From: Anaerolineales bacterium
GTDB taxonomy: Bacteria; Chloroflexota; Anaerolineae; Anaerolineales; UBA11579
Assembly (NCBI GenBank): GCA_019454165.1
Contig: CP075367.1
Span: forward strand, 1,776,805 to 1,840,804
Direction: 5' to 3'
Length of the DNA stretch: 64,000 nucleotides
The stretch's first letter is position 1. Every line of letters starts with the position of its first letter. Shown here in pieces: positions 1 through 64,000 of this stretch. The notes under the pieces are model-generated. The model worked only from the letters and a program-made list of their open reading frames with translations. It did no database searches and was not told where the DNA came from. A program made the position numbers and the translations under genes.

Positions 1-2
1 CC

Positions 3-359
3 GCCAAGGGTTTTGAAGAACGCGCCACGCCACACGAGCGCAAGTGGTATCTGCTGGGCAGCGAACTGGCGATGTTCCTCAACTGGCAAATTGCCACCTG
101 GGTGGGCATAGCTGCCGGCCAGGCGATCCCCGACCCGGCCAGTTGGGGGTTGGAGTTTGCGCTGGTAGTGACCTTCCTCGGTATGCTGGTGCCGATGCTC
201 AAGGGCAGGCCAGAGCTTATTTCTGTGCTGGTGGCAGCCACCACAGCTCTGCTGGCGATCAACCTGCCCCACCGCAGCGGCCTGTTGCTGGCCGCCGTGC
301 TCGGCATCCTGGCCGGCCTGCTCGCTGAAAAAGCCTGGCCCCGCAAGGAGCCAGCATGA
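3..359 (+). CDS. azlC: Branched-chain amino acid exporter subunit AzlC, C-terminal part
   Basis: Large membrane subunit of the AzlCD branched-chain amino acid exporter; the gene begins before the window and the frame is open from base 3. What remains is the last ~118 residues, with hydrophobic helices (around MFLNWQIATWVGIAAG and LLAVLGILAGLLAEK-like segments) and a charged end. The assignment rests on these helices and on the stop codon overlapping the start of an AzlD-sized gene by four bases (ATGA), the usual azlC-azlD arrangement. Substrate is inferred from the family. Confidence 0.8.
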   Translation, partial: AKGFEERATPHERKWYLLGSELAMFLNWQIATWVGIAAGQAIPDPASWGLEFALVVTFLGMLVPMLKGRPELISVLVAATTALLAINLPHRSGLLLAAVLGILAGLLAEKAWPRKEPA

Positions 360-670
360 ACGAATTCTGGCTGCTGTTCGGGATGGCCGTGGCCACTATG
401 GCCACGCGTATCCCGGTGCTCATTACGCTCAGCCGGCGCGAGTTGCCCACCAGCGTGCGGCGCGCCTTGCATTACGTGCCCCCCGCTGTGCTGGCGGCGA
501 TCATTGCCCCGATCGTGCTGCTGGATGAAGGCAAGCCCTACGTTGCCCTGGACAACGCCATGCTGGCGGCCAGCCTGATCGCTATCTTTGTTTCATGGCG
601 CACGAAAAATCTGCTGCTGACCATTGTGCTAGGGATGGCGGCTTTTCTGGTCTGGCGCGCCCTGTTCTAA
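356..670 (+). CDS. azlD: Branched-chain amino acid exporter small subunit AzlD
   Basis: 104-residue, highly hydrophobic protein with about four membrane segments; it opens with an AzlD-like first helix followed by the TRIPVLITLSRRELP motif region and the VRRALHYVPPAVLAAI segment that is typical of AzlD proteins. The length matches the family (about 100-110). It overlaps azlC by four bases, indicating translational coupling. Together they should export branched-chain amino acids across the cytoplasmic membrane; export rather than import is family knowledge, not visible here. Confidence 0.85.
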   Translation: MNEFWLLFGMAVATMATRIPVLITLSRRELPTSVRRALHYVPPAVLAAIIAPIVLLDEGKPYVALDNAMLAASLIAIFVSWRTKNLLLTIVLGMAAFLVWRALF

Positions 671-681
671 CGGAGGCAAGC

Positions 682-1629
682 ATGACTTACGCTCCCCCAA
701 GCCCATCCACTCTTGACTGGCTTCTGGATTCCGACCCAGCCATTTGTTGGCAGGTTCTGCAAGATCTCGCCGATGCACCAGCAGACGCAGTGGCAGCTGA
801 ACGTGCCCGCGTGGCAACCGAAGGCTGGGGTGCGCAGCTTCTCAGCCTGCAACAGCCGGATGGCGACTGGGGTGGCGGCGCGTGGATGCACAAGAGCTGG
901 GCTTCCACATTCGAGACCTTGATGCTGCTGCGCGAGCTGGGCTTGGAGCCGCACAGCCAACCTGCCCACAATGCGATCGCCCTGGTCAAGCAGAACAGCA
1001 ACTGGGGCGAATACCACAACCACGCGCCCTTCTTCGAAGGCGAGAGCGAACCGTGCATCAATGGCCGCGTGCTGGCGATCGGCGCCTATTTCGGTGAAGC
1101 CAGCAACAAGCTCGCTAAGCGGCTGCTCAGCGAGCAGTTGCCCGACGGCGGTTGGAATTGCGACGCGCCCGAAAGCACGCACGCTTCATTTAACACAACA
1201 TTGTGCGTGCTGGAAGGCTTGTACGCCTATGAGCAGGTGACCCAAGACAGCGCGGTGACCGCAGCGCGCCGGCGCGGGGAGGACTACTTGCTGGCACGCG
1301 GGTTGTACAAATCTTTGCACACTGGGCAACCTATCAACCTGGACCGCAAGAGCGAGAAAGACTGGCGCAAGATCAGCTTCCCCACTCGCTGGTATTACGA
1401 CATTCTGTGGGCGCTGGACTATTTGCGCAAAACCGGCGCTGCTCCAGACTCGCGCGCCGCCGATGCAGCCGCACTGATCGCCAGCAAGCAAACTGCCGAA
1501 GGCACCTGGCTGCTGGAAACCTATCATGACGGCGCCGAGCATTTCCGCATGGAAACCGTCGAGCAGCCCAGCCGCTGGCTGACGCTGCGCGCCTTACGCG
1601 TGCTGCGCTGGTACTCTCAGATCCCCTAG
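682..1629 (+). CDS. QW-repeat (squalene/hopene cyclase-like) protein of unknown function
   Basis: 315-residue soluble protein built from repeats of the alpha/alpha-toroid type. QW-like motifs are visible: QQPDGDWGGGAW (near residue 50), KQNSNWGEY, EQLPDGGWNCDAP and KQTAEGTWLLETYHDG. These repeats characterise prenyltransferase/squalene-cyclase folds, but no DxDD acid motif of a true class II cyclase is present, and the protein is half the length of a squalene-hopene cyclase, so it is probably a single-toroid protein of unknown role. ATG 682 is chosen because GGAGG lies 7 bases upstream; a longer open frame from 595 would lie inside azlD. Confidence 0.75.
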   Translation: MTYAPPSPSTLDWLLDSDPAICWQVLQDLADAPADAVAAERARVATEGWGAQLLSLQQPDGDWGGGAWMHKSWASTFETLMLLRELGLEPHSQPAHNAIALVKQNSNWGEYHNHAPFFEGESEPCINGRVLAIGAYFGEASNKLAKRLLSEQLPDGGWNCDAPESTHASFNTTLCVLEGLYAYEQVTQDSAVTAARRRGEDYLLARGLYKSLHTGQPINLDRKSEKDWRKISFPTRWYYDILWALDYLRKTGAAPDSRAADAAALIASKQTAEGTWLLETYHDGAEHFRMETVEQPSRWLTLRALRVLRWYSQIP

Positions 1630-1696
1630 CGGGGAACCGCGCGGCCGCGCCGTCTGGTATTACATAAGCAACCGAGGAAAGCCAAGTCCGTTAATC

Positions 1697-1728
1697 AAAA
1701 GGCCATCGGTTAACCGATGGCCTTTTTT
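1697..1728. terminator. Bidirectional intrinsic terminator between convergent genes
   Basis: Perfect inverted repeat GGCCATCGGTTAACCGATGGCC (arms GGCCATCGGTT/AACCGATGGCC) flanked by AAAA on the left and TTTTTT on the right. It sits between the QW-repeat gene (+) and glmS (-) and can serve both; the T run is stronger for the plus strand. Confidence 0.9.
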
Positions 1729-1751
1729 GTACTTCGTTTGGAATGGCGGAT

Positions 1752-3593
1752 TTACTCCACCGTGACGCTCTTGGCCAGGTTACGCGGCTGGTCAACATCC
1801 AACCCGCGCAGGCTGGCGATGTGATAGGCCAGCATTTGCAACGGGATGACCGCGGCCACTGGCGACAGCAACGGGTGAGTCTTCGGGATCCAGAGCACAT
1901 GGTCGGCCAGGGTGGGGATCAGCGTGTCGCCCACGGTGGCCACGGCCACTACCTTGCCGCCGCGCGCCTTGGCCTGCTCGATCTGGCTGATCATCTTCTC
2001 ATACAGATCATCCTGAGGAGCCACCACGATCACCGGCATATCCTCATCCACCAGCGCGATCGGGCCGTGCTTCATTTCACCCGCCGGGTAACCTTCGGCA
2101 TGGATGTACGAAAGCTCCTTCAGCTTGAGCGCGCCCTCATAGGCAGTAGAGGTATTAATGCCGCGGCCAAGGTATAGGCAGTGGGTGATGTCTTTGATGG
2201 CCTTGGCCACCTCTTCCACTTCAGCCTCGCGCTCCAGGCAGGCCGAGACCCATTCAGGCACATGACTAAGCTCAGCCACCAGGGCACGGCGGGTGTTGTC
2301 ATCCAGCGTGCCGCGCAATTCGCCCAGTAGGATGGCCAGCATGTACAGGTTGACAATGGGCGCGGTATACGCCTTGGTGGACGCTACGCCGATCTCCGGC
2401 CCAGTCTGCATCGAAATGTAGCCATCGGCAATACGCATAGCTTGCGAGCCGATCATATTGATGTTGGCCCACAGCGTTGCGCCGCGCTTGCGGCCCTCAG
2501 CCATGGCGGCCAGGGTGTCGGCCGTCTCGCCGGACTGGCTGATAGCCAACACGGCCATCTTGTCGGTGATCAACGGATCCCGGTAGCGGAATTCAGACGC
2601 AATGTCGAACTCTACAGGGATCTTGGCAATGCGCTCGATGTACTTGGCGCCGATCTGCCCGGCATACCCCGCCGTGCCGCAGGCGATGATGTAGATCTTC
2701 TCCAGCTCTTTGACGAACTTCTCATTGAGCTTGAGGTCGGGCAGCATGATACGACCGGTTTCAAAATCCACTCGGCCAGAGATGGTGTCCGTGAGCGAGC
2801 GTACCTGCTCGTGAATTTCCTTCTGCATAAAGTGGCGATACTCGCCCTTTTCAGCCGCAACTGGATCCCAAAAGATGATGTCTACATGCGGCTCGAGGGT
2901 CTCGCCCTGCAAGTTGCTCAGGCTCATGCCCTCACGGGTCACTACCGCCATCTGGCCGGATTCGAGGAAGACCACTTCGCGGGTGTGCTCCAGGATGGCC
3001 GGCAAGTCAGAGGAAATGAACATCTCGTCCTTGCCAAAGCCCACCACCACTCCACCGGCGTTACCCATGCGGGCTGCCACGATGCGGTCTGGTTGGCGTG
3101 AGCTGAAGAGTACGATGCCGTGGTGACCACGGATCATGCGCAGCACCTGGCGGGCAGCGTCTTCCAGACTACCATCCTTTGCCATGAAACGATCCACCAA
3201 CTGCACGATGACTTCAGTATCCGTGTCTGACTTGAACTCGACACCCTCAGATTCCAGTTCCTCGCGCAATTCCAGATAGTTTTCGACGATGCCATTGTGC
3301 ACAAGCACCACTTCGCCCGAGGCGCTGACATGCGGGTGTGCATTGCGGACATTCGGTTCGCCGTGGGTGGCCCAACGGGTATGGCCGATCCCCAGCTGCC
3401 CATGCAGTGGCTGCTGCTCCACCGTGGTGAAGAGACGGTCGAGCTTGCCAGCATCCCGTCGGATCTCGATGTGCTGATCCTCCAGCACAGCCACCCCGGC
3501 AGAGTCGTACCCGCGGTATTCGAGACGCTTTAAGCCGTTCAAAATAATCGGCGTCGCGTCCCGCGGGCCGATATAACCAACAATTCCACACAT
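1752..3593 (-). CDS. glmS: Glutamine--fructose-6-phosphate aminotransferase (isomerizing)
   Basis: 613-residue cytosolic enzyme making glucosamine-6-phosphate from fructose-6-phosphate and glutamine, the first step to UDP-GlcNAc and peptidoglycan. The start MCGIVGYIGP gives the nucleophile Cys2 (Cys1 after Met removal). The N-terminal glutaminase half contains RYDSAG-like and HTRWATHG motifs; two SIS domains follow (CGTAGYAGQIG, AISQSGETADTLAA, TKAYT), ending in the standard DQPRNLAKSVTVE tail. The frame is open further upstream, but start 3593 is fixed by the catalytic Cys and by GGAGG nine bases before ATG. It is divergent from mreB and preceded by a ~370-base structured leader. Confidence 0.97.
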   Translation of the reverse strand: MCGIVGYIGPRDATPIILNGLKRLEYRGYDSAGVAVLEDQHIEIRRDAGKLDRLFTTVEQQPLHGQLGIGHTRWATHGEPNVRNAHPHVSASGEVVLVHNGIVENYLELREELESEGVEFKSDTDTEVIVQLVDRFMAKDGSLEDAARQVLRMIRGHHGIVLFSSRQPDRIVAARMGNAGGVVVGFGKDEMFISSDLPAILEHTREVVFLESGQMAVVTREGMSLSNLQGETLEPHVDIIFWDPVAAEKGEYRHFMQKEIHEQVRSLTDTISGRVDFETGRIMLPDLKLNEKFVKELEKIYIIACGTAGYAGQIGAKYIERIAKIPVEFDIASEFRYRDPLITDKMAVLAISQSGETADTLAAMAEGRKRGATLWANINMIGSQAMRIADGYISMQTGPEIGVASTKAYTAPIVNLYMLAILLGELRGTLDDNTRRALVAELSHVPEWVSACLEREAEVEEVAKAIKDITHCLYLGRGINTSTAYEGALKLKELSYIHAEGYPAGEMKHGPIALVDEDMPVIVVAPQDDLYEKMISQIEQAKARGGKVVAVATVGDTLIPTLADHVLWIPKTHPLLSPVAAVIPLQMLAYHIASLRGLDVDQPRNLAKSVTVE

Positions 3594-3689
3594 ATGAAGA
3601 ATCCTCCAACTATGTCTACAGGCCGCTGCTGGAGCGTTTGTCCGCATGGTTGCCCACGCGGCGTTGTGCGCCAGCTCTATCTTGGAGGG

Positions 3690-3968
3690 AAGTTCGGGGG
3701 CGGGTCTCCCGGAGGGCATCCGCTGATCTACGCAAGCTTGTGGGCGGCCTTCGGCCGGCCACTTGCGCTTGCTAATGCAGTTTGGCAAAACCCGCCAAAC
3801 TGCACTTTCATTCGATTTTCACGGCCGTTAGGCCGCTATCTTCGCTGTGAAGCGTGGAGAAACATGCTTCTCATTTCTCCAGCGCTGGCACTACGCCGCC
3901 TTTGGCGGCGTTGTCCAGCGCAAGAACCACTCAACCTCGTCACCCGGCATTTTGCCGGGCCGTGCGCT
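3690..3968 (-). ncRNA. Candidate glmS self-cleaving ribozyme with an enlarged internal arm
   Basis: The glmS leader, read on the minus strand, contains landmarks of the glmS ribozyme in the right order: AGCGC at 3968-3964 (cleavage would fall between A3968 and G3967); a P1-like hairpin CCCGGCA/TGCCGGG (3959-3943); TGACGAGG at 3942-3935; GCGGATGCCCTCC at 3723-3711; then a short P3-like hairpin CGGGAGACCCG. A P2 pairing GAG(T)GG with CCCTC is possible. Differences from Firmicutes examples: GCGCA instead of GCGCC, and about 200 bases with five further hairpins where the P2 loop is normally tiny. If real, glucosamine-6-phosphate would trigger mRNA cleavage and lower glmS expression. It could instead be another structured leader. 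Confidence 0.5.
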
Positions 3969-4034
3969 ATTCCCTCGGTGTCAGTTAGCTTCGCTTTGTC
4001 TCTATTCACCTCACATTTAACTGGAGTGGGCATG

Positions 4035-4066
4035 ATTATACCCAGCACCTGGCCCAAATTGTTCAA
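4035..4066 (-). promoter_or_regulatory. Putative glmS promoter
   Basis: On the minus strand a perfect TATAAT at 4040-4035 with TTGAAC at 4066-4061; the 20-base spacing is longer than ideal, so the -35 assignment is weak. Transcription would begin near 4028, about 60 bases before the predicted ribozyme cleavage site. Confidence 0.5.
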
Positions 4067-4071
4067 GCCGG

Positions 4072-4100
4072 GTGAACGCCGGCCGGCTGCATGGTAAAAT
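4072..4100 (+). promoter_or_regulatory. Putative mreB operon promoter
   Basis: GTGAAC (4072-4077) and TAAAAT (4095-4100) separated by 17 bases, on the plus strand, giving a leader of about 125 bases before mreB. It lies back to back with the glmS promoter. Confidence 0.5.
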
Positions 4101-4183
4101 CACTTGATTTTCTGCAAGGTCTGCCGTACGTTCATACGCTGCCTACATCAATAATGAAGAAGTTGCTTACACCACAAGAGCTT

Positions 4184-4229
4184 CACCCTGCCCCGGCAGG
4201 GTGCTTTACATTGGTATACCCGCGGGGTA
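4184..4229 (+). promoter_or_regulatory. Two hairpins in the mreB 5' leader
   Basis: CACCCTGCC pairs with GGCAGGGTG (4184-4203), followed by a second inverted repeat TACCC-GCG-GGGTA (4217-4229) ending three bases before the mreB ATG. The second repeat contains the only purine-rich stretch (GGGG) near the start, so it could occlude ribosome binding. A role in tuning mreB translation is inference. Confidence 0.35.
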
Positions 4230-4232
4230 CCC

Positions 4233-5297
4233 ATGGCCTTTAACCCCCTCAACTGGATCCTTGGTTTTTTCTCGCTGGATATTGGCATAGACCTTGGCAC
4301 CGCCAACACCCTGGTGTTCGTGCGCGGCAAGGGCATCGTCATCAACGAGCCTTCCTGGGTAGCGGTGGAGAAGAAATCCCGCATCCCCATCATGGTAGGC
4401 GATAAAGCGGCCGTCGGCCAGGTGGCCAAGGAAATGTCTGGCCGCGCCCCGAAGAATGTGATGGTCGTGCGCCCGCTGCGGGATGGCGTGATCTCAGAAT
4501 TTGAGATCACCGAAGCCATGCTGGCCCACTTCATCGGCAAAGCCCATGAGCAGAGCATTGTGCCCCTCCCCCGCCCGCGGGTGGTGGTTGGTGTGCCCAC
4601 TGGCGTGACCGAAGTCGAGAAACGCGCCGTCAACGATGCGGCCCTGCTGGCCGGCGCCCGCGAGGTCTACTTGATCGAGGAGCCTACCGCCTCCGCCCTG
4701 GCTGTGGGTCTGCCCATCAACCAAGTGGGCGGCAGCGTGGTACTCGATATTGGCGGTGGCACCTCAGAGGTGACCGTTTTCTCGCTGGGTTCAGTGGTGG
4801 CCAATCGCAGCCTGCGCGTCGCAGGTGACGAGCTGGACCAGGCCATTGTGCAATACATCCGCAACAAGTACAACATCCTTATCGGTGAACGTGCTGCCGA
4901 GCAGGTAAAGATCAAAGTTGGCTCGGCCTTTCCCCTCAAGGAAGAGAAGACCACCACGGTACGCGGTCGCAACCTGGTCAGCGGTCTGCCAGAAACGCTG
5001 GAGATATCCTCGATCGAGATCCGTGAGGCACTGAGCGGCCCGGTGGACCAGATCATCCAGGCTGTCAAAGAAGCCCTGGATGATGTGCCCGCTGAAATGG
5101 TGGGCGATGTGATGGACAACGGCGTGTGCATGTGTGGCGGCGGCGCCTTGCTGCAAGGCCTGGCGGAGCGCCTTAGCGATGAGCTGCGCCTGCGCTGCTG
5201 GGTGGCAGATGACCCGCTCACCTGCGTGGCGCGCGGCGCCGGTTTGGTGCTGGATGATCTTGAGGCATATCGCCACTTCCTGATCCAGATGGATTAA
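4233..5297 (+). CDS. mreB: Rod shape-determining actin homologue MreB
   Basis: 354-residue bacterial actin that polymerises under the membrane and guides the elongation wall-synthesis machinery. Seen: the phosphate-1 motif DIGIDLGTANTLVFVRGKG near the start, the phosphate-2 region VVLDIGGGTSEVTVFSLG, the adenosine region CMCGGGALLQGLAERLS, and an N-terminal hydrophobic helix (FNPLNWILGFFSL) suited to membrane binding. Length is normal (330-360). It heads the order mreB-mreC-mreD-mrdA, the conserved shape operon. No strong Shine-Dalgarno sequence precedes the ATG; the leader is folded (see the hairpins upstream). Confidence 0.97.
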   Translation: MAFNPLNWILGFFSLDIGIDLGTANTLVFVRGKGIVINEPSWVAVEKKSRIPIMVGDKAAVGQVAKEMSGRAPKNVMVVRPLRDGVISEFEITEAMLAHFIGKAHEQSIVPLPRPRVVVGVPTGVTEVEKRAVNDAALLAGAREVYLIEEPTASALAVGLPINQVGGSVVLDIGGGTSEVTVFSLGSVVANRSLRVAGDELDQAIVQYIRNKYNILIGERAAEQVKIKVGSAFPLKEEKTTTVRGRNLVSGLPETLEISSIEIREALSGPVDQIIQAVKEALDDVPAEMVGDVMDNGVCMCGGGALLQGLAERLSDELRLRCWVADDPLTCVARGAGLVLDDLEAYRHFLIQMD

Positions 5298-5368
5298 CAG
5301 CGCTTAAGCGCCGTGCCAGCCTGCCCGCAGCCGGCTGACGTTTGACGATATGATTTCTGCGGTTTGTC

Positions 5369-6211
5369 ATGCGCCCCTCTCGTAACAACCCCTACCAACT
5401 CGCTGCCCTGCTGGTTGCCGCCGCGGGCATTTTGTTGCTGGCCCTGGGTGGCTATCTTACGCCGCTATTCAACGGCGCCCTTGGCCCCGTAGAGGGCGTA
5501 CAGGGCTGGCTGTACACACGTTTCCAAGCCATTCAGGATTTTGTGAACGCCCCGGTCAACATCGCCAGCTTGCGCCAGGAGAATGCCGAGCTGCGCGCCG
5601 AGAATGCCCAATTGCAAACTGAGATCATTGCGCTTCAACAGCAAGTAACTGAGGGCGAACTCCTCTCTGCGCTGCTGGACTTTGCCCGCGCCCGGCCCGA
5701 GAACACCTATCAGGCTGCCAGCGTTATCGGCCAGGATCCCAGCCCCTTCCTGCATTACGTCATCATCAACCGCGGCTCTGATGACGGCCTGCGCCGCGGC
5801 ATGCCGGTAGTCTCGCAACAGGGCCTGGTTGGCCGCATCACTCAGGTGACTGCTACTGCCTCACGGGTGGAGCTGATCACGGACCCTGGCAGCCAGGTGA
5901 GCGTGCGCATGCAGCCGTCTGAGGTAGACGGCCTGCTCAGCGGCAGTGTCACCAGCCAACTGAGCATTGACCTCATTCCGCTGGAAGCCAACCTGCAAGC
6001 CGGCGACCTTGTGCTGACCTCTGGTATTGGCGGTATGTACCCTGGCAATATCCTCATTGGCCAGATCAGCAATGTTCGCCGTGAGGCTACCGCCCTGTTT
6101 CAAACAGCGTCTGTACAGCCAGCCGTGGATTTCACTCGGCTTGAGATCGTGTTGGTCATCGTCAATTTCCAGCCGCTGGATATCAGCCCCTTACTGGATA
6201 CCGGGGAGTAG
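5369..6211 (+). CDS. mreC: Rod shape-determining protein MreC
   Basis: 280-residue bitopic membrane protein of the elongasome. An N-terminal membrane helix (LAALLVAAAGILLLALGGYL) is followed by a coiled coil (LRQENAELRAENAQLQTE, about residues 68-95) and the extracellular beta-barrel MreC domain with the landmarks GQDPSPF, NRGSDDGLRRGMPV and QGLVGRI. It links MreB filaments to PBP2/RodA. It lies 71 bases after mreB and 3 bases before mreD. Start chosen at the ATG immediately before the basic residues and membrane helix. Confidence 0.95.
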   Translation: MRPSRNNPYQLAALLVAAAGILLLALGGYLTPLFNGALGPVEGVQGWLYTRFQAIQDFVNAPVNIASLRQENAELRAENAQLQTEIIALQQQVTEGELLSALLDFARARPENTYQAASVIGQDPSPFLHYVIINRGSDDGLRRGMPVVSQQGLVGRITQVTATASRVELITDPGSQVSVRMQPSEVDGLLSGSVTSQLSIDLIPLEANLQAGDLVLTSGIGGMYPGNILIGQISNVRREATALFQTASVQPAVDFTRLEIVLVIVNFQPLDISPLLDTGE

Positions 6212-6214
6212 GCT

Positions 6215-6712
6215 TTGCGCACGCTGACAGCTGTGCTGCTTTTGCTAGGCGCTACTTTGCTCCAAGTCACCCTGCTGCCGCGCATCCGCATGCTGCAAGG
6301 CAGTGTAGACCTGGTGCTGATCGTCTTGCTCACATGGATGCTGCAGGAAGATAACCGCCCAGACTGGCGGCTTGGCCTGGTTGCCGGCCTCATGGTGGGC
6401 TACGCCAGTGCTCTGCCCGATCTGATATTGATCGCAGGTTACACCCTGGCCGCCCTGATATGCCAACTATTGCACCGTCGTATTTGGCAGGTGCGCATGC
6501 TTACCCTGCTGACCAGCCTGCTGCTAGGCACTCTCGCGATCCACCTGATCACCTTGAGCTATCTGTGGCTCTCGGACAATCCACTGTCAGCTGGGGACGC
6601 CTTCAATCTGGTCACCTTGCCCACCCTGCTTCTAAATCTCATCCTTCTCTTACCCGTAAATGCTTTAATTTCAGAGTTGAACAAACTGATCGCCCCACCA
6701 GCCAACTCATGA
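6215..6712 (+). CDS. mreD: Rod shape-determining protein MreD
   Basis: 165-residue polytopic membrane protein with about five hydrophobic helices and MreD-like features: a short N-terminus entering a helix at once, QVTLLPRIRMLQGSVDLVLIV, and a late LPTLLLNLILLLPV helix. Start is TTG at 6215, supported by GGGGAG seven bases upstream and the three-base gap after mreC. The stop overlaps the mrdA ATG (ATGA). Part of the elongasome; sequence identity in this family is low, so position in the operon is strong supporting evidence. Confidence 0.88.
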   Translation: MRTLTAVLLLLGATLLQVTLLPRIRMLQGSVDLVLIVLLTWMLQEDNRPDWRLGLVAGLMVGYASALPDLILIAGYTLAALICQLLHRRIWQVRMLTLLTSLLLGTLAIHLITLSYLWLSDNPLSAGDAFNLVTLPTLLLNLILLLPVNALISELNKLIAPPANS

Positions 6713-8802
6713 ATCTACTCGACGGAACTCCCCCCAAAGCCCCGACTTCCCTGGAACAGTGGCGTCTGCTCACCTTCTTCGGTTTCGTGGGGCTCATCTT
6801 CTTTATCTTCATCCTGCGGCTCTTTTACCTGCAAGTGCTGGAACACGAGAACTGGCTAAGCCAGGCAGAGGGCAACCGCACCGAAGTCATCAGCCTGGCG
6901 CCGCAACGCGGCGTGATCTATGACCGCAATGGGGTCATCCTGGCGCAGAACGAGGCATCCTACAACATTGTTGTTGTACCGGCCGATCTGCCTGCTGATG
7001 ACGGCGAGGTTGAAGAGATCATCTACGCGCTAGCCAACCTGACTGACCAACCCGTCAGTCTGGGCAGCATCGATGATCCGTTGATCCCATGTGGCACCAA
7101 TCTGGGTGTCCGCCAGATGATCGAAGTGCAGAACAGCTTCTCTCCCTACGACCCGGTAGCCATCCAGTGCAACGTGTCCCGCCAACTCGCTCTGGCTGTA
7201 AAAGAGCGGGCTGTGGATTGGCCTGGCGTCTCGGTCGTAGTGGAGCCGGTGCGCCAGTACCCGACAGGCTCCATGACCGCTGCCATCATTGGCTACCTTG
7301 GCCCTATCCCCGCCGCTCAGGAAGCTGAGTTGCGCGCGCTGGGTTTTGTGCCCAACCGCGACAAGGTTGGGTACGGCGGCCTGGAGCTGTACTTTGATGA
7401 ACTGCTGCGCGGCACCCCAGGCCGCCGCGTTGTTGAAACAGATGCAGGTGGGCAGGTCTTGCGAGACCTGGAGCCTCCGATCGAGCCGGTAGCTGGTGAA
7501 AACATCGTGCTGACCATCGACGCTCGTTTGCAATCGGCTGCCTCCGCCATTATTGAAGAAGAGTTGGGTCTGTGGAACACATACTTCCGCGATCTGCCGC
7601 GCAGTCACATGACCAGCGGGGTCATCATTGCGATGAACCCCAAAACAGGCGAGCTGCTGGCCATGGTTTCCTGGCCCACATTTGAGAACAACCGCATGAC
7701 GCGCTTCATCCCGGCGTACTACTACGAGCAGTTGCTGGCAGACGCAACCAAGCCGCTCATCAATCATGCTGCTGGCGCTGAGCTACCCGCGGGCTCCGTG
7801 TTCAAGATCGTCACCGCGGTAGGCGCGTTGAATGAAGGCATTGTGACGCCTGAAACCGTGGTCCAAACGCCTGGTTCCATTACTGTTAGCCAGCGTTTTT
7901 ACGAAGGCGAAGCTGGCCAAAACCGCGAATTTGTGGACTGGAACCGCGCCGGTTTCGGCCAGCTTAACTTCTATGGCGGCATCGCCAACTCCAGCAATGT
8001 GTACTTCTACAAGCTGGGCGGCGGCTATGAAGGCGAGATCCCTGAGGGGCTTGGCATCTGCCGGCTGGGCACTTACGCCCGCGCTATGGGCTACGGCAGC
8101 GCGCTCGGGGTAGAGTTGCCGTACGAAGTCGATGGGCTTGTACCAGACCCCACCTGGAAACGCCTGAGCCAGGGTGAAAACTGGTCAACGGGTGACACCT
8201 ACATCACGAGCGTGGGCCAGGGCTATATCCTCTCCTCTCCGCTGCAGGTGCTTGTGTCCGCGGCAACCATCGCCAATGACGGCGCCCAAATGCGCCCCAC
8301 CCTGCTGCGCCAGATCGTAGACGGGGAAGGCAACATCATTCAAGACTTTGAGCCTGACCTGCGCTGGGATATCACCAAAGACCCGGTCATCGAGCATTAT
8401 GAAAACCCACAAGGCATCGGCGCCTGCCGCACTACGGGCGAGAAGAGCACAGTAGACCCTTCGGTGATCGATGCCGTTCAGCGCGGCATGCGCGAAGCCG
8501 TAACCTACGGCACGCTGGCAGAGCGCTTCGCCAATCTGACCATTGCGGCGGCCGGCAAAACCGGCACCGCCGAGTACTGCGACCAAGTCGCCCTGGCCAA
8601 CAATCGCTGCCAATACGGCGCCTGGCCCAGCCACGCCTGGTCAGTGGCCTACGCGCCGTACGATGATCCTGAACTGGCCGTGGTGGCTTTTGTCTACAAC
8701 GGCAGCGAAGGTTCGTCTGTGGCCGGCCCCATTCTCAATCGTGTCATCCAGGCTTACTTCGAGATCAAGTCCATCGACACACAGCTCGGGCTAGCGCCTT
8801 AA
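6709..8802 (+). CDS. mrdA: Penicillin-binding protein 2 (elongation transpeptidase)
   Basis: 697-residue class B PBP that crosslinks peptidoglycan during side-wall growth with RodA. One N-terminal membrane helix (LLTFFGFVGLIFFIFILRLF), a PBP dimerisation domain beginning at QRGVIYDRNG, then the transpeptidase domain with SVFK (nucleophile Ser363), SSN in IANSSNVYFYK and KTG in AAGKTGTAEY. The frame is open further upstream but ATG 6709 gives the ATGA overlap with mreD and places the membrane helix correctly. An insertion with two Cys pairs (CRTTGE, CDQVALANNRC) lies before the C-terminal region; the cysteines might form extracellular disulfides. Confidence 0.95.
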   Translation: MNLLDGTPPKAPTSLEQWRLLTFFGFVGLIFFIFILRLFYLQVLEHENWLSQAEGNRTEVISLAPQRGVIYDRNGVILAQNEASYNIVVVPADLPADDGEVEEIIYALANLTDQPVSLGSIDDPLIPCGTNLGVRQMIEVQNSFSPYDPVAIQCNVSRQLALAVKERAVDWPGVSVVVEPVRQYPTGSMTAAIIGYLGPIPAAQEAELRALGFVPNRDKVGYGGLELYFDELLRGTPGRRVVETDAGGQVLRDLEPPIEPVAGENIVLTIDARLQSAASAIIEEELGLWNTYFRDLPRSHMTSGVIIAMNPKTGELLAMVSWPTFENNRMTRFIPAYYYEQLLADATKPLINHAAGAELPAGSVFKIVTAVGALNEGIVTPETVVQTPGSITVSQRFYEGEAGQNREFVDWNRAGFGQLNFYGGIANSSNVYFYKLGGGYEGEIPEGLGICRLGTYARAMGYGSALGVELPYEVDGLVPDPTWKRLSQGENWSTGDTYITSVGQGYILSSPLQVLVSAATIANDGAQMRPTLLRQIVDGEGNIIQDFEPDLRWDITKDPVIEHYENPQGIGACRTTGEKSTVDPSVIDAVQRGMREAVTYGTLAERFANLTIAAAGKTGTAEYCDQVALANNRCQYGAWPSHAWSVAYAPYDDPELAVVAFVYNGSEGSSVAGPILNRVIQAYFEIKSIDTQLGLAP

Positions 8803-8865
8803 CAAGCTGAATCAGCACGCCCACTCATCTGTTGACTCGTATCTTCAGCGCGCCGCAAACCGCGA

Positions 8866-8880
8866 TGCTATAATTTTTTG
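8866..8880 (+). promoter_or_regulatory. Extended -10 promoter of the min operon, predicting a leaderless mRNA
   Basis: TGC-TATAAT (8866-8874) is a perfect extended -10 element. Only six bases separate it from GTG 8881, so transcription should start at or next to the start codon. No -35 hexamer is seen 16-18 bases upstream, which is normal for extended -10 promoters. Confidence 0.65.
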
Positions 8881-9585
8881 GTGAGCGAAGTAGAAGCCAT
8901 ACAGATTGACATCAAAGGCATCCGCGAAGGACTGCTGGTCAGCCTGCCTCAGGGCGAATGGCCCGCGCTAGAGCAAGCCTTGCTGGATGAACTAGCCCGC
9001 CGAGGTGACTTCCTGAAGGGCGCCAAGCTCATCATCAACGCCGCCGAGCACGAGCTCAATGTGGCTACTATGAGCCGCCTGCGCGACCGCGTGACCGATA
9101 GCGGCCTGCTGCTGTGGGGCGTGCTCAGCAGCTCGGCGCAGACCGAGCGCAGCGCCCAGCTAATGGGCTTGGCCACCCGCATCCACGACGGCGCCCGCCC
9201 CCCGGACACCGAGCCAGTTGAAGAGTACGAGCCGGCCGCTCCGCAAGACCTGGGGCCGGATGCCGGCATCATGGTGCGCCGCACGCTGCGCTCCGGCGCC
9301 AGCCTGCACGCGCCGGGCCACATCACCATCATCGGTGACGTCAATCCCGGCGCCGAGGTGGTAGCCGGCGGCAACGTGGTGGTGTGGGGCCGCCTGCGCG
9401 GCCTGGTGCACGCCGGCGCCGGCGGCAATGAAGACGCCTTCGTCTGCGCGATGGATCTCTCGCCCACCCAACTGCGCATCGCCGGGCACATTGCCATCCC
9501 GCCCGCCGAGCGCGGTCAGGTTTCCCCCGAAATTGCCCGCGTGCAAGACGGGCAGGTTATTGCAGAAAATTGGACACTAGGATAA
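8881..9585 (+). CDS. minC: Septum site-determining protein MinC
   Basis: 234-residue inhibitor of FtsZ ring assembly. An N-terminal alpha/beta domain (IQIDIKGIREGLLVSLPQ) is joined by an acidic linker (PDTEPVEEYEPAAPQ) to the C-terminal beta-helix dimer domain with the MinC signature GHITIIGDVNPGAEVVAGGN and VVWGRLRGLVHAGAGG. Start GTG 8881 is preferred over TTG 8878 because the promoter geometry puts the first transcribed base there. Five bases separate its stop from the minD start. MinD recruits it to the membrane. Confidence 0.93.
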   Translation: MSEVEAIQIDIKGIREGLLVSLPQGEWPALEQALLDELARRGDFLKGAKLIINAAEHELNVATMSRLRDRVTDSGLLLWGVLSSSAQTERSAQLMGLATRIHDGARPPDTEPVEEYEPAAPQDLGPDAGIMVRRTLRSGASLHAPGHITIIGDVNPGAEVVAGGNVVVWGRLRGLVHAGAGGNEDAFVCAMDLSPTQLRIAGHIAIPPAERGQVSPEIARVQDGQVIAENWTLG

Positions 9586-9590
9586 ATACG

Positions 9591-10403
9591 ATGACTGGAC
9601 GCGTAATCACTATCACTTCTGGCAAAGGCGGCGTGGGCAAAACCACCGCCACGGCCAATATCAGCGCCGCGTTGGCGGCCATGGGCCACAAGGTGGTCTG
9701 CATGGACGCCGACATCGGCCTGCGCAATCTTGACGTAGTGCTGGGCCTCGAGAACCGCATCGTCTACGATCTGGTGGACGTGGTGGAAGGCCGCTGCAAG
9801 GTGCGCCAGGCCATGATCCGCGACAAGCGTCTGGAGGAGCTCTACCTCATCCCCGCCGCTCAGACGCGTGACAAAAACGCAGTCGCTCCCAAAGATATGG
9901 TGCGCATCTGCGATGAGCTGCGCCAGGACTTTGACTACATCGTGATCGACTCGCCGGCCGGCATCGAGCGCGGCTTCAAGAACGCCATCGCCCCCGCCGA
10001 CGAGGTGGTCATCATCACCAACCCGGAAGTTTCGGCCGTGCGCGACGCCGACCGTATCATCGGGCTGGTGGAAGCTGAGCAGAAAGGCCCGGCCAAGCTG
10101 GTGGTCAACCGCATCAACACGGATATGGTGGAGCGCGGCGACATGCTGGCGGTCGCGGATGTGCTGGAGCTTCTGGCGGTCGAACTCGTCGGCATCGTGC
10201 CGGATGACACGGCCGTGCTGGTGAGCACCAACAAGGGCGCGCCGATCGCCCTGGAGCCCAAGAGCAAGACCGGCCAGGCCTTCCGCGACATTGCCCGCCG
10301 CCTGACCGGCGAAGAGGTGCCCTTCAGCGCCAGCAACGGCAACAACGGCTTCCTGGGCCGCATCTCCAAGCTGATGAAGTCCAAAGAAGGGCGCAATGCC
10401 TAG
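9591..10403 (+). CDS. minD: Septum site-determining ATPase MinD
   Basis: 270-residue ParA/MinD-type ATPase that binds the membrane in its ATP form and carries MinC to the poles or away from midcell. Deviant Walker A SGKGGVGKTT at residues 10-19, switch region DADIGLRNLDVVLGLENR, and DYIVIDSPAGIERGF; the C-terminus FLGRISKLMKSKEG can form the membrane-targeting amphipathic helix. ATG 9591 is preferred to an in-frame TTG at 9570 that overlaps minC. The minE start lies inside its last codons. Confidence 0.96.
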   Translation: MTGRVITITSGKGGVGKTTATANISAALAAMGHKVVCMDADIGLRNLDVVLGLENRIVYDLVDVVEGRCKVRQAMIRDKRLEELYLIPAAQTRDKNAVAPKDMVRICDELRQDFDYIVIDSPAGIERGFKNAIAPADEVVIITNPEVSAVRDADRIIGLVEAEQKGPAKLVVNRINTDMVERGDMLAVADVLELLAVELVGIVPDDTAVLVSTNKGAPIALEPKSKTGQAFRDIARRLTGEEVPFSASNGNNGFLGRISKLMKSKEGRNA

Positions 10404-10662
10404 CCTGAGCGAACTGCTCGGGCGCAAGCGCAGCGCCAGCACCGCCAAGGATCGCCTGCGGGTCGTGCTGATCCATGACCGCAGCGCCCTACCCCCCGGT
10501 GTGATGGACGCGCTGCGCCAGGAGCTGATCGAGGTGGTGGCGCGCCACATTGACGTGGACCGCCATGCAGTGCGCGTGGAAATGGTGCAGGAGGGCCGCA
10601 GCGCCACGCTGCAGGCTGAGATTCCCATTAAAGCCGCCCCAAAGCATCCGTCATCTGAGTAA
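10396..10662 (+). CDS. minE: Cell division topological specificity factor MinE
   Basis: 88-residue protein that stimulates MinD ATP hydrolysis. The anti-MinCD part includes AKDRLRVVLIHDRSALPPGVMDALRQ, split here by family motif RLRVVLIHDR, and the topological domain follows with a conserved pattern of acidic and hydrophobic residues. It overlaps minD by eight bases. Presence of MinE means the organism probably runs an oscillating or gradient-forming Min system rather than a DivIVA/MinJ-anchored one. Confidence 0.9.
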   Translation: MPSLSELLGRKRSASTAKDRLRVVLIHDRSALPPGVMDALRQELIEVVARHIDVDRHAVRVEMVQEGRSATLQAEIPIKAAPKHPSSE

Positions 10663-10664
10663 TA

Positions 10665-10697
10665 ATCTGCCCTGCTGACGCAGGGCAGATTTTTTTG
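10665..10697 (+). terminator. Intrinsic terminator after minE
   Basis: ATCTGCCCTGC pairs with GCAGGGCAGAT around a short TGAC loop, followed by seven T residues. A strong terminator for minCDE. rodA begins only 20 bases later. Confidence 0.93.
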
Positions 10698-10716
10698 CCC
10701 ACTCGGCACGAAACTC

Positions 10717-11823
10717 ATGCGAACCGCGATCTGGCGACACTTTGACTTCTGGCTGCTTGGCGCAGTCATCGTACTGCTGACCTTCGGTGTGGCCATGATT
10801 CGCTCAACCATCGCCGGCAACCCCGAACTGATCGAGCTCAACGTGCTCGGCCGCCAGATCTACTTCGCTCTGGCCGGCCTGGCCGTCATCGTGGTCTGCA
10901 CCCTGCTCGACTATCGTCTGTGGGTCTCGGCCAGCCGCGTGCTGTATGTGCTGCTGGTCATCCTGCTGCTCTTCACTATCCTGGCGGGCCAAACCAGCTT
11001 CGGCGCCCAGCGCTGGCTCAACATCGGCCTGGTGGTGCTGCAGCCCTCCGAGCTGGCCAAGATCACCATGATCATCATCCTGGCCGACTTCTTCGCGCGC
11101 AACCGTGACAAGATCGGCGATCTGCGCTGGGTGGCGCGCAGCGTGCTGCTCACCGCCGGCCTGGTGGTGCTGATCCTGCTGCAGCCCAATCTGAGCACCT
11201 CGATCGTGCTGCTGACCGTGTGGTTCTCACTGCTATGGGCCAGCGGATTGAAGCTTAAACATTTAGCCCTGTTCATCGTGGGTGGCCTATTGGTCGCCGC
11301 GATCAGCTTTCCCTTATTGGCAGACTACCAGCGCGACCGCATCATCCGCTTCATCGCGCCCGAGGAAGATGCCCGCTACGGCAGCAGCTATAACGTGACC
11401 CAGGCGCTCATCAGCATTGGCTCCGGCGGCGTGCTGGGCCAGGGCTATGGGCAAGCGACCCAGGTGCAATTGCGCTTTCTCAAAGTGCGCCACAACGACT
11501 TTATTTTCTCGGCCATCTCCGCCGAATTCGGTTTGGTGGGCGCTGTCGCCGTGCTAGGGATGGAGCTGTTCATCATCTGGCGCTGCGTGCGCGCGGCGCG
11601 GCTCTCGCAAGATGCGTTCGGTTCACTGATCGCGTATGGAATTGGCGTTATTATTGCCTTACATACCATCGTGAACGTGGGCATGAACATCCAGCTATTA
11701 CCCGTGACCGGCTTGCCGTTACCATTCGTCAGCGCGGGCGGCAGTTCATTGCTGACCTTCATGTTTGGTATCGGCCTGGTGGAGAGCGTGATCGCCCGCC
11801 ACCGCGCCCTCAACTTCTCATAG
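10717..11823 (+). CDS. rodA: SEDS peptidoglycan glycosyltransferase RodA
   Basis: 368-residue polytopic protein (about ten helices) that polymerises lipid II glycan strands with PBP2. SEDS landmarks: FGAQRWLNIG, LQPSELAKI, LLQPNLSTSI, a large extracellular loop with DRIIRFIAPEEDARYGSSYN and QALISIGSGGVLGQGYG, and the C-terminal PVTGLPLPFVSAGGSS signature. Length and lack of a long C-terminal tail favour RodA over FtsW, in keeping with mreBCD and mrdA upstream. No obvious promoter fits in the 20 bases between the preceding terminator and the ATG. Confidence 0.93.
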   Translation: MRTAIWRHFDFWLLGAVIVLLTFGVAMIRSTIAGNPELIELNVLGRQIYFALAGLAVIVVCTLLDYRLWVSASRVLYVLLVILLLFTILAGQTSFGAQRWLNIGLVVLQPSELAKITMIIILADFFARNRDKIGDLRWVARSVLLTAGLVVLILLQPNLSTSIVLLTVWFSLLWASGLKLKHLALFIVGGLLVAAISFPLLADYQRDRIIRFIAPEEDARYGSSYNVTQALISIGSGGVLGQGYGQATQVQLRFLKVRHNDFIFSAISAEFGLVGAVAVLGMELFIIWRCVRAARLSQDAFGSLIAYGIGVIIALHTIVNVGMNIQLLPVTGLPLPFVSAGGSSLLTFMFGIGLVESVIARHRALNFS

Positions 11824-11840
11824 CAAAGGCTTCGCAGTAC

Positions 11841-13331
11841 ATGACGCAGACCAACGCAGCCCGGGTGCGCTTTGCGCCCTCCCCGACTGGCCTTACCCAC
11901 CTGGGTAGTGGCCGCACCGCCCTGTACAACTATTTGCTTGCCCACCAAACCGGCGGGCAATTTATTTTGCGCATCGAAGACACCGACCAGAAGCGCTTCA
12001 ACCCGGATGCTGAGCAAGACCTGACCAGCAGCCTGCAGTGGCTGGGCCTGCCGTGGGGCGAAGGCCCCGGCGTGGGCGGCCCGCACGCGCCGTATTACCA
12101 ATCGCAGCGCATGGAGATCTACCGCCAGCACGCCGAGGAGCTGGTGGAGCGCGGCAAGGCCTTCTACTGCTTCTGCACACCGGCCGAGCTCGACGCGGTG
12201 CGCAAAGCGCAGCAGGGGGCCAAGCAGCCGCCGCATTACTCCGGCAAGTGCCGCGATCTGCCGCTGACCGAGGCCAAGCAGCGCGTGGCGGACGGCGAAA
12301 CACATGTCGTGCGCTTCAAGGCGCCCAAGGACGGCAGCATCACAGTGCACGATGAGCTGCGCGGCGATATCACCGTCGAGAACCGCACCATTGACGACCG
12401 CGTCCTGCTCAAGAGCGACGGCCACGCGCTATATCACCTGGCCGCGATGGTGGATGACCACCTGATGGACATTACCCATGTGCTGCGCGGCGAGGAATGG
12501 CTGCCGAGCCTGCCGCTGCATGTGCACATCTACGAAGCCTTTGGCTGGCCGCAGCCCAAATGGATCCACCTCTCGGTGTTCCTCAAGCCCAGCGGTAAGG
12601 GCAAGATGAGCAAGCGTGAGACCGAGGCGATGAAGCTGACCGGCCAGTCGATCTTCATTCAAGACCTGGCGGCGATGGGTTACCTGCCCGAAGGGGTGCT
12701 CAACTGGATCGCACTGATGGGCTGGAGCTACGACGACAAGACCGAATTCTTCACGCTGCAGGAGTTGATCGAGAAGTTCGACATCAGCAAGCTCAACCCG
12801 TCGCCGGCGGCGATCGACTTCAAGAAGCTGGACCATTTCAACGGGCTGCACATCCGCGCCCTGCCCGCCGAGGAGCTGGCCCGCCGCCTGCTGCCTTTCT
12901 TCGAGAAGGCCGGCTACCAGACCGACCCGGCCCTGGTGGCGCGCATCACGCCGCTGATCCAGGAGCGCATCGTCACCCTGGACGATGCGCCCGAGATCGC
13001 CGGCTTCTTCTTCCGCCCCAGCGTGGATGTGCCGGCTGAGAAGCTGCTCATCAAGGATAAGAGCGCGGCCGAGTCCGCGGCGGCCCTGGCCAAGGCGCTG
13101 GCTGTGCTCGAAGCCCTGCCGGAGCTGACGTCCGCCGCGGCCGAGGCGCCCATGCGGGCCGCTGCGGACGAGCTGGGCATCAAGGCCGGGGCGCTGTTCA
13201 CCCAGCTGCGCAACGCCACCACCGGCCAGGAGATCAGCCCGCCGCTGTTCGAGAGCATGGAGCTCATCGGCCGCGAGACAGTGCTGACCCGCCTGCGGGC
13301 AGGGCTGGACGCGCTCAGCAAGCTCAGCTAG
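11841..13331 (+). CDS. gltX: Glutamyl-tRNA synthetase
   Basis: 496-residue class I synthetase charging tRNA with glutamate. The HIGH-type motif appears as RFAPSPTGLTHLGSGRTALYN with the signature in SPTGLTHLG, and the KMSKS-type loop as GKGKMSKRE (about residues 254-262). Zn-site-like cysteines (YCFCTPAE, SGKCRD) occur after the first half of the Rossmann fold. As no glnS is visible and tRNA-Gln in this window has a U1-A72 pair, a non-discriminating role with GatCAB is plausible but not shown. It begins 17 bases after rodA. Confidence 0.96.
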   Translation: MTQTNAARVRFAPSPTGLTHLGSGRTALYNYLLAHQTGGQFILRIEDTDQKRFNPDAEQDLTSSLQWLGLPWGEGPGVGGPHAPYYQSQRMEIYRQHAEELVERGKAFYCFCTPAELDAVRKAQQGAKQPPHYSGKCRDLPLTEAKQRVADGETHVVRFKAPKDGSITVHDELRGDITVENRTIDDRVLLKSDGHALYHLAAMVDDHLMDITHVLRGEEWLPSLPLHVHIYEAFGWPQPKWIHLSVFLKPSGKGKMSKRETEAMKLTGQSIFIQDLAAMGYLPEGVLNWIALMGWSYDDKTEFFTLQELIEKFDISKLNPSPAAIDFKKLDHFNGLHIRALPAEELARRLLPFFEKAGYQTDPALVARITPLIQERIVTLDDAPEIAGFFFRPSVDVPAEKLLIKDKSAAESAAALAKALAVLEALPELTSAAAEAPMRAAADELGIKAGALFTQLRNATTGQEISPPLFESMELIGRETVLTRLRAGLDALSKLS

Positions 13332-13335
13332 CAAA

Positions 13336-13425
13336 CCCCCTCACCCATTGGTTTGCGTCCTTCGCTGACTTCTATCCGCCCTCTCCCACTGGGAGAGGGC
13401 GCGAGCGAAGCGAGCGGGTGAGGGG
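13336..13425. repeat. Nested inverted repeat (REP-like intergenic element / gltX terminator region)
   Basis: Outer arms CCCCTCACCC (13337-13346) and GGGTGAGGGG (13416-13425), middle arms around CTTCGCT/AGCGAAG, and inner hairpin GCCCTCTCCC-ACT-GGGAGAGGGC (13378-13400) form one long cruciform-like structure. The CCCTCACCC...CCTCTCCC...GGGAGAGGG...GGGTGAGGG pattern is a common bacterial intergenic repeat type. It may terminate gltX transcription although no T run follows the inner hairpin. Confidence 0.7.
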
Positions 13426-13428
13426 CCT

Positions 13429-13441
13429 TATAATCACCTGC
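13429..13441 (+). promoter_or_regulatory. -10 box placed 7 bases before the lipoprotein ATG
   Basis: Perfect TATAAT at 13429-13434, seven bases before ATG 13442, directly after the right arm of the REP-like element. No convincing -35 lies at 17 bases. Predicts a leaderless transcript. Confidence 0.55.
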
Positions 13442-14500
13442 ATGACTACATCAAAGGTCGGTTACGTATTAGCCCTGTTCCTGCTCCCCCTGCTGGCCGC
13501 CTGCAGCCCGGCCGTCAGCCAACAGGCCGCCACGGCGACCGAAGCGGTCACTGCCACCCAGGTGCCGCCAACGGCCACTTCTACGCCTGAGCCAACTGCT
13601 ACGCCCACTGAGATTCCAGACCCTGAAGTTACATTTGAGCAGCTTGCTTTGATGGATGCAAGTATTGGTAGTTTTGTACAAGATGAGGGAGGCAAACTGA
13701 TATACAACTCCCCTCTTTACAATACTGAGGTTGGGAAGAATATTCCTGTTGTTCAACAGTATAGGGAAGTTGGATTAGATGGAGGAGGAGAAGTATGGAT
13801 CGCTCCTGAAAAGTATCCTAACGCACCAATCGTTATTCAGGATTTAGATACCGGTGAGATTAGGCAAGGTCCGTTTAGGTATGACAATGATGTGAGGAGG
13901 AGGTTAACTGTATCCAGTTCTGCTGAATATATAGAACTTGAGGAGCCTTTAAGGAATTTTACAGGTCCAATTCCTCTATCTGGCTTAGTTGGTGAAGTGA
14001 GATACCCTCAAATCTGGGATGCTTATGGGATTTCTGCTGTACTAGTAAGAGACCAGGCGGAAAAAGACGGGCATCTAGTTATGGCAGCGAAGTCATATAT
14101 TGGCGATGAAGAAGACATGCTTGCATTCTATTTTGATATCGCGTTGGGACCTGTTGACACCGCGGAAGTAAGTTGGAATTCATTCTATGCTACCTATGTT
14201 GGAGAAAATCGCAGCTCTTATACTTTCGATGGAATCGTTGCAAATCGGGGGAATTTCAGAGGAAGATACACTATGTTTAACCAGATAATTATTGTCGGGA
14301 TTTATAATGTCGATTCTATGCAGGCAATTCCTTCGGGTCACGGTTTTGCTCCTAATGCTGGGTATTCTTATGCTAATAATGAGGAAACTTCTGCAGTCCT
14401 TTCTATATTAAAATTCGGAGGACTGCCTAATGAACTTAAAGAAGGAATAGATTACACGGACTTATCGATCTACGGTGTTGTAACATTGGTTTTTCGTTAG
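13442..14500 (+). CDS. Secreted lipoprotein of unknown function, AT-rich body
   Basis: 352 residues. A lipoprotein signal (hydrophobic core, lipobox LLAAC with Cys21) and a Thr/Pro-rich linker (TATSTPEPTATPTEIP) precede a globular extracellular region of about 300 residues with many aromatic and charged residues and no motif I recognise. The start is ATG 13442, just after TATAAT; the frame extends 24 bases further but would ruin the signal peptide. The signal and linker use GC-rich codons like the neighbours, while from about base 13620 the gene becomes clearly AT-rich, as is the following intergenic stretch, suggesting a foreign domain joined to a native export signal. Confidence 0.75.
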   Translation: MTTSKVGYVLALFLLPLLAACSPAVSQQAATATEAVTATQVPPTATSTPEPTATPTEIPDPEVTFEQLALMDASIGSFVQDEGGKLIYNSPLYNTEVGKNIPVVQQYREVGLDGGGEVWIAPEKYPNAPIVIQDLDTGEIRQGPFRYDNDVRRRLTVSSSAEYIELEEPLRNFTGPIPLSGLVGEVRYPQIWDAYGISAVLVRDQAEKDGHLVMAAKSYIGDEEDMLAFYFDIALGPVDTAEVSWNSFYATYVGENRSSYTFDGIVANRGNFRGRYTMFNQIIIVGIYNVDSMQAIPSGHGFAPNAGYSYANNEETSAVLSILKFGGLPNELKEGIDYTDLSIYGVVTLVFR

Positions 14501-14650
14501 TTTGTTTTGTTGTCAAACAATTGAACTTGTACACTTAACGTCATTGCCAGGGTAGTCGCATGACGCTTGTTTACTCACTCACAATGACAAGCTAAGCGAA
14601 ATCCATAGACAACTTATCTTTGTGTTCTTTTTGTGGTCAGGACTAGACAG

Positions 14651-15349
14651 CTACCACCAGCCTCCGTCCACATCCAAGTTCACGCCGTTGACGCCCTTGT
14701 TCTCGAGCAAGAAGATGGCCGCGTCGGTCACATCCTTGATCGTCACCAGCTGCTTCGTCAGCGTGCGGGCGGCCAGCGTTTCAAGCACGCCGGCGGGCTT
14801 GTCGGCCCAGTACGGGGTCTCGCCCACCACGCCAGGGTGGATCGCATTCACGCGCAGCGGGGACAGCTCCACCGACATGGCGCGCACCAAGGTAGATACG
14901 CCGCCGTTGATCGTGGTCACCGTGGCCGAGCCCGGGTACGGGCGTTCCTTGGCCATGCCGCCATACAGCAGCACCGCGCCGTCTGCGCGCATCTCGGGCA
15001 GCAGGGCGTGCACCACTTCCGGATACCCCACAAGCTTCAGGGTCACCAGCTCGACCGCCTGGTCAATGTCATAGGCCTTGACGCTGTTCTCATCGCGTGC
15101 GATCGAGACCAGCACCAGGTATTGCACATCCTTCACACCGGCCAGCGCCTTGCCGATCTCCTTGGGCTTGCTCAGGTCAAAGTTGATGCCCACCGCGCCA
15201 TTGCCGATCTCCTCGGCCACCTTCTGGGCGCGGCCCGCCTCGCGGCCAGTCACCACCACGGGGTGACCCTTGCCGGCATAGTGCACGGCCACGGCCTTGC
15301 CCAGTTCAGACGTACCGCCAACGACAACCACAGTGCCTTTATCAGCCAT
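14651..15349 (-). CDS. Atypical short-chain dehydrogenase/reductase-like protein
   Basis: 232 residues with an SDR Rossmann fold: dinucleotide loop VVVGGTSELGKAVAVHYAG and a C-terminal GVNLDVDGGWW typical of classical SDR ends. The catalytic Tyr-x-x-x-Lys is missing: the aligned region reads SATVTTINGGVSTL, with Val and Asn where Tyr and Lys should stand, and the Ser-bearing strand reads VLLYGGMAKE. It may be a non-catalytic or altered SDR. It is the last gene of the import operon, 20 bases after the bicupin, with AGGAG before the ATG. Confidence 0.75.
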   Translation of the reverse strand: MADKGTVVVVGGTSELGKAVAVHYAGKGHPVVVTGREAGRAQKVAEEIGNGAVGINFDLSKPKEIGKALAGVKDVQYLVLVSIARDENSVKAYDIDQAVELVTLKLVGYPEVVHALLPEMRADGAVLLYGGMAKERPYPGSATVTTINGGVSTLVRAMSVELSPLRVNAIHPGVVGETPYWADKPAGVLETLAARTLTKQLVTIKDVTDAAIFLLENKGVNGVNLDVDGGWW

Positions 15350-15369
15350 TATGTTCTCCTTGCCTGTGC

Positions 15370-16275
15370 CTATTTCTCGCTCTTGAGTTGCTCTTCAAAA
15401 TAATCCCAGTCGCGGCCAAATCGATACGCATGCCGCGAGGGAGATTGCGGCACGGAGGTTTCGAGCCACTGCACCGTGGTATTCGTCTTGTTCTTGAAGC
15501 CGTGCACGCAGCCCACACCCGCCCAGGCCACGTCGCCGGGCTTTAGGGTAAAGGTCTGGTTATCGAACCAGGCCTCCACCTCGCCGTCCAGGATCATGTA
15601 GGTCTCCTCGAACGGGTGGTCGTGGCTGCCGGCGCCGCCGCCGGGGATGTACTTGACCATGAACATGGTATGCAAGTGGGCGCCCAGGTCGCTGTCCACC
15701 ATCATCTTGACGGTGATGCCGGTGTACACCAGCAGCGCCGTGCGCATGCTGCCGGAAACCGCCAGCAGCTCCTGCGACTGCTTGCCCGGGTCCATATGCT
15801 GGTCGGTGATGTTGCCGAAGAAGCGCGTGCGCGTGTCACGCGGGTTGACTCGGATCGGCTCGCCCACCTGGGCCACCCGCCCCTTGACTGGGAACACATC
15901 GCCGTCCTTCCACAGCCGCGGCTGCGGGGCCAACATCTCGACCCAGCGCACCTTGCTGGCGCCGCGGTTCTTGTAGCCGTGCGCCGCGCCCACATGGATC
16001 AGGCCGTAGTCGCCTTTCTCCAAGGCGAACGCGCCGTCGCCCGTCTCGCAGATCAGCTCCCCTTCCAATACATATACGCTCTCTTCGAACGTGTGCAGAT
16101 GCGTGTCCACCTGGCCGCCGGGCTCCAGCTCGCAAACATTGAATTCCTGGTGCACCGAGCCGGACTCGCCGTTCACAATAGACCAGCGGCTGAACCCCTT
16201 GCTGATGCCTTCAAAGGCTTTGGGCAGCACAAACTCGGCCTGGTCTGCCGTGCGTACTAAGAAGCGTTCCTTCAT
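15370..16275 (-). CDS. Bicupin protein, (S)-ureidoglycine aminohydrolase-like
   Basis: 301 residues with two cupin barrels. Barrel 1 shows PGGQVDTHLHTFEESVYVLEGE and AHGYKNRG, barrel 2 PGGGAGSHDHPFEETYMILDGE and VHGFKNKT; in both, His and Glu side chains of the cupin motif are present, so two metal sites are possible. The double cupin with this HxH...E pattern resembles ureidoglycine aminohydrolase (allantoin route), but cupins are diverse and this is only a fold-level call. Start ATG 16275 has AGGAG nine bases upstream. A related bicupin lies at 30243-31091. Confidence 0.75.
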   Translation of the reverse strand: MKERFLVRTADQAEFVLPKAFEGISKGFSRWSIVNGESGSVHQEFNVCELEPGGQVDTHLHTFEESVYVLEGELICETGDGAFALEKGDYGLIHVGAAHGYKNRGASKVRWVEMLAPQPRLWKDGDVFPVKGRVAQVGEPIRVNPRDTRTRFFGNITDQHMDPGKQSQELLAVSGSMRTALLVYTGITVKMMVDSDLGAHLHTMFMVKYIPGGGAGSHDHPFEETYMILDGEVEAWFDNQTFTLKPGDVAWAGVGCVHGFKNKTNTTVQWLETSVPQSPSRHAYRFGRDWDYFEEQLKSEK

Positions 16276-16318
16276 GTATTCTCCTGAACTGCAGGCGATT
16301 GCCCGCGGCAATGGTTGG

Positions 16319-18772
16319 CTAGATGGCGGGCAATTTGAAGCGAGAGCGGCGCAGCACGTAGTCACGCGCGTCGTAGACCATGTTCTTGACCGCGTTGAGG
16401 TCCACATTCACCAACTGGCCGCCGCGCTTGAGGATCTTGCCGGCCACCATCACGGTGTCCACGTTGCTGGTGTCCATGCCCCACACCACCGCCGCCGCCG
16501 GGTCATTGATAGGCGTGACGTTGATCTTGTTGGTGGTCAGCATCAGGATGTCCGCATCCTTGCCGGGAGTCAGCGTGCCGATCTTGTGGTCCAGGCCGTT
16601 AGCGCGGGCGCCCTCGATCGTGGCGTATTCCAGCACTTCCTGATCCGTGATCAGGTTGGACTTGACATCTTCGCCAGCCAGACGGCGCTCATGGAGCAGG
16701 CTGTGCTGCAACGAAATGACCGAGCGCATCTGCGTGAACATATCGCCGGGCACGTTGGTTTCCACATCCACACTAAGGCTGGGCTTCAGGCCGCGGTCGA
16801 GGAATTTTTGCGTGGGCGGCATGCCGTGGCCCATCATCATCTCCACCGGCGCGGCCAGCGAGACTGAGCCGCCCGAATCGACGATCATCTGGATCTCGGT
16901 ATCGTTCAGCGTAGTGCAGTGAATATAGGTGGTGTCCGGCCCCATCAACTCCGGCCCCTTGCGGCCAAACTCCTCCACCTTGCGGCGCTGGCCGAATGTG
17001 CCAACCCCGACGTGGGTGGTGATGCGCGCATCCACCGAGCGCGCCATGTTCCAGTGCGAACGGGTGATCTCGAAGTCAGTGAACTCCGGCCCGGCCGCCG
17101 CCAGCGCATAAGTCAGCAGCTGGTCCTTGCTGGTGAAGTGCGCCCGCGCCGCTCGTACGAACCAGCCGGGCTGCTTGGGCTCATACTTGCCCCACCACGG
17201 GAAGCCGTAGGCGAACACGCCGCGCATGTTGGAATCGCGCAGGGCCTGCACCACCGCGTCGGTATGCTCCGGTGAAGCCTGAATATGCGACCAGTCGAGT
17301 AGCGTAGTGATGCCGGCGTCAATAGCGCCGAACGCGCTGACGATGTTGCCGGCGTAGGCGTCTTGCGGACGGTATGCGCGGCCCAAGCGGCCGAGCACGA
17401 AGGTGATGTAGCTGCTGCGGCCTTCCAGCGGCACATCCGTGCCGATGTTGCGCAGCAGGCCTTCCCAAATATGGCGATGGGTATCCACAAAGCCGGGCAT
17501 CACGATCATGCCCTTGGCATTCACCACCTGAGTAGTGCCGTTGGCCTGGATATCCGCGCCCACCTGCACGATCTTGTTGCCCTCGATGAGCACGTCGCCG
17601 ACCAGCAGCGTGCCGATCTTGGGGTCGAGCGAGATCACGGTGCCGCCTTTGAGCAGCATTTGCTGGCCGGGCTGCAAGCCGCTTTCTACTGTGGCGGGCG
17701 GCTCAACGAATACATTGGCCAGCGCATAGTCCTTGTTACGTTCACGGCGGGCCGTGAAGACGCGGCGCAGCTTCTTCCAGTTCTCCTTGATGAGCATGCG
17801 CAGGTCGTGCACTTGGTACAGCACCAGGCCAATAATGGTCAGGCCGCCCATCACGATCGGGTCATTCAGCCAGCTGCTGGTGATGATGCGCAGCGAGAAC
17901 ATGTTGCTGATCAGCGCCAGGAACAGGCTCACCGCCAACGCGCCGGTGAAGTGGCCCACACCACCGGCCAGGCTGGTGCCGCCCAAGGCGGCCGCGGCAA
18001 TGCTGGTGAGCGCAAAGGTGCTGCCCGCACGGGAGTCACCCACGCCTACTTGCACCGCTAGGAAGAACGAGGCGACTGCGGCCAGCAGGCCCGAAAGCAC
18101 CAGGCCGCGCACTTGCACCCACTTGGTGCGGATGCCCAGGCGGCGGCCGGAGCGCACGTCATGCCCGGTGGCACGCACGCGCAGGCCGCCCGCGGAGCGG
18201 CGCAGCCAGATATCCCACAAAATGGCCACGACCAGCACAACAATGAAGGCGACCGGCACCATGCCCACTTTGGTGCGCAGGGCCGCCAGCAGCGAGCTGT
18301 TGATCGAGCCGGAGGCTACCGGGCGCAGCACCAGGGCCACGCCCTCCAGAATGCTGAGTGTGGCCAAGGTGGCAATGATCGAGGGCAGCTTGACCCAGCG
18401 CACCAACAGCGCATTCAACAGGCCGACCAGCACACCGCCCAACAAGATCAGGCCGGCCCCGATCATCACGGCTTGCGGAGTGGCGTCATTGGTAATGATG
18501 AACGAGGCCGCCACGATGCTAAACGACATCACGGCGCCTACAGAAATATCCAGATAGCCCACCAGCATGGCGTTCACTTGGGCCATGGCAACGATTGCCA
18601 GCGGCAAGGTGGCCTGCAACAGGTTGCTCAGGTTGTATTCGGAGAGAAAGGCGCTGCTCTTGCCGCCGGAATACGCGCCCAGCGTATAGATCATGAGCAG
18701 GAGCAGCATCAGGGGATACCACTCCTGGATGCGTATGGCGGCCTTCTTGAGCCGCTCCTTGTTCCGGTTCAT
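16319..18772 (-). CDS. Fused ABC importer permease and amidohydrolase
   Basis: 817-residue protein in one uninterrupted frame. Residues 1 to ~330 form an RbsC/BPD_transp_2 permease (helices such as LMLLLLMIYTLGAY, NAMLVGYLDISVGAVMSFS, SLLGG-like ALGGTSLAGGVGHFTGA). A basic linker (KKLRRVFTARRERNK) leads to residues 372-817, an amidohydrolase of the TRZ/cytosine-deaminase type: starts MLLKGGTVIS, metal motif THRH (His432, His434), His587 in TTHVGVG, His618 in IHCTTLND and Asp669 in SVDVETN, ending LTPGKDADILML. All canonical metal ligands are kept. It starts one base after the ATPase gene ends. The enzyme would be tethered to the cytosolic face of its importer. Confidence 0.9.
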   Translation of the reverse strand: MNRNKERLKKAAIRIQEWYPLMLLLLMIYTLGAYSGGKSSAFLSEYNLSNLLQATLPLAIVAMAQVNAMLVGYLDISVGAVMSFSIVAASFIITNDATPQAVMIGAGLILLGGVLVGLLNALLVRWVKLPSIIATLATLSILEGVALVLRPVASGSINSSLLAALRTKVGMVPVAFIVVLVVAILWDIWLRRSAGGLRVRATGHDVRSGRRLGIRTKWVQVRGLVLSGLLAAVASFFLAVQVGVGDSRAGSTFALTSIAAAALGGTSLAGGVGHFTGALAVSLFLALISNMFSLRIITSSWLNDPIVMGGLTIIGLVLYQVHDLRMLIKENWKKLRRVFTARRERNKDYALANVFVEPPATVESGLQPGQQMLLKGGTVISLDPKIGTLLVGDVLIEGNKIVQVGADIQANGTTQVVNAKGMIVMPGFVDTHRHIWEGLLRNIGTDVPLEGRSSYITFVLGRLGRAYRPQDAYAGNIVSAFGAIDAGITTLLDWSHIQASPEHTDAVVQALRDSNMRGVFAYGFPWWGKYEPKQPGWFVRAARAHFTSKDQLLTYALAAAGPEFTDFEITRSHWNMARSVDARITTHVGVGTFGQRRKVEEFGRKGPELMGPDTTYIHCTTLNDTEIQMIVDSGGSVSLAAPVEMMMGHGMPPTQKFLDRGLKPSLSVDVETNVPGDMFTQMRSVISLQHSLLHERRLAGEDVKSNLITDQEVLEYATIEGARANGLDHKIGTLTPGKDADILMLTTNKINVTPINDPAAAVVWGMDTSNVDTVMVAGKILKRGGQLVNVDLNAVKNMVYDARDYVLRRSRFKLPAI

Positions 18773-20341
18773 CTAATCCTCTCTTCCGCCGAACGCAAAC
18801 TGGTCTTCCACGTTGCCGATCTTGGCGCCGCGCACCATGGCGTCAATGATCGTGCGCTCGCTCAAGTGCTCCTGCGGAATGTCATGTACGATCTGGCCGC
18901 GTGAGATCACGAACACGCGGTTGCACAGGCTCGCCAGCTCAATAGGATCGCTGGATTTCACCACCACGGCCGCGCCTTGGGCCGCTTTGGTGTGCAAAGC
19001 TTCGTAGATGTCAAAACGGGCCGCCACGTCCACGCCCTGGGTAGGCTCGTCAGCCAGAATGACGTTGACGTTATCGCGCAGGAAGGGGCGCGCCATCACG
19101 ACCTTCTGCTGGTTGCCGCCGGAGAGGAAGCTCACCGGCATATCCAGCGATGGCGTGCGCAGCTTGAGCTGCTGGCCCATGGCCCCCACGGCTTCACGCT
19201 CACGGCGCGGCATCAGCCAGCCCAGGCGGGTGAACTTCTGCAGCGCCTGCAGCGAGGCGTTGGTAATGGCGCCGAGCACAAGGAACAGGGCATCCCGCTT
19301 GCGGTCACCCGCCAGCAGCATAATGCCGGAGTTGAGCGCACCGGTGGGCGATGTCAGGTTGACGTGTTTATCCAGCACCTGCACCTGACCACCCTTGGGC
19401 GGGATCGCGCCGCACAGCGTCCAGAACAGGTCGCCTTGGCCGTTGCCTTCGACGCCGGCGATGCCGATCACCTCGCCGCGGCGCACATTGAAGCTGACCG
19501 GGCCGAAGTATTCGCCGTGCAGGTCGGTCACTTTCAGCACGGTCTCGGTTTCATCCGTAATTTCCAACCGGGTCGGGAAGGCTGATTCCAGCGGGCGGCC
19601 GATCATCAGCTCCACGATCTCTTTCTCAGTTATCTTGTCTGCATCGTAAGTGCCCTGGTTCTGGCCATCCCGCAAAACCGTGATGCGGTCAGCCAGACCC
19701 AGCACCTCAGGCAGGCGGTGGCTTACATACACCACAGCCACACCGCGCTCTGTATGTTCCTTGATCGTGCGCTGCAGCCATTCCACTTCGGAAGGGCCCA
19801 TAGCCGTCGTGGGTTCATCCAGCAGCAGCACCTTGGGGTCAGACAGCAAAGCCTTGGCTACTTCCAACAACTGGCGCTCCGCCAGGGCCAACGAGCCGAT
19901 CGGAGCTTCAGCAAAAATGTCATCCAACTCAAAACGGGCCAGAATTTGAATGGCCCAGTCCTTCAGCCGCCAATAAAGGGAAGGGCGGGCGTCTTTCGAC
20001 GCGGATAAGTACAGGTTTTCGGCCACGGTCATGCCCGCCACCTGCGAGATGTCCTGATAGGCCATCCCCAGGCCGAGCTCGCGCGCCTTGGCGGGCGAAT
20101 CCGTGGTGAGCGGCTTGCCCATGATGTGCACAGTGCCTTCGTCCTGCTCCACAAAGCCGCTGGCAATGCCCAGCAACGTGGATTTGCCCGAGCCGTTCTC
20201 GCCGACCACGGCGTGAACTTCCCCAGGCAAAACTTGCAGGCTCATGCCCTGGAGGGCTTGCACCGTGCCGTAGCGTTTGGAAACTCCCAGCAGCGAGAGC
20301 GCGTAGCTCTCGCTGCTGGGGTTCTGATTCTTGTCAGTCAC
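18773..20341 (-). CDS. ABC importer ATP-binding protein with two nucleotide-binding domains (RbsA/BMP-type)
   Basis: 522-residue cytosolic motor for the importer encoded here. Domain 1: Walker A GENGSGKST (about residues 47-55), Walker B VLLLDEPTTA, with an unusual signature SLALAERQL in place of LSGGQ. Domain 2: degenerate Walker A GVEGNGQGD, good signature LSGGNQQKV and Walker B VILADEPTQGVD. This asymmetry, with one catalytically weak half-site, is usual for RbsA-like transporters of sugars, nucleosides and autoinducers. It sits between the binding-protein gene and the fused permease. Confidence 0.93.
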   Translation of the reverse strand: MTDKNQNPSSESYALSLLGVSKRYGTVQALQGMSLQVLPGEVHAVVGENGSGKSTLLGIASGFVEQDEGTVHIMGKPLTTDSPAKARELGLGMAYQDISQVAGMTVAENLYLSASKDARPSLYWRLKDWAIQILARFELDDIFAEAPIGSLALAERQLLEVAKALLSDPKVLLLDEPTTAMGPSEVEWLQRTIKEHTERGVAVVYVSHRLPEVLGLADRITVLRDGQNQGTYDADKITEKEIVELMIGRPLESAFPTRLEITDETETVLKVTDLHGEYFGPVSFNVRRGEVIGIAGVEGNGQGDLFWTLCGAIPPKGGQVQVLDKHVNLTSPTGALNSGIMLLAGDRKRDALFLVLGAITNASLQALQKFTRLGWLMPRREREAVGAMGQQLKLRTPSLDMPVSFLSGGNQQKVVMARPFLRDNVNVILADEPTQGVDVAARFDIYEALHTKAAQGAAVVVKSSDPIELASLCNRVFVISRGQIVHDIPQEHLSERTIIDAMVRGAKIGNVEDQFAFGGRED

Positions 20342-20391
20342 TCTAGACCAGAGTTTCCTGTTCCGAATTCACTGAGGTTCTGTGCCCCGGA

Positions 20392-21654
20392 TTAGGGGTA
20401 CATCGCCCGCACGATATCATGCGGAACCATGGAGGAGATGGAAGCATCGTCCGGCAGGTCAGGGTAGCAGTGGCTCTCGTTGACCGGCTGGATGTACGGC
20501 GGGATCACGATGCTGTTCGGCACGTCGTAGCCGTTCAGGTGCATCATGGCCGCGGTCAGGGCGATGCGGGACTGGTAGTTACCACCCGAGCCGAAGAAGA
20601 TCTTGAACTCATCGGGCTGGCCCATATCAACCCATTCGCAGAACAGGACAGTCTCGTCCGTGCGCAGGGTCAGTACCAGGTTCACCGGCAGGCCGGCGGC
20701 CTCGTAGGCGCTCAAGCCACCCATGAAGGAGCCGGCAGCTTCGTAGCTTACACCCGCCAGATCGGGGTGGGCGCTCAGGAAACCAGACATAGCCTCAAAG
20801 GTGCCTTCACGGGTCCAGAAAGTGTCAGCAACGCCAACCAGCTCCAGGCCGGAACCCAGCTCAGGCTGCTCGCAGCTCTGCCAGTAGGCAGACAGCGGGT
20901 TGCCAGGGGTACCACCCAGGAAGGCCACCTTGCCGGTGCCGACTTCCTCGTTCAAGATGCGGGCAAATTCCTGGCCCAGCAGACATACATCCTCAGAGAT
21001 CGAGGAGAAATAGGCGCTACCGTCACCCAACACACCGTAGGAGTGGGTTACGTAGATCACGCCAGCGTCAGTGGCTTCTTGCACCACCGGCAGCAGCGCG
21101 TCACCCGCATCCGGGAAACCAACGATGATGTCAACATCCTGGGCGATCAAGCCGCGGATATCAGCAATGGCTTGCTGGGTGTCGAACATGGCGGTGGTGT
21201 AGATGATGCGGCCGATCTCAGGGTAGGTCAGGGCCTGCAGCACCATTTCCATGTGGGTCACTTCACGCCACAGGTTCTCACCAAAACCGTCAGCCAGAGC
21301 CACGGTGATGGGGCCGCCGGTGCCGGTGTCACACACCTTCTCGCGCCAGCATTCCAGAGCCTTGGCCGCCATCTCATCGCTCACGGGCAGGCCGGCGCGG
21401 TACATGGCCGCCAGCACAACCTCGTTCACCTGAGAGGCATCCGACACGCCCATCGTCTTCATCAAGACTTCAGGGTCGGCGTCGAAAACTTCCTCGGAGC
21501 CACCAGCCTCACCCGTGGGCTCATCGCCACCATCAGTAGACGGCGCCGAGGTTGCCGGAGCGGCAGTAGCGCTCGCACCACCGCCACAGGCTGCCAACAC
21601 CATTGCCAACATGGCAATGAGGAAGGCGATCGTTTGCAGTTTGCTAAGTTTCAT
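20392..21654 (-). CDS. Substrate-binding lipoprotein of the ABC importer
   Basis: 420 residues. Lipoprotein signal with lipobox LAAC (Cys23), a short low-complexity linker and an extra ~60-residue segment (EVFDADPEVLMKTMGVSDA) before a periplasmic-binding-protein type 1 fold: ITVALADGFGENLW, DIIVGFPDAGDALLPVV, GKVAFLGGTPGN. It resembles ribose/galactose-type (RbsB) binding proteins in order of strands, but the ligand cannot be inferred. The N-terminal extension is longer than in RbsB. AAGGAG precedes ATG at about ten bases. Second gene of the operon. Confidence 0.88.
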   Translation of the reverse strand: MKLSKLQTIAFLIAMLAMVLAACGGGASATAAPATSAPSTDGGDEPTGEAGGSEEVFDADPEVLMKTMGVSDASQVNEVVLAAMYRAGLPVSDEMAAKALECWREKVCDTGTGGPITVALADGFGENLWREVTHMEMVLQALTYPEIGRIIYTTAMFDTQQAIADIRGLIAQDVDIIVGFPDAGDALLPVVQEATDAGVIYVTHSYGVLGDGSAYFSSISEDVCLLGQEFARILNEEVGTGKVAFLGGTPGNPLSAYWQSCEQPELGSGLELVGVADTFWTREGTFEAMSGFLSAHPDLAGVSYEAAGSFMGGLSAYEAAGLPVNLVLTLRTDETVLFCEWVDMGQPDEFKIFFGSGGNYQSRIALTAAMMHLNGYDVPNSIVIPPYIQPVNESHCYPDLPDDASISSMVPHDIVRAMYP

Positions 21655-21774
21655 CTTTCGACTTCTCCTTTTCCTTCTTTTTTGCTTAATTGCTTTAGTT
21701 GAACGATACGATCCGCGACGATTCTGTCGATTGACCGTTTGTCGCTGTTACCTCCTTCTTGTAAACCGTTATCG

Positions 21775-22797
21775 TCATTCTTCAGCTTTGGCAAAACGCC
21801 GTTGAAACAGCCCCTCGACCATGTCCACGATCCGGTCACCGGATACGGCCATGCCGCCGATAATGGCAACACCAAACACTACGAACTGCAAAGACGTGGG
21901 CAACCCCATCACCCGGAGCATCTGGTCCAACACTGTGAGGAAGAAAGCGGCCAGCGCAGTGGAGAAGACGCTCGCCAGGCCACCACTCAGGGACGCGCCG
22001 CCGATCACTACTGCGGCGATGGGGCCAAGAAGATATGCAGCGCCAAGACCCTGGGTTGGGCTGCGGATAAATGCGGCCAGCAAAAAGCCAGCCAGGCCGT
22101 ACATCATGGCGGCAACTACATAGGCCATGACCACATATAGGGTCACGCGCAAGCCGCTGATGCGAGCCGCGATCTGGTTGGCACCTACAGCGCGGAAACG
22201 CCGCCCCACCCCGGTATACGTCAGGATGATGCTCAAGGCCAGTGTCACGATCACGGCGATCCAGAAGATCCACCCCGCGCCGTAGACCTGGCTGATGGCC
22301 CAGCGCGATAAGCCAGTCGGCACCGAAGCCTCATTGGCGATCTGGGTGGCGTACTTGAGCAAGGCGCCCCGCGTGATCTGCCCGATCGCCAGGGTTACGA
22401 TCAGCGCGTTCAGGCGGAAAACACCCACCAGGAAACCGTTAGCAAGCCCGATCAGAGCGGAAACAGCCAGCGCCATGCCCAAACCCTTGAGAATGTTGGC
22501 GTCCTGGCCAGCGCCGTACCCCACGGTTACAAAGGCAGCCAACGTCATCACGCCAGGGGTGGAGAGGTCAATACCGCCGGTCATTACGACCAACATTTGA
22601 CCCAGGCTGACAATGACTAAAAATGCGGTCAGGGGGAGTATTGCGGTGAAGGAGGCGGGGGAAAGTGTGGCGGGGGCTAGAAAATACGCGGCTACAAGCA
22701 AAATACACATCGCGATCCACACAGGGATGTAACGCGATGAGATGACGATAGAAGTAAGGAATTCAGTAAAACTCTGGTTCGATTTGCTTTTTAGCAT
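21775..22797 (-). CDS. ABC importer permease (RbsC-like), stand-alone
   Basis: 340-residue polytopic permease of the BPD_transp_2 family; landmarks MTGGIDLSTPGVMTLAAF, GLANGFLVGVFRLNALIVTL, AARISGLRVTLYVVMA and VVIGGASLSGGLASV. It is the first gene of the operon and should pair as a heterodimer with the permease half of the fused protein. About 120 pyrimidine-rich bases with no gene separate it from the binding-protein gene. The leader from the predicted promoter is roughly 75 bases. Confidence 0.92.
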   Translation of the reverse strand: MLKSKSNQSFTEFLTSIVISSRYIPVWIAMCILLVAAYFLAPATLSPASFTAILPLTAFLVIVSLGQMLVVMTGGIDLSTPGVMTLAAFVTVGYGAGQDANILKGLGMALAVSALIGLANGFLVGVFRLNALIVTLAIGQITRGALLKYATQIANEASVPTGLSRWAISQVYGAGWIFWIAVIVTLALSIILTYTGVGRRFRAVGANQIAARISGLRVTLYVVMAYVVAAMMYGLAGFLLAAFIRSPTQGLGAAYLLGPIAAVVIGGASLSGGLASVFSTALAAFFLTVLDQMLRVMGLPTSLQFVVFGVAIIGGMAVSGDRIVDMVEGLFQRRFAKAEE

Positions 22798-22874
22798 TCT
22801 GCCCTTAGGTACAGTACTCCAGTGAAAATGAGGCGAGGGTCATTCTTTTTTCTGTGCAAAGCCTAGGGGATTTG

Positions 22875-22907
22875 TTTGTTTATAAACAAATACACAAATT
22901 TAGTCAA
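22875..22907 (-). promoter_or_regulatory. Promoter and palindromic operator of the import operon
   Basis: On the minus strand TTGACT (22907-22902), 17 bases, TATAAA (22884-22879). The -10 box is embedded in the perfect 16-base palindrome TTTGTTTATAAACAAA (22875-22890), a natural site for a dimeric repressor. The cognate regulator is not identified; the XRE-cupin protein at 32662 is one candidate. Confidence 0.7.
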
Positions 22908-23029
22908 GCCCCATCAAACAGAGTGCCTGGAAATGTTCACCGCTATTTGACATTTTAGGGGGTCTATTGAACACCAAACATTAGAAAAGCTGGAAATGTA
23001 GATATCTGTTTGATAATGCTAAACGCTAT

Positions 23030-23035
23030 TACAAT
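23030..23035 (+). promoter_or_regulatory. Possible -10 box for the divergent amidohydrolase
   Basis: TACAAT immediately before an in-frame GTG (23036) and 31 bases before ATG 23066. No good -35 at standard spacing. The rest of 22908-23029 is AT-rich non-coding DNA, probably regulatory, with no further element I can name. Confidence 0.35.
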
Positions 23036-23065
23036 GTGGCTAGCTTTATAGCAGAGGTGCTGCAG

Positions 23066-24355
23066 ATGGAAAACCGCAAGCTCATTAAGTCCGCCGCCGT
23101 GCTTAGCATGGATTCACGGGTGGGCAATCAGCTCGACCACGACATCCTCATCGAGGGCGACAAGATCATTCAAGTTGCTCGCGGCATCTATGACACCACC
23201 GCCGAGGAGATCGACGGCTCCAGCATGATCGCTATGCCGGGCTTTGTTGATGCTCATCACCACATGTGGCTGGGAGCGCTACGCAACACCGGCGCAGCGT
23301 ACATTATGGGCAAGCAGGTCTTCGATGGCACCAAGCAGCGCTCACTGGCGGCCACCTTCAGCCCGGATGACGTCTATGCCAGCACCCTCGCCAGCGCCAT
23401 CAACGCCATTGACGCTGGCATCACCACCGTGCTGGACCATGCCAACCTGCCCAGCGCCGAGCACCTTGCTGCCAACGCCAAGGCCCTGACGGAATCTGGC
23501 TTGCGGGCTGTACTAGCCGCCCCTGCTAACCTGGGCAAAGCCGGGCTGGAAGCCTTGCGTACCAGCCTGCCTGAGCACCTCAGCCTCGCCCTGGCCTCAT
23601 CTGACCCGCAAAACAGCAACCTGGATGCCCTCAAAGCCGAATGGGAGCTGGCCCGCAGCCTGGGCCTGCGTATTTCGGCCCAGGTGGGCATGGGTACGCC
23701 GCCGGGTGACCAGCTCAGCGAGTTGAACAAGGCCAAGCTGCTGGGGCCAGACGTGATGTTCGCCCACGGCAATACGCTGTCAGACCGCGACATCAACGCC
23801 ATCAAAGATGCCCGCTCCGCAGTAGTCATGGCCCCCGCGGCGGAGATGATGCAAGGCTACGGCGCCCCCACCATCCAGCGCTTCACCGATGCCGGCCTGG
23901 CGCCTGGCCTGGGCATTGACACCGAGCTGGCCAACCGCGGTGACATGTTCACCCAGATGCGCAACGCCATCTCAATGCAGCATGCGATGCGCTTTGACAA
24001 GAAGCTGGCCGGCAGCATCTTCGCCGACCGCATGATGACCACGCGTGACATCATTCAATTTGTCTGCGCCTACGGGGCTGAGGCCCTGGGTCTGCAAGAG
24101 CATATCGGCACGCTGACCCCCGGCAAACAGGCCGATATCATCCTGCTGCGCCAGCACCACATCAATGTGATGCCGGTCAACGACCCGATCGGCGCCGTGG
24201 TGTGGGCCATGGACTGCAGCAACATCGACTCTGTGATGGTGGCCGGCAAATTCCTCAAACGCCATGGCGAACTACTGAACTGTGACTTGGACAGACTGCA
24301 ACAGCTGACCACGGCCACCTGCCAGCGCGTCCTCGGCGCTCCCGTTGCCGCCTGA
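23066..24355 (+). CDS. Amidohydrolase paralogue with a substituted metal ligand
   Basis: 429-residue TRZ/cytosine-deaminase-like amidohydrolase related along its length to the enzyme half of the 16319-18772 fusion (shared GFVDxHxHxWxGxLRN, GDMFTQMR, LTPGK and NVxPxNDP segments). His64 and His66, His234 in FAHGNTLSD and Asp285 in LGIDTELAN are kept, but the strand-5 metal ligand is replaced: SAQVGMG has Gln206 where the paralogue has His587. Activity may be changed or lost. ATG 23066 has a weak AGAGGTG upstream; GTG 23036 would add ten residues. Divergent from the import operon, followed by a terminator. Confidence 0.85.
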   Translation: MENRKLIKSAAVLSMDSRVGNQLDHDILIEGDKIIQVARGIYDTTAEEIDGSSMIAMPGFVDAHHHMWLGALRNTGAAYIMGKQVFDGTKQRSLAATFSPDDVYASTLASAINAIDAGITTVLDHANLPSAEHLAANAKALTESGLRAVLAAPANLGKAGLEALRTSLPEHLSLALASSDPQNSNLDALKAEWELARSLGLRISAQVGMGTPPGDQLSELNKAKLLGPDVMFAHGNTLSDRDINAIKDARSAVVMAPAAEMMQGYGAPTIQRFTDAGLAPGLGIDTELANRGDMFTQMRNAISMQHAMRFDKKLAGSIFADRMMTTRDIIQFVCAYGAEALGLQEHIGTLTPGKQADIILLRQHHINVMPVNDPIGAVVWAMDCSNIDSVMVAGKFLKRHGELLNCDLDRLQQLTTATCQRVLGAPVAA

Positions 24356-24376
24356 GCAACCCACCGATCCCTGCAA

Positions 24377-24405
24377 ACAAAAGAGCGCCTTACGGCGCCC
24401 TTTTG
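24377..24405. terminator. Bidirectional terminator between convergent genes
   Basis: Inverted repeat ACAAAAG-GCGCC ... GGCGC-CTTTTGT (24377-24405), with A run on one side and T run on the other, between the + strand amidohydrolase and the - strand aldehyde dehydrogenase. Confidence 0.85.
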
Positions 24406-24447
24406 TCTCCATTCTGTAGCTGTTGGCCCAGTAGCGGCCCACTGCGG

Positions 24448-25938
24448 CTACTCCCGATTGTTGAATGTAACTAGCTTCAGCTCCGTCATCTCTTCAATGG
24501 CATAGCGCAAACCTTCGCGGCCGAAGCCTGACTGCTTTACGCCGCCATACGGCATATGATCAATACGGAAGGTCGAGACGTCGTTCACCATCAAGCCACC
24601 GACCTCGATCTCCTCGAAAGCCTTGTTGACGATGTTCATATCCTTGGTGAAGATGCCGGCTTGCAGGCCAAAGTCTGACGCGCCCACGGAGTGGATCGCC
24701 TGATTGACGTCTGTGTACTGGAACAAGCCCACCAACGGGCCAAACACTTCCTGGCAAGAGACGTTCATGTCTTCCTGGAGCGAAGCCATCACCGTAGGTT
24801 CATACAGGTTGCCATCGCGTTTGCCGCCCGCCAGCACCTCGGCGCCGGCAGCCTTGGCGTCAGCGACCCATTCCTCGATGCGGTCGGCTGCCCCGCTATC
24901 GATCACGGGGCCAACATCGGTTTTCTCGTCCAGCGGATCGCCCACCACCAGCGCCTTGACGCGCGGGATCAGGTCATCCACAAAGTCTTCATAGATCTTG
25001 GCCGAGGCGTAGACGCGCTGCACCGAGATACATGACTGGCCGGCATACGAGAAGCCGCCCCAGGCCACACGCTCGGCCGCATACTTGACGTCCGCATCTT
25101 CGTGCACGATGACGCCGGCGTTGCCGCCCAGCTCCAGCGTGACGCGCTTCATGCCCGCCTTGCCTTTCAGGCTCCAGCCAACGGCCGGGCTGCCGGTAAA
25201 GGTCAGCAGCTTGATACGCGGGTCCTCGATCAGCGGGGCAGCATCTTTGGTGGCCGAGGTCACGACGGAATACCCGCCATCCGGCCAACCGGCCTCCTGG
25301 ATGATCTCGCCCAGTTTGAGCGCGCTCACCGGAGTGGCGCTGGCCGGGCGCAGCACGATCGGGTTGCCGGCTGCCATGGCGGGCGCCACCTTGTGCGCCA
25401 CCAGATTCAGCGGAAAGTTGAACGGGGCAATGCCCGCGATCGGCCCGAGCGGCACGCGGTGGATGTGGGCGACGCGGTTCTCGGTGCCCGGCAGCCAGTC
25501 GAGCGGCACGATCTCGCCATAGTGGCGTTTGGATTCCTCCGCCGCCACCTGGAAGGTATAAGCGGCCCGGTCGACTTCCAAACGGGCGGTGCGAATCGGC
25601 TTGCCAGCCTCCAGCGCGATCGTGCGCGCCAGGTCTTCCCGGCGCGCCAGGATGCCTTCGCTCACCTTCATGAGCACATCGGCTTTCTTCCACGAGGGCA
25701 GCTTGCGGGTCACTTCAAAGACGCGGGTCGCATCCGCAATGGCCTGCTCGATCTCCTTAGGGCCGGCGCGGTGCACTACGGCTACCAGCGCATCGTTGTA
25801 GGGGCTGCGCACTTCAATGGCGTCGCCAGTCTTGACCCACTGGCCGTTGAGCAACGCGCCATATTCGCCTAACTCAGATGTACCACCGCTGGCTTTGCGA
25901 GCTTCAGACCCGCGCAACCGCTTGATCTCTTCTGCCAT
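24448..25938 (-). CDS. Aldehyde dehydrogenase (NAD(P)+-dependent)
   Basis: 496-residue ALDH oxidising an aldehyde to its acid. Catalytic Cys303 in YAGQSCISVQR, general base Glu269 in TLELGGNAG, oxyanion-region APFNFPLN and the terminal GVKQSGFGREG motif are present. The usual Lys of the KPA cofactor motif is Arg197 (VLRPAS), which may affect cofactor preference. GQSC with SVQR resembles lactaldehyde/GAPN-like ALDHs. It is the last gene of the catabolic operon, seven bases after E2, with AAGGAG upstream. The true aldehyde is unknown; it could be a product of the dehydrogenase encoded upstream. Confidence 0.93.
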   Translation of the reverse strand: MAEEIKRLRGSEARKASGGTSELGEYGALLNGQWVKTGDAIEVRSPYNDALVAVVHRAGPKEIEQAIADATRVFEVTRKLPSWKKADVLMKVSEGILARREDLARTIALEAGKPIRTARLEVDRAAYTFQVAAEESKRHYGEIVPLDWLPGTENRVAHIHRVPLGPIAGIAPFNFPLNLVAHKVAPAMAAGNPIVLRPASATPVSALKLGEIIQEAGWPDGGYSVVTSATKDAAPLIEDPRIKLLTFTGSPAVGWSLKGKAGMKRVTLELGGNAGVIVHEDADVKYAAERVAWGGFSYAGQSCISVQRVYASAKIYEDFVDDLIPRVKALVVGDPLDEKTDVGPVIDSGAADRIEEWVADAKAAGAEVLAGGKRDGNLYEPTVMASLQEDMNVSCQEVFGPLVGLFQYTDVNQAIHSVGASDFGLQAGIFTKDMNIVNKAFEEIEVGGLMVNDVSTFRIDHMPYGGVKQSGFGREGLRYAIEEMTELKLVTFNNRE

Positions 25939-25944
25939 AGGGAA

Positions 25945-27336
25945 CTACTCCTTGATCTCGGCGGCTTCAATGAGGCCGGCCAGGGTGTCTAAGAATTGGG
26001 CGCCGCGCAAACCATCCAATACGCGGTGATCGCACGACAGGGTCAGCGCCAGCATCGGCCGGACGGCCGGCTGGCCGTCCACCGGAACCACGCGCTCCAC
26101 AATGCGCCCAACCGCCAGAATGGCGGCGTTGGGCGCATTGACGATGGCGGTGAAGCTGTCGATGGCATACATGCCCAGATTGCTGATCGTAAACGTGCCG
26201 CCCTGAATATCGGCGGGCAGCAATGACTTGCCATTGGCCTTCTGCACCAGCTCGGCGCGGCGCACGGCCACGTCTTGCAGGCTCAGCTTGTCGGCATCTG
26301 CCACCACGGGCACCACCAGGCCGTCCTCCACCCCCACCGCCAGGCCAATGTTGATGTGCTCGTTGGGCCAGATGGTGCGGCTGTGCCAGGTGGCGTTGAC
26401 ATTCGGGTGCTGCTCCAATGCCGCGGCGCAGAACTTGACCAGCAGGTCCGTGAAGGTGATCTTGGCTTCGCTGTTCGCCTGGGCAGTCTTGCGGGCCGCC
26501 ATCATATTGGTGGCATCCACCTCGCGGCTCAGCACAAAATGGGGAATGTCCTGCCAGCTCTCGGTGACGTGCTCAGCCATCACCTTCCACAGGCTGCTGA
26601 GCGGCGGGCCGGCGGGCTCTTGAGGAGCCGCGGCGGCTCCATCGCCATTCAATACATCGATCGCCAGCACGGCCCCCTCCGGCCCGCTGCCGCGCAGCAG
26701 GGCCAGATCGACGCCCATCTCCTGCGCCATGCGCTTGGCCTTGGGAGAGGCCAACACCTTCTCGCCCGCTGCGCGCGTCACCGGCGCAAAACCACCCATT
26801 GGGACGGCTCCCCGCATGCGGATGTATTCGCGCACGTCTTCCTTGCTGATGCGCCCGCCAGACGGGCGCACATGTGCCAAGTCCACGCCATGCTCGGCCG
26901 CGATCCGGGTCGCGATTGGGCTGGCGTTGACCACGACCGCGCCAGCCGGCACATAGCTCGGCGCAGCCTGCGGGCGGGCCGCCGGAGCGCTACCCCGGCT
27001 CGCCGGGGCCGGCTTGGTGGCCGCCGGCGCACTGGGCGCCGGAGCCGAGGCAGCTTTGAGCGCCGCCAGCAGCTCTTCACGCGGCGGGGCCAGCTCGCCC
27101 TCGGCCAATATCAGCGCAATGGCCTGCCCCACCGGCACGTCCTGCCCGGCAGTCGCAATAATGTTGGCCAGCACGCCGCTTTCGGTCGCGTCGATCGAAA
27201 CCGTCACTTTGTCAGTTTCGATCTCCATCAAGGGTTCGCCCTTGGCAACTACATCGCCTTCTTTTTTGAACCAGGCGAGTAGCTTGCCAGTCTCTTGCGC
27301 CATTCCCAGCGCGGGCATGATGACTTTAGTAGCCAG
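25945..27336 (-). CDS. Dihydrolipoamide acyltransferase (E2) of a 2-oxoacid/acetoin-type dehydrogenase, CTG start
   Basis: 463 residues if read from CTG 27336. One lipoyl domain (lipoylated Lys43 in EIETDKVTVSI), an Ala/Pro-rich linker, then two E3-binding modules in tandem (ASPIATRIAAEHGVDL and ASPKAKRMAQEMGVDL) and the catalytic domain ending with HRVLDG. It passes acyl groups from E1 to CoA. The start is assigned to CTG because AGGAGG lies five bases upstream, the in-frame stop TAG of E1beta is just before it, and CTG restores the normal E2 N-terminus ATKVIMPALGM; the first ATG (27318) would cut into the lipoyl domain. Confidence 0.9.
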   Translation of the reverse strand: MATKVIMPALGMAQETGKLLAWFKKEGDVVAKGEPLMEIETDKVTVSIDATESGVLANIIATAGQDVPVGQAIALILAEGELAPPREELLAALKAASAPAPSAPAATKPAPASRGSAPAARPQAAPSYVPAGAVVVNASPIATRIAAEHGVDLAHVRPSGGRISKEDVREYIRMRGAVPMGGFAPVTRAAGEKVLASPKAKRMAQEMGVDLALLRGSGPEGAVLAIDVLNGDGAAAAPQEPAGPPLSSLWKVMAEHVTESWQDIPHFVLSREVDATNMMAARKTAQANSEAKITFTDLLVKFCAAALEQHPNVNATWHSRTIWPNEHINIGLAVGVEDGLVVPVVADADKLSLQDVAVRRAELVQKANGKSLLPADIQGGTFTISNLGMYAIDSFTAIVNAPNAAILAVGRIVERVVPVDGQPAVRPMLALTLSCDHRVLDGLRGAQFLDTLAGLIEAAEIKE

Positions 27337-27345
27337 CCGGGCCTC

Positions 27346-28347
27346 CTAGGCAGCGCCGCACAGGGTCTTGGCCATCTCGAACACCGTATCCGGCGTCGGG
27401 ACGGTCAGGTCTTCCAATACCGGCGAGAACGGAATGGGCACATCCATAGCGCCCATGCGCTTCACGGGAGCATCCAGATAATAGAAGGCGCCATCGGCGA
27501 TCACCGAGGCCAGCTCGGCCGTGACGCCATAACGTTCGTAACCTTCATCCACCACGATCACGCGGCTGGTCTTCTTGGCCGAGTTGATCAGCGCGTCTTT
27601 GTCCAGCGGGAAGGTGCAGCGCGGGTCGACGATCTCAGCGCTGATGCCGATCTCGGCCAATTTATCCGCCGCCGCCAGCGAGACCTGCACCATGCTGCTG
27701 GTCGCCACAATGGTGATGTCGCTGCCCTCACGCTTCACATCCGCCACACCCAGCGGGATGATGTACTCCTCCTCAGGCACTTCGCCTTTCAACTGGTACA
27801 TCATCTTATCTTCGAAGAACACCACCGGGTTTTCGTCGCGGATGGCGCTCTTAAGCAAGCCCTTGGCGTCGTACGGCGTAGAGGGGATGACGACTTTGAT
27901 ACCAGGCACATGGCTGAACCAGGCATGCAGCGACTGTGAGTGCTGGGCCGCCGAGCGCCGCGTGGCGCCCATCGTCGTGCGCAGCACCATGGGCACTTTC
28001 AGCTTGCCGCCCGACATGTAGTGGATCTTGGCGGCCTGGTTGACCATCTGGTCCATGATCAGCGTGCTGAAATCGCCGAACATGATATCCACCACGGGGC
28101 GCATGCCCGTCATGGCGGCACCTACGCCGAGACCCGTGATGCCCGGCTCAGAAATGGGCGAGTCGATCACACGCTCCGGCCCGAACTCATCCACCAGCCC
28201 CTTGAGCACCTTGAACGCGGTGCCGGCTTCGGCCACGTCCTCGCCCATTACGTACACAGTCGGGTCGCGGCGCAGCTCTTCGGCCAGGGCCTCTTTGATG
28301 GCCTGGCCCATCGTGATCACGCGGCCGTTGCCGTTAGGCGTAGACAT
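27346..28347 (-). CDS. 2-oxoacid/acetoin dehydrogenase E1 beta subunit
   Basis: 333-residue transketolase-type subunit that pairs with E1 alpha to form the thiamine-diphosphate site. Landmarks: VYVMGEDVAEAGTAF, FGPERVIDSPISEPGITGLG, GMRPVVDIMFGDF, a central QSLHAWFSHVPG and C-terminal VVDEGYERYGVTAEL. ATG 28347 lies within the last codons of E1 alpha (14-base overlap), favouring equal production. The frame is open 36 bases further upstream but those codons belong to E1 alpha. Its stop codon is followed directly by the E2 ribosome-binding site. Confidence 0.94.
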   Translation of the reverse strand: MSTPNGNGRVITMGQAIKEALAEELRRDPTVYVMGEDVAEAGTAFKVLKGLVDEFGPERVIDSPISEPGITGLGVGAAMTGMRPVVDIMFGDFSTLIMDQMVNQAAKIHYMSGGKLKVPMVLRTTMGATRRSAAQHSQSLHAWFSHVPGIKVVIPSTPYDAKGLLKSAIRDENPVVFFEDKMMYQLKGEVPEEEYIIPLGVADVKREGSDITIVATSSMVQVSLAAADKLAEIGISAEIVDPRCTFPLDKDALINSAKKTSRVIVVDEGYERYGVTAELASVIADGAFYYLDAPVKRMGAMDVPIPFSPVLEDLTVPTPDTVFEMAKTLCGAA

Positions 28348-29353
28348 TCGTATCCACCTCGCTGGGGTCCGGGTACGGTGCATTCAGGGCGAACTCGGCG
28401 CCGCGCGCCACTTCGCTCTTCACATCCGCCTGGATGTGGTCGAGCACGCTCTGGTCAGACAGCTTCTGGTTAATGATCCAGTCTGCCAGGATCGTGATCG
28501 GGTCACGCTGCTGCCATTCGAGTTCTTCTTCTTTCGGGCGGTAGTAAGCCCGGTCAATATCGCCAACATGGTGACCGTGATAGCGGTAGGTATTGCACAC
28601 CAGGAAAGCCGGCCCTTCACCCTTGCGAGCGCGCTCCACCAAGCGAGTGGCCGCCTCGTTGACCACGCGGATGTCCTGGCCATCGATCTCCTCGGTGTAG
28701 ATACCGAAGGCTTCGGCTCGGCCGGTCAGGGTGCCCGCGGCGGTCTCGTTGTAGTGGGTGTACTCGTTGTACATATTGTTCTCGCACACAAAGATCACCG
28801 GCAGCTTCCACAACTGAGCCATGTTCATGGTCTCGTACAGCAAGCCCTGCCCCAGCGCGCCTTCACCAAAGAAGCACACCGCCACCTGGCCGGTGCCCAA
28901 CCGCTTAGCGCTGAAGGCTGCCCCGGCGGCGATGCCGGCGCTGCCGCCTACGATGGCGTTGGCGCCCAGGTTGCCATTGGCCTGGTCGGCAATGTGCATG
29001 GAGCCACCCTTGCCGCCACAGTAGCCGGCTGCCTTGCCAAGCAGCTCAGCGAACATGATGTCGACTGCCGCGCCCTTGGCGATGCAATGGCCGTGGCCAC
29101 GGTGCGTGCTGGTAATGTAGTCATCAGAGTTGAGCGCTTCGCACACGCCCACGGCGATGGCTTCTTCGCCAATATACAGGTGCGCCAACCCCGGCATCTT
29201 CGCCGAGGTGTAGAGCTCATTCACCTTATCTTCAAATTCACGGATTCGTACCATCTGCTCGTACATCTGCAGCAGGTCTTCGACATCCTCTTTTCCAGCC
29301 GGCTTGCCCGCAGGCTTGGTGCTCTTGGCCTTGGTGCCTTTTGCTTTCGCCAT
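28334..29353 (-). CDS. 2-oxoacid/acetoin dehydrogenase E1 alpha subunit
   Basis: 339-residue thiamine-diphosphate-binding subunit. TPP motif GEGALGQGLLYETMNMA running to VCENN, substrate-side residues HRGHGH and the phosphorylation-loop-like YRYHGHHVGD. Beta-chain partner follows. Compared with pyruvate dehydrogenase E1 alpha the GLAHLYIGEEAIAVG region is closer to acetoin dehydrogenase AcoA-type proteins, so the substrate could be a 2-oxoacid or a diketone/acetoin-like compound. It has a Lys/Ala-rich tail of 20 residues at the N-terminus. Start overlaps the preceding stop by one base (TAATG). No E3 gene is nearby. Confidence 0.93.
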   Translation of the reverse strand: MAKAKGTKAKSTKPAGKPAGKEDVEDLLQMYEQMVRIREFEDKVNELYTSAKMPGLAHLYIGEEAIAVGVCEALNSDDYITSTHRGHGHCIAKGAAVDIMFAELLGKAAGYCGGKGGSMHIADQANGNLGANAIVGGSAGIAAGAAFSAKRLGTGQVAVCFFGEGALGQGLLYETMNMAQLWKLPVIFVCENNMYNEYTHYNETAAGTLTGRAEAFGIYTEEIDGQDIRVVNEAATRLVERARKGEGPAFLVCNTYRYHGHHVGDIDRAYYRPKEEELEWQQRDPITILADWIINQKLSDQSVLDHIQADVKSEVARGAEFALNAPYPDPSEVDTNVYA

Positions 29354-30228
29354 TACTTCGCTCCCATGTGCTTTACAGCGTCGATCAAGATCGCAAAGTC
29401 TTTCTCGCCCCAGCCCTTTTCCTGGGCAACGGCCAGCACGCGTTGGGCTGTCTCGGTCGTCGGCAGCGCCACGCCCAGCTCAGCGCCCAGCTCCAAGGCC
29501 AGCTTAATGTCCTTCTGCATCATATCCACCGGATACCAGGCCACTTCGGGCAGGCTCACCAGCTGCGGCGCCTTGTACTTGACCAGCGGCGAGCCGATCA
29601 CGCTGTTGGTCAGTACTTCGATGGCCGTAGTGCGCGGGATGCCCGCTGCCTCAGCCAGCAAAATAGACTCGGCCAGGGCCAAGACTTGCACACCTACGCT
29701 AAGGTTGGTGGCCACCTTCATGGAAACCGCCAGGCCGCTGGCGCCTACATAGGTCGCCTTCGAGCCGATCGCCAGCAGCACCGGCTCGGCCGCCTTGAAA
29801 GCGGCCTCGTCGCCGCCCACCATCATGGTGAGCTGTCCGGCTTCCAAAGTTGCAATGCTGCCCGAGACCGGGCAGTCCAGCATCTGCGCGCCGGCCGCGG
29901 CGGCCAAGGCCGACAGCTCGCAGCTGGCCGCCGGGCTGACCGTGCTCATCTCTACCCAGGTCTTGCCCGTGCCCAGTGCAGCCAGCACGCCATCCGGCCC
30001 CTCGGCGATCTGACGCAGCGCAGCCGTGTCGCTGACGATGCTAAAGACGATCTCTGACGCTTCGGTCACTGCCCGCGGCGTATCGCCCCAGGCCATGCCG
30101 GCATCGAGCAAGTCTTGTGCTTTGGCCTTGGTTCGGTTGTAGCCGGTCACCTTGTGCCCGGCCGCCATTAGCCGCGTCACCATGCGGCTGCCCATCACCC
30201 CAAGACCAATGAAACCAACATTTGCCAT
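29353..30228 (-). CDS. Beta-hydroxyacid dehydrogenase (3-hydroxyisobutyrate dehydrogenase family)
   Basis: 291-residue NAD(P)-dependent enzyme that oxidises beta-hydroxyacids or reduces semialdehydes. N-terminal Rossmann motif GFIGLGVMGSRM, the family substrate motif DCPVSGSIATLEAGQLTMMVGG shortened here to DCPVSGS, and catalytic Lys in SGLAVSMKVATN. Length is typical (about 290). Third gene of the catabolic operon, 14 bases after the bicupin. The semialdehyde/hydroxyacid link to the aldehyde dehydrogenase and the E1/E2 complex suggests successive oxidation steps on one carbon skeleton, which is inference. Confidence 0.9.
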   Translation of the reverse strand: MANVGFIGLGVMGSRMVTRLMAAGHKVTGYNRTKAKAQDLLDAGMAWGDTPRAVTEASEIVFSIVSDTAALRQIAEGPDGVLAALGTGKTWVEMSTVSPAASCELSALAAAAGAQMLDCPVSGSIATLEAGQLTMMVGGDEAAFKAAEPVLLAIGSKATYVGASGLAVSMKVATNLSVGVQVLALAESILLAEAAGIPRTTAIEVLTNSVIGSPLVKYKAPQLVSLPEVAWYPVDMMQKDIKLALELGAELGVALPTTETAQRVLAVAQEKGWGEKDFAILIDAVKHMGAK

Positions 30229-30242
30229 CTATCTGTCTCCAA

Positions 30243-31091
30243 CTAGCCGGTGTGCTTGCCAGCCCAGTCTCTTTCAAATCGAAACGCTTCCTTGGCAGGC
30301 GGCAGCGGGGCCTGGGTTTCGATCCAGCGAACCGGCTCCTCGCCTACCTGCTCAAAGCTGTGAATGCAGCCCACACTGGTCCAGATCAGGTCGCCTGGTC
30401 CCAACTCATAGGTCTTCCCATCGGCAATCGCCTTTACGCGCCCACTAACGATGTAATACGACTCTTCAAAGGTATGGTCATGCGCATCGATCTTGGCGCC
30501 TGGCTGATACTGAATAAGAAACAGAGATTGGTGTGTAGCCCCAGACGAGCGGTCTACGAACATCTTGATCGCCACACCTGTGGTGGCATTGAAACCTTCC
30601 ATCTGGCCGGGCTCGCCAGGCTTGGGTAGCTGTGCTTCATCAAAGTGGCTCACCATCGTCTCCGCGGCCTGCGCCGGGTCTGGCGACTGGCCGCTGGCGG
30701 CCAACTCGCCTTGCACGAAGAAAGTGTCAGTCCCATCGGTACGTGGCTGCGGCGCCTGCATCTCAACCCAGCGGGCCGGCACACTGCCTTTGTTCTGCCA
30801 GGCGTGCGCAACCCCGGTCGGGATCAGGCCGTAGTGGCCCGGCCCCAGCTCGTAGGCGGCCTCGCCGATCTGGCAAATCAGGCTGCCCTCCAGAATATAG
30901 AAGCTCTCCTCGAACGCATGCAGGTGATGGCTGATGTGGCCGCCCGGCTCTAGCTGGCTGATGCCTGTACCCATGTGCACTGAGCCTATGCCGTTTTCCA
31001 CATATGTTTTTCGCGTGTAGCCAGCAGACTTGTCTGCGTACCCCGCAGGCACTGCGTTGGGCAACTGGTCAAGGTGAGTGGTGTGATGCAT
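30243..31091 (-). CDS. Second bicupin protein, (S)-ureidoglycine aminohydrolase-like
   Basis: 282 residues, two cupin barrels: PGGHISHHLHAFEESFYILEG and VAHAWQNKG, then PGAKIDAHDHTFEESYYIVSG and CIHSFEQVG. The pattern matches the bicupin at 15370-16275 and the two proteins share WVEM/QAPQPR and FRFERDW-like segments, so they are paralogues serving the two neighbouring operons. Metal-binding His and Glu residues are retained in both barrels. ATG 31091 is chosen since it lies 19 bases after the upstream stop; a longer frame would run into that gene. Confidence 0.78.
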   Translation of the reverse strand: MHHTTHLDQLPNAVPAGYADKSAGYTRKTYVENGIGSVHMGTGISQLEPGGHISHHLHAFEESFYILEGSLICQIGEAAYELGPGHYGLIPTGVAHAWQNKGSVPARWVEMQAPQPRTDGTDTFFVQGELAASGQSPDPAQAAETMVSHFDEAQLPKPGEPGQMEGFNATTGVAIKMFVDRSSGATHQSLFLIQYQPGAKIDAHDHTFEESYYIVSGRVKAIADGKTYELGPGDLIWTSVGCIHSFEQVGEEPVRWIETQAPLPPAKEAFRFERDWAGKHTG

Positions 31092-31110
31092 GGCGTTGGC
31101 CTGTGCGCGT

Positions 31111-32451
31111 TTACTGGTCGTCAGGCAGACCGGCCCCGCCGTAGTTGACCCCGGTGTAGTCAAGGTTGCGATGCGACTGGGTGTCACGTGTGGTGGGCAG
31201 CCAGCCGTTGGTGGTGAAGTAGCGCTTGCCCGCCACCATCAACTCCTCGGCCGGGAAGCGCGTGATCACTTCCACACCATCCTTGGTCACCACCATCTGC
31301 TCCTCAATGCGGGCAGCTGACCAGCCATCGCTGGCGGGCCAATACGTCTCGAGGGCGAAGACCATGCCCTCCTCGATTTCCTGCGGGCTGTCGAACGACA
31401 CCAGGCGGCTGAATACCGGCTTCTCCCAGATGCCTAGGCCCACACCGTGGCCGTATTGCAATGCGAAGCAGGATTCTTCGTTCGGGAAGCCGAACTCCTG
31501 CGCCTTGGGCCACAACTTGACCACGTCAGCAGTGGTCACGCCGGGGCGGATGGCGTCGATGGCCGCGTCCAGATAATAGCGACAGCGTTTATACGCATCC
31601 ACCTGGGCCTGTGAAGCCGAGCCGATGGCGAAGGTGCGGTAATAGCAAGTGCGATAGCCCATGTAAGAGTGCAGAATATCGTAGAAGGCCGGGTCGCCCG
31701 GGCGCATCACGCGATCACTGAAGATATGCGGGTGCGGGCTGCAGCGCTCGCCGGAGATGGCGTTGACGCCTTCCACATGCTCAGACCCGAGTTCATACAG
31801 CACTTTATTCACCAGCGCTACGGCTTCGCTCTCCCTGACGCCGGGCTTCATAAAGCGATACAGCTCTTCGTAGGCAGCGTCCACCATCATGCAGGCCATG
31901 TTGAGCAAGGTTACTTCGTCTTGGGTCTTGATGACGCGCGCATCCAGCATCAGCTGCTGGCCGTCCACCACATTGATGCCCTCTTTTTGCAGAGCGAACA
32001 GCACCGGCGGCTCAACCATATCCACGCCCACCGGCTCGTTCTGCAGGCCGCGCTCTTCGAGTTCAATGCGGATCTTGCGGGCTACGTCCTCCGCCCGCAT
32101 GGCCCCCGGGGGCATGGCGCCGCGCAGGGTGGAGATGCCGGCGCGGGAGCGCCCCTCGCCCAGCCAGGGGGCGTAGAGTGTGTGATGCTTGGCCGCGGAG
32201 CCAAAATCCCAGTTAATCGGCTCATCATCCTGCGGCAACAGGCAGAAGCGCCCCAGCTTATCGATGGCCCAGGTGCCAATGGTGGTATTGGTGATGTAGC
32301 GAATGTTGTTCATGTCGAAGCACAGCAAGGCGCCGATGTTCGACTCCTTGAGCTTCGCCTTGATGCGAGCCAGACGTTCCGTGCGCAACCGTTCGAAATC
32401 AACACGTTGCTCCCAATCCACACCCATTGTTCCGTACGTTCGCAAATCCAT
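31111..32451 (-). CDS. M24 (pita-bread) family hydrolase, creatinase/aminopeptidase-P-like, altered metal site
   Basis: 446 residues: an N-terminal creatinase domain (about 1-170) and a C-terminal pita-bread fold with GHGVGLGIWE (His335), EEGMVFALE (Glu368) and ARIEEQMVV. Of the two aspartates expected in the metal site, Asp258 (FYDIL) is present but the second is Cys269 (YRTCYYRTF). Loss of metal ligands is typical of non-peptidase members such as creatinase. It is therefore more likely a C-N hydrolase or lyase of a small metabolite than a peptidase. First gene of the catabolic operon, behind a strong promoter and an AAAGGA ribosome-binding site. Confidence 0.85.
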   Translation of the reverse strand: MDLRTYGTMGVDWEQRVDFERLRTERLARIKAKLKESNIGALLCFDMNNIRYITNTTIGTWAIDKLGRFCLLPQDDEPINWDFGSAAKHHTLYAPWLGEGRSRAGISTLRGAMPPGAMRAEDVARKIRIELEERGLQNEPVGVDMVEPPVLFALQKEGINVVDGQQLMLDARVIKTQDEVTLLNMACMMVDAAYEELYRFMKPGVRESEAVALVNKVLYELGSEHVEGVNAISGERCSPHPHIFSDRVMRPGDPAFYDILHSYMGYRTCYYRTFAIGSASQAQVDAYKRCRYYLDAAIDAIRPGVTTADVVKLWPKAQEFGFPNEESCFALQYGHGVGLGIWEKPVFSRLVSFDSPQEIEEGMVFALETYWPASDGWSAARIEEQMVVTKDGVEVITRFPAEELMVAGKRYFTTNGWLPTTRDTQSHRNLDYTGVNYGGAGLPDDQ

Positions 32452-32556
32452 GTTGCCATCCTTTCAAACGGAAACTACAGAAATGACTGCTGGCGTTGCA
32501 TCATGCCCGCGCGGCTAAATTCTCACCGGCGAGTTATGTTTCGTGTAATTGAACGC

Positions 32557-32584
32557 ATTATAGTAGCAAACACCGCCCTGTCAA
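32557..32584 (-). promoter_or_regulatory. Promoter of the catabolic operon
   Basis: Minus strand TTGACA (32584-32579), 16-base spacer, TATAAT (32562-32557): both hexamers are perfect. The leader is about 105 bases. The remaining 210-base intergenic region also holds the start of the divergent regulator; no clear palindrome of the 22875 type is visible in it. Confidence 0.85.
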
Positions 32585-32661
32585 CCAGGATTGAACGCAC
32601 TGAACACTATTTGGCGTGGCATATTTACCATTCCTGTATTAGACTGTACAAATCCCTAACC

Positions 32662-33342
32662 ATGTCTGACTTGATTGAACAAAATCCCAGCGAAATTGGT
32701 CGCAAACTATGGGCGGCCCGCCAAAAACACAAGATGAGCCTGCGAGACCTGGCTCGCGCGGCGGAGATCAGCGCCAGTATGCTGAGCCAGATCGAAACCG
32801 GCAAGGCTTTCCCTTCGGTACGCTCACTTTACAAGATCGCCGCCGCGCTGGGCGTCTCGGTGGATTATTTCTTCCCCGCCCAGGATGAGAACAACCCCGT
32901 GGCCAACGGCGTGGTCAACAGCACCGAGCTGACGGCCAGCCAGATGCGCGAAGCCCTGCTCACCAACGAGAGCAGCGAGGGCATGGTCAGCTTCCCCAGC
33001 ACGCACAAAGCCCCGATCGTGCACGCCGCTGCCCGCCCCACCCTCGAGCTCAATAGTGGCATCACTTGGGCACGCCTAACCGCCATAGCCGAAACCGATA
33101 CCGAATTCCTCGAGATCCAATATGCCCCTGGCGCCGAATCTGGCAAGAACATGTCCAGCCACTCCGGCCGCGAGTTCGGTCTGGTACTCGAAGGCCAGCT
33201 CATGGTCGAGCTGGGATTCGAGACCTACACCCTCGGCACGGGTGACAGCATCATCTTTGACTCCAGCACTCCCCACCGCTTGACAAACAATGGCAACACC
33301 TCCATGCGAGCCTTGTGGGTGGTGCTCAATCCGCAATCCTAG
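32662..33342 (+). CDS. XRE-family regulator with C-terminal cupin sensor domain
   Basis: 226 residues. The N-terminal helix-turn-helix (about 12-67) reads LRDLARAAEISASMLSQIE with the recognition helix in SASMLSQIETGKAFPS; after a linker the C-terminal cupin (about 140-226) has SHSGREFGLVLEGQLMVEL and GDSIIFDSSTPHRL. Such XRE-cupin regulators usually sense a small molecule handled by adjacent genes. It is divergent from the catabolic operon, so it probably controls it, and perhaps also the import operon. The open frame continues upstream for ~1 kb antisense to the M24 gene, but ATG 32662 is the first that begins the HTH region correctly. Confidence 0.93.
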   Translation: MSDLIEQNPSEIGRKLWAARQKHKMSLRDLARAAEISASMLSQIETGKAFPSVRSLYKIAAALGVSVDYFFPAQDENNPVANGVVNSTELTASQMREALLTNESSEGMVSFPSTHKAPIVHAAARPTLELNSGITWARLTAIAETDTEFLEIQYAPGAESGKNMSSHSGREFGLVLEGQLMVELGFETYTLGTGDSIIFDSSTPHRLTNNGNTSMRALWVVLNPQS

Positions 33343-33379
33343 ACGCGTACAGCAGGGCGTGTTAAAATAGCTTTCGCAG

Positions 33380-33450
33380 TGCGGATTCGTCTAGTGGTAG
33401 GACGTCTGACTCTGACTCAGAAAGCCCTGGTTCGAGCCCAGGATCCGCAT
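33380..33450 (+). tRNA. tRNA-Gln (anticodon CUG)
   Basis: 71-base cloverleaf: acceptor TGCGGAT/ATCCGCA (all seven pairs), D-arm GTCT/GGAC around AGTGGTA, anticodon stem TCTGA/TCAGA with loop CTCTGAC (anticodon CTG, reads CAG), T-arm CCTGG-TTCGAGC-CCAGG. CCA is not encoded and base 73 is T. The U1-A72 pair is the known recognition feature for Glu-tRNA(Gln) amidotransferase. A TAAAAT at 33363-33368 may be its -10 box. Confidence 0.95.
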
Positions 33451-33454
33451 CACT

Positions 33455-33486
33455 AAAACTGCCAGCCAAGCTGGCAGTTTTGTTTT
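33455..33486 (+). terminator. Intrinsic terminator after tRNA-Gln
   Basis: AAAACTGCCAGC-CAA-GCTGGCAGTTTT followed by GTTTT; the hairpin begins five bases after the tRNA. Confidence 0.92.
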
Positions 33487-33554
33487 GACGAACGCTTGGT
33501 TGAGCGGGAACATTCAACGCAACCAACGGGTATACTGCGCCTTTCCAAAAACAC

Positions 33555-35354
33555 ATGCCCTTTTTCGGTTCTCGTTCCAACTGGCACCTATTGCGTCTGG
33601 TGACCGTCCTAAGCTTAGGAGTGGCCGTACTGGCTCGCCTCGGAGACGGAAAATGGGTTGACCTGTTCCCCATCGCTCTTCTAGCGCTTCTGGCAGCTCT
33701 CTGGCTGAAGCCCGCCATATACGCTCGGCTTGAATACCATATCACCAGCCAACCCAAACGAAGCCCGAGCTGGCTGATCACTGTTGCAGCAACAGCGTGG
33801 CTGGCATCCTTAGCAAGCGGCTTGGTTACGTTTCTGTTCAGCCGCCTTACCCATTCCAACGACTTGCCTCTTTCCATATGGCTTATCGATCTGCTGCTAA
33901 GCATCCTGTTGGTGGCAATCGTTTACGACCAAACTCACCTTGCAAAAAGCGAAGATCAGAAAAGGCCACGCAACCTATGGCCCTTTCTGATCTTCTTTGC
34001 ATTCGGCCTGGGGATGGCTTGGAAAGCCCTGGGATACCCCATGACCTGGGATGACTTGCATCTCATACGCTTTTTCCCTGCCGATACTTTGCACTCCACC
34101 TGGACTGGCTACTGGGACCCGGATCGGATCGAGACGCCGGGATACCGCCCACTGACCACGGCTTTCAACCACTTTCGCTACATACTGTTTCGAGAAGATG
34201 TTGTTCTGCACAGGGTATTTTTAGTTGGCCTGTATGCGGCCTTCCTGGCACGAACAGTCACAATTGCTCAACGCTTTGGGTTAGCCTGGCAGTTTGGCGT
34301 TGTTGGGGGTCTTTTTGCGTTTGCAGCCCGCCAAAGTGTCTATCACTATGTATGGCTGTCTGACGGCATTCATCTGATACAGGCTCTGCTTGTAGTGCAA
34401 ACTCTCTTCCTGATCACAGAAGCGATCAAGCGGCACGAGGGGGTCTATTTCGTTTATGCAGCAGTCTTTGCCGGGGCATCTTTGCTCGTGCGCGAAGACA
34501 ACCTGATACTGGTCCCCCTCGCACTCTTCATGAGCCTGATCTATCTGCGTTTCTTAGATGCTCCCACATCTGTGCGCAGAGCCACTTATGTTTTCTGCTT
34601 TGGGCTGGTGGTTGCCGCACTCTCTTTTTACTTACTACGCAACCATTTGATAGAAGCCAACTCCAGCACATTGGGGCTGGAGGGTGTGAGGAATATAGCC
34701 GTACTAACCTTCTTTGGCTTTACGGGTGGTCAGCGCTTTGACGCATTGTCTGGCTTCTTTATTACTACATGGCCGCTTGTACTGCTGCTGTGCGCAATGC
34801 TTCTGATCAAATTGGTACTTGAAGGCCGCGGGCGCCCCTCACTGCTATGGTTTGCGGTTACCGTCATCACTTGCAGTGTAGGACTAATAAACAATCGCGC
34901 AAACTTGCTCGTCTTTTCCATGACTGCATTCAGCTTCTTCCTTGCTACGATCATTGCCGCCTTGTGGGCAAAGCGCCAACTTGTACAGGCAGCGGTATGT
35001 TTAGTGGTTGCTGTCTATCTCGCCGGAACTCTCTACATTAGTCAAACAGCCATAGAAACATTTCACCCCTCGGCTGATAATGTGGTTTATTGGAATGCAG
35101 AGTTCGTTTATGGACGCCACTCCCATGCGGCTACCATTCCAGAGCAGCGCGCTGAAGCCATCAAGCAACAGTTGGCAGCCTTCAACATTTATAGTGCAGC
35201 GGATATTCCCCCGGCCTATCAACTATCGCATAGCTATACAGACGGTTCTGATACTTTTTCGGCCTTGGTCAACCAAGCTATGCGGCAAGGAATCAGGCGC
35301 CCCGCTAACGATGGACGCTTCTTTGTGCCCTTGTTGGGGGTTTTCACCCCCTAG
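33555..35354 (+). CDS. Large polytopic membrane protein, GT-C glycosyltransferase-like
   Basis: 599 residues with roughly a dozen hydrophobic helices. After the early helices a large loop carries MTWDDLHLIRFFP; paired acidic residues in the first outer loop are typical of GT-C lipid-linked sugar transferases, followed by GYRPLTTAFNHFRY. The soluble C-terminal part (after VYLAGTLYIS) is about 90 residues. Function is not established. Base composition is lower in GC than the genes that follow on the other strand. A TATACT at 33531-33536 may be its -10 box, with an 18-base leader. Its stop overlaps that of the next, convergent gene by four bases. Confidence 0.7.
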   Translation: MPFFGSRSNWHLLRLVTVLSLGVAVLARLGDGKWVDLFPIALLALLAALWLKPAIYARLEYHITSQPKRSPSWLITVAATAWLASLASGLVTFLFSRLTHSNDLPLSIWLIDLLLSILLVAIVYDQTHLAKSEDQKRPRNLWPFLIFFAFGLGMAWKALGYPMTWDDLHLIRFFPADTLHSTWTGYWDPDRIETPGYRPLTTAFNHFRYILFREDVVLHRVFLVGLYAAFLARTVTIAQRFGLAWQFGVVGGLFAFAARQSVYHYVWLSDGIHLIQALLVVQTLFLITEAIKRHEGVYFVYAAVFAGASLLVREDNLILVPLALFMSLIYLRFLDAPTSVRRATYVFCFGLVVAALSFYLLRNHLIEANSSTLGLEGVRNIAVLTFFGFTGGQRFDALSGFFITTWPLVLLLCAMLLIKLVLEGRGRPSLLWFAVTVITCSVGLINNRANLLVFSMTAFSFFLATIIAALWAKRQLVQAAVCLVVAVYLAGTLYISQTAIETFHPSADNVVYWNAEFVYGRHSHAATIPEQRAEAIKQQLAAFNIYSAADIPPAYQLSHSYTDGSDTFSALVNQAMRQGIRRPANDGRFFVPLLGVFTP

Positions 35355-36445
35355 ATTGCAAAAAGCCACAAGCTCATCACTGTAAACACCAGCCCATAGA
35401 CCAGTACGCGCTTCACCACATGGCGAGCGGCGAACAGCAACGCGGCCAGCTGCAGCCCGATGGCCAGCCGTACCGCCCCATACGGCTCTATATACAAAGC
35501 CAGCGACATGAAAGGGAACATGGCCGCATGCAGCAGCAGGGCCAGCGCGCTGAAGTCAGCGTGCTCTCTTAACCATGCACGCGCGCCAGCCCACAGCCCC
35601 CATACCGTCGGCAGGAAGATAGTCGGCAGATATAGTAGGCCAACTACCAACATCCACACCGGGCTGTATTGCCCTATACGCCACCAGCCATTGAATGGGA
35701 TCCACTCCAGCCCGGTCGCATTCGCCCCGCCTAAGCCAAAACCCAGGCTACCGAACTGGCTAAACAGCCAGATGCGGAAAGCCAGCATGGGCAACCCAGC
35801 GACGATCGCCAAACCAGCCGCATCCCGCCAGCGGCGGGCAAAAAGATAGCTCAACCCCTGAGCCGCCACGAACAGCAGCGTAGTCTCCTTGGCAAAGATC
35901 GCTAGCGAGAAACATACCCAAGCCCAGCGCGACCGGCCAGTTTGCTCCAGCCATATCGCTGTGATCACCAGCGCAAAAGCAAGCGTCTCTGGCAATGCTA
36001 GGCGGATCGAAAGCAGGCACCCCAGCATCAAACCATAAGCCAAGGCATACCAGTGGCTATAGCCTGCACGCTGTAGCACCTTGCCTAGCATGTGTACACC
36101 TGCCACATGCGCTCCCAGCGCAATAAGTGGCAGCATCCATGCCAACAGATCAGCGTCGCCGAAACTTAGCCAGCGCGCCAACAGTGGCAGCAGGATGCGC
36201 TGGTAGCGATAGGCCGGCACATCCAGATATTGTGCTGCCTCTTGCGGATCAGCATAGCGGGCGATGGCGTAGAAGAACTGCCCATCGTAGCCTTCTGTGC
36301 CGGCAAGGTCGCCTTGAGTGAACTGAGTGCCGGGGCGTATGAGCTCATTCACGTCCCAGTCAGCGCGCGCCAGCACTACGCCCAGTACCAACAACCCAGC
36401 CAGCAGGGTCACCAACGCTGGTGAAAACAAACGGCGCAACATCAT
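35351..36445 (-). CDS. Polytopic membrane protein of the GT-C type, unknown function
   Basis: 364 residues, eight or more hydrophobic helices. The first outer loop carries GYDGQFFYAIARYADP and PAYRYQRILLPLLARW, a signature seen in a family of uncharacterised bacterial membrane proteins that are predicted GT-C enzymes. ATG 36445 overlaps the upstream stop (ATGA); a GTG at 36460 would lengthen it by five residues. Last gene of a five-gene block of membrane proteins on the minus strand, all linked by overlaps or very short gaps, so probably one operon for surface glycan assembly (inference). Confidence 0.72.
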   Translation of the reverse strand: MMLRRLFSPALVTLLAGLLVLGVVLARADWDVNELIRPGTQFTQGDLAGTEGYDGQFFYAIARYADPQEAAQYLDVPAYRYQRILLPLLARWLSFGDADLLAWMLPLIALGAHVAGVHMLGKVLQRAGYSHWYALAYGLMLGCLLSIRLALPETLAFALVITAIWLEQTGRSRWAWVCFSLAIFAKETTLLFVAAQGLSYLFARRWRDAAGLAIVAGLPMLAFRIWLFSQFGSLGFGLGGANATGLEWIPFNGWWRIGQYSPVWMLVVGLLYLPTIFLPTVWGLWAGARAWLREHADFSALALLLHAAMFPFMSLALYIEPYGAVRLAIGLQLAALLFAARHVVKRVLVYGLVFTVMSLWLFAI

Positions 36446-38604
36446 GCGCTGCACCGCCACAAAACTATCCAGAGCAGCCAGGCGAGCAGACTGCTGACCA
36501 GGCCGAGGCTGAAAGCGAGAGGCCGATAGTGGAATTCAACCTCATGCGCTCCAGCGGGTATTTCCACAGCGCGGAAGACGCCATAGGCCGGCATGATCTC
36601 AACCGGCTCCCCATCAACCTCCGCCGCCCAGCCCGGGTAGTACGTATCCGCCAGCAACAGCCAGCCGCCCTGGCTCGCATCTACGCTTACGCGCACCTGG
36701 TTGGCACTGCTCTGGGTCACGCGCGCCCCACCGTCAACAAGCGGGCAACCGGGCAATTCAGTTGCCAAGTCTACAGGCGGCTGGCAGCTATACAACTGAG
36801 CGCGTGGCAAGGCCGGCAGAGTTTCAAAGAGCACCTGCCCGCCCTGCTCTACATGCTGCAGGATGCTGACGTTCATCAGCGCCAACATATCGGTACGCGC
36901 TCGTGCGTCGGCCGCTTCCAGCGCTTCGATCCACTGCACATAACGCGCCGGCAGCAAGGGATCAAAGTTGTTGGCGCTGGGTAAGCCTTCCAGCACGCCA
37001 ACGTTCGGCAGCAGGCTGGTACGTACATCCATAGGATCGGCGCTGTAAAAGGTATCAAAGCGAAACAGATGCCCGAACTTCAGCTTGCGCTCACCCTCGG
37101 CCGGCATATACAAACGACCGCCGTCTAGCTGTAGCAGCATTTCTGGATGCACGGGCTTCTCAGCATACAAAGCCAGCGGCGCCCTCGGGTTGAGCCCCCA
37201 GCCGGCAACCAGCAACTCTGCGGCCACGAACAATGCCAATACCCAAGTGCCGACGCGTTCCGGCAATTGCCAGCCGCGCAAATTGAACACCGACAGTGCC
37301 AGCAGGGTCAGCCCCAGCCACAACATGGCACTCGGGTAACTGGCTGGGATATCGAAACCTGGGCCTGCCTGCAGCAACAGGCCCACTGTTCCCCCAAGGA
37401 TCACAGCTACCCCTCCGGCGACTGCCAGGCGGCTCCAATACAGGCCGCGCCCCAGTGGCCGACCCCAGTGCTGCACACCTAACCCCGCCAGCAAGCTCAG
37501 GGCCATCACAGCCCACAAACTGAACCGGGTTGGACCTTGGAACATCTCAAATGTAGGCACATGCGCAAACAGCCAGGGAAAGACCGGCGTATTCCTGCCT
37601 AAAGCCAATACCAGCGATACCACGATCACACCCAACAGAAACCAGGCCAGCTTCCGCGGCTGAGTATTCTTCAGCGCCAACACCGCCAGCAACAGAGGCA
37701 GCACGCCAACGAAGATGGCATCTTCCCAAAAATTGCCATAGCCGCTGAAATTGCCGGCAGCAGGCGAACCGAACAAACCCGGCGCCAGCAGGGTCAGCAA
37801 ACGCCACGGCCACAACGAATACGTCATGGCGAGTTCAGGCTCGACCTGGCCAGCGCGTGAGGACTGCAGCAGATACTCCGCCGTGGGCAGCAACTGCACC
37901 GCGCTCAGCGCCAGGGCTGCCGCCCCCGCCACGATGAAGCCAGCCACAGCCCGCCAGCGATGGGCGCTGGGCCAGCTCCAAAAGAGCAGCCAGGCTGCAG
38001 CCAGCAGCAGGCTGTACCAGGCCATTTGCGCATGTCCCGCCAGCCATTGCAGCGCCAAAAGAGCTGCCAGCCGCAGCACATTACGGCGGACTGGCGCCTG
38101 CGCCAGCCGGTACACGGCCAGCAGGGTCCACGGCAGCCAGGCCAGGCTGGCATTAATGCTGAGGAAGTGCGCCCGCGCCACCAGATAGCCGGAGAGCGAA
38201 AAAGCCAACGCACCGACCAGTTGGCCGCGTTCATCCGCTCCCAAGGCGCGCAGCAGACGCAGCATACCTGCGCCGGCCAGCGCCAGGTGCGCCGCCGCCA
38301 ACAACGCCTGGCCCCATGCCATCAGCGGCAAGCCCCCGAGCGCGGCCAGCACAAAATACAGCCAATGCGGCGGATAGAACAAGGCAGATTGGTAATTGGC
38401 CGCCAGGGGTGCACCCATACCCAGCAAGGGATTCCACAGCGGTAGCTCGCCGGCCAGCAAAGTCTGCCAAGCTTGCCACCACCACGGCACGAATTGCATG
38501 GAGGGAGTGCCCCAATACAGCGCCTGCCCAGTCAGCCACACCGGGGCCAGCAAAACGAACGGCGCCAGCCAAACTAGATAACGCGGGTGGATGCGTTGCA
38601 ACAT
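36442..38604 (-). CDS. YfhO-family membrane protein (copy B')
   Basis: 720 residues, about a dozen membrane helices then a ~200-residue outer domain. N-terminal outer loop QFVPWWWQAWQTLLAGELPL followed by WNPLLGMGAPL and FYPPHWL is the YfhO-like signature; in Firmicutes YfhO glycosylates lipoteichoic acid. The C-terminal outer domain ends with AAEVDGEPVEIMPAYGVFRAV, PAGAHEVEFHYRP. The same layout and motifs occur in the gene at 40146-42140, indicating gene-pair duplication. It starts nine bases after the preceding gene. Confidence 0.78.
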   Translation of the reverse strand: MLQRIHPRYLVWLAPFVLLAPVWLTGQALYWGTPSMQFVPWWWQAWQTLLAGELPLWNPLLGMGAPLAANYQSALFYPPHWLYFVLAALGGLPLMAWGQALLAAAHLALAGAGMLRLLRALGADERGQLVGALAFSLSGYLVARAHFLSINASLAWLPWTLLAVYRLAQAPVRRNVLRLAALLALQWLAGHAQMAWYSLLLAAAWLLFWSWPSAHRWRAVAGFIVAGAAALALSAVQLLPTAEYLLQSSRAGQVEPELAMTYSLWPWRLLTLLAPGLFGSPAAGNFSGYGNFWEDAIFVGVLPLLLAVLALKNTQPRKLAWFLLGVIVVSLVLALGRNTPVFPWLFAHVPTFEMFQGPTRFSLWAVMALSLLAGLGVQHWGRPLGRGLYWSRLAVAGGVAVILGGTVGLLLQAGPGFDIPASYPSAMLWLGLTLLALSVFNLRGWQLPERVGTWVLALFVAAELLVAGWGLNPRAPLALYAEKPVHPEMLLQLDGGRLYMPAEGERKLKFGHLFRFDTFYSADPMDVRTSLLPNVGVLEGLPSANNFDPLLPARYVQWIEALEAADARARTDMLALMNVSILQHVEQGGQVLFETLPALPRAQLYSCQPPVDLATELPGCPLVDGGARVTQSSANQVRVSVDASQGGWLLLADTYYPGWAAEVDGEPVEIMPAYGVFRAVEIPAGAHEVEFHYRPLAFSLGLVSSLLAWLLWIVLWRCSA

Positions 38605-38613
38605 CGTCTTATT

Positions 38614-40149
38614 CTAAGGCGCGGGGCGCAAGAATTCGTAGGCACCAATGACCGAATATGGCCGCAGAAAGTCATCCGCGAAGGATGCAGTTCCGCTGTT
38701 CAGACGCTCGGCCGGACCCCAGGCAACAAAGTCGACCCCATGTGCCTGCAGAATCGCCTTTCGTTGTTCGTCCGGCGTGTCACGGAAGTAGAAAGCGAAT
38801 ACATCCTGTTCAAGTCCGTTCAGCCCCACGGTTTCAGGCCCGTGCCCGATTACGACGCGTACCGGCGCCCAAGCTGGTAACGCATTACCGGTATCGTACG
38901 CAGCCAGCACGATCGCATCTTGCTGCTCACGCAAAGTTTCAAACCAGGTGACCTCATCCACCGCGCGGAAAGCAGGCATGGCCGGGTTGAGCGCGGTTTG
39001 CATCGCCCCCAGCCATAACAGCAAAGTACTGGGTACGGCCAGCATAAACAGCAGCAGGCTGCGCCGCTGACGTGGGGCGGGCAAGCCCTCAAGACCGCGC
39101 AAGGCCAGCGCAACCAGCAGCACCCAAGCACCCTCGGCAAAGCGGCGCTGCAAGCCTACTGGCGCATACAGCAACAACGGCAGCGCCAGTACCCAGGTAG
39201 CGCTGAGGCCTTTCAATGCAGCCGAGGTCCACACTTTGCGCCAACCCCAATACGCCAACGGCAACAACCAACCATAGGCCAGCACATAGTGGAGAGGGTG
39301 CGGCGCCAGGATCTGGTTTTGGGCGGCCCAGGCGCGCAGATAAGCATCGTTGACATAGGCCCAGATGTTGTAGACCAGCGGAGCGGCCGCGCCGGCTGCC
39401 GCCCACAGGCTGCCGCGCACTTGGGCTTGCCACTCCGGCACGCGCCGCAGCCACAGCACAGCGCAGTGCAGGGTCAGTAGCGCCAACCCCAGCGCGGCGG
39501 TCAGCAAATGCACTAGAGCCATCGCCAGCCACAGCGCGGTCAGCTTCCAGCCAGGTTGCCGGGCAGTCAACACCCAAAGCAGGCCCAGTAGCAGCATGGC
39601 ACGCGCCAGGGCCAAATGCGGCAGCCCGAACACCGCCAAGTACCCAAAGGTCTCCGGTGAATAAAAATCAAGCGGGATCGAGCCCAGCAGCTCCGCCTGG
39701 CCAAACAGCAACGGCAGCCATCCCAGCCCTCCTCCCAAAACCGCAACCGTCAGACCCCAACGGCGTAAATTTGTATCGGCGACAAAGTGGGAAAGAAATG
39801 CATACGCGGCTACGCACAATGCGGCAATACTAAAGAGCCGGAACGCATGGAAAGCCAGCACATAGGCAAGGTGCCCGGCGTGCAGCCCGAGCATCTTGCC
39901 TATCAGCAAGTAGGGCAAGTACAGCAGCGCACCCGTTTGCGGCATAGTGCTGTATGGGCTGCGAAACAGCCAGTCGCCCGCCGCGCCGCGCAGCATCTTG
40001 GCGATGTAGGAATTGCCATCCTCTACGCCGATGAGGAAACCGGTAAAACCTTGCGGCTCTATATACAGCGCCAGCAGGTATGGCAGGCTGGTGAACGCGA
40101 TCACAGCCAGCGCGAACCCCAGCACCCATCTGCGCTCGGCGCGGCTCAT
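38614..40149 (-). CDS. Polytopic GT-C-like membrane protein (copy A')
   Basis: 511 residues, about eleven helices. First outer loop GFLIGVEDGNSYIAKMLRG and FRSPYSTMPQTGALLYLPYL; a short C-terminal outer domain containing VIGHGPETVGLNGLEQDV and FVAWGPAERLNSG, motifs also seen in predicted mannosyltransferase-like proteins. It is clearly related to the gene at 42130-43623 (shared DGxSYxAKM, PYxxxP, YLLxG, FGLQRR-like segments). Start ATG 40149 overlaps the upstream stop (ATGA). Function unknown; likely transfers sugars from a polyprenyl carrier to surface acceptors. Confidence 0.72.
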   Translation of the reverse strand: MSRAERRWVLGFALAVIAFTSLPYLLALYIEPQGFTGFLIGVEDGNSYIAKMLRGAAGDWLFRSPYSTMPQTGALLYLPYLLIGKMLGLHAGHLAYVLAFHAFRLFSIAALCVAAYAFLSHFVADTNLRRWGLTVAVLGGGLGWLPLLFGQAELLGSIPLDFYSPETFGYLAVFGLPHLALARAMLLLGLLWVLTARQPGWKLTALWLAMALVHLLTAALGLALLTLHCAVLWLRRVPEWQAQVRGSLWAAAGAAAPLVYNIWAYVNDAYLRAWAAQNQILAPHPLHYVLAYGWLLPLAYWGWRKVWTSAALKGLSATWVLALPLLLYAPVGLQRRFAEGAWVLLVALALRGLEGLPAPRQRRSLLLFMLAVPSTLLLWLGAMQTALNPAMPAFRAVDEVTWFETLREQQDAIVLAAYDTGNALPAWAPVRVVIGHGPETVGLNGLEQDVFAFYFRDTPDEQRKAILQAHGVDFVAWGPAERLNSGTASFADDFLRPYSVIGAYEFLRPAP

Positions 40150-42140
40150 GCTCGTCTCCGCAGAACTTTGGCAATGGATATGAGCCAGGCTGCGATAGCG
40201 ATAGGCAAGCCATAGCGCAGCGCATCAGGCATGAAATAGAATTCGACCTCGTGCTCGCCGGCAGGCAGCTGCACCGTGCGCAGCAAGCCGTTGGGCGTTG
40301 CAAATTGGGCAGGCCGCCGATCCACCAGCACATGCCAGCCGGGATAGTCAACCTCCGAGGCGACCAACAGACCCGGACCCTCAGCATGCACCACCACGCG
40401 ATTGGTCCCTATATACAAAAGGGTCGCCGCTTCTATCTCGTCGCCACGCTCCAACCAGGCGCGCGGCCGGAAATGGGAGTTGAGATAAATATACGGCTCT
40501 GCATGCTGCAGGCTCAATCCATCAACTTGCAACGGCTGCTGCGACACGATGTATTTGACGTTCAGCCGGCCAAGCAGCACCGCATCCAACCGGCCAACCC
40601 CATCCAGCGGCGGCAACGCTACGCGGTATCCGGTTGGCGGGTAGCCGCCCGCGGCCGCCAAATAGCCTGCATAGCTTTGCAGCTGCAACGGGTCTACCCC
40701 GCCAGCCAGTTCAAGCCTATAGGCGGCGGCTGTCTGCTGCGGCAAGCTGTAGTCGGGCGAGTACACGCGGAACACGCTGGTATCCGCGGCCAGCCGTCCC
40801 GCGGCTTCGGCACCCTCCGCCAGCACCTCCGCGGAGGAGCGGAAACGCACCAAGCTGGCGGAAGCAACCAGCAGGTCCAGCAACACCAACGCGCCCAATG
40901 CCAACGCAAGCCGCCTGCCTGCAGGCCACTGTTCCTGAACCAACCAGGCGCACAAAACCAGCCCGGCCGCGAACAGAGCCGGCCGCCACAACGGCGCAGC
41001 TTGCATAGCGGCCAGCATGCCAAAACTGACTAACAGCATCAGCACGCTCAGATGAAGTAGGCGCAGGCTGCGGCGGGCTGTTGGCATTTCGCTCAACTGC
41101 TGCAACGCAGCCGCCAACAATACAGCCCAGGCAAAACTGGCCAGCAGCAACGCCCGCGGCGGAATGCGCAATTGGGATACACCCGGCAGCTCGGCTAACC
41201 AAGTTGCCCCCGGCACATAACTACCCAGCGCAACCAATATGCAGACAAGGATCACACCTAGCCAGAAACGCTGGCCACGTTGCCAGGGCCGCGCCAGCGC
41301 CACCAGCAATAGCAAGCCAATGCCGGGATAGATCACCCATTCATGCGAGCCGCCCCACTGGGGCAGCAGCAGGCCCAGCAGGCCAGATGGCGGCATAGAA
41401 AGCTCCAGCACTTCAGTGGCCGTCAGGCTGGCCCGCGTCGAAAGCTGGCCATATTGCCAATACAGCCACAGCGCCGGCAGCGCCAACACAGCCGCCAGCG
41501 CGCCCTGCCCTATGGCATAGATAGGCCGCTTTTGCCACAAGAGCCAGGCGGCCCACAAGGCAGCCGCATACAGCGCCCAGCGCGGGTCTGCGGCAAGGAT
41601 CAATGCCAGGAAGATGCCCGCTGGCAGGCGGCTTTTGGAATTGCTCGCCCACAGCAGCCAGGGCGTCAGGCACACGGCCAACACCAACATCAAATGGCCC
41701 GCGCCAATGTGGGCGAACAGACGCGGGGCAGCTTGGAAAGCCAGCCCGCCAAGCGTAGCCGCGGGCAGGCCAATGCCTTGCTGGCGCAGGAAGGAATACA
41801 TGCCAACGCCGGCCAGCAGCACATGCGCCGCCAGCACCAGATTCAGCCCCAATGGCAATGGAAACAACAGGGTGAGCCAGTACGGCGGATACCACAGGCC
41901 AGAATACGGATGAGCTACGAACGGGAACCCAGACAAAATCTGCTGAGACCACAGCGGCACTTCACCCTGGCGCAACGCATTCTGCAAAAAGAGTGCATTG
42001 GGGTAATGGGTTATAGCCATATCTGAATATGGCGCGCCGGACCCAGGATACAAGAAGCTGCCAAGGCCGGGCAGCAAAATAAACACTGGGATAAGGAAAG
42101 GCCAGTACTCTAAAAAGGCCGCACGCAGTCTAGTGCCCAT
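40146..42140 (-). CDS. YfhO-family membrane protein (copy B)
   Basis: 664 residues. N-terminal helix, then outer loop SDMAITHYPNALFLQNALRQ, GEVPLWSQQILSGFPF and YSGLWYPPYW, the YfhO-like pattern, about eleven more helices and an outer C-terminal domain ending VLVDRRPAQFATPNGLLRTV, PAGEHEVEFYF and a final helix. The C-terminal PAGxHEVEF segment is shared with copy B' at 36442-38604. It overlaps the previous gene by 11 bases and the next by four. Expected to act in extracytoplasmic glycosylation; the acceptor is unknown. Confidence 0.78.
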   Translation of the reverse strand: MGTRLRAAFLEYWPFLIPVFILLPGLGSFLYPGSGAPYSDMAITHYPNALFLQNALRQGEVPLWSQQILSGFPFVAHPYSGLWYPPYWLTLLFPLPLGLNLVLAAHVLLAGVGMYSFLRQQGIGLPAATLGGLAFQAAPRLFAHIGAGHLMLVLAVCLTPWLLWASNSKSRLPAGIFLALILAADPRWALYAAALWAAWLLWQKRPIYAIGQGALAAVLALPALWLYWQYGQLSTRASLTATEVLELSMPPSGLLGLLLPQWGGSHEWVIYPGIGLLLLVALARPWQRGQRFWLGVILVCILVALGSYVPGATWLAELPGVSQLRIPPRALLLASFAWAVLLAAALQQLSEMPTARRSLRLLHLSVLMLLVSFGMLAAMQAAPLWRPALFAAGLVLCAWLVQEQWPAGRRLALALGALVLLDLLVASASLVRFRSSAEVLAEGAEAAGRLAADTSVFRVYSPDYSLPQQTAAAYRLELAGGVDPLQLQSYAGYLAAAGGYPPTGYRVALPPLDGVGRLDAVLLGRLNVKYIVSQQPLQVDGLSLQHAEPYIYLNSHFRPRAWLERGDEIEAATLLYIGTNRVVVHAEGPGLLVASEVDYPGWHVLVDRRPAQFATPNGLLRTVQLPAGEHEVEFYFMPDALRYGLPIAIAAWLISIAKVLRRRA

Positions 42141-43623
42141 GCGGTGCCAGCAACTCTACGCTGCCCAGCGAAAAAACAGTGCCCCAGCCCGGCAAAGCAA
42201 ACGCAGGCAGTCCATCTGAATCGAACAATACAAAATTCACATCAGTCGCATCTAAAAACCGCTGGCGTGCCGTGGGATCTGCGAAGAAGGCGTCTTGCTC
42301 TGCCTGACGCTGCTCAGCCTGCACGGTCTCGAAAGGATGGCCGTACCAGACGCGCACATCGGCGAAGGCAGGCAGGTGCAGGCTGTTGCGCGCCGGGGCC
42401 AGCACCAGCGCGCCTGCCGGGGCATGCTCATCCAGCCAGTGATACGCCGCCAGCTCGTCGCTTTCCAGATACAGCGCGGCGTCCTGCGCCTGCGCAGCCT
42501 GCGCCGCACCCAGCAGCAGGAACAGATTCGTGGGCAGGGCCAGCAAGACAAGCCCGATCAAAGCCCGCCGCAAGCGCGCAGCAGAAAAGAGCTGGGTGGC
42601 GGCGAACACAGCCAGCGCGATTACCGGCACATACAAACCACTCACCAGGCGGCGCTGTAATCCAAAGGGCATGTACAGCAAAGCAAGGCAGACCAGCAGC
42701 CACGCAAAAAACACGGCCAGCGAAACTCTACGCTGCTTCCATACCAAATAAGCGCCGGCCAAAGCCAGGAGTAGCGCCGGGGCGAAGGACACGACCAGAT
42801 CCCACAGCGGCATGGCACGGGTTATGTTCTGTGCGTTCCAGCCACTCAGCACCGGATGCGTGTTCACAGCCCACAGCGTATACGCCGCATACGGCAGGCC
42901 CGCCAACAGCACACAGGCGGCCTGCTGCCAGCGGCTGCGCTCCCCTTGCCCCCAGGCCTGAGTCAGCGCAGCCACACCAAGCAATACAACCGCTGCCACC
43001 GCCCAACCGAACGGATAGATCAGCGAGAGCGCCAGCGCGGCCAGCACCCAGGCAGCCGGCCGCGGCGCGCGGGTAGGCGTGAGCAGATAGATCTGCAAAG
43101 CCAGCCCCAACGGAAAGTGTGCGTTGGCAAAGGATGCCAGAAACGGATAGGCCTCAGCCACCCAGAAATCGCTGGTAAACCCGCCGAAGAGAGCAGCCAA
43201 CCACCCCAACCCAGAACCAAACAGGGTCACGCCAAATGCCCAGGTGCGCTGTGATTCCAGCAATGTATTGGCAAACAGGCGATACAACGCCGCGCACAAG
43301 GCTGCTGCCCCTGCAATACGCGCAACGCTGAACGTAAAGGCCAATCCCCACCCAGCCAGACGGGCAAAATGGCCCAGCAGCAAGTAATAGAGATTGATCG
43401 CAGCACCGTCGCCCGGGTTGGCCGTGTAAGGCAGAGTAAAGATCCATGCCCCATCAAACCCCTGGCGCATCTTAGCCAGATAACTGAAACCATCGATCGG
43501 GTTGAGCAGGAAACCTGCAAACTGGTGCTGAGTATCTGCTGCATTTTGTGCCAACACAAACGGCAAGGTCTGCAGTAAAAGAAACAATAAGCTCAGCAAG
43601 AGAAAAGGCAGGCCGCGGCGCAT
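42130..43623 (-). CDS. Polytopic GT-C-like membrane protein (copy A), head of the membrane-protein operon
   Basis: 497 residues, about eleven helices; first outer loop GFLLNPIDGFSYLAKMRQG and FTLPYTANPGDGAAINLYYL, late outer motifs VRVWYGHPFETVQ and NFVLFDSDGLP. Homologous to copy A' at 38614-40149. ATG 43623 is preferred over ATG 43638 because a TAAAAT box (43634-43629) sits over the upstream ATG, leaving the downstream one five bases from the -10 box and therefore near the transcription start. Confidence 0.72.
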   Translation of the reverse strand: MRRGLPFLLLSLLFLLLQTLPFVLAQNAADTQHQFAGFLLNPIDGFSYLAKMRQGFDGAWIFTLPYTANPGDGAAINLYYLLLGHFARLAGWGLAFTFSVARIAGAAALCAALYRLFANTLLESQRTWAFGVTLFGSGLGWLAALFGGFTSDFWVAEAYPFLASFANAHFPLGLALQIYLLTPTRAPRPAAWVLAALALSLIYPFGWAVAAVVLLGVAALTQAWGQGERSRWQQAACVLLAGLPYAAYTLWAVNTHPVLSGWNAQNITRAMPLWDLVVSFAPALLLALAGAYLVWKQRRVSLAVFFAWLLVCLALLYMPFGLQRRLVSGLYVPVIALAVFAATQLFSAARLRRALIGLVLLALPTNLFLLLGAAQAAQAQDAALYLESDELAAYHWLDEHAPAGALVLAPARNSLHLPAFADVRVWYGHPFETVQAEQRQAEQDAFFADPTARQRFLDATDVNFVLFDSDGLPAFALPGWGTVFSLGSVELLAPHGH

Positions 43624-43628
43624 GCCGT

Positions 43629-43663
43629 ATTTTAGCAAAGCCGCTTCTGGCTACCCTTATAAT
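43629..43663. promoter_or_regulatory. Divergent -10 boxes for two leaderless transcripts
   Basis: Minus strand TAAAAT (43634-43629) lies five bases before ATG 43623; plus strand TATAAT (43658-43663) lies six bases before ATG 43670. Both predict that transcription starts at or next to the start codon. The whole divergent intergenic space is 46 bases, too short for two full promoters with standard leaders. Confidence 0.6.
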
Positions 43664-43669
43664 CCTGCT

Positions 43670-44368
43670 ATGAGCCGCGCCCTCAAACTCTACCGCCTGC
43701 AGCAAGCAGATACTCAGTTGGATCAAACTGCGGCGCGCCTGGCCGAGATCGAGCGCATTCTAGGCGACAACCAGTCCCACCAGGCCGCCAGCCAGGCGCA
43801 GCAACAAGCCCAAGCCGCTCTCCACGCTGCCCACACGGCATTGCGCGCCAGCGAGGAAGAAGTGACGGCGCAACAAAAGCGCATCGAACAAAACCAGGCC
43901 AGCCTGTACGGCGGCGCGGTGACCAACCCCAAAGAATTGCAAGACCTGCAAATGGAATCCGAGAGCCTGGCGCGGCGGCTGAGCGAGCTAGAGGATGCTC
44001 AACTGGAAGCCATGGCCGCTCACGAGCAGCAACAGGCAGCCAAGGCGGCGGCAGATACTACACTGGCCGCGGTCGAAGCCCAGCTGGCCGGCGAGCACCA
44101 GGCGCTCTTCAGCGAACAGGCCGAGTTGCGCGTCGATAGCGAGCGACTGGCATCAGAGCACGAAACAGCCCTCGGCGCGGTGGATGCTGCCGACCTGGGT
44201 ACTTACAACAGCTTGCGCGCCAGCAAGAACGGCGTAGCCATCGCCAAAGTGCAGGGCGGCACCTGCTCCGCATGCGGCGCCGAGCTTTCAGCGGCCCGCG
44301 CCCAAGCCGCCCGTTCCGCCGAAGAGCTGACCCGCTGCGACAACTGCAAGCGCATACTGTATTCTTAG
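43670..44368 (+). CDS. Coiled-coil zinc-ribbon protein (C4-type, CT398-like)
   Basis: 232 residues. A long coiled coil rich in Ala, Gln and Glu (residues ~5-180) with the conserved NPKELQDLQMESESLARRLS segment, then a C-terminal zinc ribbon: CSACGAELSAA and CDNCKRILYS. This architecture is widespread in bacteria; the role is not established but is thought to involve nucleic-acid or membrane-associated complexes. Start ATG 43670 follows TATAAT closely. Its stop overlaps that of the convergent yggU-like gene by four bases. Confidence 0.88.
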   Translation: MSRALKLYRLQQADTQLDQTAARLAEIERILGDNQSHQAASQAQQQAQAALHAAHTALRASEEEVTAQQKRIEQNQASLYGGAVTNPKELQDLQMESESLARRLSELEDAQLEAMAAHEQQQAAKAAADTTLAAVEAQLAGEHQALFSEQAELRVDSERLASEHETALGAVDAADLGTYNSLRASKNGVAIAKVQGGTCSACGAELSAARAQAARSAEELTRCDNCKRILYS

Positions 44369-44676
44369 TTTTGTTCCAGTTGCTTGAGAATTAATTCCTG
44401 AGCTTCGCTGCTCTCCATATCAATTATGGTGACCAGTTTGTCGCGCCCGGTTTCGCCCGCCACGATCTCGATCCGCGATCGGGCGACCGAGAGTACCTTG
44501 GAGAGGAATTCGATCAGAGCCTCGTTGGCTTTGCCATCCACCGGCGGCGCAGTCAGCCGAACCTTGATGGTGTTGTCCGGCAAGATCTCGACGATCTCGT
44601 TGCGGCTGGCGCGTGGCGTCACCCGAATGGCTAGCGCAGCGCCGCCGCGTCCGTCTGAAAGTTTGTAGCGCGCCAT
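44365..44676 (-). CDS. DUF167 / YggU family protein
   Basis: 103 residues, small alpha/beta protein of the DUF167 family; landmarks RVTPRASRNEIVEI, LTAPPVDGKANEALIEFLS and SRIEIVAGETGRDK. Conserved but uncharacterised. Three bases after yggT, in the order pgeF-yggS-yggT-yggU, a gene neighbourhood shared by many bacteria near division or wall genes. Confidence 0.93.
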   Translation of the reverse strand: MARYKLSDGRGGAALAIRVTPRASRNEIVEILPDNTIKVRLTAPPVDGKANEALIEFLSKVLSVARSRIEIVAGETGRDKLVTIIDMESSEAQELILKQLEQN

Positions 44677-44679
44677 AGC

Positions 44680-44922
44680 TTATCGAAAGGCGTTGATGAC
44701 GACCACACTGAGAAGCTGCAACAGGATGAGCAGGATCAGCGGGCTAAAGTCCAGCATGCCGGTGGGCGGCAGCAGGCGGCGGATAGGCGCCAACATTGGC
44801 TCCACGATCCGGTCGAGCGCTCGGCGCAACGGGTGGTAGGGGTCCATGAAATACCCGAGCACAACATCAATGATGACGATCCAACTCAGGATATCAAAGA
44901 TCAGTGCGATTGCTTGCTCCAT
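44680..44922 (-). CDS. YggT family membrane protein
   Basis: 80 residues, two hydrophobic helices flanking the conserved YFMDPYHPLRRALDRIVEP, LAPIRRLLPP and GMLDFSPLILLILLQ. Membrane protein of unknown function, in some bacteria implicated in osmotic or division processes. Eight bases after yggS. Confidence 0.92.
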   Translation of the reverse strand: MEQAIALIFDILSWIVIIDVVLGYFMDPYHPLRRALDRIVEPMLAPIRRLLPPTGMLDFSPLILLILLQLLSVVVINAFR

Positions 44923-44930
44923 ACACTCCT

Positions 44931-45641
44931 TTACTTCGGCCGCGGACCCATCAGCCCTTCGCCGATGCGCACCATCGTTGCCCCTTCCAAAATGGCGGCT
45001 TCGTAGTCGTTGCTCATGCCCATGGATAGTTCAGGCAGCGACATGCCCAAGCGTTCTGTCAATGTATCACGCAGTTGGCGGGTGCGCTCAAAATATGGGC
45101 GGGCTTCTGCCAGGCGGGCCGTGATGGGCGCCATGCTCATCAGCCCGCGCAATTCCAGCCCCGGCAGCCCGGCAATGACCTGAGCATCCGCCAGGAACTC
45201 GCCGGGGTCTTCGTTGCAGTCCCAACCCTGCTTGGTGATCTCGCCACTGACGTTGCACTCCAGCAGCACCGGCAGGCAACGTCCCGCCTCTTGCGCAAAA
45301 CGATGCAGGCGCTCTGCCAGCTTGAGGCTGTCCAACGAATGGACGATGGAGAAGTGCTGCGCCACCTCGCGGGCTTTACGGCTTTGTACATGGCCGATCA
45401 TGTGCCACTCCAGCTTTGCGCCAGCCAGCGCGTCTTGCTTCTGACGCGCTTCGGTCAGATAGCTTTCGCCAATATCGGTTACACCTAAATCCAGTAAGGC
45501 TTGTATGGCCTCGGCCGGGTGACCTTTGGTCACCGCCACCAAGCGCACATCGCCGGGTGCGCGGCCAGCCTGGTGGGCGGCCGCCTCCATCTTCTGGCGC
45601 ACTTCGCCAAGGTTTTGGGCAAGCCGTTGCGGGTAACTCAT
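44931..45641 (-). CDS. yggS: PLP-binding homeostasis protein YggS/PLPBP
   Basis: 236 residues, a fold-III PLP protein without known enzymatic activity that balances pyridoxal phosphate and amino/keto acids. PLP-lysine in LVAVTKGHP, then GESYLTEARQK, WHMIGHVQSRKA, GLMSMAPI, LSMGMSNDYEAAI and TMVRIGEGLMG. Start ATG 45641 overlaps the pgeF stop (ATGA). The frame continues 90 bases upstream but that part lies in pgeF. Confidence 0.95.
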   Translation of the reverse strand: MSYPQRLAQNLGEVRQKMEAAAHQAGRAPGDVRLVAVTKGHPAEAIQALLDLGVTDIGESYLTEARQKQDALAGAKLEWHMIGHVQSRKAREVAQHFSIVHSLDSLKLAERLHRFAQEAGRCLPVLLECNVSGEITKQGWDCNEDPGEFLADAQVIAGLPGLELRGLMSMAPITARLAEARPYFERTRQLRDTLTERLGMSLPELSMGMSNDYEAAILEGATMVRIGEGLMGPRPK

Positions 45642-46426
45642 GCGCCTAGTGTAATCAATGCACCGAAGCGGCCCGTGCGCCCGCCTGAGCCGCGATGCGA
45701 GAACCAATCCTCTGGATTGCTGGCGGTGCACAAGTCAGCAGCCTCAATATTCTCCACGCCAGCCTGCTGCAAAATAAGCCGGTTGGCAGCTACCAGGTCA
45801 AAGTGTGTGCGCTCTCCGTGGGCAGGCAGCAGCTCACCTGTCTGGCCGCCAAAAGCGGCTTGCACTGCTTGCACAACTTCTTCCCCCAATTCATAGCGCT
45901 CAACAGAAATGGCCGGGCCGATGGCGGCCAGCAGGTCCTGCGGACGGCTGCCATACTGCTGGCTGAGCGCGGCCACCGCCACCGCCGGCACGCGTGCCAC
46001 CGTACCGCGCCAGCCGGCATGCGCCACAGCGACCGCGCGACGCTGCGAGTCATACAGCAAAATTGGCACACAGTCGGCATAGCGCATGAACAGGGTTACT
46101 TCGGGCTGGTCTGTGATGATGATGTCGGCTTTGGGTGGTCGTGCCCAATCCGCTGGGCGCGGGGCACGCGCTACCTGAACATCGGTGCCATGCACCAGCC
46201 AGCTGTCAAACATGCTCTCAGGCTTGCGGCCCAGCGCAGCAAAAGCGCGTTGCAGGTTCTGGCGCACGTGGGATATCTCATCCCCCACCGTGCTGCCAAC
46301 GTTGAGCGAGTCGTACGGCGCATCGCTCACGCCGCCCTGGCGCGTGAATACAGCGTGCTTGACGCCAGCCGAGCTCAGTTGATCAAAGGTGTAATAGCGC
46401 AACCCTGCAGCTTGTTGGAACGGCAT
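45638..46426 (-). CDS. pgeF: PgeF/YlmD purine nucleoside phosphorylase-like (Cu-oxidase_4) protein
   Basis: 262 residues of the family once called multicopper polyphenol oxidase, now known to act on peptidoglycan precursors or as adenosine/inosine phosphorylase/deaminase. Metal-site residues: VHGTDV (His), ADCVPILL (Cys) and AVAHAGWRGTV (His), with GPAISVERYELGEEV. The gene overlaps yggS by four bases and shares one base (TAATG-type junction) with the upstream gene. Confidence 0.92.
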   Translation of the reverse strand: MPFQQAAGLRYYTFDQLSSAGVKHAVFTRQGGVSDAPYDSLNVGSTVGDEISHVRQNLQRAFAALGRKPESMFDSWLVHGTDVQVARAPRPADWARPPKADIIITDQPEVTLFMRYADCVPILLYDSQRRAVAVAHAGWRGTVARVPAVAVAALSQQYGSRPQDLLAAIGPAISVERYELGEEVVQAVQAAFGGQTGELLPAHGERTHFDLVAANRLILQQAGVENIEAADLCTASNPEDWFSHRGSGGRTGRFGALITLGA

Positions 46427-47409
46427 TATTGCTTTTTAGAGCCCTCGAGCCGCGCCTTCTTGGATGCGGTCTGTACACGCACATCCTGAAACGACTCTTC
46501 CAACAACGGGATGCCAAACCAGGCCGTAGTAAAACCAAAGATCGCCCCGGTGAGCGTACGTAGTAGCGGCGTGCTCTCGCGGTACTCCCACAGGCTCCAA
46601 TTGGGGATCTGACTCAGCAACTGGCTAAAACCATCCAGGCCAATAGGCACGAAACCGATCGCGATCCAGAGCATCCAATGCAAGGGCTTGATGCGCCGTC
46701 CGGTAGCCGCGTACAGCAAGCCAAACACCAGGATCGCGCCGTAGATCGCTACGTCCCGCTGGCAGAACGCCACCTTGTAACCTATCTGCTCATCCCCAAT
46801 AAAGCGGCGGGCGGCTAGCATGTCTTCGCCGCTCAATCCCGTGGCTGCTTCGTAGCTGACGTATTCTTCCATCCCAGCGCCTTCACGCGGGTAGACGGGC
46901 TGGTCGCCAAACAGGAACCAGGAACGGAACGCCATCTGGTGGCACACCGCGCCATAGGTCGAATAGATCGGGCGTGCCAGGCCAGGGTAGCCAGCGTTCA
47001 TCAGCACCGGCGCCAGAAACGGCAGGCCAACATACAAAAATATGATCAAGTTCAGCACGGCCAGATAATGACGACCAAAGAAGTGCGCCAGCCGGTCTGC
47101 GCCGGTCACTTTGCTGCCCCGCTCTTTGCGCTTGGCGTACTTCGGGTCCCCCTCAATTTGTTCAGCGCGGTCTCGGGCAGCGGCCATGGTCATCTCCAGT
47201 TTGCGACGGTCGAATGGGGCTTCCACTACATACGGGCCAACTTGCACCACCGGCACACGCGTGCCGTAGGCAGCCTTCAGGTCCGGGTCCTCATCAATAT
47301 TCACCAGGGCTAGATTGTGCGGGATCTTGTCCTGTAAGGCGGCTAGATCTTCCTTCGCCGTGTCGCACAGCGAGCAATTGTCTTTGGTGTACAGGGTGAC
47401 CGTGATCAT
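46426..47409 (-). CDS. Glutaredoxin-like domain fused to a DUF2085 membrane domain
   Basis: 327 residues. Residues 1-75 form a glutaredoxin-like (DUF836) fold with redox motif CSLC (Cys12, Cys15) and cis-Pro region RVPVVQVG; residues ~115-300 are a DUF2085 membrane domain with YGAVCHQMAFRSWFLF (Cys156-His157) and FCQRDVAIYGA (Cys216), four to five helices. Linker region is charged (KYAKRKERGSK). DUF2085 proteins are uncharacterised, but paired Cys/His outside the membrane with a fused redox domain hints at thiol or metal transfer; CcdA and TlpA genes are next upstream in transcription. Redox role is inference. Confidence 0.85.
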   Translation of the reverse strand: MITVTLYTKDNCSLCDTAKEDLAALQDKIPHNLALVNIDEDPDLKAAYGTRVPVVQVGPYVVEAPFDRRKLEMTMAAARDRAEQIEGDPKYAKRKERGSKVTGADRLAHFFGRHYLAVLNLIIFLYVGLPFLAPVLMNAGYPGLARPIYSTYGAVCHQMAFRSWFLFGDQPVYPREGAGMEEYVSYEAATGLSGEDMLAARRFIGDEQIGYKVAFCQRDVAIYGAILVFGLLYAATGRRIKPLHWMLWIAIGFVPIGLDGFSQLLSQIPNWSLWEYRESTPLLRTLTGAIFGFTTAWFGIPLLEESFQDVRVQTASKKARLEGSKKQ

Positions 47410-47412
47410 GGG

Positions 47413-47895
47413 CTAAGGTTCCATTTGTTTGAGGTAGTTATCAATGTCTGCGGCGCTCATTTCCCCAATGTGGAAGAAGCGGATCACGCCCTGCGCATCA
47501 ATGAAGAAGGTCGTAGGATACCCACGCACACGATATAGCTCTTGCACGTTACCGTCTGCATCCAGCAAGACCGGCAGGTCCACTCCGATCTCATCGATGA
47601 AGCGCTGCACCTGCTGGCGCGTCTCGCCGAAATCCACCGCCAGCACCGCGAAGTCGCCGTGATTATAGCGTGCCTGGATGGCCGGCATCTCCTGACGGCA
47701 CGGGCCGCACCAGGTGGCCCAAAAATTGAGCAGCACGCGCTGGCCGCGCAGGTCGCTCAGGCGCACCTGCTCACCATCTAAATTGGGCAGCACGAATTCG
47801 GGCGCCTGTGAGCCGACCACGGGCTGTGGCCCAGACAGCGCGCTGCACGCGCTCAGCAACAGCCCACAGGCCAGCAGCCAGACATGCTTCCTCAT
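47413..47895 (-). CDS. TlpA/ResA-like thiol-disulfide oxidoreductase, lipoprotein
   Basis: 160 residues: lipobox LLSAC (Cys17), then a thioredoxin fold with active site FWATWCGPCRQEMP and GYPTTFFIDAQG. It probably reduces disulfides in extracytoplasmic proteins using electrons from CcdA, whose gene overlaps it by four bases (ATGA). ATG 47895 is preferred over a longer frame because it yields a proper lipoprotein signal. Three bases before the glutaredoxin-DUF2085 gene. Confidence 0.92.
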   Translation of the reverse strand: MRKHVWLLACGLLLSACSALSGPQPVVGSQAPEFVLPNLDGEQVRLSDLRGQRVLLNFWATWCGPCRQEMPAIQARYNHGDFAVLAVDFGETRQQVQRFIDEIGVDLPVLLDADGNVQELYRVRGYPTTFFIDAQGVIRFFHIGEMSAADIDNYLKQMEP

Positions 47896-48782
47896 AAGCG
47901 CAACACGCCCAGCGCATACAGGGCGATGATCAGCAACAGGCTGGCTCCGCTGCCAATGAACCACCATTCGCCGAAGCGCTTGCCGCGGCGCTGGGCCACA
48001 GCGCCCATGCCCAAGCCTGCCACCAGGCTGGCGAAAATGGCCAGCAGCATGTGCAAGCCAATGCGGCCTTCCTCGAACGTGGTGAAGAAGAAGCCCAGGC
48101 TGGCCAGCGTCTGGAAACGGCCACTAAGTAGCAACACGCCCAATGCGATTAGCACCAGGCCCGTGATGCGCTCTACATAGTGGCTAAGCCGCGCATAGCG
48201 GCGCACGATGTTGGTGATCCAACTCACCTGAGTAGCCGCGATCAGAAAAGGAATAGCCAGCCCGGCCGAGTAGGCGCTGAGCAGCACCGCGCCTTGGCTG
48301 AGTTCTGCGCTGTTGAAAGCCAAAGTGAGGATGGAGCCAAGCACCGGCCCCACACAAGGCACCCACCCCGCCGAGAAGAACACGCCCATCATGGCGGAGG
48401 ATACATAGCCACGCTGGGAACGCAGGCTGGCTTGCGCCCGCAGCTCATAGTCCAACCAGCGGATGCGCAAGATGCCACTAAGATGCAAGCCAAACAGAAT
48501 GACGATGACGCCGCCTACTTGCGAGAGCAGCCGCGTGAACGAAAACAAGAACTGGCCTAAAGCAGCCGAGAACAATCCCAGCAGAATGAAGATGACGCTG
48601 AAGCCCAGCACAAACGCCAGGCCATGTAAGAAACTGTGCCAGCTATCTGGCTGCTCTTGCGTACCGGCGACCCGGCCGCTCAGATAGCCTACATACACTG
48701 GCACGAGGGCGAAAACACATGGGGAGAGGAAGGAAGCCAACCCAGCCAGGAAGGCCAACCCGACGCTGGGCACAGGGATCAT
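47892..48782 (-). CDS. ccdA: Cytochrome c biogenesis/thiol transporter CcdA
   Basis: 296 residues, six or more helices; DsbD-beta/CcdA landmarks: LAGLASFLSPCVFALVPVY (conserved Cys in SPCV), a second conserved region GWVPCVGPVLGSIL (Cys in VPCVGP). The two Cys residues shuttle electrons across the membrane. An extra C-terminal helical portion is present (ending IALYALGVLRL). Placed between the L,D-transpeptidase and TlpA genes. Confidence 0.94.
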   Translation of the reverse strand: MIPVPSVGLAFLAGLASFLSPCVFALVPVYVGYLSGRVAGTQEQPDSWHSFLHGLAFVLGFSVIFILLGLFSAALGQFLFSFTRLLSQVGGVIVILFGLHLSGILRIRWLDYELRAQASLRSQRGYVSSAMMGVFFSAGWVPCVGPVLGSILTLAFNSAELSQGAVLLSAYSAGLAIPFLIAATQVSWITNIVRRYARLSHYVERITGLVLIALGVLLLSGRFQTLASLGFFFTTFEEGRIGLHMLLAIFASLVAGLGMGAVAQRRGKRFGEWWFIGSGASLLLIIALYALGVLRL

Positions 48783-48788
48783 ACGCGC

Positions 48789-49907
48789 TTAGCTCTGGAC
48801 CACACGCACGCTGGTGCCCGCCACCTGATCGATCTTGCCAGGGTAGTACTCCACCTGGGGTGCAGTCCAGCGGAAGATGAACTTGGCGTCCTCTTGCGTG
48901 GCGTTGATGCAACCCGCCGAGGTGCGCTCACCATAGTTGTTGTGCCAGTAGCAAGTATGTACGGCAATGCCGCCAGTAGCGATGAAGGTGCACCAACCGA
49001 TGCCCGACAGGTCATACCCCGCGCCGGAGGTGCCTCCGGTCATCGTGGTCGAGATGTATTTCATGTACACGCGCAGATAATCACTGACCGGCGTATACCC
49101 AACACCATCCTCACCATCACGTCCGGTCGAAACCCGGCAGAAATACACCTCACGCCCATCCTCATAGCACGACATGGTTTGGCGGGCGATGTTGATGACA
49201 AGCTCTTTGTTCTCAACCTCAGGCGAGATGGGCGTAATGTCTTCGGGTTTGATCGGCTTGAAAGCGTGCGCCGGCGCCCAGAAGTGGTCGCCCAGGCTGC
49301 CATACAGATCGTAGACGTGGTATTCCACCTCACCTGCATCACTGGTGCGAATGTCGTCGACCCACATCACTTGACCATAATACAGACGGATGGGCCAGTT
49401 GCTCTGCACCAGGAAGCGGATGCGGTGGCCAAAGGGTGCGTTGGCGTTCGCCAGCTGTACATTGACATACGGCTGGGTTACCTCAGCCCACATGCCCGGC
49501 CCAGACCCATAGTCTGGCAAGGTGGTTAGCGGTGTATTGGCAATATCCTTGACTGGCTGTAGGAACGGCGCCCACACATATCCCTGCGGCGTTTCGATCC
49601 AGCGTTGATTGCGCAGGCCGCTGGCGCTGCCAACGACCTCGCGGATCCACGGCACCACTGAGTCGCCCATCAGCTGACCGACTTCGGCCGCCTCGCGGTT
49701 GGGGGCGGCGCGCACATACACAAAGCGATCCAACTCCTCCACCACGCGGCCCAGACGCTCAGCCTGCGGAAACGGCTCTTGCAGCAAATAGCGCGGGTTG
49801 ACCTTTAAGCCAGGGCCTGCGCTAAAAGGGGCCAGGGCCGCCGCGCCCAAACCCAGGCCGCCAAGTTTCAGGAAATCTCGTCTACTCAGTGGGGATTGCT
49901 TCGACAT
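48789..49907 (-). CDS. L,D-transpeptidase (YkuD) with SH3-like domain and Tat-type signal
   Basis: 372 residues. Tat-like signal SRRDFLKLGGLGLGAAALA (residues ~8-26), an SH3-like segment (FVYVRAAPNREAAEVG), then an L,D-transpeptidase catalytic domain near the C-terminus: AVHTCYWHNNYGERTSAGCI with nucleophile Cys in SAGCIN (the canonical motif is HGT...SHGCIR, so several positions vary). It would make 3-3 crosslinks or attach proteins to peptidoglycan. Start ATG 49907 lies six bases after TAAAAT. Confidence 0.87.
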   Translation of the reverse strand: MSKQSPLSRRDFLKLGGLGLGAAALAPFSAGPGLKVNPRYLLQEPFPQAERLGRVVEELDRFVYVRAAPNREAAEVGQLMGDSVVPWIREVVGSASGLRNQRWIETPQGYVWAPFLQPVKDIANTPLTTLPDYGSGPGMWAEVTQPYVNVQLANANAPFGHRIRFLVQSNWPIRLYYGQVMWVDDIRTSDAGEVEYHVYDLYGSLGDHFWAPAHAFKPIKPEDITPISPEVENKELVINIARQTMSCYEDGREVYFCRVSTGRDGEDGVGYTPVSDYLRVYMKYISTTMTGGTSGAGYDLSGIGWCTFIATGGIAVHTCYWHNNYGERTSAGCINATQEDAKFIFRWTAPQVEYYPGKIDQVAGTSVRVVQS

Positions 49908-49913
49908 GGCGGT

Positions 49914-49919
49914 ATTTTA
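49914..49919 (-). promoter_or_regulatory. -10 box six bases before the L,D-transpeptidase ATG
   Basis: TAAAAT on the minus strand (49919-49914), six bases before ATG 49907. No good -35. Predicts a leaderless transcript. Confidence 0.5.
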
Positions 49920-49961
49920 TCGCGGCAGCATGAAACCAAAATGAGGCAGCCTTGGTGAGCA

Positions 49962-52382
49962 TTACACCTTGAGCGGCGTTTTGCGCAGGCGCAGGCTGTT
50001 GCCGATGACGAAGATGTCGCTCAACGCCATAGCGCCTGCCGCCAGAATGGGGCTCAGGAAGCCCAGCGCAGCCGCGGGGATAAGCAGAATGTTGTAGATG
50101 AACGCCCAGAACAAATTCTGGCGAATTGTGCTCAATGTGCGCTTGGAGAGAGCGATCGCCTTAGGCACCCCGCGCAGATCATCCGTCATTAGCACCACCG
50201 GGGCCGTGGCCATGGCCACATCCGTGCCCGTGCCAATGGCGATGCCCAGATCCGCTTGCGCCAGAGCCGGCGCATCATTGATGCCGTCCCCCACCATTGC
50301 CACCTTGTGACCCTCGGCCTGCAGCTTGGAGACTTCGGCGGCCTTCTGCTCAGGCAGCACCTCGGCCAGTACATAGTCCAGGCCAAGTTGGCGGGCGACA
50401 GCATCCGCCACGCCGCGCGCATCCCCCGTGATCATGCCCACCTTCAAGCCCATGCGGTGGAAGCTTTCGATGATCTCGTGAGCGTTGTCCTTCAGCGTGT
50501 CGGCCACACCTAGCACACCCGCCAATTTGCCGTCCACGGCCACATAGATGGCCGTCTTGCCATCCGCGTGCAATATCTCGCCTGCGCCCTCCAGGCCATC
50601 CAACGGGATATTGCGCTCGTTCATCAGGCGCAGGTTGCCGATCAGCACCTGAGCGCCCTCAACTTCAGCCACCACGCCGCGCCCGGTCAGGGCTTCAAAA
50701 CTGGCTGGCGTGGCCAGCGCCAGCTGGCGCGCATTAGCCGCCGCCACGATCGCCTCACCCAGGGGATGCTCGCTGGCGTGCTCCACACTGGCGGCCAGGC
50801 GCAGCAGCTCCTCTTCGCCGGCAGGGAATGCACCCACTAGCACATCCGTGAGCGCGGGCTGGCCACGGGTCAGCGTGCCGGTCTTGTCGAGCAAGACCAT
50901 CGAAATGCCCGAGGCACGTTCCAGCGCCTCGCCTGATTTGATGAGCACGCCCATCTCGGCGCCGCGGCCGCTGCCTACCATGACCGCCGTGGGCGTAGCC
51001 AGGCCCATAGCGCAAGGGCAGGCGATCAGCAGCACGGCCGCCGTATTGATCAATGCACGCGTCAGCGTGGCATCAGGACCAGCAGCCGGGAAAACAAAGT
51101 ACCAGACCAGGAAGGTGACCGCTGCGATCAAGATAACGATCGGCACAAAGATCTCAGAAATACGGTCGCCCAGTTTCTGGATCGGCGGGCGGCTGCTCTG
51201 TGCGTTTTCAACCAGCTGTACGATCTGCGCCAACGCGGTAGCTTTGCCCACTTTGGTAGCCTCGAACACGATCCGGCCTTGCTTATTGAGCGTGGCACCG
51301 ATCACTTCGTCGCCGGGCTTCTTACTCACCGGCATTGATTCGCCGCTGATCATCGACTCATCCGCCGAACTATGGCCATCGATCACGCGGCCGTCCGCCG
51401 GGAATTTCTCACCCGGGCGCACCACCACGTGGTCGCCCACCAACACATCCGCGCTGGGGATCTCGATCTCCTGCCCGCCGCGCAGCACGCGCGCTTGCTT
51501 GGGTTGCAAACTGATCAGCTTGCGAATGGCGTCGCCCGTACGGCCGCGGGCATTGACCTCAAGGTACTTGCCAACGCGGATAAGCGTGATGATGGTGGCC
51601 GACGTTTCAAAATAGCCATGCCCGCTGAACAAGCCCAGCAAAATGGCTACCGAATAAAAGTACGCCACAGAGGAGCCCATCGCCACAAGTACATCCATAT
51701 TGGCGCTGCCATTACGCAACGCCTTGAAGCCATTGACGTAAAAGCTCCACCCGACGACGAATTGCACCGGTGTAGCCAGCGCAAAGAACAACCAGTCCAC
51801 CCACGGCGCATGCGCCCAGTGGCCCAGTAAGCCAAAATCGCGCCCCATCGAGAGGATGAAGAGCGGCAGCGTAAACGCCACGCTCAGCCACATCAGGTTG
51901 CGCTGCTTGCGGATCTCCGTACGGCGTACGCCGGCTTCCACATCCTCGCCGGCGGCGGCCGCTGCCAGTTCAAAGCCGGCTTCTTTGGCCGCCGCGCGCA
52001 GCTCCGCTTCGCTGGTGATCGTCGGCACATACTTAATGCGCGCCTCGGCGTTCACCGGGTTGACCTGCGCCTCCAGCACGCCGTCAAGGCCGCTCAAAGC
52101 GGCCTGAAGCCGGCGTGCGTCGGCCGGGTCGCTCAGGTTTTGCACCCGCAGCTGGGCTTCGCCGCTGGCTACGTCGTAGCCAGCTTTGCGGATGCGCGCA
52201 AGCATGCCCTGCAGGTCAGCCTGGGCCGGGTCGAACTCCACCGCGGCGCGCTCGCTGGACAGGTTGACGCTGGCGTGCGAAACGCCGGGCACCTTCTTGA
52301 GATTGCGCTCAACTGTGGAAACACAGTTGGCGCACGTCATCCCCAAAATGGGCAGGTTGTATTGCTTGCTGGCTTCGGTCAT
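49962..52382 (-). CDS. copA: Copper-exporting P1B-type ATPase CopA
   Basis: 806-residue copper pump. An N-terminal heavy-metal domain has GMTCANC; a second HMA-like domain (~80-145) lacks any CxxC. Later: metal channel motif CPC in [13 protein letters not shown], phosphorylation site DKTGTLT, TGD loop GMITGDARG and hinge [10 protein letters not shown], with HP in [12 protein letters not shown]. Exports Cu+ from the cytosol. Last gene of csoR-copZ-copA, 17 bases after copZ. Confidence 0.97.
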
Positions 52383-52399
52383 GGCTACTTTCTACTTAG

Positions 52400-52606
52400 T
52401 TATGCGGCTGCGGGGTAATTGATCTCCGCCAACAGGGCTTTGACAGACTCTTCGGTGGCAGGTTCGCTAAAACGCACCATCACCTTTTTGTCATCCAAGC
52501 TGGCCTTGACGGCCTCCACGCCTGGCAGCTCGGCCAGCTCGTTCTCGATGGTTTGCGTGCAATGGCCGCAGTGGATCTTGGGGACGTTGTATACGATCGT
52601 GTTCAT
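52400..52606 (-). CDS. copZ: Copper chaperone CopZ-like HMA protein
   Basis: 68-residue single HMA domain with metal motif IHCGHC followed by TQTIENELAEL. Likely hands Cu+ to CopA. The frame is open upstream but ATG 52606 has AAGGAG nine bases before it and starts the domain properly. Lies between csoR and copA. Confidence 0.94.
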   Translation of the reverse strand: MNTIVYNVPKIHCGHCTQTIENELAELPGVEAVKASLDDKKVMVRFSEPATEESVKALLAEINYPAAA

Positions 52607-52626
52607 GTGAAGCTCCTTCTGGTCGT

Positions 52627-52896
52627 CTAGACCTTCATCGCTGCTTGATAGACTTCGGCGATCTCTGCCAGAACGCGCTCGCGCTCTTCGGCATCCTCGC
52701 CGCGTACAGCCGTGATCACACACGAGTGCATGTGCTCTTCGAGCACCATCTGGCTAACCTTGTTCAAGGCCGCCTGGGTGGCCTGGATCTGGCGGATGAC
52801 ATCGATGCAATAGGCGCCATCCTCCACCATGCGTTGGATGCCGCGCACGTGGCCTTCAATCGTTTTGAGCCGTTTCCCGGCATGCTCTCGGTTCAT
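52627..52896 (-). CDS. csoR: Copper-sensing repressor CsoR
   Basis: 89 residues, all-helical DUF156 protein. Copper ligands of the C-H-C set: Cys in GAYCIDVIRQ and His/Cys in EEHMHSCVITA. Represses the cop operon in low copper. First gene of csoR-copZ-copA, with a CsoR-like operator between the promoter and its ATG. Confidence 0.94.
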   Translation of the reverse strand: MNREHAGKRLKTIEGHVRGIQRMVEDGAYCIDVIRQIQATQAALNKVSQMVLEEHMHSCVITAVRGEDAEERERVLAEIAEVYQAAMKV

Positions 52897-52906
52897 TCCT
52901 GCCTCC

Positions 52907-52965
52907 TACCCACCCCCCAGGGGAGGGGGTAGCAAAAGTATAGCACTTTCGATAGCTAGTGACAA
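52907..52965 (-). promoter_or_regulatory. cop operon promoter and CsoR-like operator
   Basis: Minus strand TTGTCA (52965-52960), 17 bases, TATACT (52942-52937). Downstream of the -10 box a GC-rich pseudo-palindrome beginning TACCCCC and ending GGGTGGGTA (52931-52907) matches the known CsoR operator style (TACCC...GGGTA), placing the repressor over the transcription start. Confidence 0.8.
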
Positions 52966-52971
52966 GGAGGG

Positions 52972-53565
52972 TTAGGACAACAAAGCCTGCAGATCGGCGA
53001 GCGTCTGCTCGCGGCTGGTGAAGTGCACTGCCCGCATGCCCGCTTCCTGGGCACCGCGCACATTCTGGATGAAATCGTCCACAAACACGGCTTCCGCCGG
53101 CTGAACGCCCAGGCGCTCCGCCGCCAGCAGGTAGATCGCCGGGTGCGGCTTCATCACCCCCACCTCACCCGAGATAACGACCGCGTCAAAAGCATCCAAT
53201 ATCGGATATTGCTCGGTCAGCGCAGCTCGCAGGTTGTTCATGGCGTTGCTAAGCAGGCCGGTCTTATACTGCGGGCGTAGGCTGCGGATATACGCCATCA
53301 GCGTATGGTCCAGATGATCGGCGCCAAAGAAGGCCTCACGCAGCTCCTGCACGCTCATAGCGAACTGATCGGCCACTTCCTGCAGATACTGCTCGCCATC
53401 CACACCCCCCAATTGCGCCCGCCGGCGGTTATCACCGTCGAATACACGTGCTTCGAGCGCGTCTCGGCTCATGCCGAGGCGCGCCGCCAGCGCATCACGC
53501 TGGTTGTCAGGATCGGTGCGCACCAGCACACCGCCAAAATCCCAGATAACAGCTTTGATCGTCAT
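52972..53565 (-). CDS. HAD-superfamily phosphatase (subfamily IA, glucose-1-phosphatase-like)
   Basis: 197 residues. HAD motif I DFGGVL (Asp nucleophile, second residue Gly as in other DFGGVL-type phosphatases), motif II LLSNAMN, Lys in GVMKPHPAIYLL and motif IV VFVDDFIQNV. Substrate unknown. ATG 53565 is chosen rather than an ATG 30 bases earlier because TACAAT lies seven bases upstream of it. Ends a few bases upstream of the cop promoter. Confidence 0.9.
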   Translation of the reverse strand: MTIKAVIWDFGGVLVRTDPDNQRDALAARLGMSRDALEARVFDGDNRRRAQLGGVDGEQYLQEVADQFAMSVQELREAFFGADHLDHTLMAYIRSLRPQYKTGLLSNAMNNLRAALTEQYPILDAFDAVVISGEVGVMKPHPAIYLLAAERLGVQPAEAVFVDDFIQNVRGAQEAGMRAVHFTSREQTLADLQALLS

Positions 53566-53572
53566 GGTGCGT

Positions 53573-53578
53573 ATTGTA
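53573..53578 (-). promoter_or_regulatory. -10 box seven bases before the HAD gene start
   Basis: TACAAT on the minus strand, seven bases before ATG 53565; no -35 seen. Predicts a leaderless transcript. Confidence 0.45.
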
Positions 53579-53593
53579 TGCGGAAGCGACAAC

Positions 53594-53617
53594 AAAAAGC
53601 CCGCCGTTCGGCGGGCT
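53594..53617 (-). terminator. Intrinsic terminator of the thioredoxin-like lipoprotein gene
   Basis: On the minus strand AGCCCGCCG-AA-CGGCGGGCT followed by TTTTGTT, ten bases after the stop codon of the gene at 53627. Confidence 0.9.
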
Positions 53618-53626
53618 ATAGGAGTA

Positions 53627-54226
53627 TTACTGGTCTATGGCGTCTACAAGGGCTTGCTGAACTTCCCGCCCGTCAATGTAGCCGCGCCACTGGCCGATCA
53701 CGCGGCCATTCGCATCGATCAGAAAGAAATGGGGCTGGTAGGTATATCCCAACTGTTCCTGAATAGACAACGTGCGGGGGTCATCCCGATCAAGGTAGAC
53801 AAAGACCACTTCGTCCCCGTACATATTCTCCAGGCCATGCACCGTCGGAGCAACCGCCTTACATACCGCACACCAGTAGGCAAAGAACTCTACGAATTGC
53901 ACCTGGCCGGAGGCCAGCATGAACTCCTCTGGGCGGCTGGCGTGAAAATCGGGGTTGCCAGGGCGGATCGGGGGCAAAGTTGCCTCGCCGCCCGTTGCCA
54001 CCGATTCCGTGCTCAAGTCGAGCACGGCACGCGGCGTCGGGTTATCCGGAGAGCCAGGATTCGCAGCTTCGCCGGTGCCGTTTTGCAGCTGGATCTGCCC
54101 ATCCGGCAGGATGGGCATTTGGCCTGCGCAGGCCGCCAAAGGCGCTGCCAGCAACAGCAAACCAGCCGCTGCCAGCATGCGGCCTACAGGGATAGAGCTA
54201 AAACCAGACTTTTGCACTTGTAACAT
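53627..54226 (-). CDS. Thioredoxin-like lipoprotein (CxxC)
   Basis: 199 residues: hydrophobic signal (MLAAAGLLLLAAPLAAC, lipobox LAAC with Cys33), a Pro/Asp-rich linker, then a thioredoxin fold with EFFAYWCAVCKAVAP active site (CAVC), VVFVYLDRDDP and YQPHFFLIDANGRV (cis-Pro). It resembles TlpA-like or DsbE-like proteins acting outside the membrane. Starts seven bases after TACTAT. Confidence 0.88.
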   Translation of the reverse strand: MLQVQKSGFSSIPVGRMLAAAGLLLLAAPLAACAGQMPILPDGQIQLQNGTGEAANPGSPDNPTPRAVLDLSTESVATGGEATLPPIRPGNPDFHASRPEEFMLASGQVQFVEFFAYWCAVCKAVAPTVHGLENMYGDEVVFVYLDRDDPRTLSIQEQLGYTYQPHFFLIDANGRVIGQWRGYIDGREVQQALVDAIDQ

Positions 54227-54233
54227 TGCAGAA

Positions 54234-54239
54234 ATAGTA
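54234..54239 (-). promoter_or_regulatory. -10-like box before the thioredoxin-like lipoprotein gene
   Basis: TACTAT on the minus strand, seven bases before ATG 54226. Weakest of the close-spaced -10 boxes in this window. Confidence 0.35.
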
Positions 54240-54335
54240 ACCCGTGGGGTCGCTGGGGTGTGCGCACCTGAGCCCTGCTCTAACTGAAATTTAATTCAAA
54301 CAAAAAGGCAGGAAACTACGCCAAATCCATACGGT

Positions 54336-54341
54336 TAGAAT
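54336..54341 (+). promoter_or_regulatory. -10 box before the pterin/folate operon
   Basis: TAGAAT, six bases before ATG 54348; no -35 at normal spacing. Predicts a leaderless transcript. Confidence 0.45.
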
Positions 54342-54347
54342 AAGAAT

Positions 54348-55070
54348 ATGCAACTCAAGGGCAAAAATGTGCTCATCACCGGCGCGGCTGTACGCTTGGG
54401 CGCCCAGATGGCTCGCAGCGTTGCCGCCGAGGGCGGCAACGTGATCATCCACTACAACAGCTCGCAGACCGAGGCTGGAGCTCTGCAGGCTGAGTTGCAG
54501 CAGGCGGGCGCCCAGGCCTACCTCCTGCAAGCGGATCTTGGGGACCCGCAGCAAGCTGGGCGCCTGATCGAGCGCGCCGGTGAGCACGGCCCACTGTTCG
54601 CCCTGGTCAACAGTGCCTCGATCTTTGAGGACATCAACCTGGCAACAACCAAGCTGCCTGACTGGCAACGCCACCTCGACGTCAACCTTACTGCCCCCTT
54701 CCTGCTCAGTCAATCCTTTTGGAAGGCGGCCGGCCAGCGGCCCGGCCGCATCGTCAACCTGTTGGATTGGCGCGCTCTGCGCCCCGGCGCCGACCACCTA
54801 CCCTATACGATCAGCAAGGTTGGCCTGGCCGGGCTGACACATTCGCTGGCGGTCGCCATGGCCCCCAACATCAGCGTGAACGGCATCGCCTTGGGCGCCA
54901 TCTTGCCGCCCAGCGATGGTACCGAGCCCAGCGGCATTCTGGAGAATGTGCCCGCTGGCCGCTGGGCGGAGCTGGACGAGCTGGGCCAAACCCTGCTGTT
55001 CCTGCTGACTGGCCCAGCCTACATCACCGGAGAGATCATTCACCTGGACGGAGGACGCCACCTGGTGTAA
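54348..55070 (+). CDS. SDR-type reductase, pteridine-reductase-like (FolM/PTR1 type)
   Basis: 240 residues. NADP-binding loop ITGAAVRLGAQMARSVAAEG (RLG in the GxxxRxG variant typical of pteridine reductases), NSASIFED, catalytic YTISK, and the unusual IVNLLDWRALRPG before it. The next two genes are folB and folK, so it may reduce dihydropterin or dihydrofolate. No folA (classical DHFR) is visible in the window. The catalytic Ser position reads LDW, which is also seen in PTR1/FolM. Confidence 0.85.
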   Translation: MQLKGKNVLITGAAVRLGAQMARSVAAEGGNVIIHYNSSQTEAGALQAELQQAGAQAYLLQADLGDPQQAGRLIERAGEHGPLFALVNSASIFEDINLATTKLPDWQRHLDVNLTAPFLLSQSFWKAAGQRPGRIVNLLDWRALRPGADHLPYTISKVGLAGLTHSLAVAMAPNISVNGIALGAILPPSDGTEPSGILENVPAGRWAELDELGQTLLFLLTGPAYITGEIIHLDGGRHLV

Positions 55071-55072
55071 CT

Positions 55073-55429
55073 ATGGACAAGCTCATTATCAAAGACTTGC
55101 TGGTGCGCGGCATCATTGGCATCAATGACTGGGAGCGCACCACCCCGCAAGACATACTCATCAACATCGAGATCAAGGCTGATCTAAAGAAGGCGGGCGA
55201 GACCGATGACATTGACCACAGCGTGAACTACCGCACGGTCGCCAAGCAGGTCATCGCCCACACCGAGACGGCGCAGCGGCTGACGGTTGAGGCCCTGGCC
55301 GAAGACATCGCCAAGATCTGCCTGGCCCAGCCGGGCGCCCGCGCCGCTAAGGTGCGCGTGGAAAAACCCGGCGCACTGCGTTTTGCCAGCTCAGTGGGCG
55401 CCGAGATCAAACGAGAAGCCGGTGACTGA
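55073..55429 (+). CDS. folB: Dihydroneopterin aldolase FolB
   Basis: 118 residues; LLVRGIIGINDWERTTPQDI contains the DHNA/FolB signature GIxxxER, with DIDHSVNYRTV and LAEDIAKICL later. Converts dihydroneopterin to hydroxymethyl-dihydropterin. Two bases after the SDR; overlaps folK by eight bases. Confidence 0.94.
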   Translation: MDKLIIKDLLVRGIIGINDWERTTPQDILINIEIKADLKKAGETDDIDHSVNYRTVAKQVIAHTETAQRLTVEALAEDIAKICLAQPGARAAKVRVEKPGALRFASSVGAEIKREAGD

Positions 55430-55922
55430 GTACTCGGCCTATATTGGCCTGGGTTCCAATATCAAGCCTGATACGAATCTCAAACAAGCTATCCGCGCCC
55501 TGAGCGAACCCGGCCAGCCGGGCAACACCTTGCTGCTGGCGGCCAGCTCCGTATGGAAGTCGCCGCCCTTGGGCAGCGAGGGGCCGCAGTTCCTCAACGC
55601 GGCCGCTCAGCTGCGTACGCAGCTGAGCGCCGACGAGCTGCGCAGCTACCTGCGCAGCCTCGAGGCTGCGCAGGGGCGCATGCGCACAGACGACCGCAAT
55701 GCCCCGCGCACCCTTGACCTCGACCTGCTGCTTTACGAGGGCCAGGAAATGGATCGTGACATCTGGGACGCCGCCCACATTGCCGCCCCGCTCAGCGAGT
55801 TATTGCCCGCATACAAAAGCCCGGTGACCAGCGAAACCCTGACCGATGCCACATCACGCTTGCTGGAAAACCAACCCGCCAAACGCACAAATCACCAACT
55901 GCTCGACAAATTGGATAAATAA
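55422..55922 (+). CDS. folK: Hydroxymethyldihydropterin pyrophosphokinase FolK
   Basis: 166 residues starting at GTG 55422 inside the end of folB. YIGLGSNIKPDTNL, SVWKSPPLG, QFLNAAAQL and the HPPK signature RTLDLDLLLYEGQE are present. Makes the pyrophosphate ester used by dihydropteroate synthase. Followed by a terminator. Confidence 0.94.
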   Translation: MTEYSAYIGLGSNIKPDTNLKQAIRALSEPGQPGNTLLLAASSVWKSPPLGSEGPQFLNAAAQLRTQLSADELRSYLRSLEAAQGRMRTDDRNAPRTLDLDLLLYEGQEMDRDIWDAAHIAAPLSELLPAYKSPVTSETLTDATSRLLENQPAKRTNHQLLDKLDK

Positions 55923-55950
55923 AAACAGCCTGCACGATGTGCAGGCTGTT
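55923..55950. terminator. Bidirectional terminator between folK and the Flp pilin gene
   Basis: ACAGCCTGCAC-GAT-GTGCAGGCTGT with A run on the left and TTGTTCTTTT on the right; serves both convergent genes. Confidence 0.9.
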
Positions 55951-55969
55951 TGTTCTTTTGGATGAAAGG

Positions 55970-56116
55970 TCACAGATTGTTCAGAACGTAATCATACAGG
56001 CTGTTCGTAATACCGTCTGACAAGAAAGTCAGGGCAACAATACTAAGGATCGCGAGGAATACGATAATGACCGCGTATTCAACGATACCCTGCCCGAGTT
56101 CTTCTTTGGTCCACAT
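55970..56116 (-). CDS. flp: Flp-type pilin (Tad pilus major subunit), short gene
   Basis: 48 residues: MWTKEELGQGIVEYAVII, a hydrophobic helix (VFLAILSIVALTFL) and a short C-terminal tail ending NNL. The G-Q-G-I-V-E-Y core with Glu and Tyr matches Flp pilins, which are cut by a TadV-type peptidase just before the Gly or a few residues further. AGGAGG lies seven bases before the ATG. It is about 2 kb downstream of tadC with comF, hpf and folE between. Its product should form the filament exported by the Tad system encoded at 58-64 kb. Confidence 0.88.
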   Translation of the reverse strand: MWTKEELGQGIVEYAVIIVFLAILSIVALTFLSDGITNSLYDYVLNNL

Positions 56117-56187
56117 ATAGACCTCCTGATAGCCACAGCTACCAGTACCATAATACTACACCAGCCATTAACTGCACGAAATTGCAG

Positions 56188-56817
56188 TTAGAAATTCAAG
56201 CGCTCTGCCCCGCGCGCCAGATTGTCGAGGAACTCCTGCCGGGTAGATGGATTGGCTCGGAAGCTGCCCACCATGGTGGATGTGGTCATACGCGCATCAT
56301 GCTTCTTGACCCCGCGCATCATGGAGCACATGTGCAACGCCTCCACAACCACCCCCGCCCCCAGCGGATCGATCGCCCCGCACAGGAAATCGGCGATCTG
56401 CCGCGTCAGGCGCTCCTGCACCTGCAAACGGCGCGAGAACATGTCCACGATGCGCGGGATCTTGGACAAGCCGATCACCTTGCCGCGCGGGATATACGCT
56501 ACATGCGCGCGCCCGATAAAGGGCAGCATGTGATGTTCGCATAAGCTGAAGAACTCTATGTCACGCACAATGACCATGTCATCGTACTCAACCTCGAACA
56601 GAGCATTGTTGATGAGCTTAACCGGGTCGGTACGATACCCCGCCAACAGCTCGCTGTATGCGCGCGCCACCCGCCCGGGCGTCCCCTGCAACCCTTCGCG
56701 CTCGGGGTCCTCACCCACCGCAGTCAGGATCTTGGAAACCGCCTCCTCAATGGGCGGCAGGTTGACCTCGCCCTCCAGCAACTGGGCCGCGTCGTACACG
56801 CGCTTAGCTGAGCTCAT
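56188..56817 (-). CDS. folE: GTP cyclohydrolase I
   Basis: 209 residues. Zinc and catalytic residues: [12 protein letters not shown] (Cys and His), VHMCSM-like in LHMCSMMRG, and [11 protein letters not shown] with family motif [10 protein letters not shown]. Makes dihydroneopterin triphosphate from GTP, feeding folB and folK nearby on the other strand. Starts four bases after hpf ends. Confidence 0.96.
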
Positions 56818-56820
56818 GAT

Positions 56821-57381
56821 CTAGGCCAATTCCGTATTGATCAGGCCGTAGTCGCCATCGCCGCGGCGATACAGCACGCTGACGCTGCTGGTTTCCATGT
56901 CATAGAAGATAAAGAAGTTCTGGTGCCCCAGCAGGCGCATCTGCTCGATCGCCTCCGCTTCGCTCATAGGGTGCAGCAAGAATTTCTTGCGGCGCACCAC
57001 CTGCTCTTCCGCCTCTTCTTCATACAAGGCTTCCACCTCAGCCTGGGCTTCCTCGCTCAGCGAGGCGCCATCCCCCTTGCCGCGATAGTGTTTGCCCTTG
57101 TACCGTTCGATCTGGCGCTGTATGCGCTCCAAGGCAGAGTCAAATGCCGTCTGGATCTGATCACTCTTGTCTTCAGAGCGCAGCACGAACTTCTTGCCGC
57201 GTAGTGTGATCTGGGCCTTGTAGCGGTGGCCGGCCTCACGCGCCGAAGCACGGTGGCTCAAATCAACACGCGCGTCTTCGAGATCAATATACCGGTCGAG
57301 TTTGGCAGCCCGCGATTCCACATATTCGTTCAAGGCATCATCAATCGTCAGATCGTGGCCAAAGAGTTCTACGTTTAGCAT
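56821..57381 (-). CDS. hpf: Long-form ribosome hibernation promoting factor
   Basis: 186 residues. N-terminal S30AE domain (EIFGHDLTI-like start NVELFGHDLTIDDALNEYVE) with a basic RNA-binding face, and a C-terminal dimerisation domain ending with SEAEAIEQMRLLGHQNFFIFYD. The long form dimerises ribosomes into inactive 100S particles. GGAGG precedes ATG at seven bases; weak TTGTTG-18-TAAACT elements lie further up (57450-57421). Confidence 0.95.
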   Translation of the reverse strand: MLNVELFGHDLTIDDALNEYVESRAAKLDRYIDLEDARVDLSHRASAREAGHRYKAQITLRGKKFVLRSEDKSDQIQTAFDSALERIQRQIERYKGKHYRGKGDGASLSEEAQAEVEALYEEEAEEQVVRRKKFLLHPMSEAEAIEQMRLLGHQNFFIFYDMETSSVSVLYRRGDGDYGLINTELA

Positions 57382-57460
57382 GGCAGCCTCCAGAGGGAAT
57401 GATTGGATTTCTACAAAACTAGTTTACCAAAACGCAGCTACGACCAACAAAGTGCAATTG

Positions 57461-58147
57461 TCACAAGGTTCTTGCCAGGGCAAGGACATACACAGAATTC
57501 GCGCCAGCCGCCCGAAGCGCCCGGGCCGCCGCATGCGCGGTGGCCCCACTAGTGATGATGTCGTCCACAAGCAGCACGCGGCGGCCCGCCACAGCTACAG
57601 TGCCCGCAAAAGCGCCGTGCACATTGGCCCAGCGTTGTTCCAGCTGCAGGTCCATCTGCGGCAGCGTGTCGCGCTGGCGCTGCAAGGCGCCTGCCGCCAG
57701 CGGCAGGCCCACCTGCTGCGCCAGCGGAGCAGCCAGTAGCTCGGCCGGGTTATAGCCGCGCTGCGCCTGGCGGCGCACGCTCAGCGGCACCGGTACTACA
57801 AGCTCTACGCCCCATCGTGGCGGGAGCGCAGCTGCCATGTGCGCGCTGAGCGTTGCGCCCAGATCCGTGTTGCGCTTATGCTTGAGCTTCAGTATGGCTC
57901 GGCGGAGCACGCCGCCATAGCTGCCCCACGCCCGCGCCTGGGTGAAGGCAAAGTGCCGCCCCTGGCAGGCCGGACACTCAGCCTGTGGTTCGGGCAGCGG
58001 GTAGCCGCAGTGCCCGCAAACAGGCTCTTGCAGCACATGGGTCTGTGCCACGCACTCTGAGCACCACACCGAGCCCAGAGTACCGCAGCCGGCACAGCGG
58101 GCTGGGAATAGCCAGCCGACCGCAGCAGCCCCTATTCGGTTGAGCAT
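57461..58147 (-). CDS. comF: ComF family phosphoribosyltransferase-like protein
   Basis: 228 residues. N-terminal double zinc ribbon (CAGCG, CSEC, CGHCG, CPAC) followed by a PRT fold with the PRPP loop VLLVDDIITSGATAHAAA. ComF-like proteins assist DNA uptake in competent bacteria; a role here is not shown. Directly follows tadC, three bases apart, so probably cotranscribed with the pilus operon. Confidence 0.93.
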   Translation of the reverse strand: MLNRIGAAAVGWLFPARCAGCGTLGSVWCSECVAQTHVLQEPVCGHCGYPLPEPQAECPACQGRHFAFTQARAWGSYGGVLRRAILKLKHKRNTDLGATLSAHMAAALPPRWGVELVVPVPLSVRRQAQRGYNPAELLAAPLAQQVGLPLAAGALQRQRDTLPQMDLQLEQRWANVHGAFAGTVAVAGRRVLLVDDIITSGATAHAAARALRAAGANSVYVLALARTL

Positions 58148-58150
58148 TGG

Positions 58151-59092
58151 TTAGAAGAACGCGCCTGAGCGCATGATCTGCAGTGCGGCTGGCCCCAACA
58201 AAATGATCATGATCGTGGGAAAGATAAGGAAAGCCATCGGCAGCAGCATCTTCACCGGGGCCTTTTGAGCGTTCTCTTCAGCGCGCTGGCGGCGCTTGAT
58301 GCGCATGGAGTCCGACTGTACTCGCAACACACGCGCCATGCTGACACCCAGCTGTTCGCTTTGGATCACCGCCGCCACAAACGTATTGATCTCATCCACG
58401 CCCAAGCGGGCCGACATATCCCGCAATGCTTCGCGGCGGAGCTTGCCCAGCTGGATCTCTTGCAATACGCGGGCAAAAGCACGCGCCAGGTCGTTGTCCC
58501 ACTTCTCCACCACTTTGCGCATGGCCGCATCAAACCCAAGGCCGGCCTCCACACAGATGGTGAGCAGATCCATCGCATCGGGCATCGCCTTGGTTACTTC
58601 GGTTTGGCGGCGACGCACGCTCCGGTTCAGCAGCATATTGGGAAGGAAGAAGCCAATAAAGATCGAGCCGCCAATGATCAACATCGAAGTCAGCGCAAAG
58701 GGCGAGGTTGTCGGCGATAGTGAGAACACAAAGAACATCAAGGCGCCCAGCCCCAGGCCAAACACCAGACGGGATGCCAGGAACACCGTAGGTTCCAGCC
58801 AACGCGGGGTGCCGGCCATATCCAGCTGGCGGCGAGTCTCAGTGATCGCGTTTTGCGGAGTAAAGCGCTGCGCCAGCTCGCCAAAACGCTGGGCAGCCGG
58901 GTAGACCACACGCTCCATGAACGGCTGGGATAGCTCAATCTCTTCCAGGCTGGTGATCTCGCCGCGCTCTGCGTACTCAGCCAGTCGGCGAGACAGCGTA
59001 TCCCCACCCCGGCTCTCGCGCAGCCCTAACACCACCAAGGCGATCGCCCCGGCGATGACAATGAACAATAAGAGAAGCGCGATCCACATCAT
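58151..59092 (-). CDS. tadC: Tad pilus inner-membrane platform protein TadC
   Basis: 313 residues of the T2SF/TadC family; helices at both ends and the central region LLTICVEAGLGFDAAMRKVV, VLQEIQLGKLRREALRDMS and EQLGVSMARVLRVQSDSMR. Assembles Flp pilins with TadB. Two bases after tadB. Confidence 0.94.
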   Translation of the reverse strand: MMWIALLLLFIVIAGAIALVVLGLRESRGGDTLSRRLAEYAERGEITSLEEIELSQPFMERVVYPAAQRFGELAQRFTPQNAITETRRQLDMAGTPRWLEPTVFLASRLVFGLGLGALMFFVFSLSPTTSPFALTSMLIIGGSIFIGFFLPNMLLNRSVRRRQTEVTKAMPDAMDLLTICVEAGLGFDAAMRKVVEKWDNDLARAFARVLQEIQLGKLRREALRDMSARLGVDEINTFVAAVIQSEQLGVSMARVLRVQSDSMRIKRRQRAEENAQKAPVKMLLPMAFLIFPTIMIILLGPAALQIMRSGAFF

Positions 59093-59094
59093 GG

Positions 59095-60063
59095 CTAGAT
59101 CTCTACCGTGCCAACTTTATCCAACACAAAATATCCGATCACCAGCATGACGCCTGATATGCCCAGCAATACATAGCCGCACAACACCGGCTCCTGGAAG
59201 AACTCCATCATGTACTCACGGTTGAGTCCCCACAACGCCAACCCCAGGGCCACAGGCATCAACGCCAGAAAACGGCCAGAGTACTTGACCTGCGCAGTGA
59301 TCGCGCGCATCTCACCCTGAATGCGAATGCGCTCGCGCACCGTGTGCGAAATGGTGTCGAGGATCTCAGCCAGGTTTCCACCCACTTCACGCTGAATGTT
59401 GATGGCAGTGATCGCCAGGTCCAGATCTTCGCTGGCGATACGGCGCTGTAGGTTTTCCAACGCAGTCTCCATCGAAACACCCAGCTGCATCTCCTGCACC
59501 ACGCGACGGAATTCATCACTGATCGGCGAGGGCAGTTCGCGGCTCACCGCCTCCATCGCCTGCAGGGCGGAGAAGCCCGTGCGCAAACCATTGACCATCA
59601 GGTTCAGCATATCCGGCAGCTGGTCATTGAACTTCTGCAGGCGCTTGGACTGTTGGAAACCAACAAAGATGCGCGGAATGAACAGGCCAAAGATCAGGCC
59701 GACAATTGCAAAGAACCACGAGCCGTCAAAGAAAAAGAACGAGAACAACGCCGTAAAAACGCTGGAGAACATCATCAGAATGATGTACTCGCCAGATTTG
59801 AGTTTGATATCTGCCCGCGCAAGCTCCCGCGAGATGTTGTCGCCAAAGCTGGTGGTAGCGACCCGCTCGTTGACCCAATTTGTCAGCGCCGAGTTCTTGC
59901 CCTGGCCAAGCTCAGCCTGCTCCAGCTTGACTTCCTTCTCGGCCAGGTAGCCTTCCAGACGCCGGTCAACCAGAGAGCGTTCGCTGCGCAGCGTGACCAC
60001 CAGGCCAACGATGAACAGGATCACCGCAATTGCAATTCCAGACCAAAGGATCCAAACAGGCAT
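59095..60063 (-). CDS. tadB: Tad pilus inner-membrane platform protein TadB
   Basis: 322 residues, T2SF-type: N-terminal helix, QLPDMLNLMVNGLRTGFSAL, VVQEMQLGVSMETAL and REVGGNLAEILDTISHTVRER, two C-terminal helices. Partner of TadC. Three bases after cpaF. Confidence 0.94.
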   Translation of the reverse strand: MPVWILWSGIAIAVILFIVGLVVTLRSERSLVDRRLEGYLAEKEVKLEQAELGQGKNSALTNWVNERVATTSFGDNISRELARADIKLKSGEYIILMMFSSVFTALFSFFFFDGSWFFAIVGLIFGLFIPRIFVGFQQSKRLQKFNDQLPDMLNLMVNGLRTGFSALQAMEAVSRELPSPISDEFRRVVQEMQLGVSMETALENLQRRIASEDLDLAITAINIQREVGGNLAEILDTISHTVRERIRIQGEMRAITAQVKYSGRFLALMPVALGLALWGLNREYMMEFFQEPVLCGYVLLGISGVMLVIGYFVLDKVGTVEI

Positions 60064-60066
60064 GGC

Positions 60067-61506
60067 TTAATACCGTGGGCGCTGGCCGATACCAAAAATG
60101 CTGGGCGGCAGATGAATGCCCGCATCTTCGACCCGGCTTAGGAAGTTGGGGCGCAGACCCGTGGAGCGCAGCTGGCCGATCACTTTGCCATCTTCATATC
60201 CGCTCTGCTCAAATTGGAAGATGTCGGTAAGCGTGATCACGTCACCTTCCATGCCTACCACCTCAGTGATATTGACCACCTTGCGGGAGCCGTCACGCTG
60301 GCGGTCCACCTGCACCACCAGATCAATAGCGGAGGCGATCTGTTCACGGATCGCCCGCACCGGCAGGTCATAGCCTGCCATCAAGGTCATGGTCTCCAGG
60401 CGGGCCAGGGTATCGCGCGGGCTGTTGGCATGCGCCGTGGTCATCGAGCCGTCATGGCCGGTGTTCATCGCCTGGAGCATGTCCAGCGCCTCACCGGCGC
60501 GAATTTCACCCACAATGATGCGGTCAGGGCGCATACGCAGGGCGTTCACCACCAGTTGCTGTGCATTAATTTCGCCCTTACCCTCAATATTGGCGGGGCG
60601 AGTTTCCAACGTCACAACATGCTCTTGACGCAGCTGCAACTCAGCCGCATTTTCAATCGTGACAATACGCTGGTCACTGGGAATGAAACTGGAAAGCACG
60701 TTGAGCAAGGTGGTTTTGCCGGAGCCGGTACCACCCGAGATCACCACATTGAGGTTGGCCTCCACACACGCCTTCAAGAACAAGACTGATTCAGTCGTTA
60801 GCGAGCCAAATTCGATCAGCTGCTCAACCGTGATGGGATCCTTCGAAAACATACGGATGGTCAACGTTGGCCCCACCAGCGAGATCGGCGGGATGACCGC
60901 ATTCACGCGTGAGCCGTCCGGCAGACGCGCATCCACATAGGGGCTGGCTTCGTCGACGCGGCGGCCAAGCGGAGCCACAATGCGGTCAATGATGCGCATG
61001 ACATGCTCATCACTCTCGAAAGAGATCGGCGTGCGGTGCAGTTTGCCGCCGCGCTCCACATATACGTTCTTGTAACCATTCACCATGATTTCGGTGACGC
61101 TGCGGTCATCCAACAACGGCTGCAACGGGCCGAAACCCAGGATCTCGGCGACGATCTGCTCGAACAGGCGCTGGCGCTCAGGGCGGGAGAGTACCGTGTT
61201 CTCTTCGAGCAGGATCTGCTCGAAGAGCTCCTGAATGGTGCGGCGCACCTCGTCTTTCTTGATGTCAAGCGTGGGATCGAGCTCGGCCAGCAGACGGTTC
61301 TGCACGCGGGTCTTGAGGTCCATATAACCACCGCGGCCGCCAGCAGCCGCAGGCTGGTTTATGCGGCGAGCGCGCAGGTTGCTCGGGCGCGCCTGGTTGT
61401 TGCCCAGCTCGCCCGTGGGGTCTTTCCGTTCAGGTTGTGCAGCAGGGGCTTGGCGCTGAGCTTCCTCAGCAGATTGGCCACGCTCCAAACGTCTCATCAG
61501 GGACAT
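60067..61506 (-). CDS. cpaF: Tad pilus assembly ATPase CpaF/TadA
   Basis: 479-residue cytosolic hexameric secretion ATPase. N-terminal charged region, then core: [15 protein letters not shown], Walker [35 protein letters not shown], and the late [16 protein letters not shown]. Powers pilin assembly. Its C-terminal ~60 residues after [15 protein letters not shown] are usual for the family. Starts 14 bases after cpaE. Confidence 0.96.
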
Positions 61507-61520
61507 ACTTCAGTCTCCAA

Positions 61521-62750
61521 CTAGCCCACTTCCAACTGGCTAGGCACTTGCGCTTTCAACTTCGCAACCAGCATGCTGGCCAGATCCGTTATGGCCTTAG
61601 CCACAGGCGTGCTGCTGTTACGCAACACAAAGGGCTCGCCTCGATCCATTGCCGGCACTACGATCTTCTCTTCCAAGGGGATGACCGCAGCAACTTCCTT
61701 CTTGAAGTTGTCGCGCACACGCTCTGCAGTGATGCTGCGGCGTTTATCGAAACGATTCATCACCAGAACGATCTGATCCTTTGAGATGCCTAACCCTTCA
61801 GCCAGGTCCAAAAAGAGGCGCGCATTCTTGATCGATGGAATGTCTTGCGTGATCAGCAGCACGACCATGCTGGCCGCGTCCAGAGCCGCCAACGTGAGGT
61901 CGTTCAGCGTGGAGCCGGTATCCACCAGCACATACGGGTACATGCGGCTGAGGTAGTTCACCACTGCGCCGAATTGCTCGCCGCTCACAGAGTCAGCCTG
62001 CTCCGGGCGCATGGGCGCCGCCAGAATGTGCACGCCGGAGCTTTCATGGCGCACCAGCACTTCGCTCACCACCTCGCGGTCCAATTCATCCGTGCGCGGC
62101 GCCAGGTCGGCAACGTTATTGCGGCCCTGCTCATTAAAAAAGAACGACAGATCGCCAAACTGCAGGTTGCCGTCTACCGCCACCACGGTCTGGCCCTGCT
62201 GGCGCATGCTGACCGCCAAATTGGCGGTCAGCGTGGTCTTGCCGGTGCCGCCCTTCGGGCTGAATACGGTGATGACGTGACCCTGGTCGCCGGGCAGCAA
62301 CGTACCGCTGCCGCTCCCACTGCCCGCCTGGCCGCCGAAGCCGCTCGAGGCCAGCTTCTCCCGCTCATTCCATGCCACGCGCCCGGCGCGGCGGATAGCC
62401 GCGGTCAGCTCATCTACATCAATAGGCTTGGTGAGGAAGTCACGCGCCCCCGCCAGCATGGCGCGGCGCATGTAGTTGGAATCGCCCTGCACAGACAGGA
62501 TCACGATCTGCGTATGCGGCACTTTTTTGCGAATGGCTTCGGTGGCGCTGATGCCGTCCATGTCCGGCATGTTGATATCCATCAGCACAACATCCGGCTG
62601 GGTTTCAATGGCCAGGTCAACACCCTCCAGGCCATTGCGCGAGGCGCCCACCACTTCGATCTGAGCATCGAACTGTAAGAGCTTGCGAATGTTCTCGCGT
62701 GTCTCGGCGATATCATCCACAATAAGGACGCGTATTTTTTCTTCAGCCAT
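61521..62750 (-). CDS. cpaE: Tad pilus localisation protein CpaE/TadZ (receiver + MinD-like ATPase)
   Basis: 409 residues. Residues ~1-120 are a response-regulator receiver (VDDIAETRENI, VVLMDINMPDMDG with the phospho-acceptor Asp, and TKPID Lys), residues ~155-409 are a MinD-like ATPase with VFSPKGGTGKTTLTANL (deviant Walker A) and VLVDTGSTLNDLTL. Positions the pilus machine at the pole in other bacteria. A true conserved receiver Asp suggests it may be phosphorylated, but no kinase is nearby. Confidence 0.93.
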   Translation of the reverse strand: MAEEKIRVLIVDDIAETRENIRKLLQFDAQIEVVGASRNGLEGVDLAIETQPDVVLMDINMPDMDGISATEAIRKKVPHTQIVILSVQGDSNYMRRAMLAGARDFLTKPIDVDELTAAIRRAGRVAWNEREKLASSGFGGQAGSGSGSGTLLPGDQGHVITVFSPKGGTGKTTLTANLAVSMRQQGQTVVAVDGNLQFGDLSFFFNEQGRNNVADLAPRTDELDREVVSEVLVRHESSGVHILAAPMRPEQADSVSGEQFGAVVNYLSRMYPYVLVDTGSTLNDLTLAALDAASMVVLLITQDIPSIKNARLFLDLAEGLGISKDQIVLVMNRFDKRRSITAERVRDNFKKEVAAVIPLEEKIVVPAMDRGEPFVLRNSSTPVAKAITDLASMLVAKLKAQVPSQLEVG

Positions 62751-62780
62751 CCTTGTGTTAACCGTTGCTCTCTGCCAGGC

Positions 62781-63932
62781 TTACGGCTGTGCTGGCAGGG
62801 TCTGTTGTTGTTGGTCCTGTTGCGAAGGCGAGATCAGCTGGTCGATACGCGGAGTCAAGCCAAACGGCAGCTTGGACGGCACCGGGATGTTGTAGTTGTT
62901 CAACAGGAACTCGAGCGTCACTGCCTCTGTGCTGATCAGGCTGTCGTCACCCGTAGCGCGCAGCGCCAGGTTAAGCTGGGCGCCAGTGTAGATTAGATAG
63001 TTCAGCGTCACAGCATCTTGCGGAGTTACGATCAGCGTGATGATGTCAGGCGGGTTAACTGGAGCCGGCACCTGCACTTCGGCGCCAGTGTTCGGGTCGA
63101 TCGTGGTCGTGGTGGCCTGCTCAACTTCATTGCCGGCGCTGTCCGCGTACAAGTGGTTGCCTACATGCAGCACCACGATGTCTTGCAACAAAGTCTGGCT
63201 CACCAAGCGCGGGCGCTGCACCTCAGACGGCACCGCGTAGAACGGCTGGCCGGTCTGCTCATCCACAAAGCCATTGCCTAATTGTGCACTCGGGCCGCCA
63301 TTGACCACCTGCGCCGTGAGCACGTTCATTAGCTCATTCGTATCCACACTGGAGCTGGCCTGATCGCCGGTATTCTGTCCACCGGTCACCAGCGTGTTGC
63401 CTGGCTCAATAATGCCGGCCGTATTGTTAGGCGTCTGGGTCTGGAAGCCCTGGTCTATGTCGATCAGCAGCAACGTGGCGATCACATTCACATGGTCACC
63501 AGCGCGCAGGCCGTAGGCCAGGCTGGAGAAGCGGTCGATCGGGATCGGGAAGGCCACCATGCCCGCGGGGATGAGTAGCGCGGTATCAGACCCACCGGCC
63601 TCCATCACCTCATTGTCTTCCGCCAGCATGCTGGCGTTGAGCGGCGTGCCGGGCGTCAGGTCATAGCGGGACCGGCGGCCGGCCACATCCGTGATGCTGG
63701 TGAACATGCCTTCGATCGTCTGGTCGGCCGGGTACGCAAGCAGCCCCAGGTGCTCCGCCGTGATCAACGCACCACGGGCGATGGGCTGCACAACGATGAC
63801 AATGTCCACCGTGCTGGCAGGCTGCTCCTGAGCGCCGCCGTTGGCGGTATCCAAATTGAGCACCGCATACAGAGCCACCAAAGCCAAAATGACCAAAATG
63901 GCCAGCACGATCAACAGTCTTCCTACACGCAT
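62781..63932 (-). CDS. cpaB: Tad pilus assembly protein CpaB/RcpC (SAF domain)
   Basis: 383 residues. N-terminal membrane helix (LLIVLAILVILALVALYAVL), then an extracytoplasmic SAF-type region: VVVQPIARGALITAEHLG, RYDLTPGTPLNASML, PIDRFSSLAYGLRAGDHVNV, and a low-complexity Gln-rich end. In diderms it works with the RcpA secretin; no secretin gene is seen here, in keeping with a cell lacking an outer membrane. AAAGGG lies about eight bases before the ATG. It heads the visible tad gene block; 30 bases separate it from cpaE. Confidence 0.9.
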   Translation of the reverse strand: MRVGRLLIVLAILVILALVALYAVLNLDTANGGAQEQPASTVDIVIVVQPIARGALITAEHLGLLAYPADQTIEGMFTSITDVAGRRSRYDLTPGTPLNASMLAEDNEVMEAGGSDTALLIPAGMVAFPIPIDRFSSLAYGLRAGDHVNVIATLLLIDIDQGFQTQTPNNTAGIIEPGNTLVTGGQNTGDQASSSVDTNELMNVLTAQVVNGGPSAQLGNGFVDEQTGQPFYAVPSEVQRPRLVSQTLLQDIVVLHVGNHLYADSAGNEVEQATTTTIDPNTGAEVQVPAPVNPPDIITLIVTPQDAVTLNYLIYTGAQLNLALRATGDDSLISTEAVTLEFLLNNYNIPVPSKLPFGLTPRIDQLISPSQQDQQQQTLPAQP

Positions 63933-64000
63933 AGTTGAACCCTTTCGCCGCCTTAAATGAGCCCGAGGCCCGGCGCAGAAGTAGTCTACATGATATCAAG

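Follow-up and report, generated by a model that had tools for sequence, protein, structure and literature searches.

The leader of glmS in this Anaerolineales genome is very probably a glmS-class ribozyme enlarged at two junctions of its core. All elements of such a ribozyme were found upstream of glmS on the minus strand, at positions 3968 to 3600 of the window (the whole 64-kb stretch of DNA that was analyzed): the AGCGC cleavage site, P1, P2, the P2.1/P2.2 double pseudoknot, P3/P3.1, and P4 with a GNRA loop (Table 1). An initial annotation had proposed a candidate glmS ribozyme in this leader, and sequence, covariation, and genomic context all give that identity good support. Comparison with other genomes further suggests that the glmS-type RNA family also controls nitrogen use.

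The glmS leader RNA and its core

We built a covariance model, R2, from 27 glmS leaders, leaving out the window's genus. Across the 64-kb window, its sole match lay at 3682-3968 on the minus strand, with 54 bits and an E value of 3.7e-12, which is rough given the short calibration. The training alignment had standard pairs in 95.6% of its pair cells and both-side changes at 19 pairs, and its covariation score was reached by none of 500 shuffles. The RNA at 3720-3968 folded 7.2 standard deviations below its shuffles, and the core motifs were present in 39 of the 40 sampled glmS leaders, the window's own included. Two additional weak R2 matches in the same genome were rejected as chance, one being tRNA-like (L190) and the other lacking the core order (L191).

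Rfam model RF00234, the check proposed for this locus at the outset, stayed below threshold on the window, recovering only a P4 fragment (3660-3637, 11.3 bits, against a cut-off of 37), whereas the lineage model reached its score without the window's own genus. Taken literally for RF00234, this is the outcome that the initial annotation had named as a refutation. Because about 190 bases are inserted, we read this miss as a failure of the model and not of the RNA; a covariance-model score is a threshold for detection and not what defines the ribozyme. All other Rfam matches in the window, at the gathering cut-offs and at E<=10, were attributable to chance. Among 61 relatives, counting the window's own genome, RF00234 matched at E<=10 in 56 and exceeded the Rfam cut-off in 17, relatives with shorter inserts being among the latter; the occurrence outside Firmicutes, pointed out in the initial annotation, is thus not unusual in this lineage. 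One RF00234 match, at L079, lay in coding sequence and was discarded as chance.

Core numbering follows that of PMC7125110, with A(-1) at 3968 and G1 at 3967. The minus strand of the leader reads AGCGCACGG-P1-TGACGAGGTTGAGTGG...AAAATCGA...GATCAGCGGATGCCCTCCGGG, and the invariant core A(-1)GCGC, ACGAG, AUCGA, and GCGGAUGCC is present in order. The motifs named previously, AGCGC (3968-3964), P1 (3959-3943), TGACGAGG (3942-3935), GCGGATGCCCTCC (3723-3711), and P3 (3711-3695), indeed follow one another on this strand. Among relatives, P1 showed both-side changes at 6 of its 7 pairs. P2 in genus mates consists of GAGTTGG or GAGTGG opposite CCCTC or CCACTC. Residues 28-30 help to form the active site and residues 43-45 are part of the pocket (PMC7125110); the corresponding P2.1 pairs, C28-G45, G29-C44, and A30-U43, are invariant. 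All pairs of the P2.1/P2.2 double pseudoknot around P2 can form except 5-53: in P2.2, C2 pairs with G56, G3 with C55, C4 with G54, and G7 with C52, and A5 faces A53. The combinations A5/A53 and C5/G53 change together, C5 being found with G53 in 4 aligned relatives. The mismatch counts against the ribozyme reading: changes at residue 5 or 53 of the T. tengcongensis core cost ∼1000-fold on average, although the 5-53 pair is poorly conserved in nature (PMC7125110).

Pairing between the P3 loop and the strand 3' of P4 (P3.1) was stronger within than across species (14.1 versus 12.4, standard deviation 0.41, P < 0.0002). The RNA extends past position 3690, via P4 and P3.1, to about 3620; it lies within the 5' leader of glmS, and ∼25 nt separate its end from the start codon. 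L4 is of the GNRA type in nearly all relatives; the GNRA loop of P4 is needed for the L4-P1 contact (PMC11602151). J3/4 contains a CCTCC complementary to the Shine-Dalgarno sequence in 31 of 39 glmS leaders. Since no covariation beyond this constant CCTCC could be detected among the 39 leaders, we keep the pairing as a weak suggestion.

A consensus promoter scan of the leader strand (minus) called no promoter. An MreB-like gene (assigned by eye; start at 4233, plus strand) is divergent to the leader, and the intergenic region 3594-4232 is common to both. At most 30 nt upstream of AGCG, a stretch ACTGAATA..GGAGAAAT or GGAAAAGA is conserved in glmS leaders as well as in the leaders of nitrogen genes described below.

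Table 1. Features of the glmS locus and its predicted leader ribozyme (window coordinates)
Feature	Positions	Strand	Basis
glmS, glutamine-fructose-6-phosphate transaminase, 613 aa; regulated gene	1752..3593	minus	TIGR01135, 768 bits (cut-off 418)
P4; purine-rich internal loop ACAAC / GACAAAC, GNRA loop GCAA	3628..3675	minus	sequence; relatives
J3/4 CCTCCAA, complementary over 7 bp to glmS Shine-Dalgarno TTGGAGG (3609-3603)	3682..3688	minus	sequence
P3 hairpin, whose loop CCGC (3703-3700) forms pseudoknot P3.1 with GCGG (3626-3623)	3695..3711	minus	own-versus-cross pairing test
TCAGCGGATGCCCTC, 3' strand of P2.2 and 3' strand of P2	3712..3726	minus	sequence; relatives' alignment and covariation
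Site-2 insertion of 83 nt, within the loop that joins P2.1 to P2.2	3729..3811	minus	sequence; relatives
AAAATCGA, 3' strand of P2.1 (U3815 C3814 G3813), cofactor-pocket strand	3812..3819	minus	AAAATCG invariant in 27 glmS leaders
Site-1 insertion of 107 nt, between P2 5' strand and P2.1 3' strand	3820..3926	minus	sequence; relatives' hairpins
5' side of P2 (GAGTGG); partner CCCTC (3716-3712), with a single bulged U	3927..3932	minus	comparison of loci L021-L026
GACGAGG, 5' side of P2.1 (C3939 G3938 A3937) and strand of the active site; G3938 presumably the general-base position	3935..3941	minus	invariant in relatives
P1 hairpin CCCGGC-AAAAT-GCCGGG, closed by a G8-U25 wobble	3943..3959	minus	covaries in relatives
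Predicted scissile step A(-1)/G(1), inside AGCGC	3967..3968	minus	invariant in all aligned relatives; R2 match starts at 3968
Weakly supported putative -10 box (TATAAT) for the glmS leader, without a good -35	4035..4040	minus	sequence

Hairpin domains at two core junctions

The inserted sequence is organized as hairpin domains and disrupts none of the core strands. A single insertion of ∼200 bases replacing the P2 loop had been proposed. The large, multihairpin extra sequence was confirmed, but it is divided between two sites of 107 and 83 nt, and P2 itself is intact: the inserts lie at the P2-P2.1 junction (site 1) and in the P2.1-P2.2 loop (site 2), separated by the conserved AAAATCGA. Site 1 contains hairpins at 3921-3882, 3881-3855, and 3836-3821 (GCGGCC/GGCCGU), and site 2 contains hairpins at 3804-3776 and 3772-3732. 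In relatives, the two homologous site-1 hairpins (helices 5 and 6) covary strongly.

In the B. subtilis and T. tengcongensis sequences, the stretch from P2 to the 3' strand of P2.1 is approximately UUUA. Across relatives, the distance from GACGAG to GCGG is graded, with values of 42, 62-76, 82, 107, and 156-220 nt. Two leaders (L059 and L060) have one site-1 hairpin, most of the order has two with GCTAA between them, and some leaders elsewhere in Chloroflexota are compact and have no hairpin at site 1 (e.g., L177). As far as the compared sequences go, site 1 is a trait common to Chloroflexota, of which the window's genus is the extreme. The architecture that the initial annotation considered unusual is real and large as an insertion, but it stands at the end of a graded series. 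The P2.1-P2.2 loop canonically consists of a few nucleotides, residues 47-50 (PMC7125110); it measures 3-5 nt in most relatives and is long in the window's genus.

Between genus mates, the inserted hairpins vary in length and sequence and have no conserved core of their own. Because they vary so freely between species, they are probably outward-pointing spacers or stabilizers rather than sensors, and the idea of the insertions as a new sensor was set aside for want of any conserved core.

The window RNA shares with the RF00234 ribozymes of the B. subtilis, B. anthracis, and T. tengcongensis type the cleavage-site sequence, the core strands, the double pseudoknot, P3/P3.1, P4 with its purine-rich internal loop and GNRA loop, and the site upstream of glmS. 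It differs from them in its 107-nt and 83-nt insertions, its A5/A53 mismatch, and its anti-Shine-Dalgarno J3/4 strand. Judged by these features, it is an enlarged variant of the known glmS ribozyme. McCown, Roth, and Breaker reportedly described glmS ribozymes beyond Firmicutes in 2011, all but two of 463 being in glmS mRNAs, and Deinococcus-Thermus variants with extra core stems. By that description, the latter likewise carry additional catalytic-core stems outside Firmicutes; the RNAs described here come from a different phylum, and in the window's genus their additional domains reach a very large size.

Related RNAs upstream of nitrogen assimilation genes

RF00234 matches far from glmS were found to precede genes for glutamine synthetase or FMN-type glutamate synthase. 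Searching 84,980 species genomes for the pattern AGCGRCTGAG-N(6-36)-ACGAGGTGGAGGTT yielded 47 loci, labelled as Anaerolineales and relatives, Anaerolineae, or Chloroflexi/Chloroflexota; the invariance of AGCGRCTGAG and ACGAGGTGGAGGTT among them is partly by construction, because the search pattern fixed both. The first gene was glnA at 37 loci, glutamate synthase at 5, and unreadable at 5 owing to contig ends. Since none of the 42 readable loci had glmS as its first gene, we filed this nitrogen class as glmS derived and not as a glmS-gene ribozyme. Its members possess the core sequence and the P2.1/P2.2 fold, some of them scoring above the RF00234 cut-off, and in an alignment of 40 members, 97.7% of the cells were paired, with both-side changes at 22 pairs. 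A model built from the class, R1, matched 219 of 396 genomes of the bacterial class, a count that mixes both RNA classes because the matches examined outside the order were mostly glmS leaders. Many Chloroflexota genomes matched a related model.

These RNAs occur in front of nitrogen genes across Anaerolineales (loci L081-L127 and L128-L143), including the cultured species Bellilinea caldifistulae, Levilinea saccharolytica, Longilinea arvoryzae, Thermanaerothrix daxensis, and Ornatilinea apprima. The window's own genome has a second glmS-type RNA (L061; C1:1963917-1964125, minus strand, 53.4 bits with R1), located 183 kb away and upstream of two glutamate-synthase-domain genes, with a promoter-like TTGACA/TATAGT pair and a strong terminator-like hairpin 3' of the RNA. 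Glutamine synthetase (PF00120) was not found in this single-contig genome (G000) or in G008, G001, G002, G017, and G020; the same search found it in 14 of 14 control genomes, and the genus mates G005 and G007 carry one. In these six genomes, the nitrogen-class RNA precedes glutamate synthase genes. In one Anaerolineales family (L158-L162), the operon order is RNA, Ada-like AraC/O6-methylguanine methyltransferase, EamA-like transporter (assigned by eye), and glnA; the methyltransferase gene is of DNA-repair type.

In a tree, 57 nitrogen-class RNAs formed one clade (100/100) within the glmS RNAs. Two further nitrogen-gene cases, G093 and G342, stood apart from it, and their cores keep the glmS register, with AGCGCA or AGCGCC. 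The number of origins is provisional, because the tree was computed from 155 columns and the assemblies of G093 and G342 are each split into many contigs. Both lie outside the order: in G093 (L163), an RNA of glmS register precedes a FAD-oxidase/glutamate-synthase/glnA operon, and in G342 (L170), one precedes glutamate synthase genes.

A search of 15 nitrogen-class loci with all Rfam families gave no match to RF01739, returning glmS and one tRNA only. RF01739 is the glnA RNA, or glutamine riboswitch (PMC3766115); the sister class resembles it as a leader RNA of nitrogen assimilation genes, but the RNAs are unrelated. We found no report of a glmS-type RNA before glnA or glutamate synthase in the open-licence literature.

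The two classes differ in the register of P2.2. Whereas in glmS leaders C4 pairs with G54 and the P2.2 bulge is at position 6, the nitrogen class has a purine at position 4, pairs C5-G54, U6-A53, and G7-C52, and a bulge at position 4; the pocket residues are unchanged. To our knowledge, such a shift is otherwise known only from laboratory mutants. There, A6C rescued C4A ∼24-fold, which was read as a bulge moved to position 4 (PMC7125110), and since this shift is equivalent, cleavage by the nitrogen-class RNA is plausible.

A terminator-like hairpin lies between the RNA and the first gene in 40 of 56 nitrogen leaders, compared with 2 of 52 glmS leaders. One such hairpin, GGGCATGCC..GGCATGCCC, belongs to a glnA leader of Bellilinea caldifistulae or Longilinea arvoryzae. 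The sequence GGAAGGG has two possible partners that compete for it, CCCTTCC in J3/4 and the terminator's 5' arm. Both pairings were stronger within than across species, at -14.0 versus -13.4 kcal/mol for J3/4 and -13.7 versus -12.2 kcal/mol for the terminator arm (P < 1/5000 each, n = 40; two-strand energy model, with a permutation that leaves shared descent in). The arrangement resembles that of transcription-attenuating riboswitches, in which the antiterminator and terminator pairings downstream of an aptamer-like RNA exclude each other. Unlike in those, the aptamer-like part is a ribozyme fold, of a class which current opinion holds does not instruct the expression machinery (PMC10907184).

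Proposed mechanism and alternatives

In the window RNA, glucosamine-6-phosphate (GlcN6P) would bring about product-feedback cleavage, as in Firmicutes, and pairing of the J3/4 strand with the Shine-Dalgarno sequence might add a translational layer. Mainly through a single recruitment, the same RNA would have come to serve operons for glutamine synthetase and glutamate synthase, where a terminator/antiterminator lies 3' of it. GlcN6P is an amino sugar made from glutamine, and GlmS, GlnA, and glutamate synthase all make or use glutamine or glutamate; for this reason, we infer that a shared signal fits. On the most likely reading, nitrogen assimilation would answer to GlcN6P via cleavage, attenuation, or both. 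We advance the full scenario tentatively, at a little under an even chance: a duplicate of the glmS ribozyme, arisen in Anaerolineales, came to control glutamine synthetase/glutamate synthase operons, its P2.2 bulge shifted and its platform a terminator/antiterminator, with GlcN6P serving as a nitrogen-sufficiency signal and an RNA class known for cleavage alone also attenuating transcription. A fold switch driven by the ligand is spoken against by the finding that GlcN6P leaves the fold of the known ribozyme unchanged (PMC11602151).

The strongest competitor to this scenario, which we nonetheless consider unlikely, is that the nitrogen class senses another amine or nitrogen signal through a pocket altered by the shifted bulge. 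The register change is fixed in the very clade that serves glnA and glutamate synthase, as such a change of ligand would lead one to expect, but the separate recruitments in G093 and G342 retain the glmS register and the pocket residues are the same, so that GlcN6P is the simpler reading. It is improbable, to a greater degree, that the fold was kept and cleavage lost, leaving a GlcN6P riboswitch that acts by Shine-Dalgarno occlusion at glmS and by termination at glnA and glutamate synthase. The J3/4 complementarity in most glmS leaders, the terminators and competing pairings of the nitrogen class, and the A5/A53 mismatch would all suit a noncleaving RNA; however, the invariance of the A(-1)G1C2, ACGAG, and AATCG strands in relatives is hard to explain without catalysis, and laboratory mutants regained cleavage through a bulge shift like that of the nitrogen class (PMC7125110).

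With respect to the window RNA itself, the inserted domains could constitute a separate sensor or protein-binding module gating the ribozyme, being large, stable, and retained through the genus. We give this very little weight, as their lengths and hairpin sequences differ between genus mates and no conserved core is present. An origin of the whole pattern in chance motifs and ordinary leader hairpins has a negligible probability: single motifs are no rarer than expected by chance (TGACGAGG is expected 1.5 times per window), but the independent model match and the covariation already refute it, and the presence of the motifs in nearly all glmS leaders speaks against it.

The window RNA indicates that the core of a metabolite-dependent ribozyme can open by 190 nt at two junctions while its catalytic strands stay fixed. 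The nitrogen class, if functional, would be the more surprising result of the two, and it is directly testable, since cultured species carry such RNAs. It would supply natural examples of the P2.2 bulge shift and would test the opinion that glmS RNAs give no instructions to the expression machinery. With it, the reach of the glmS ribozyme would go beyond its own gene and into central nitrogen metabolism.
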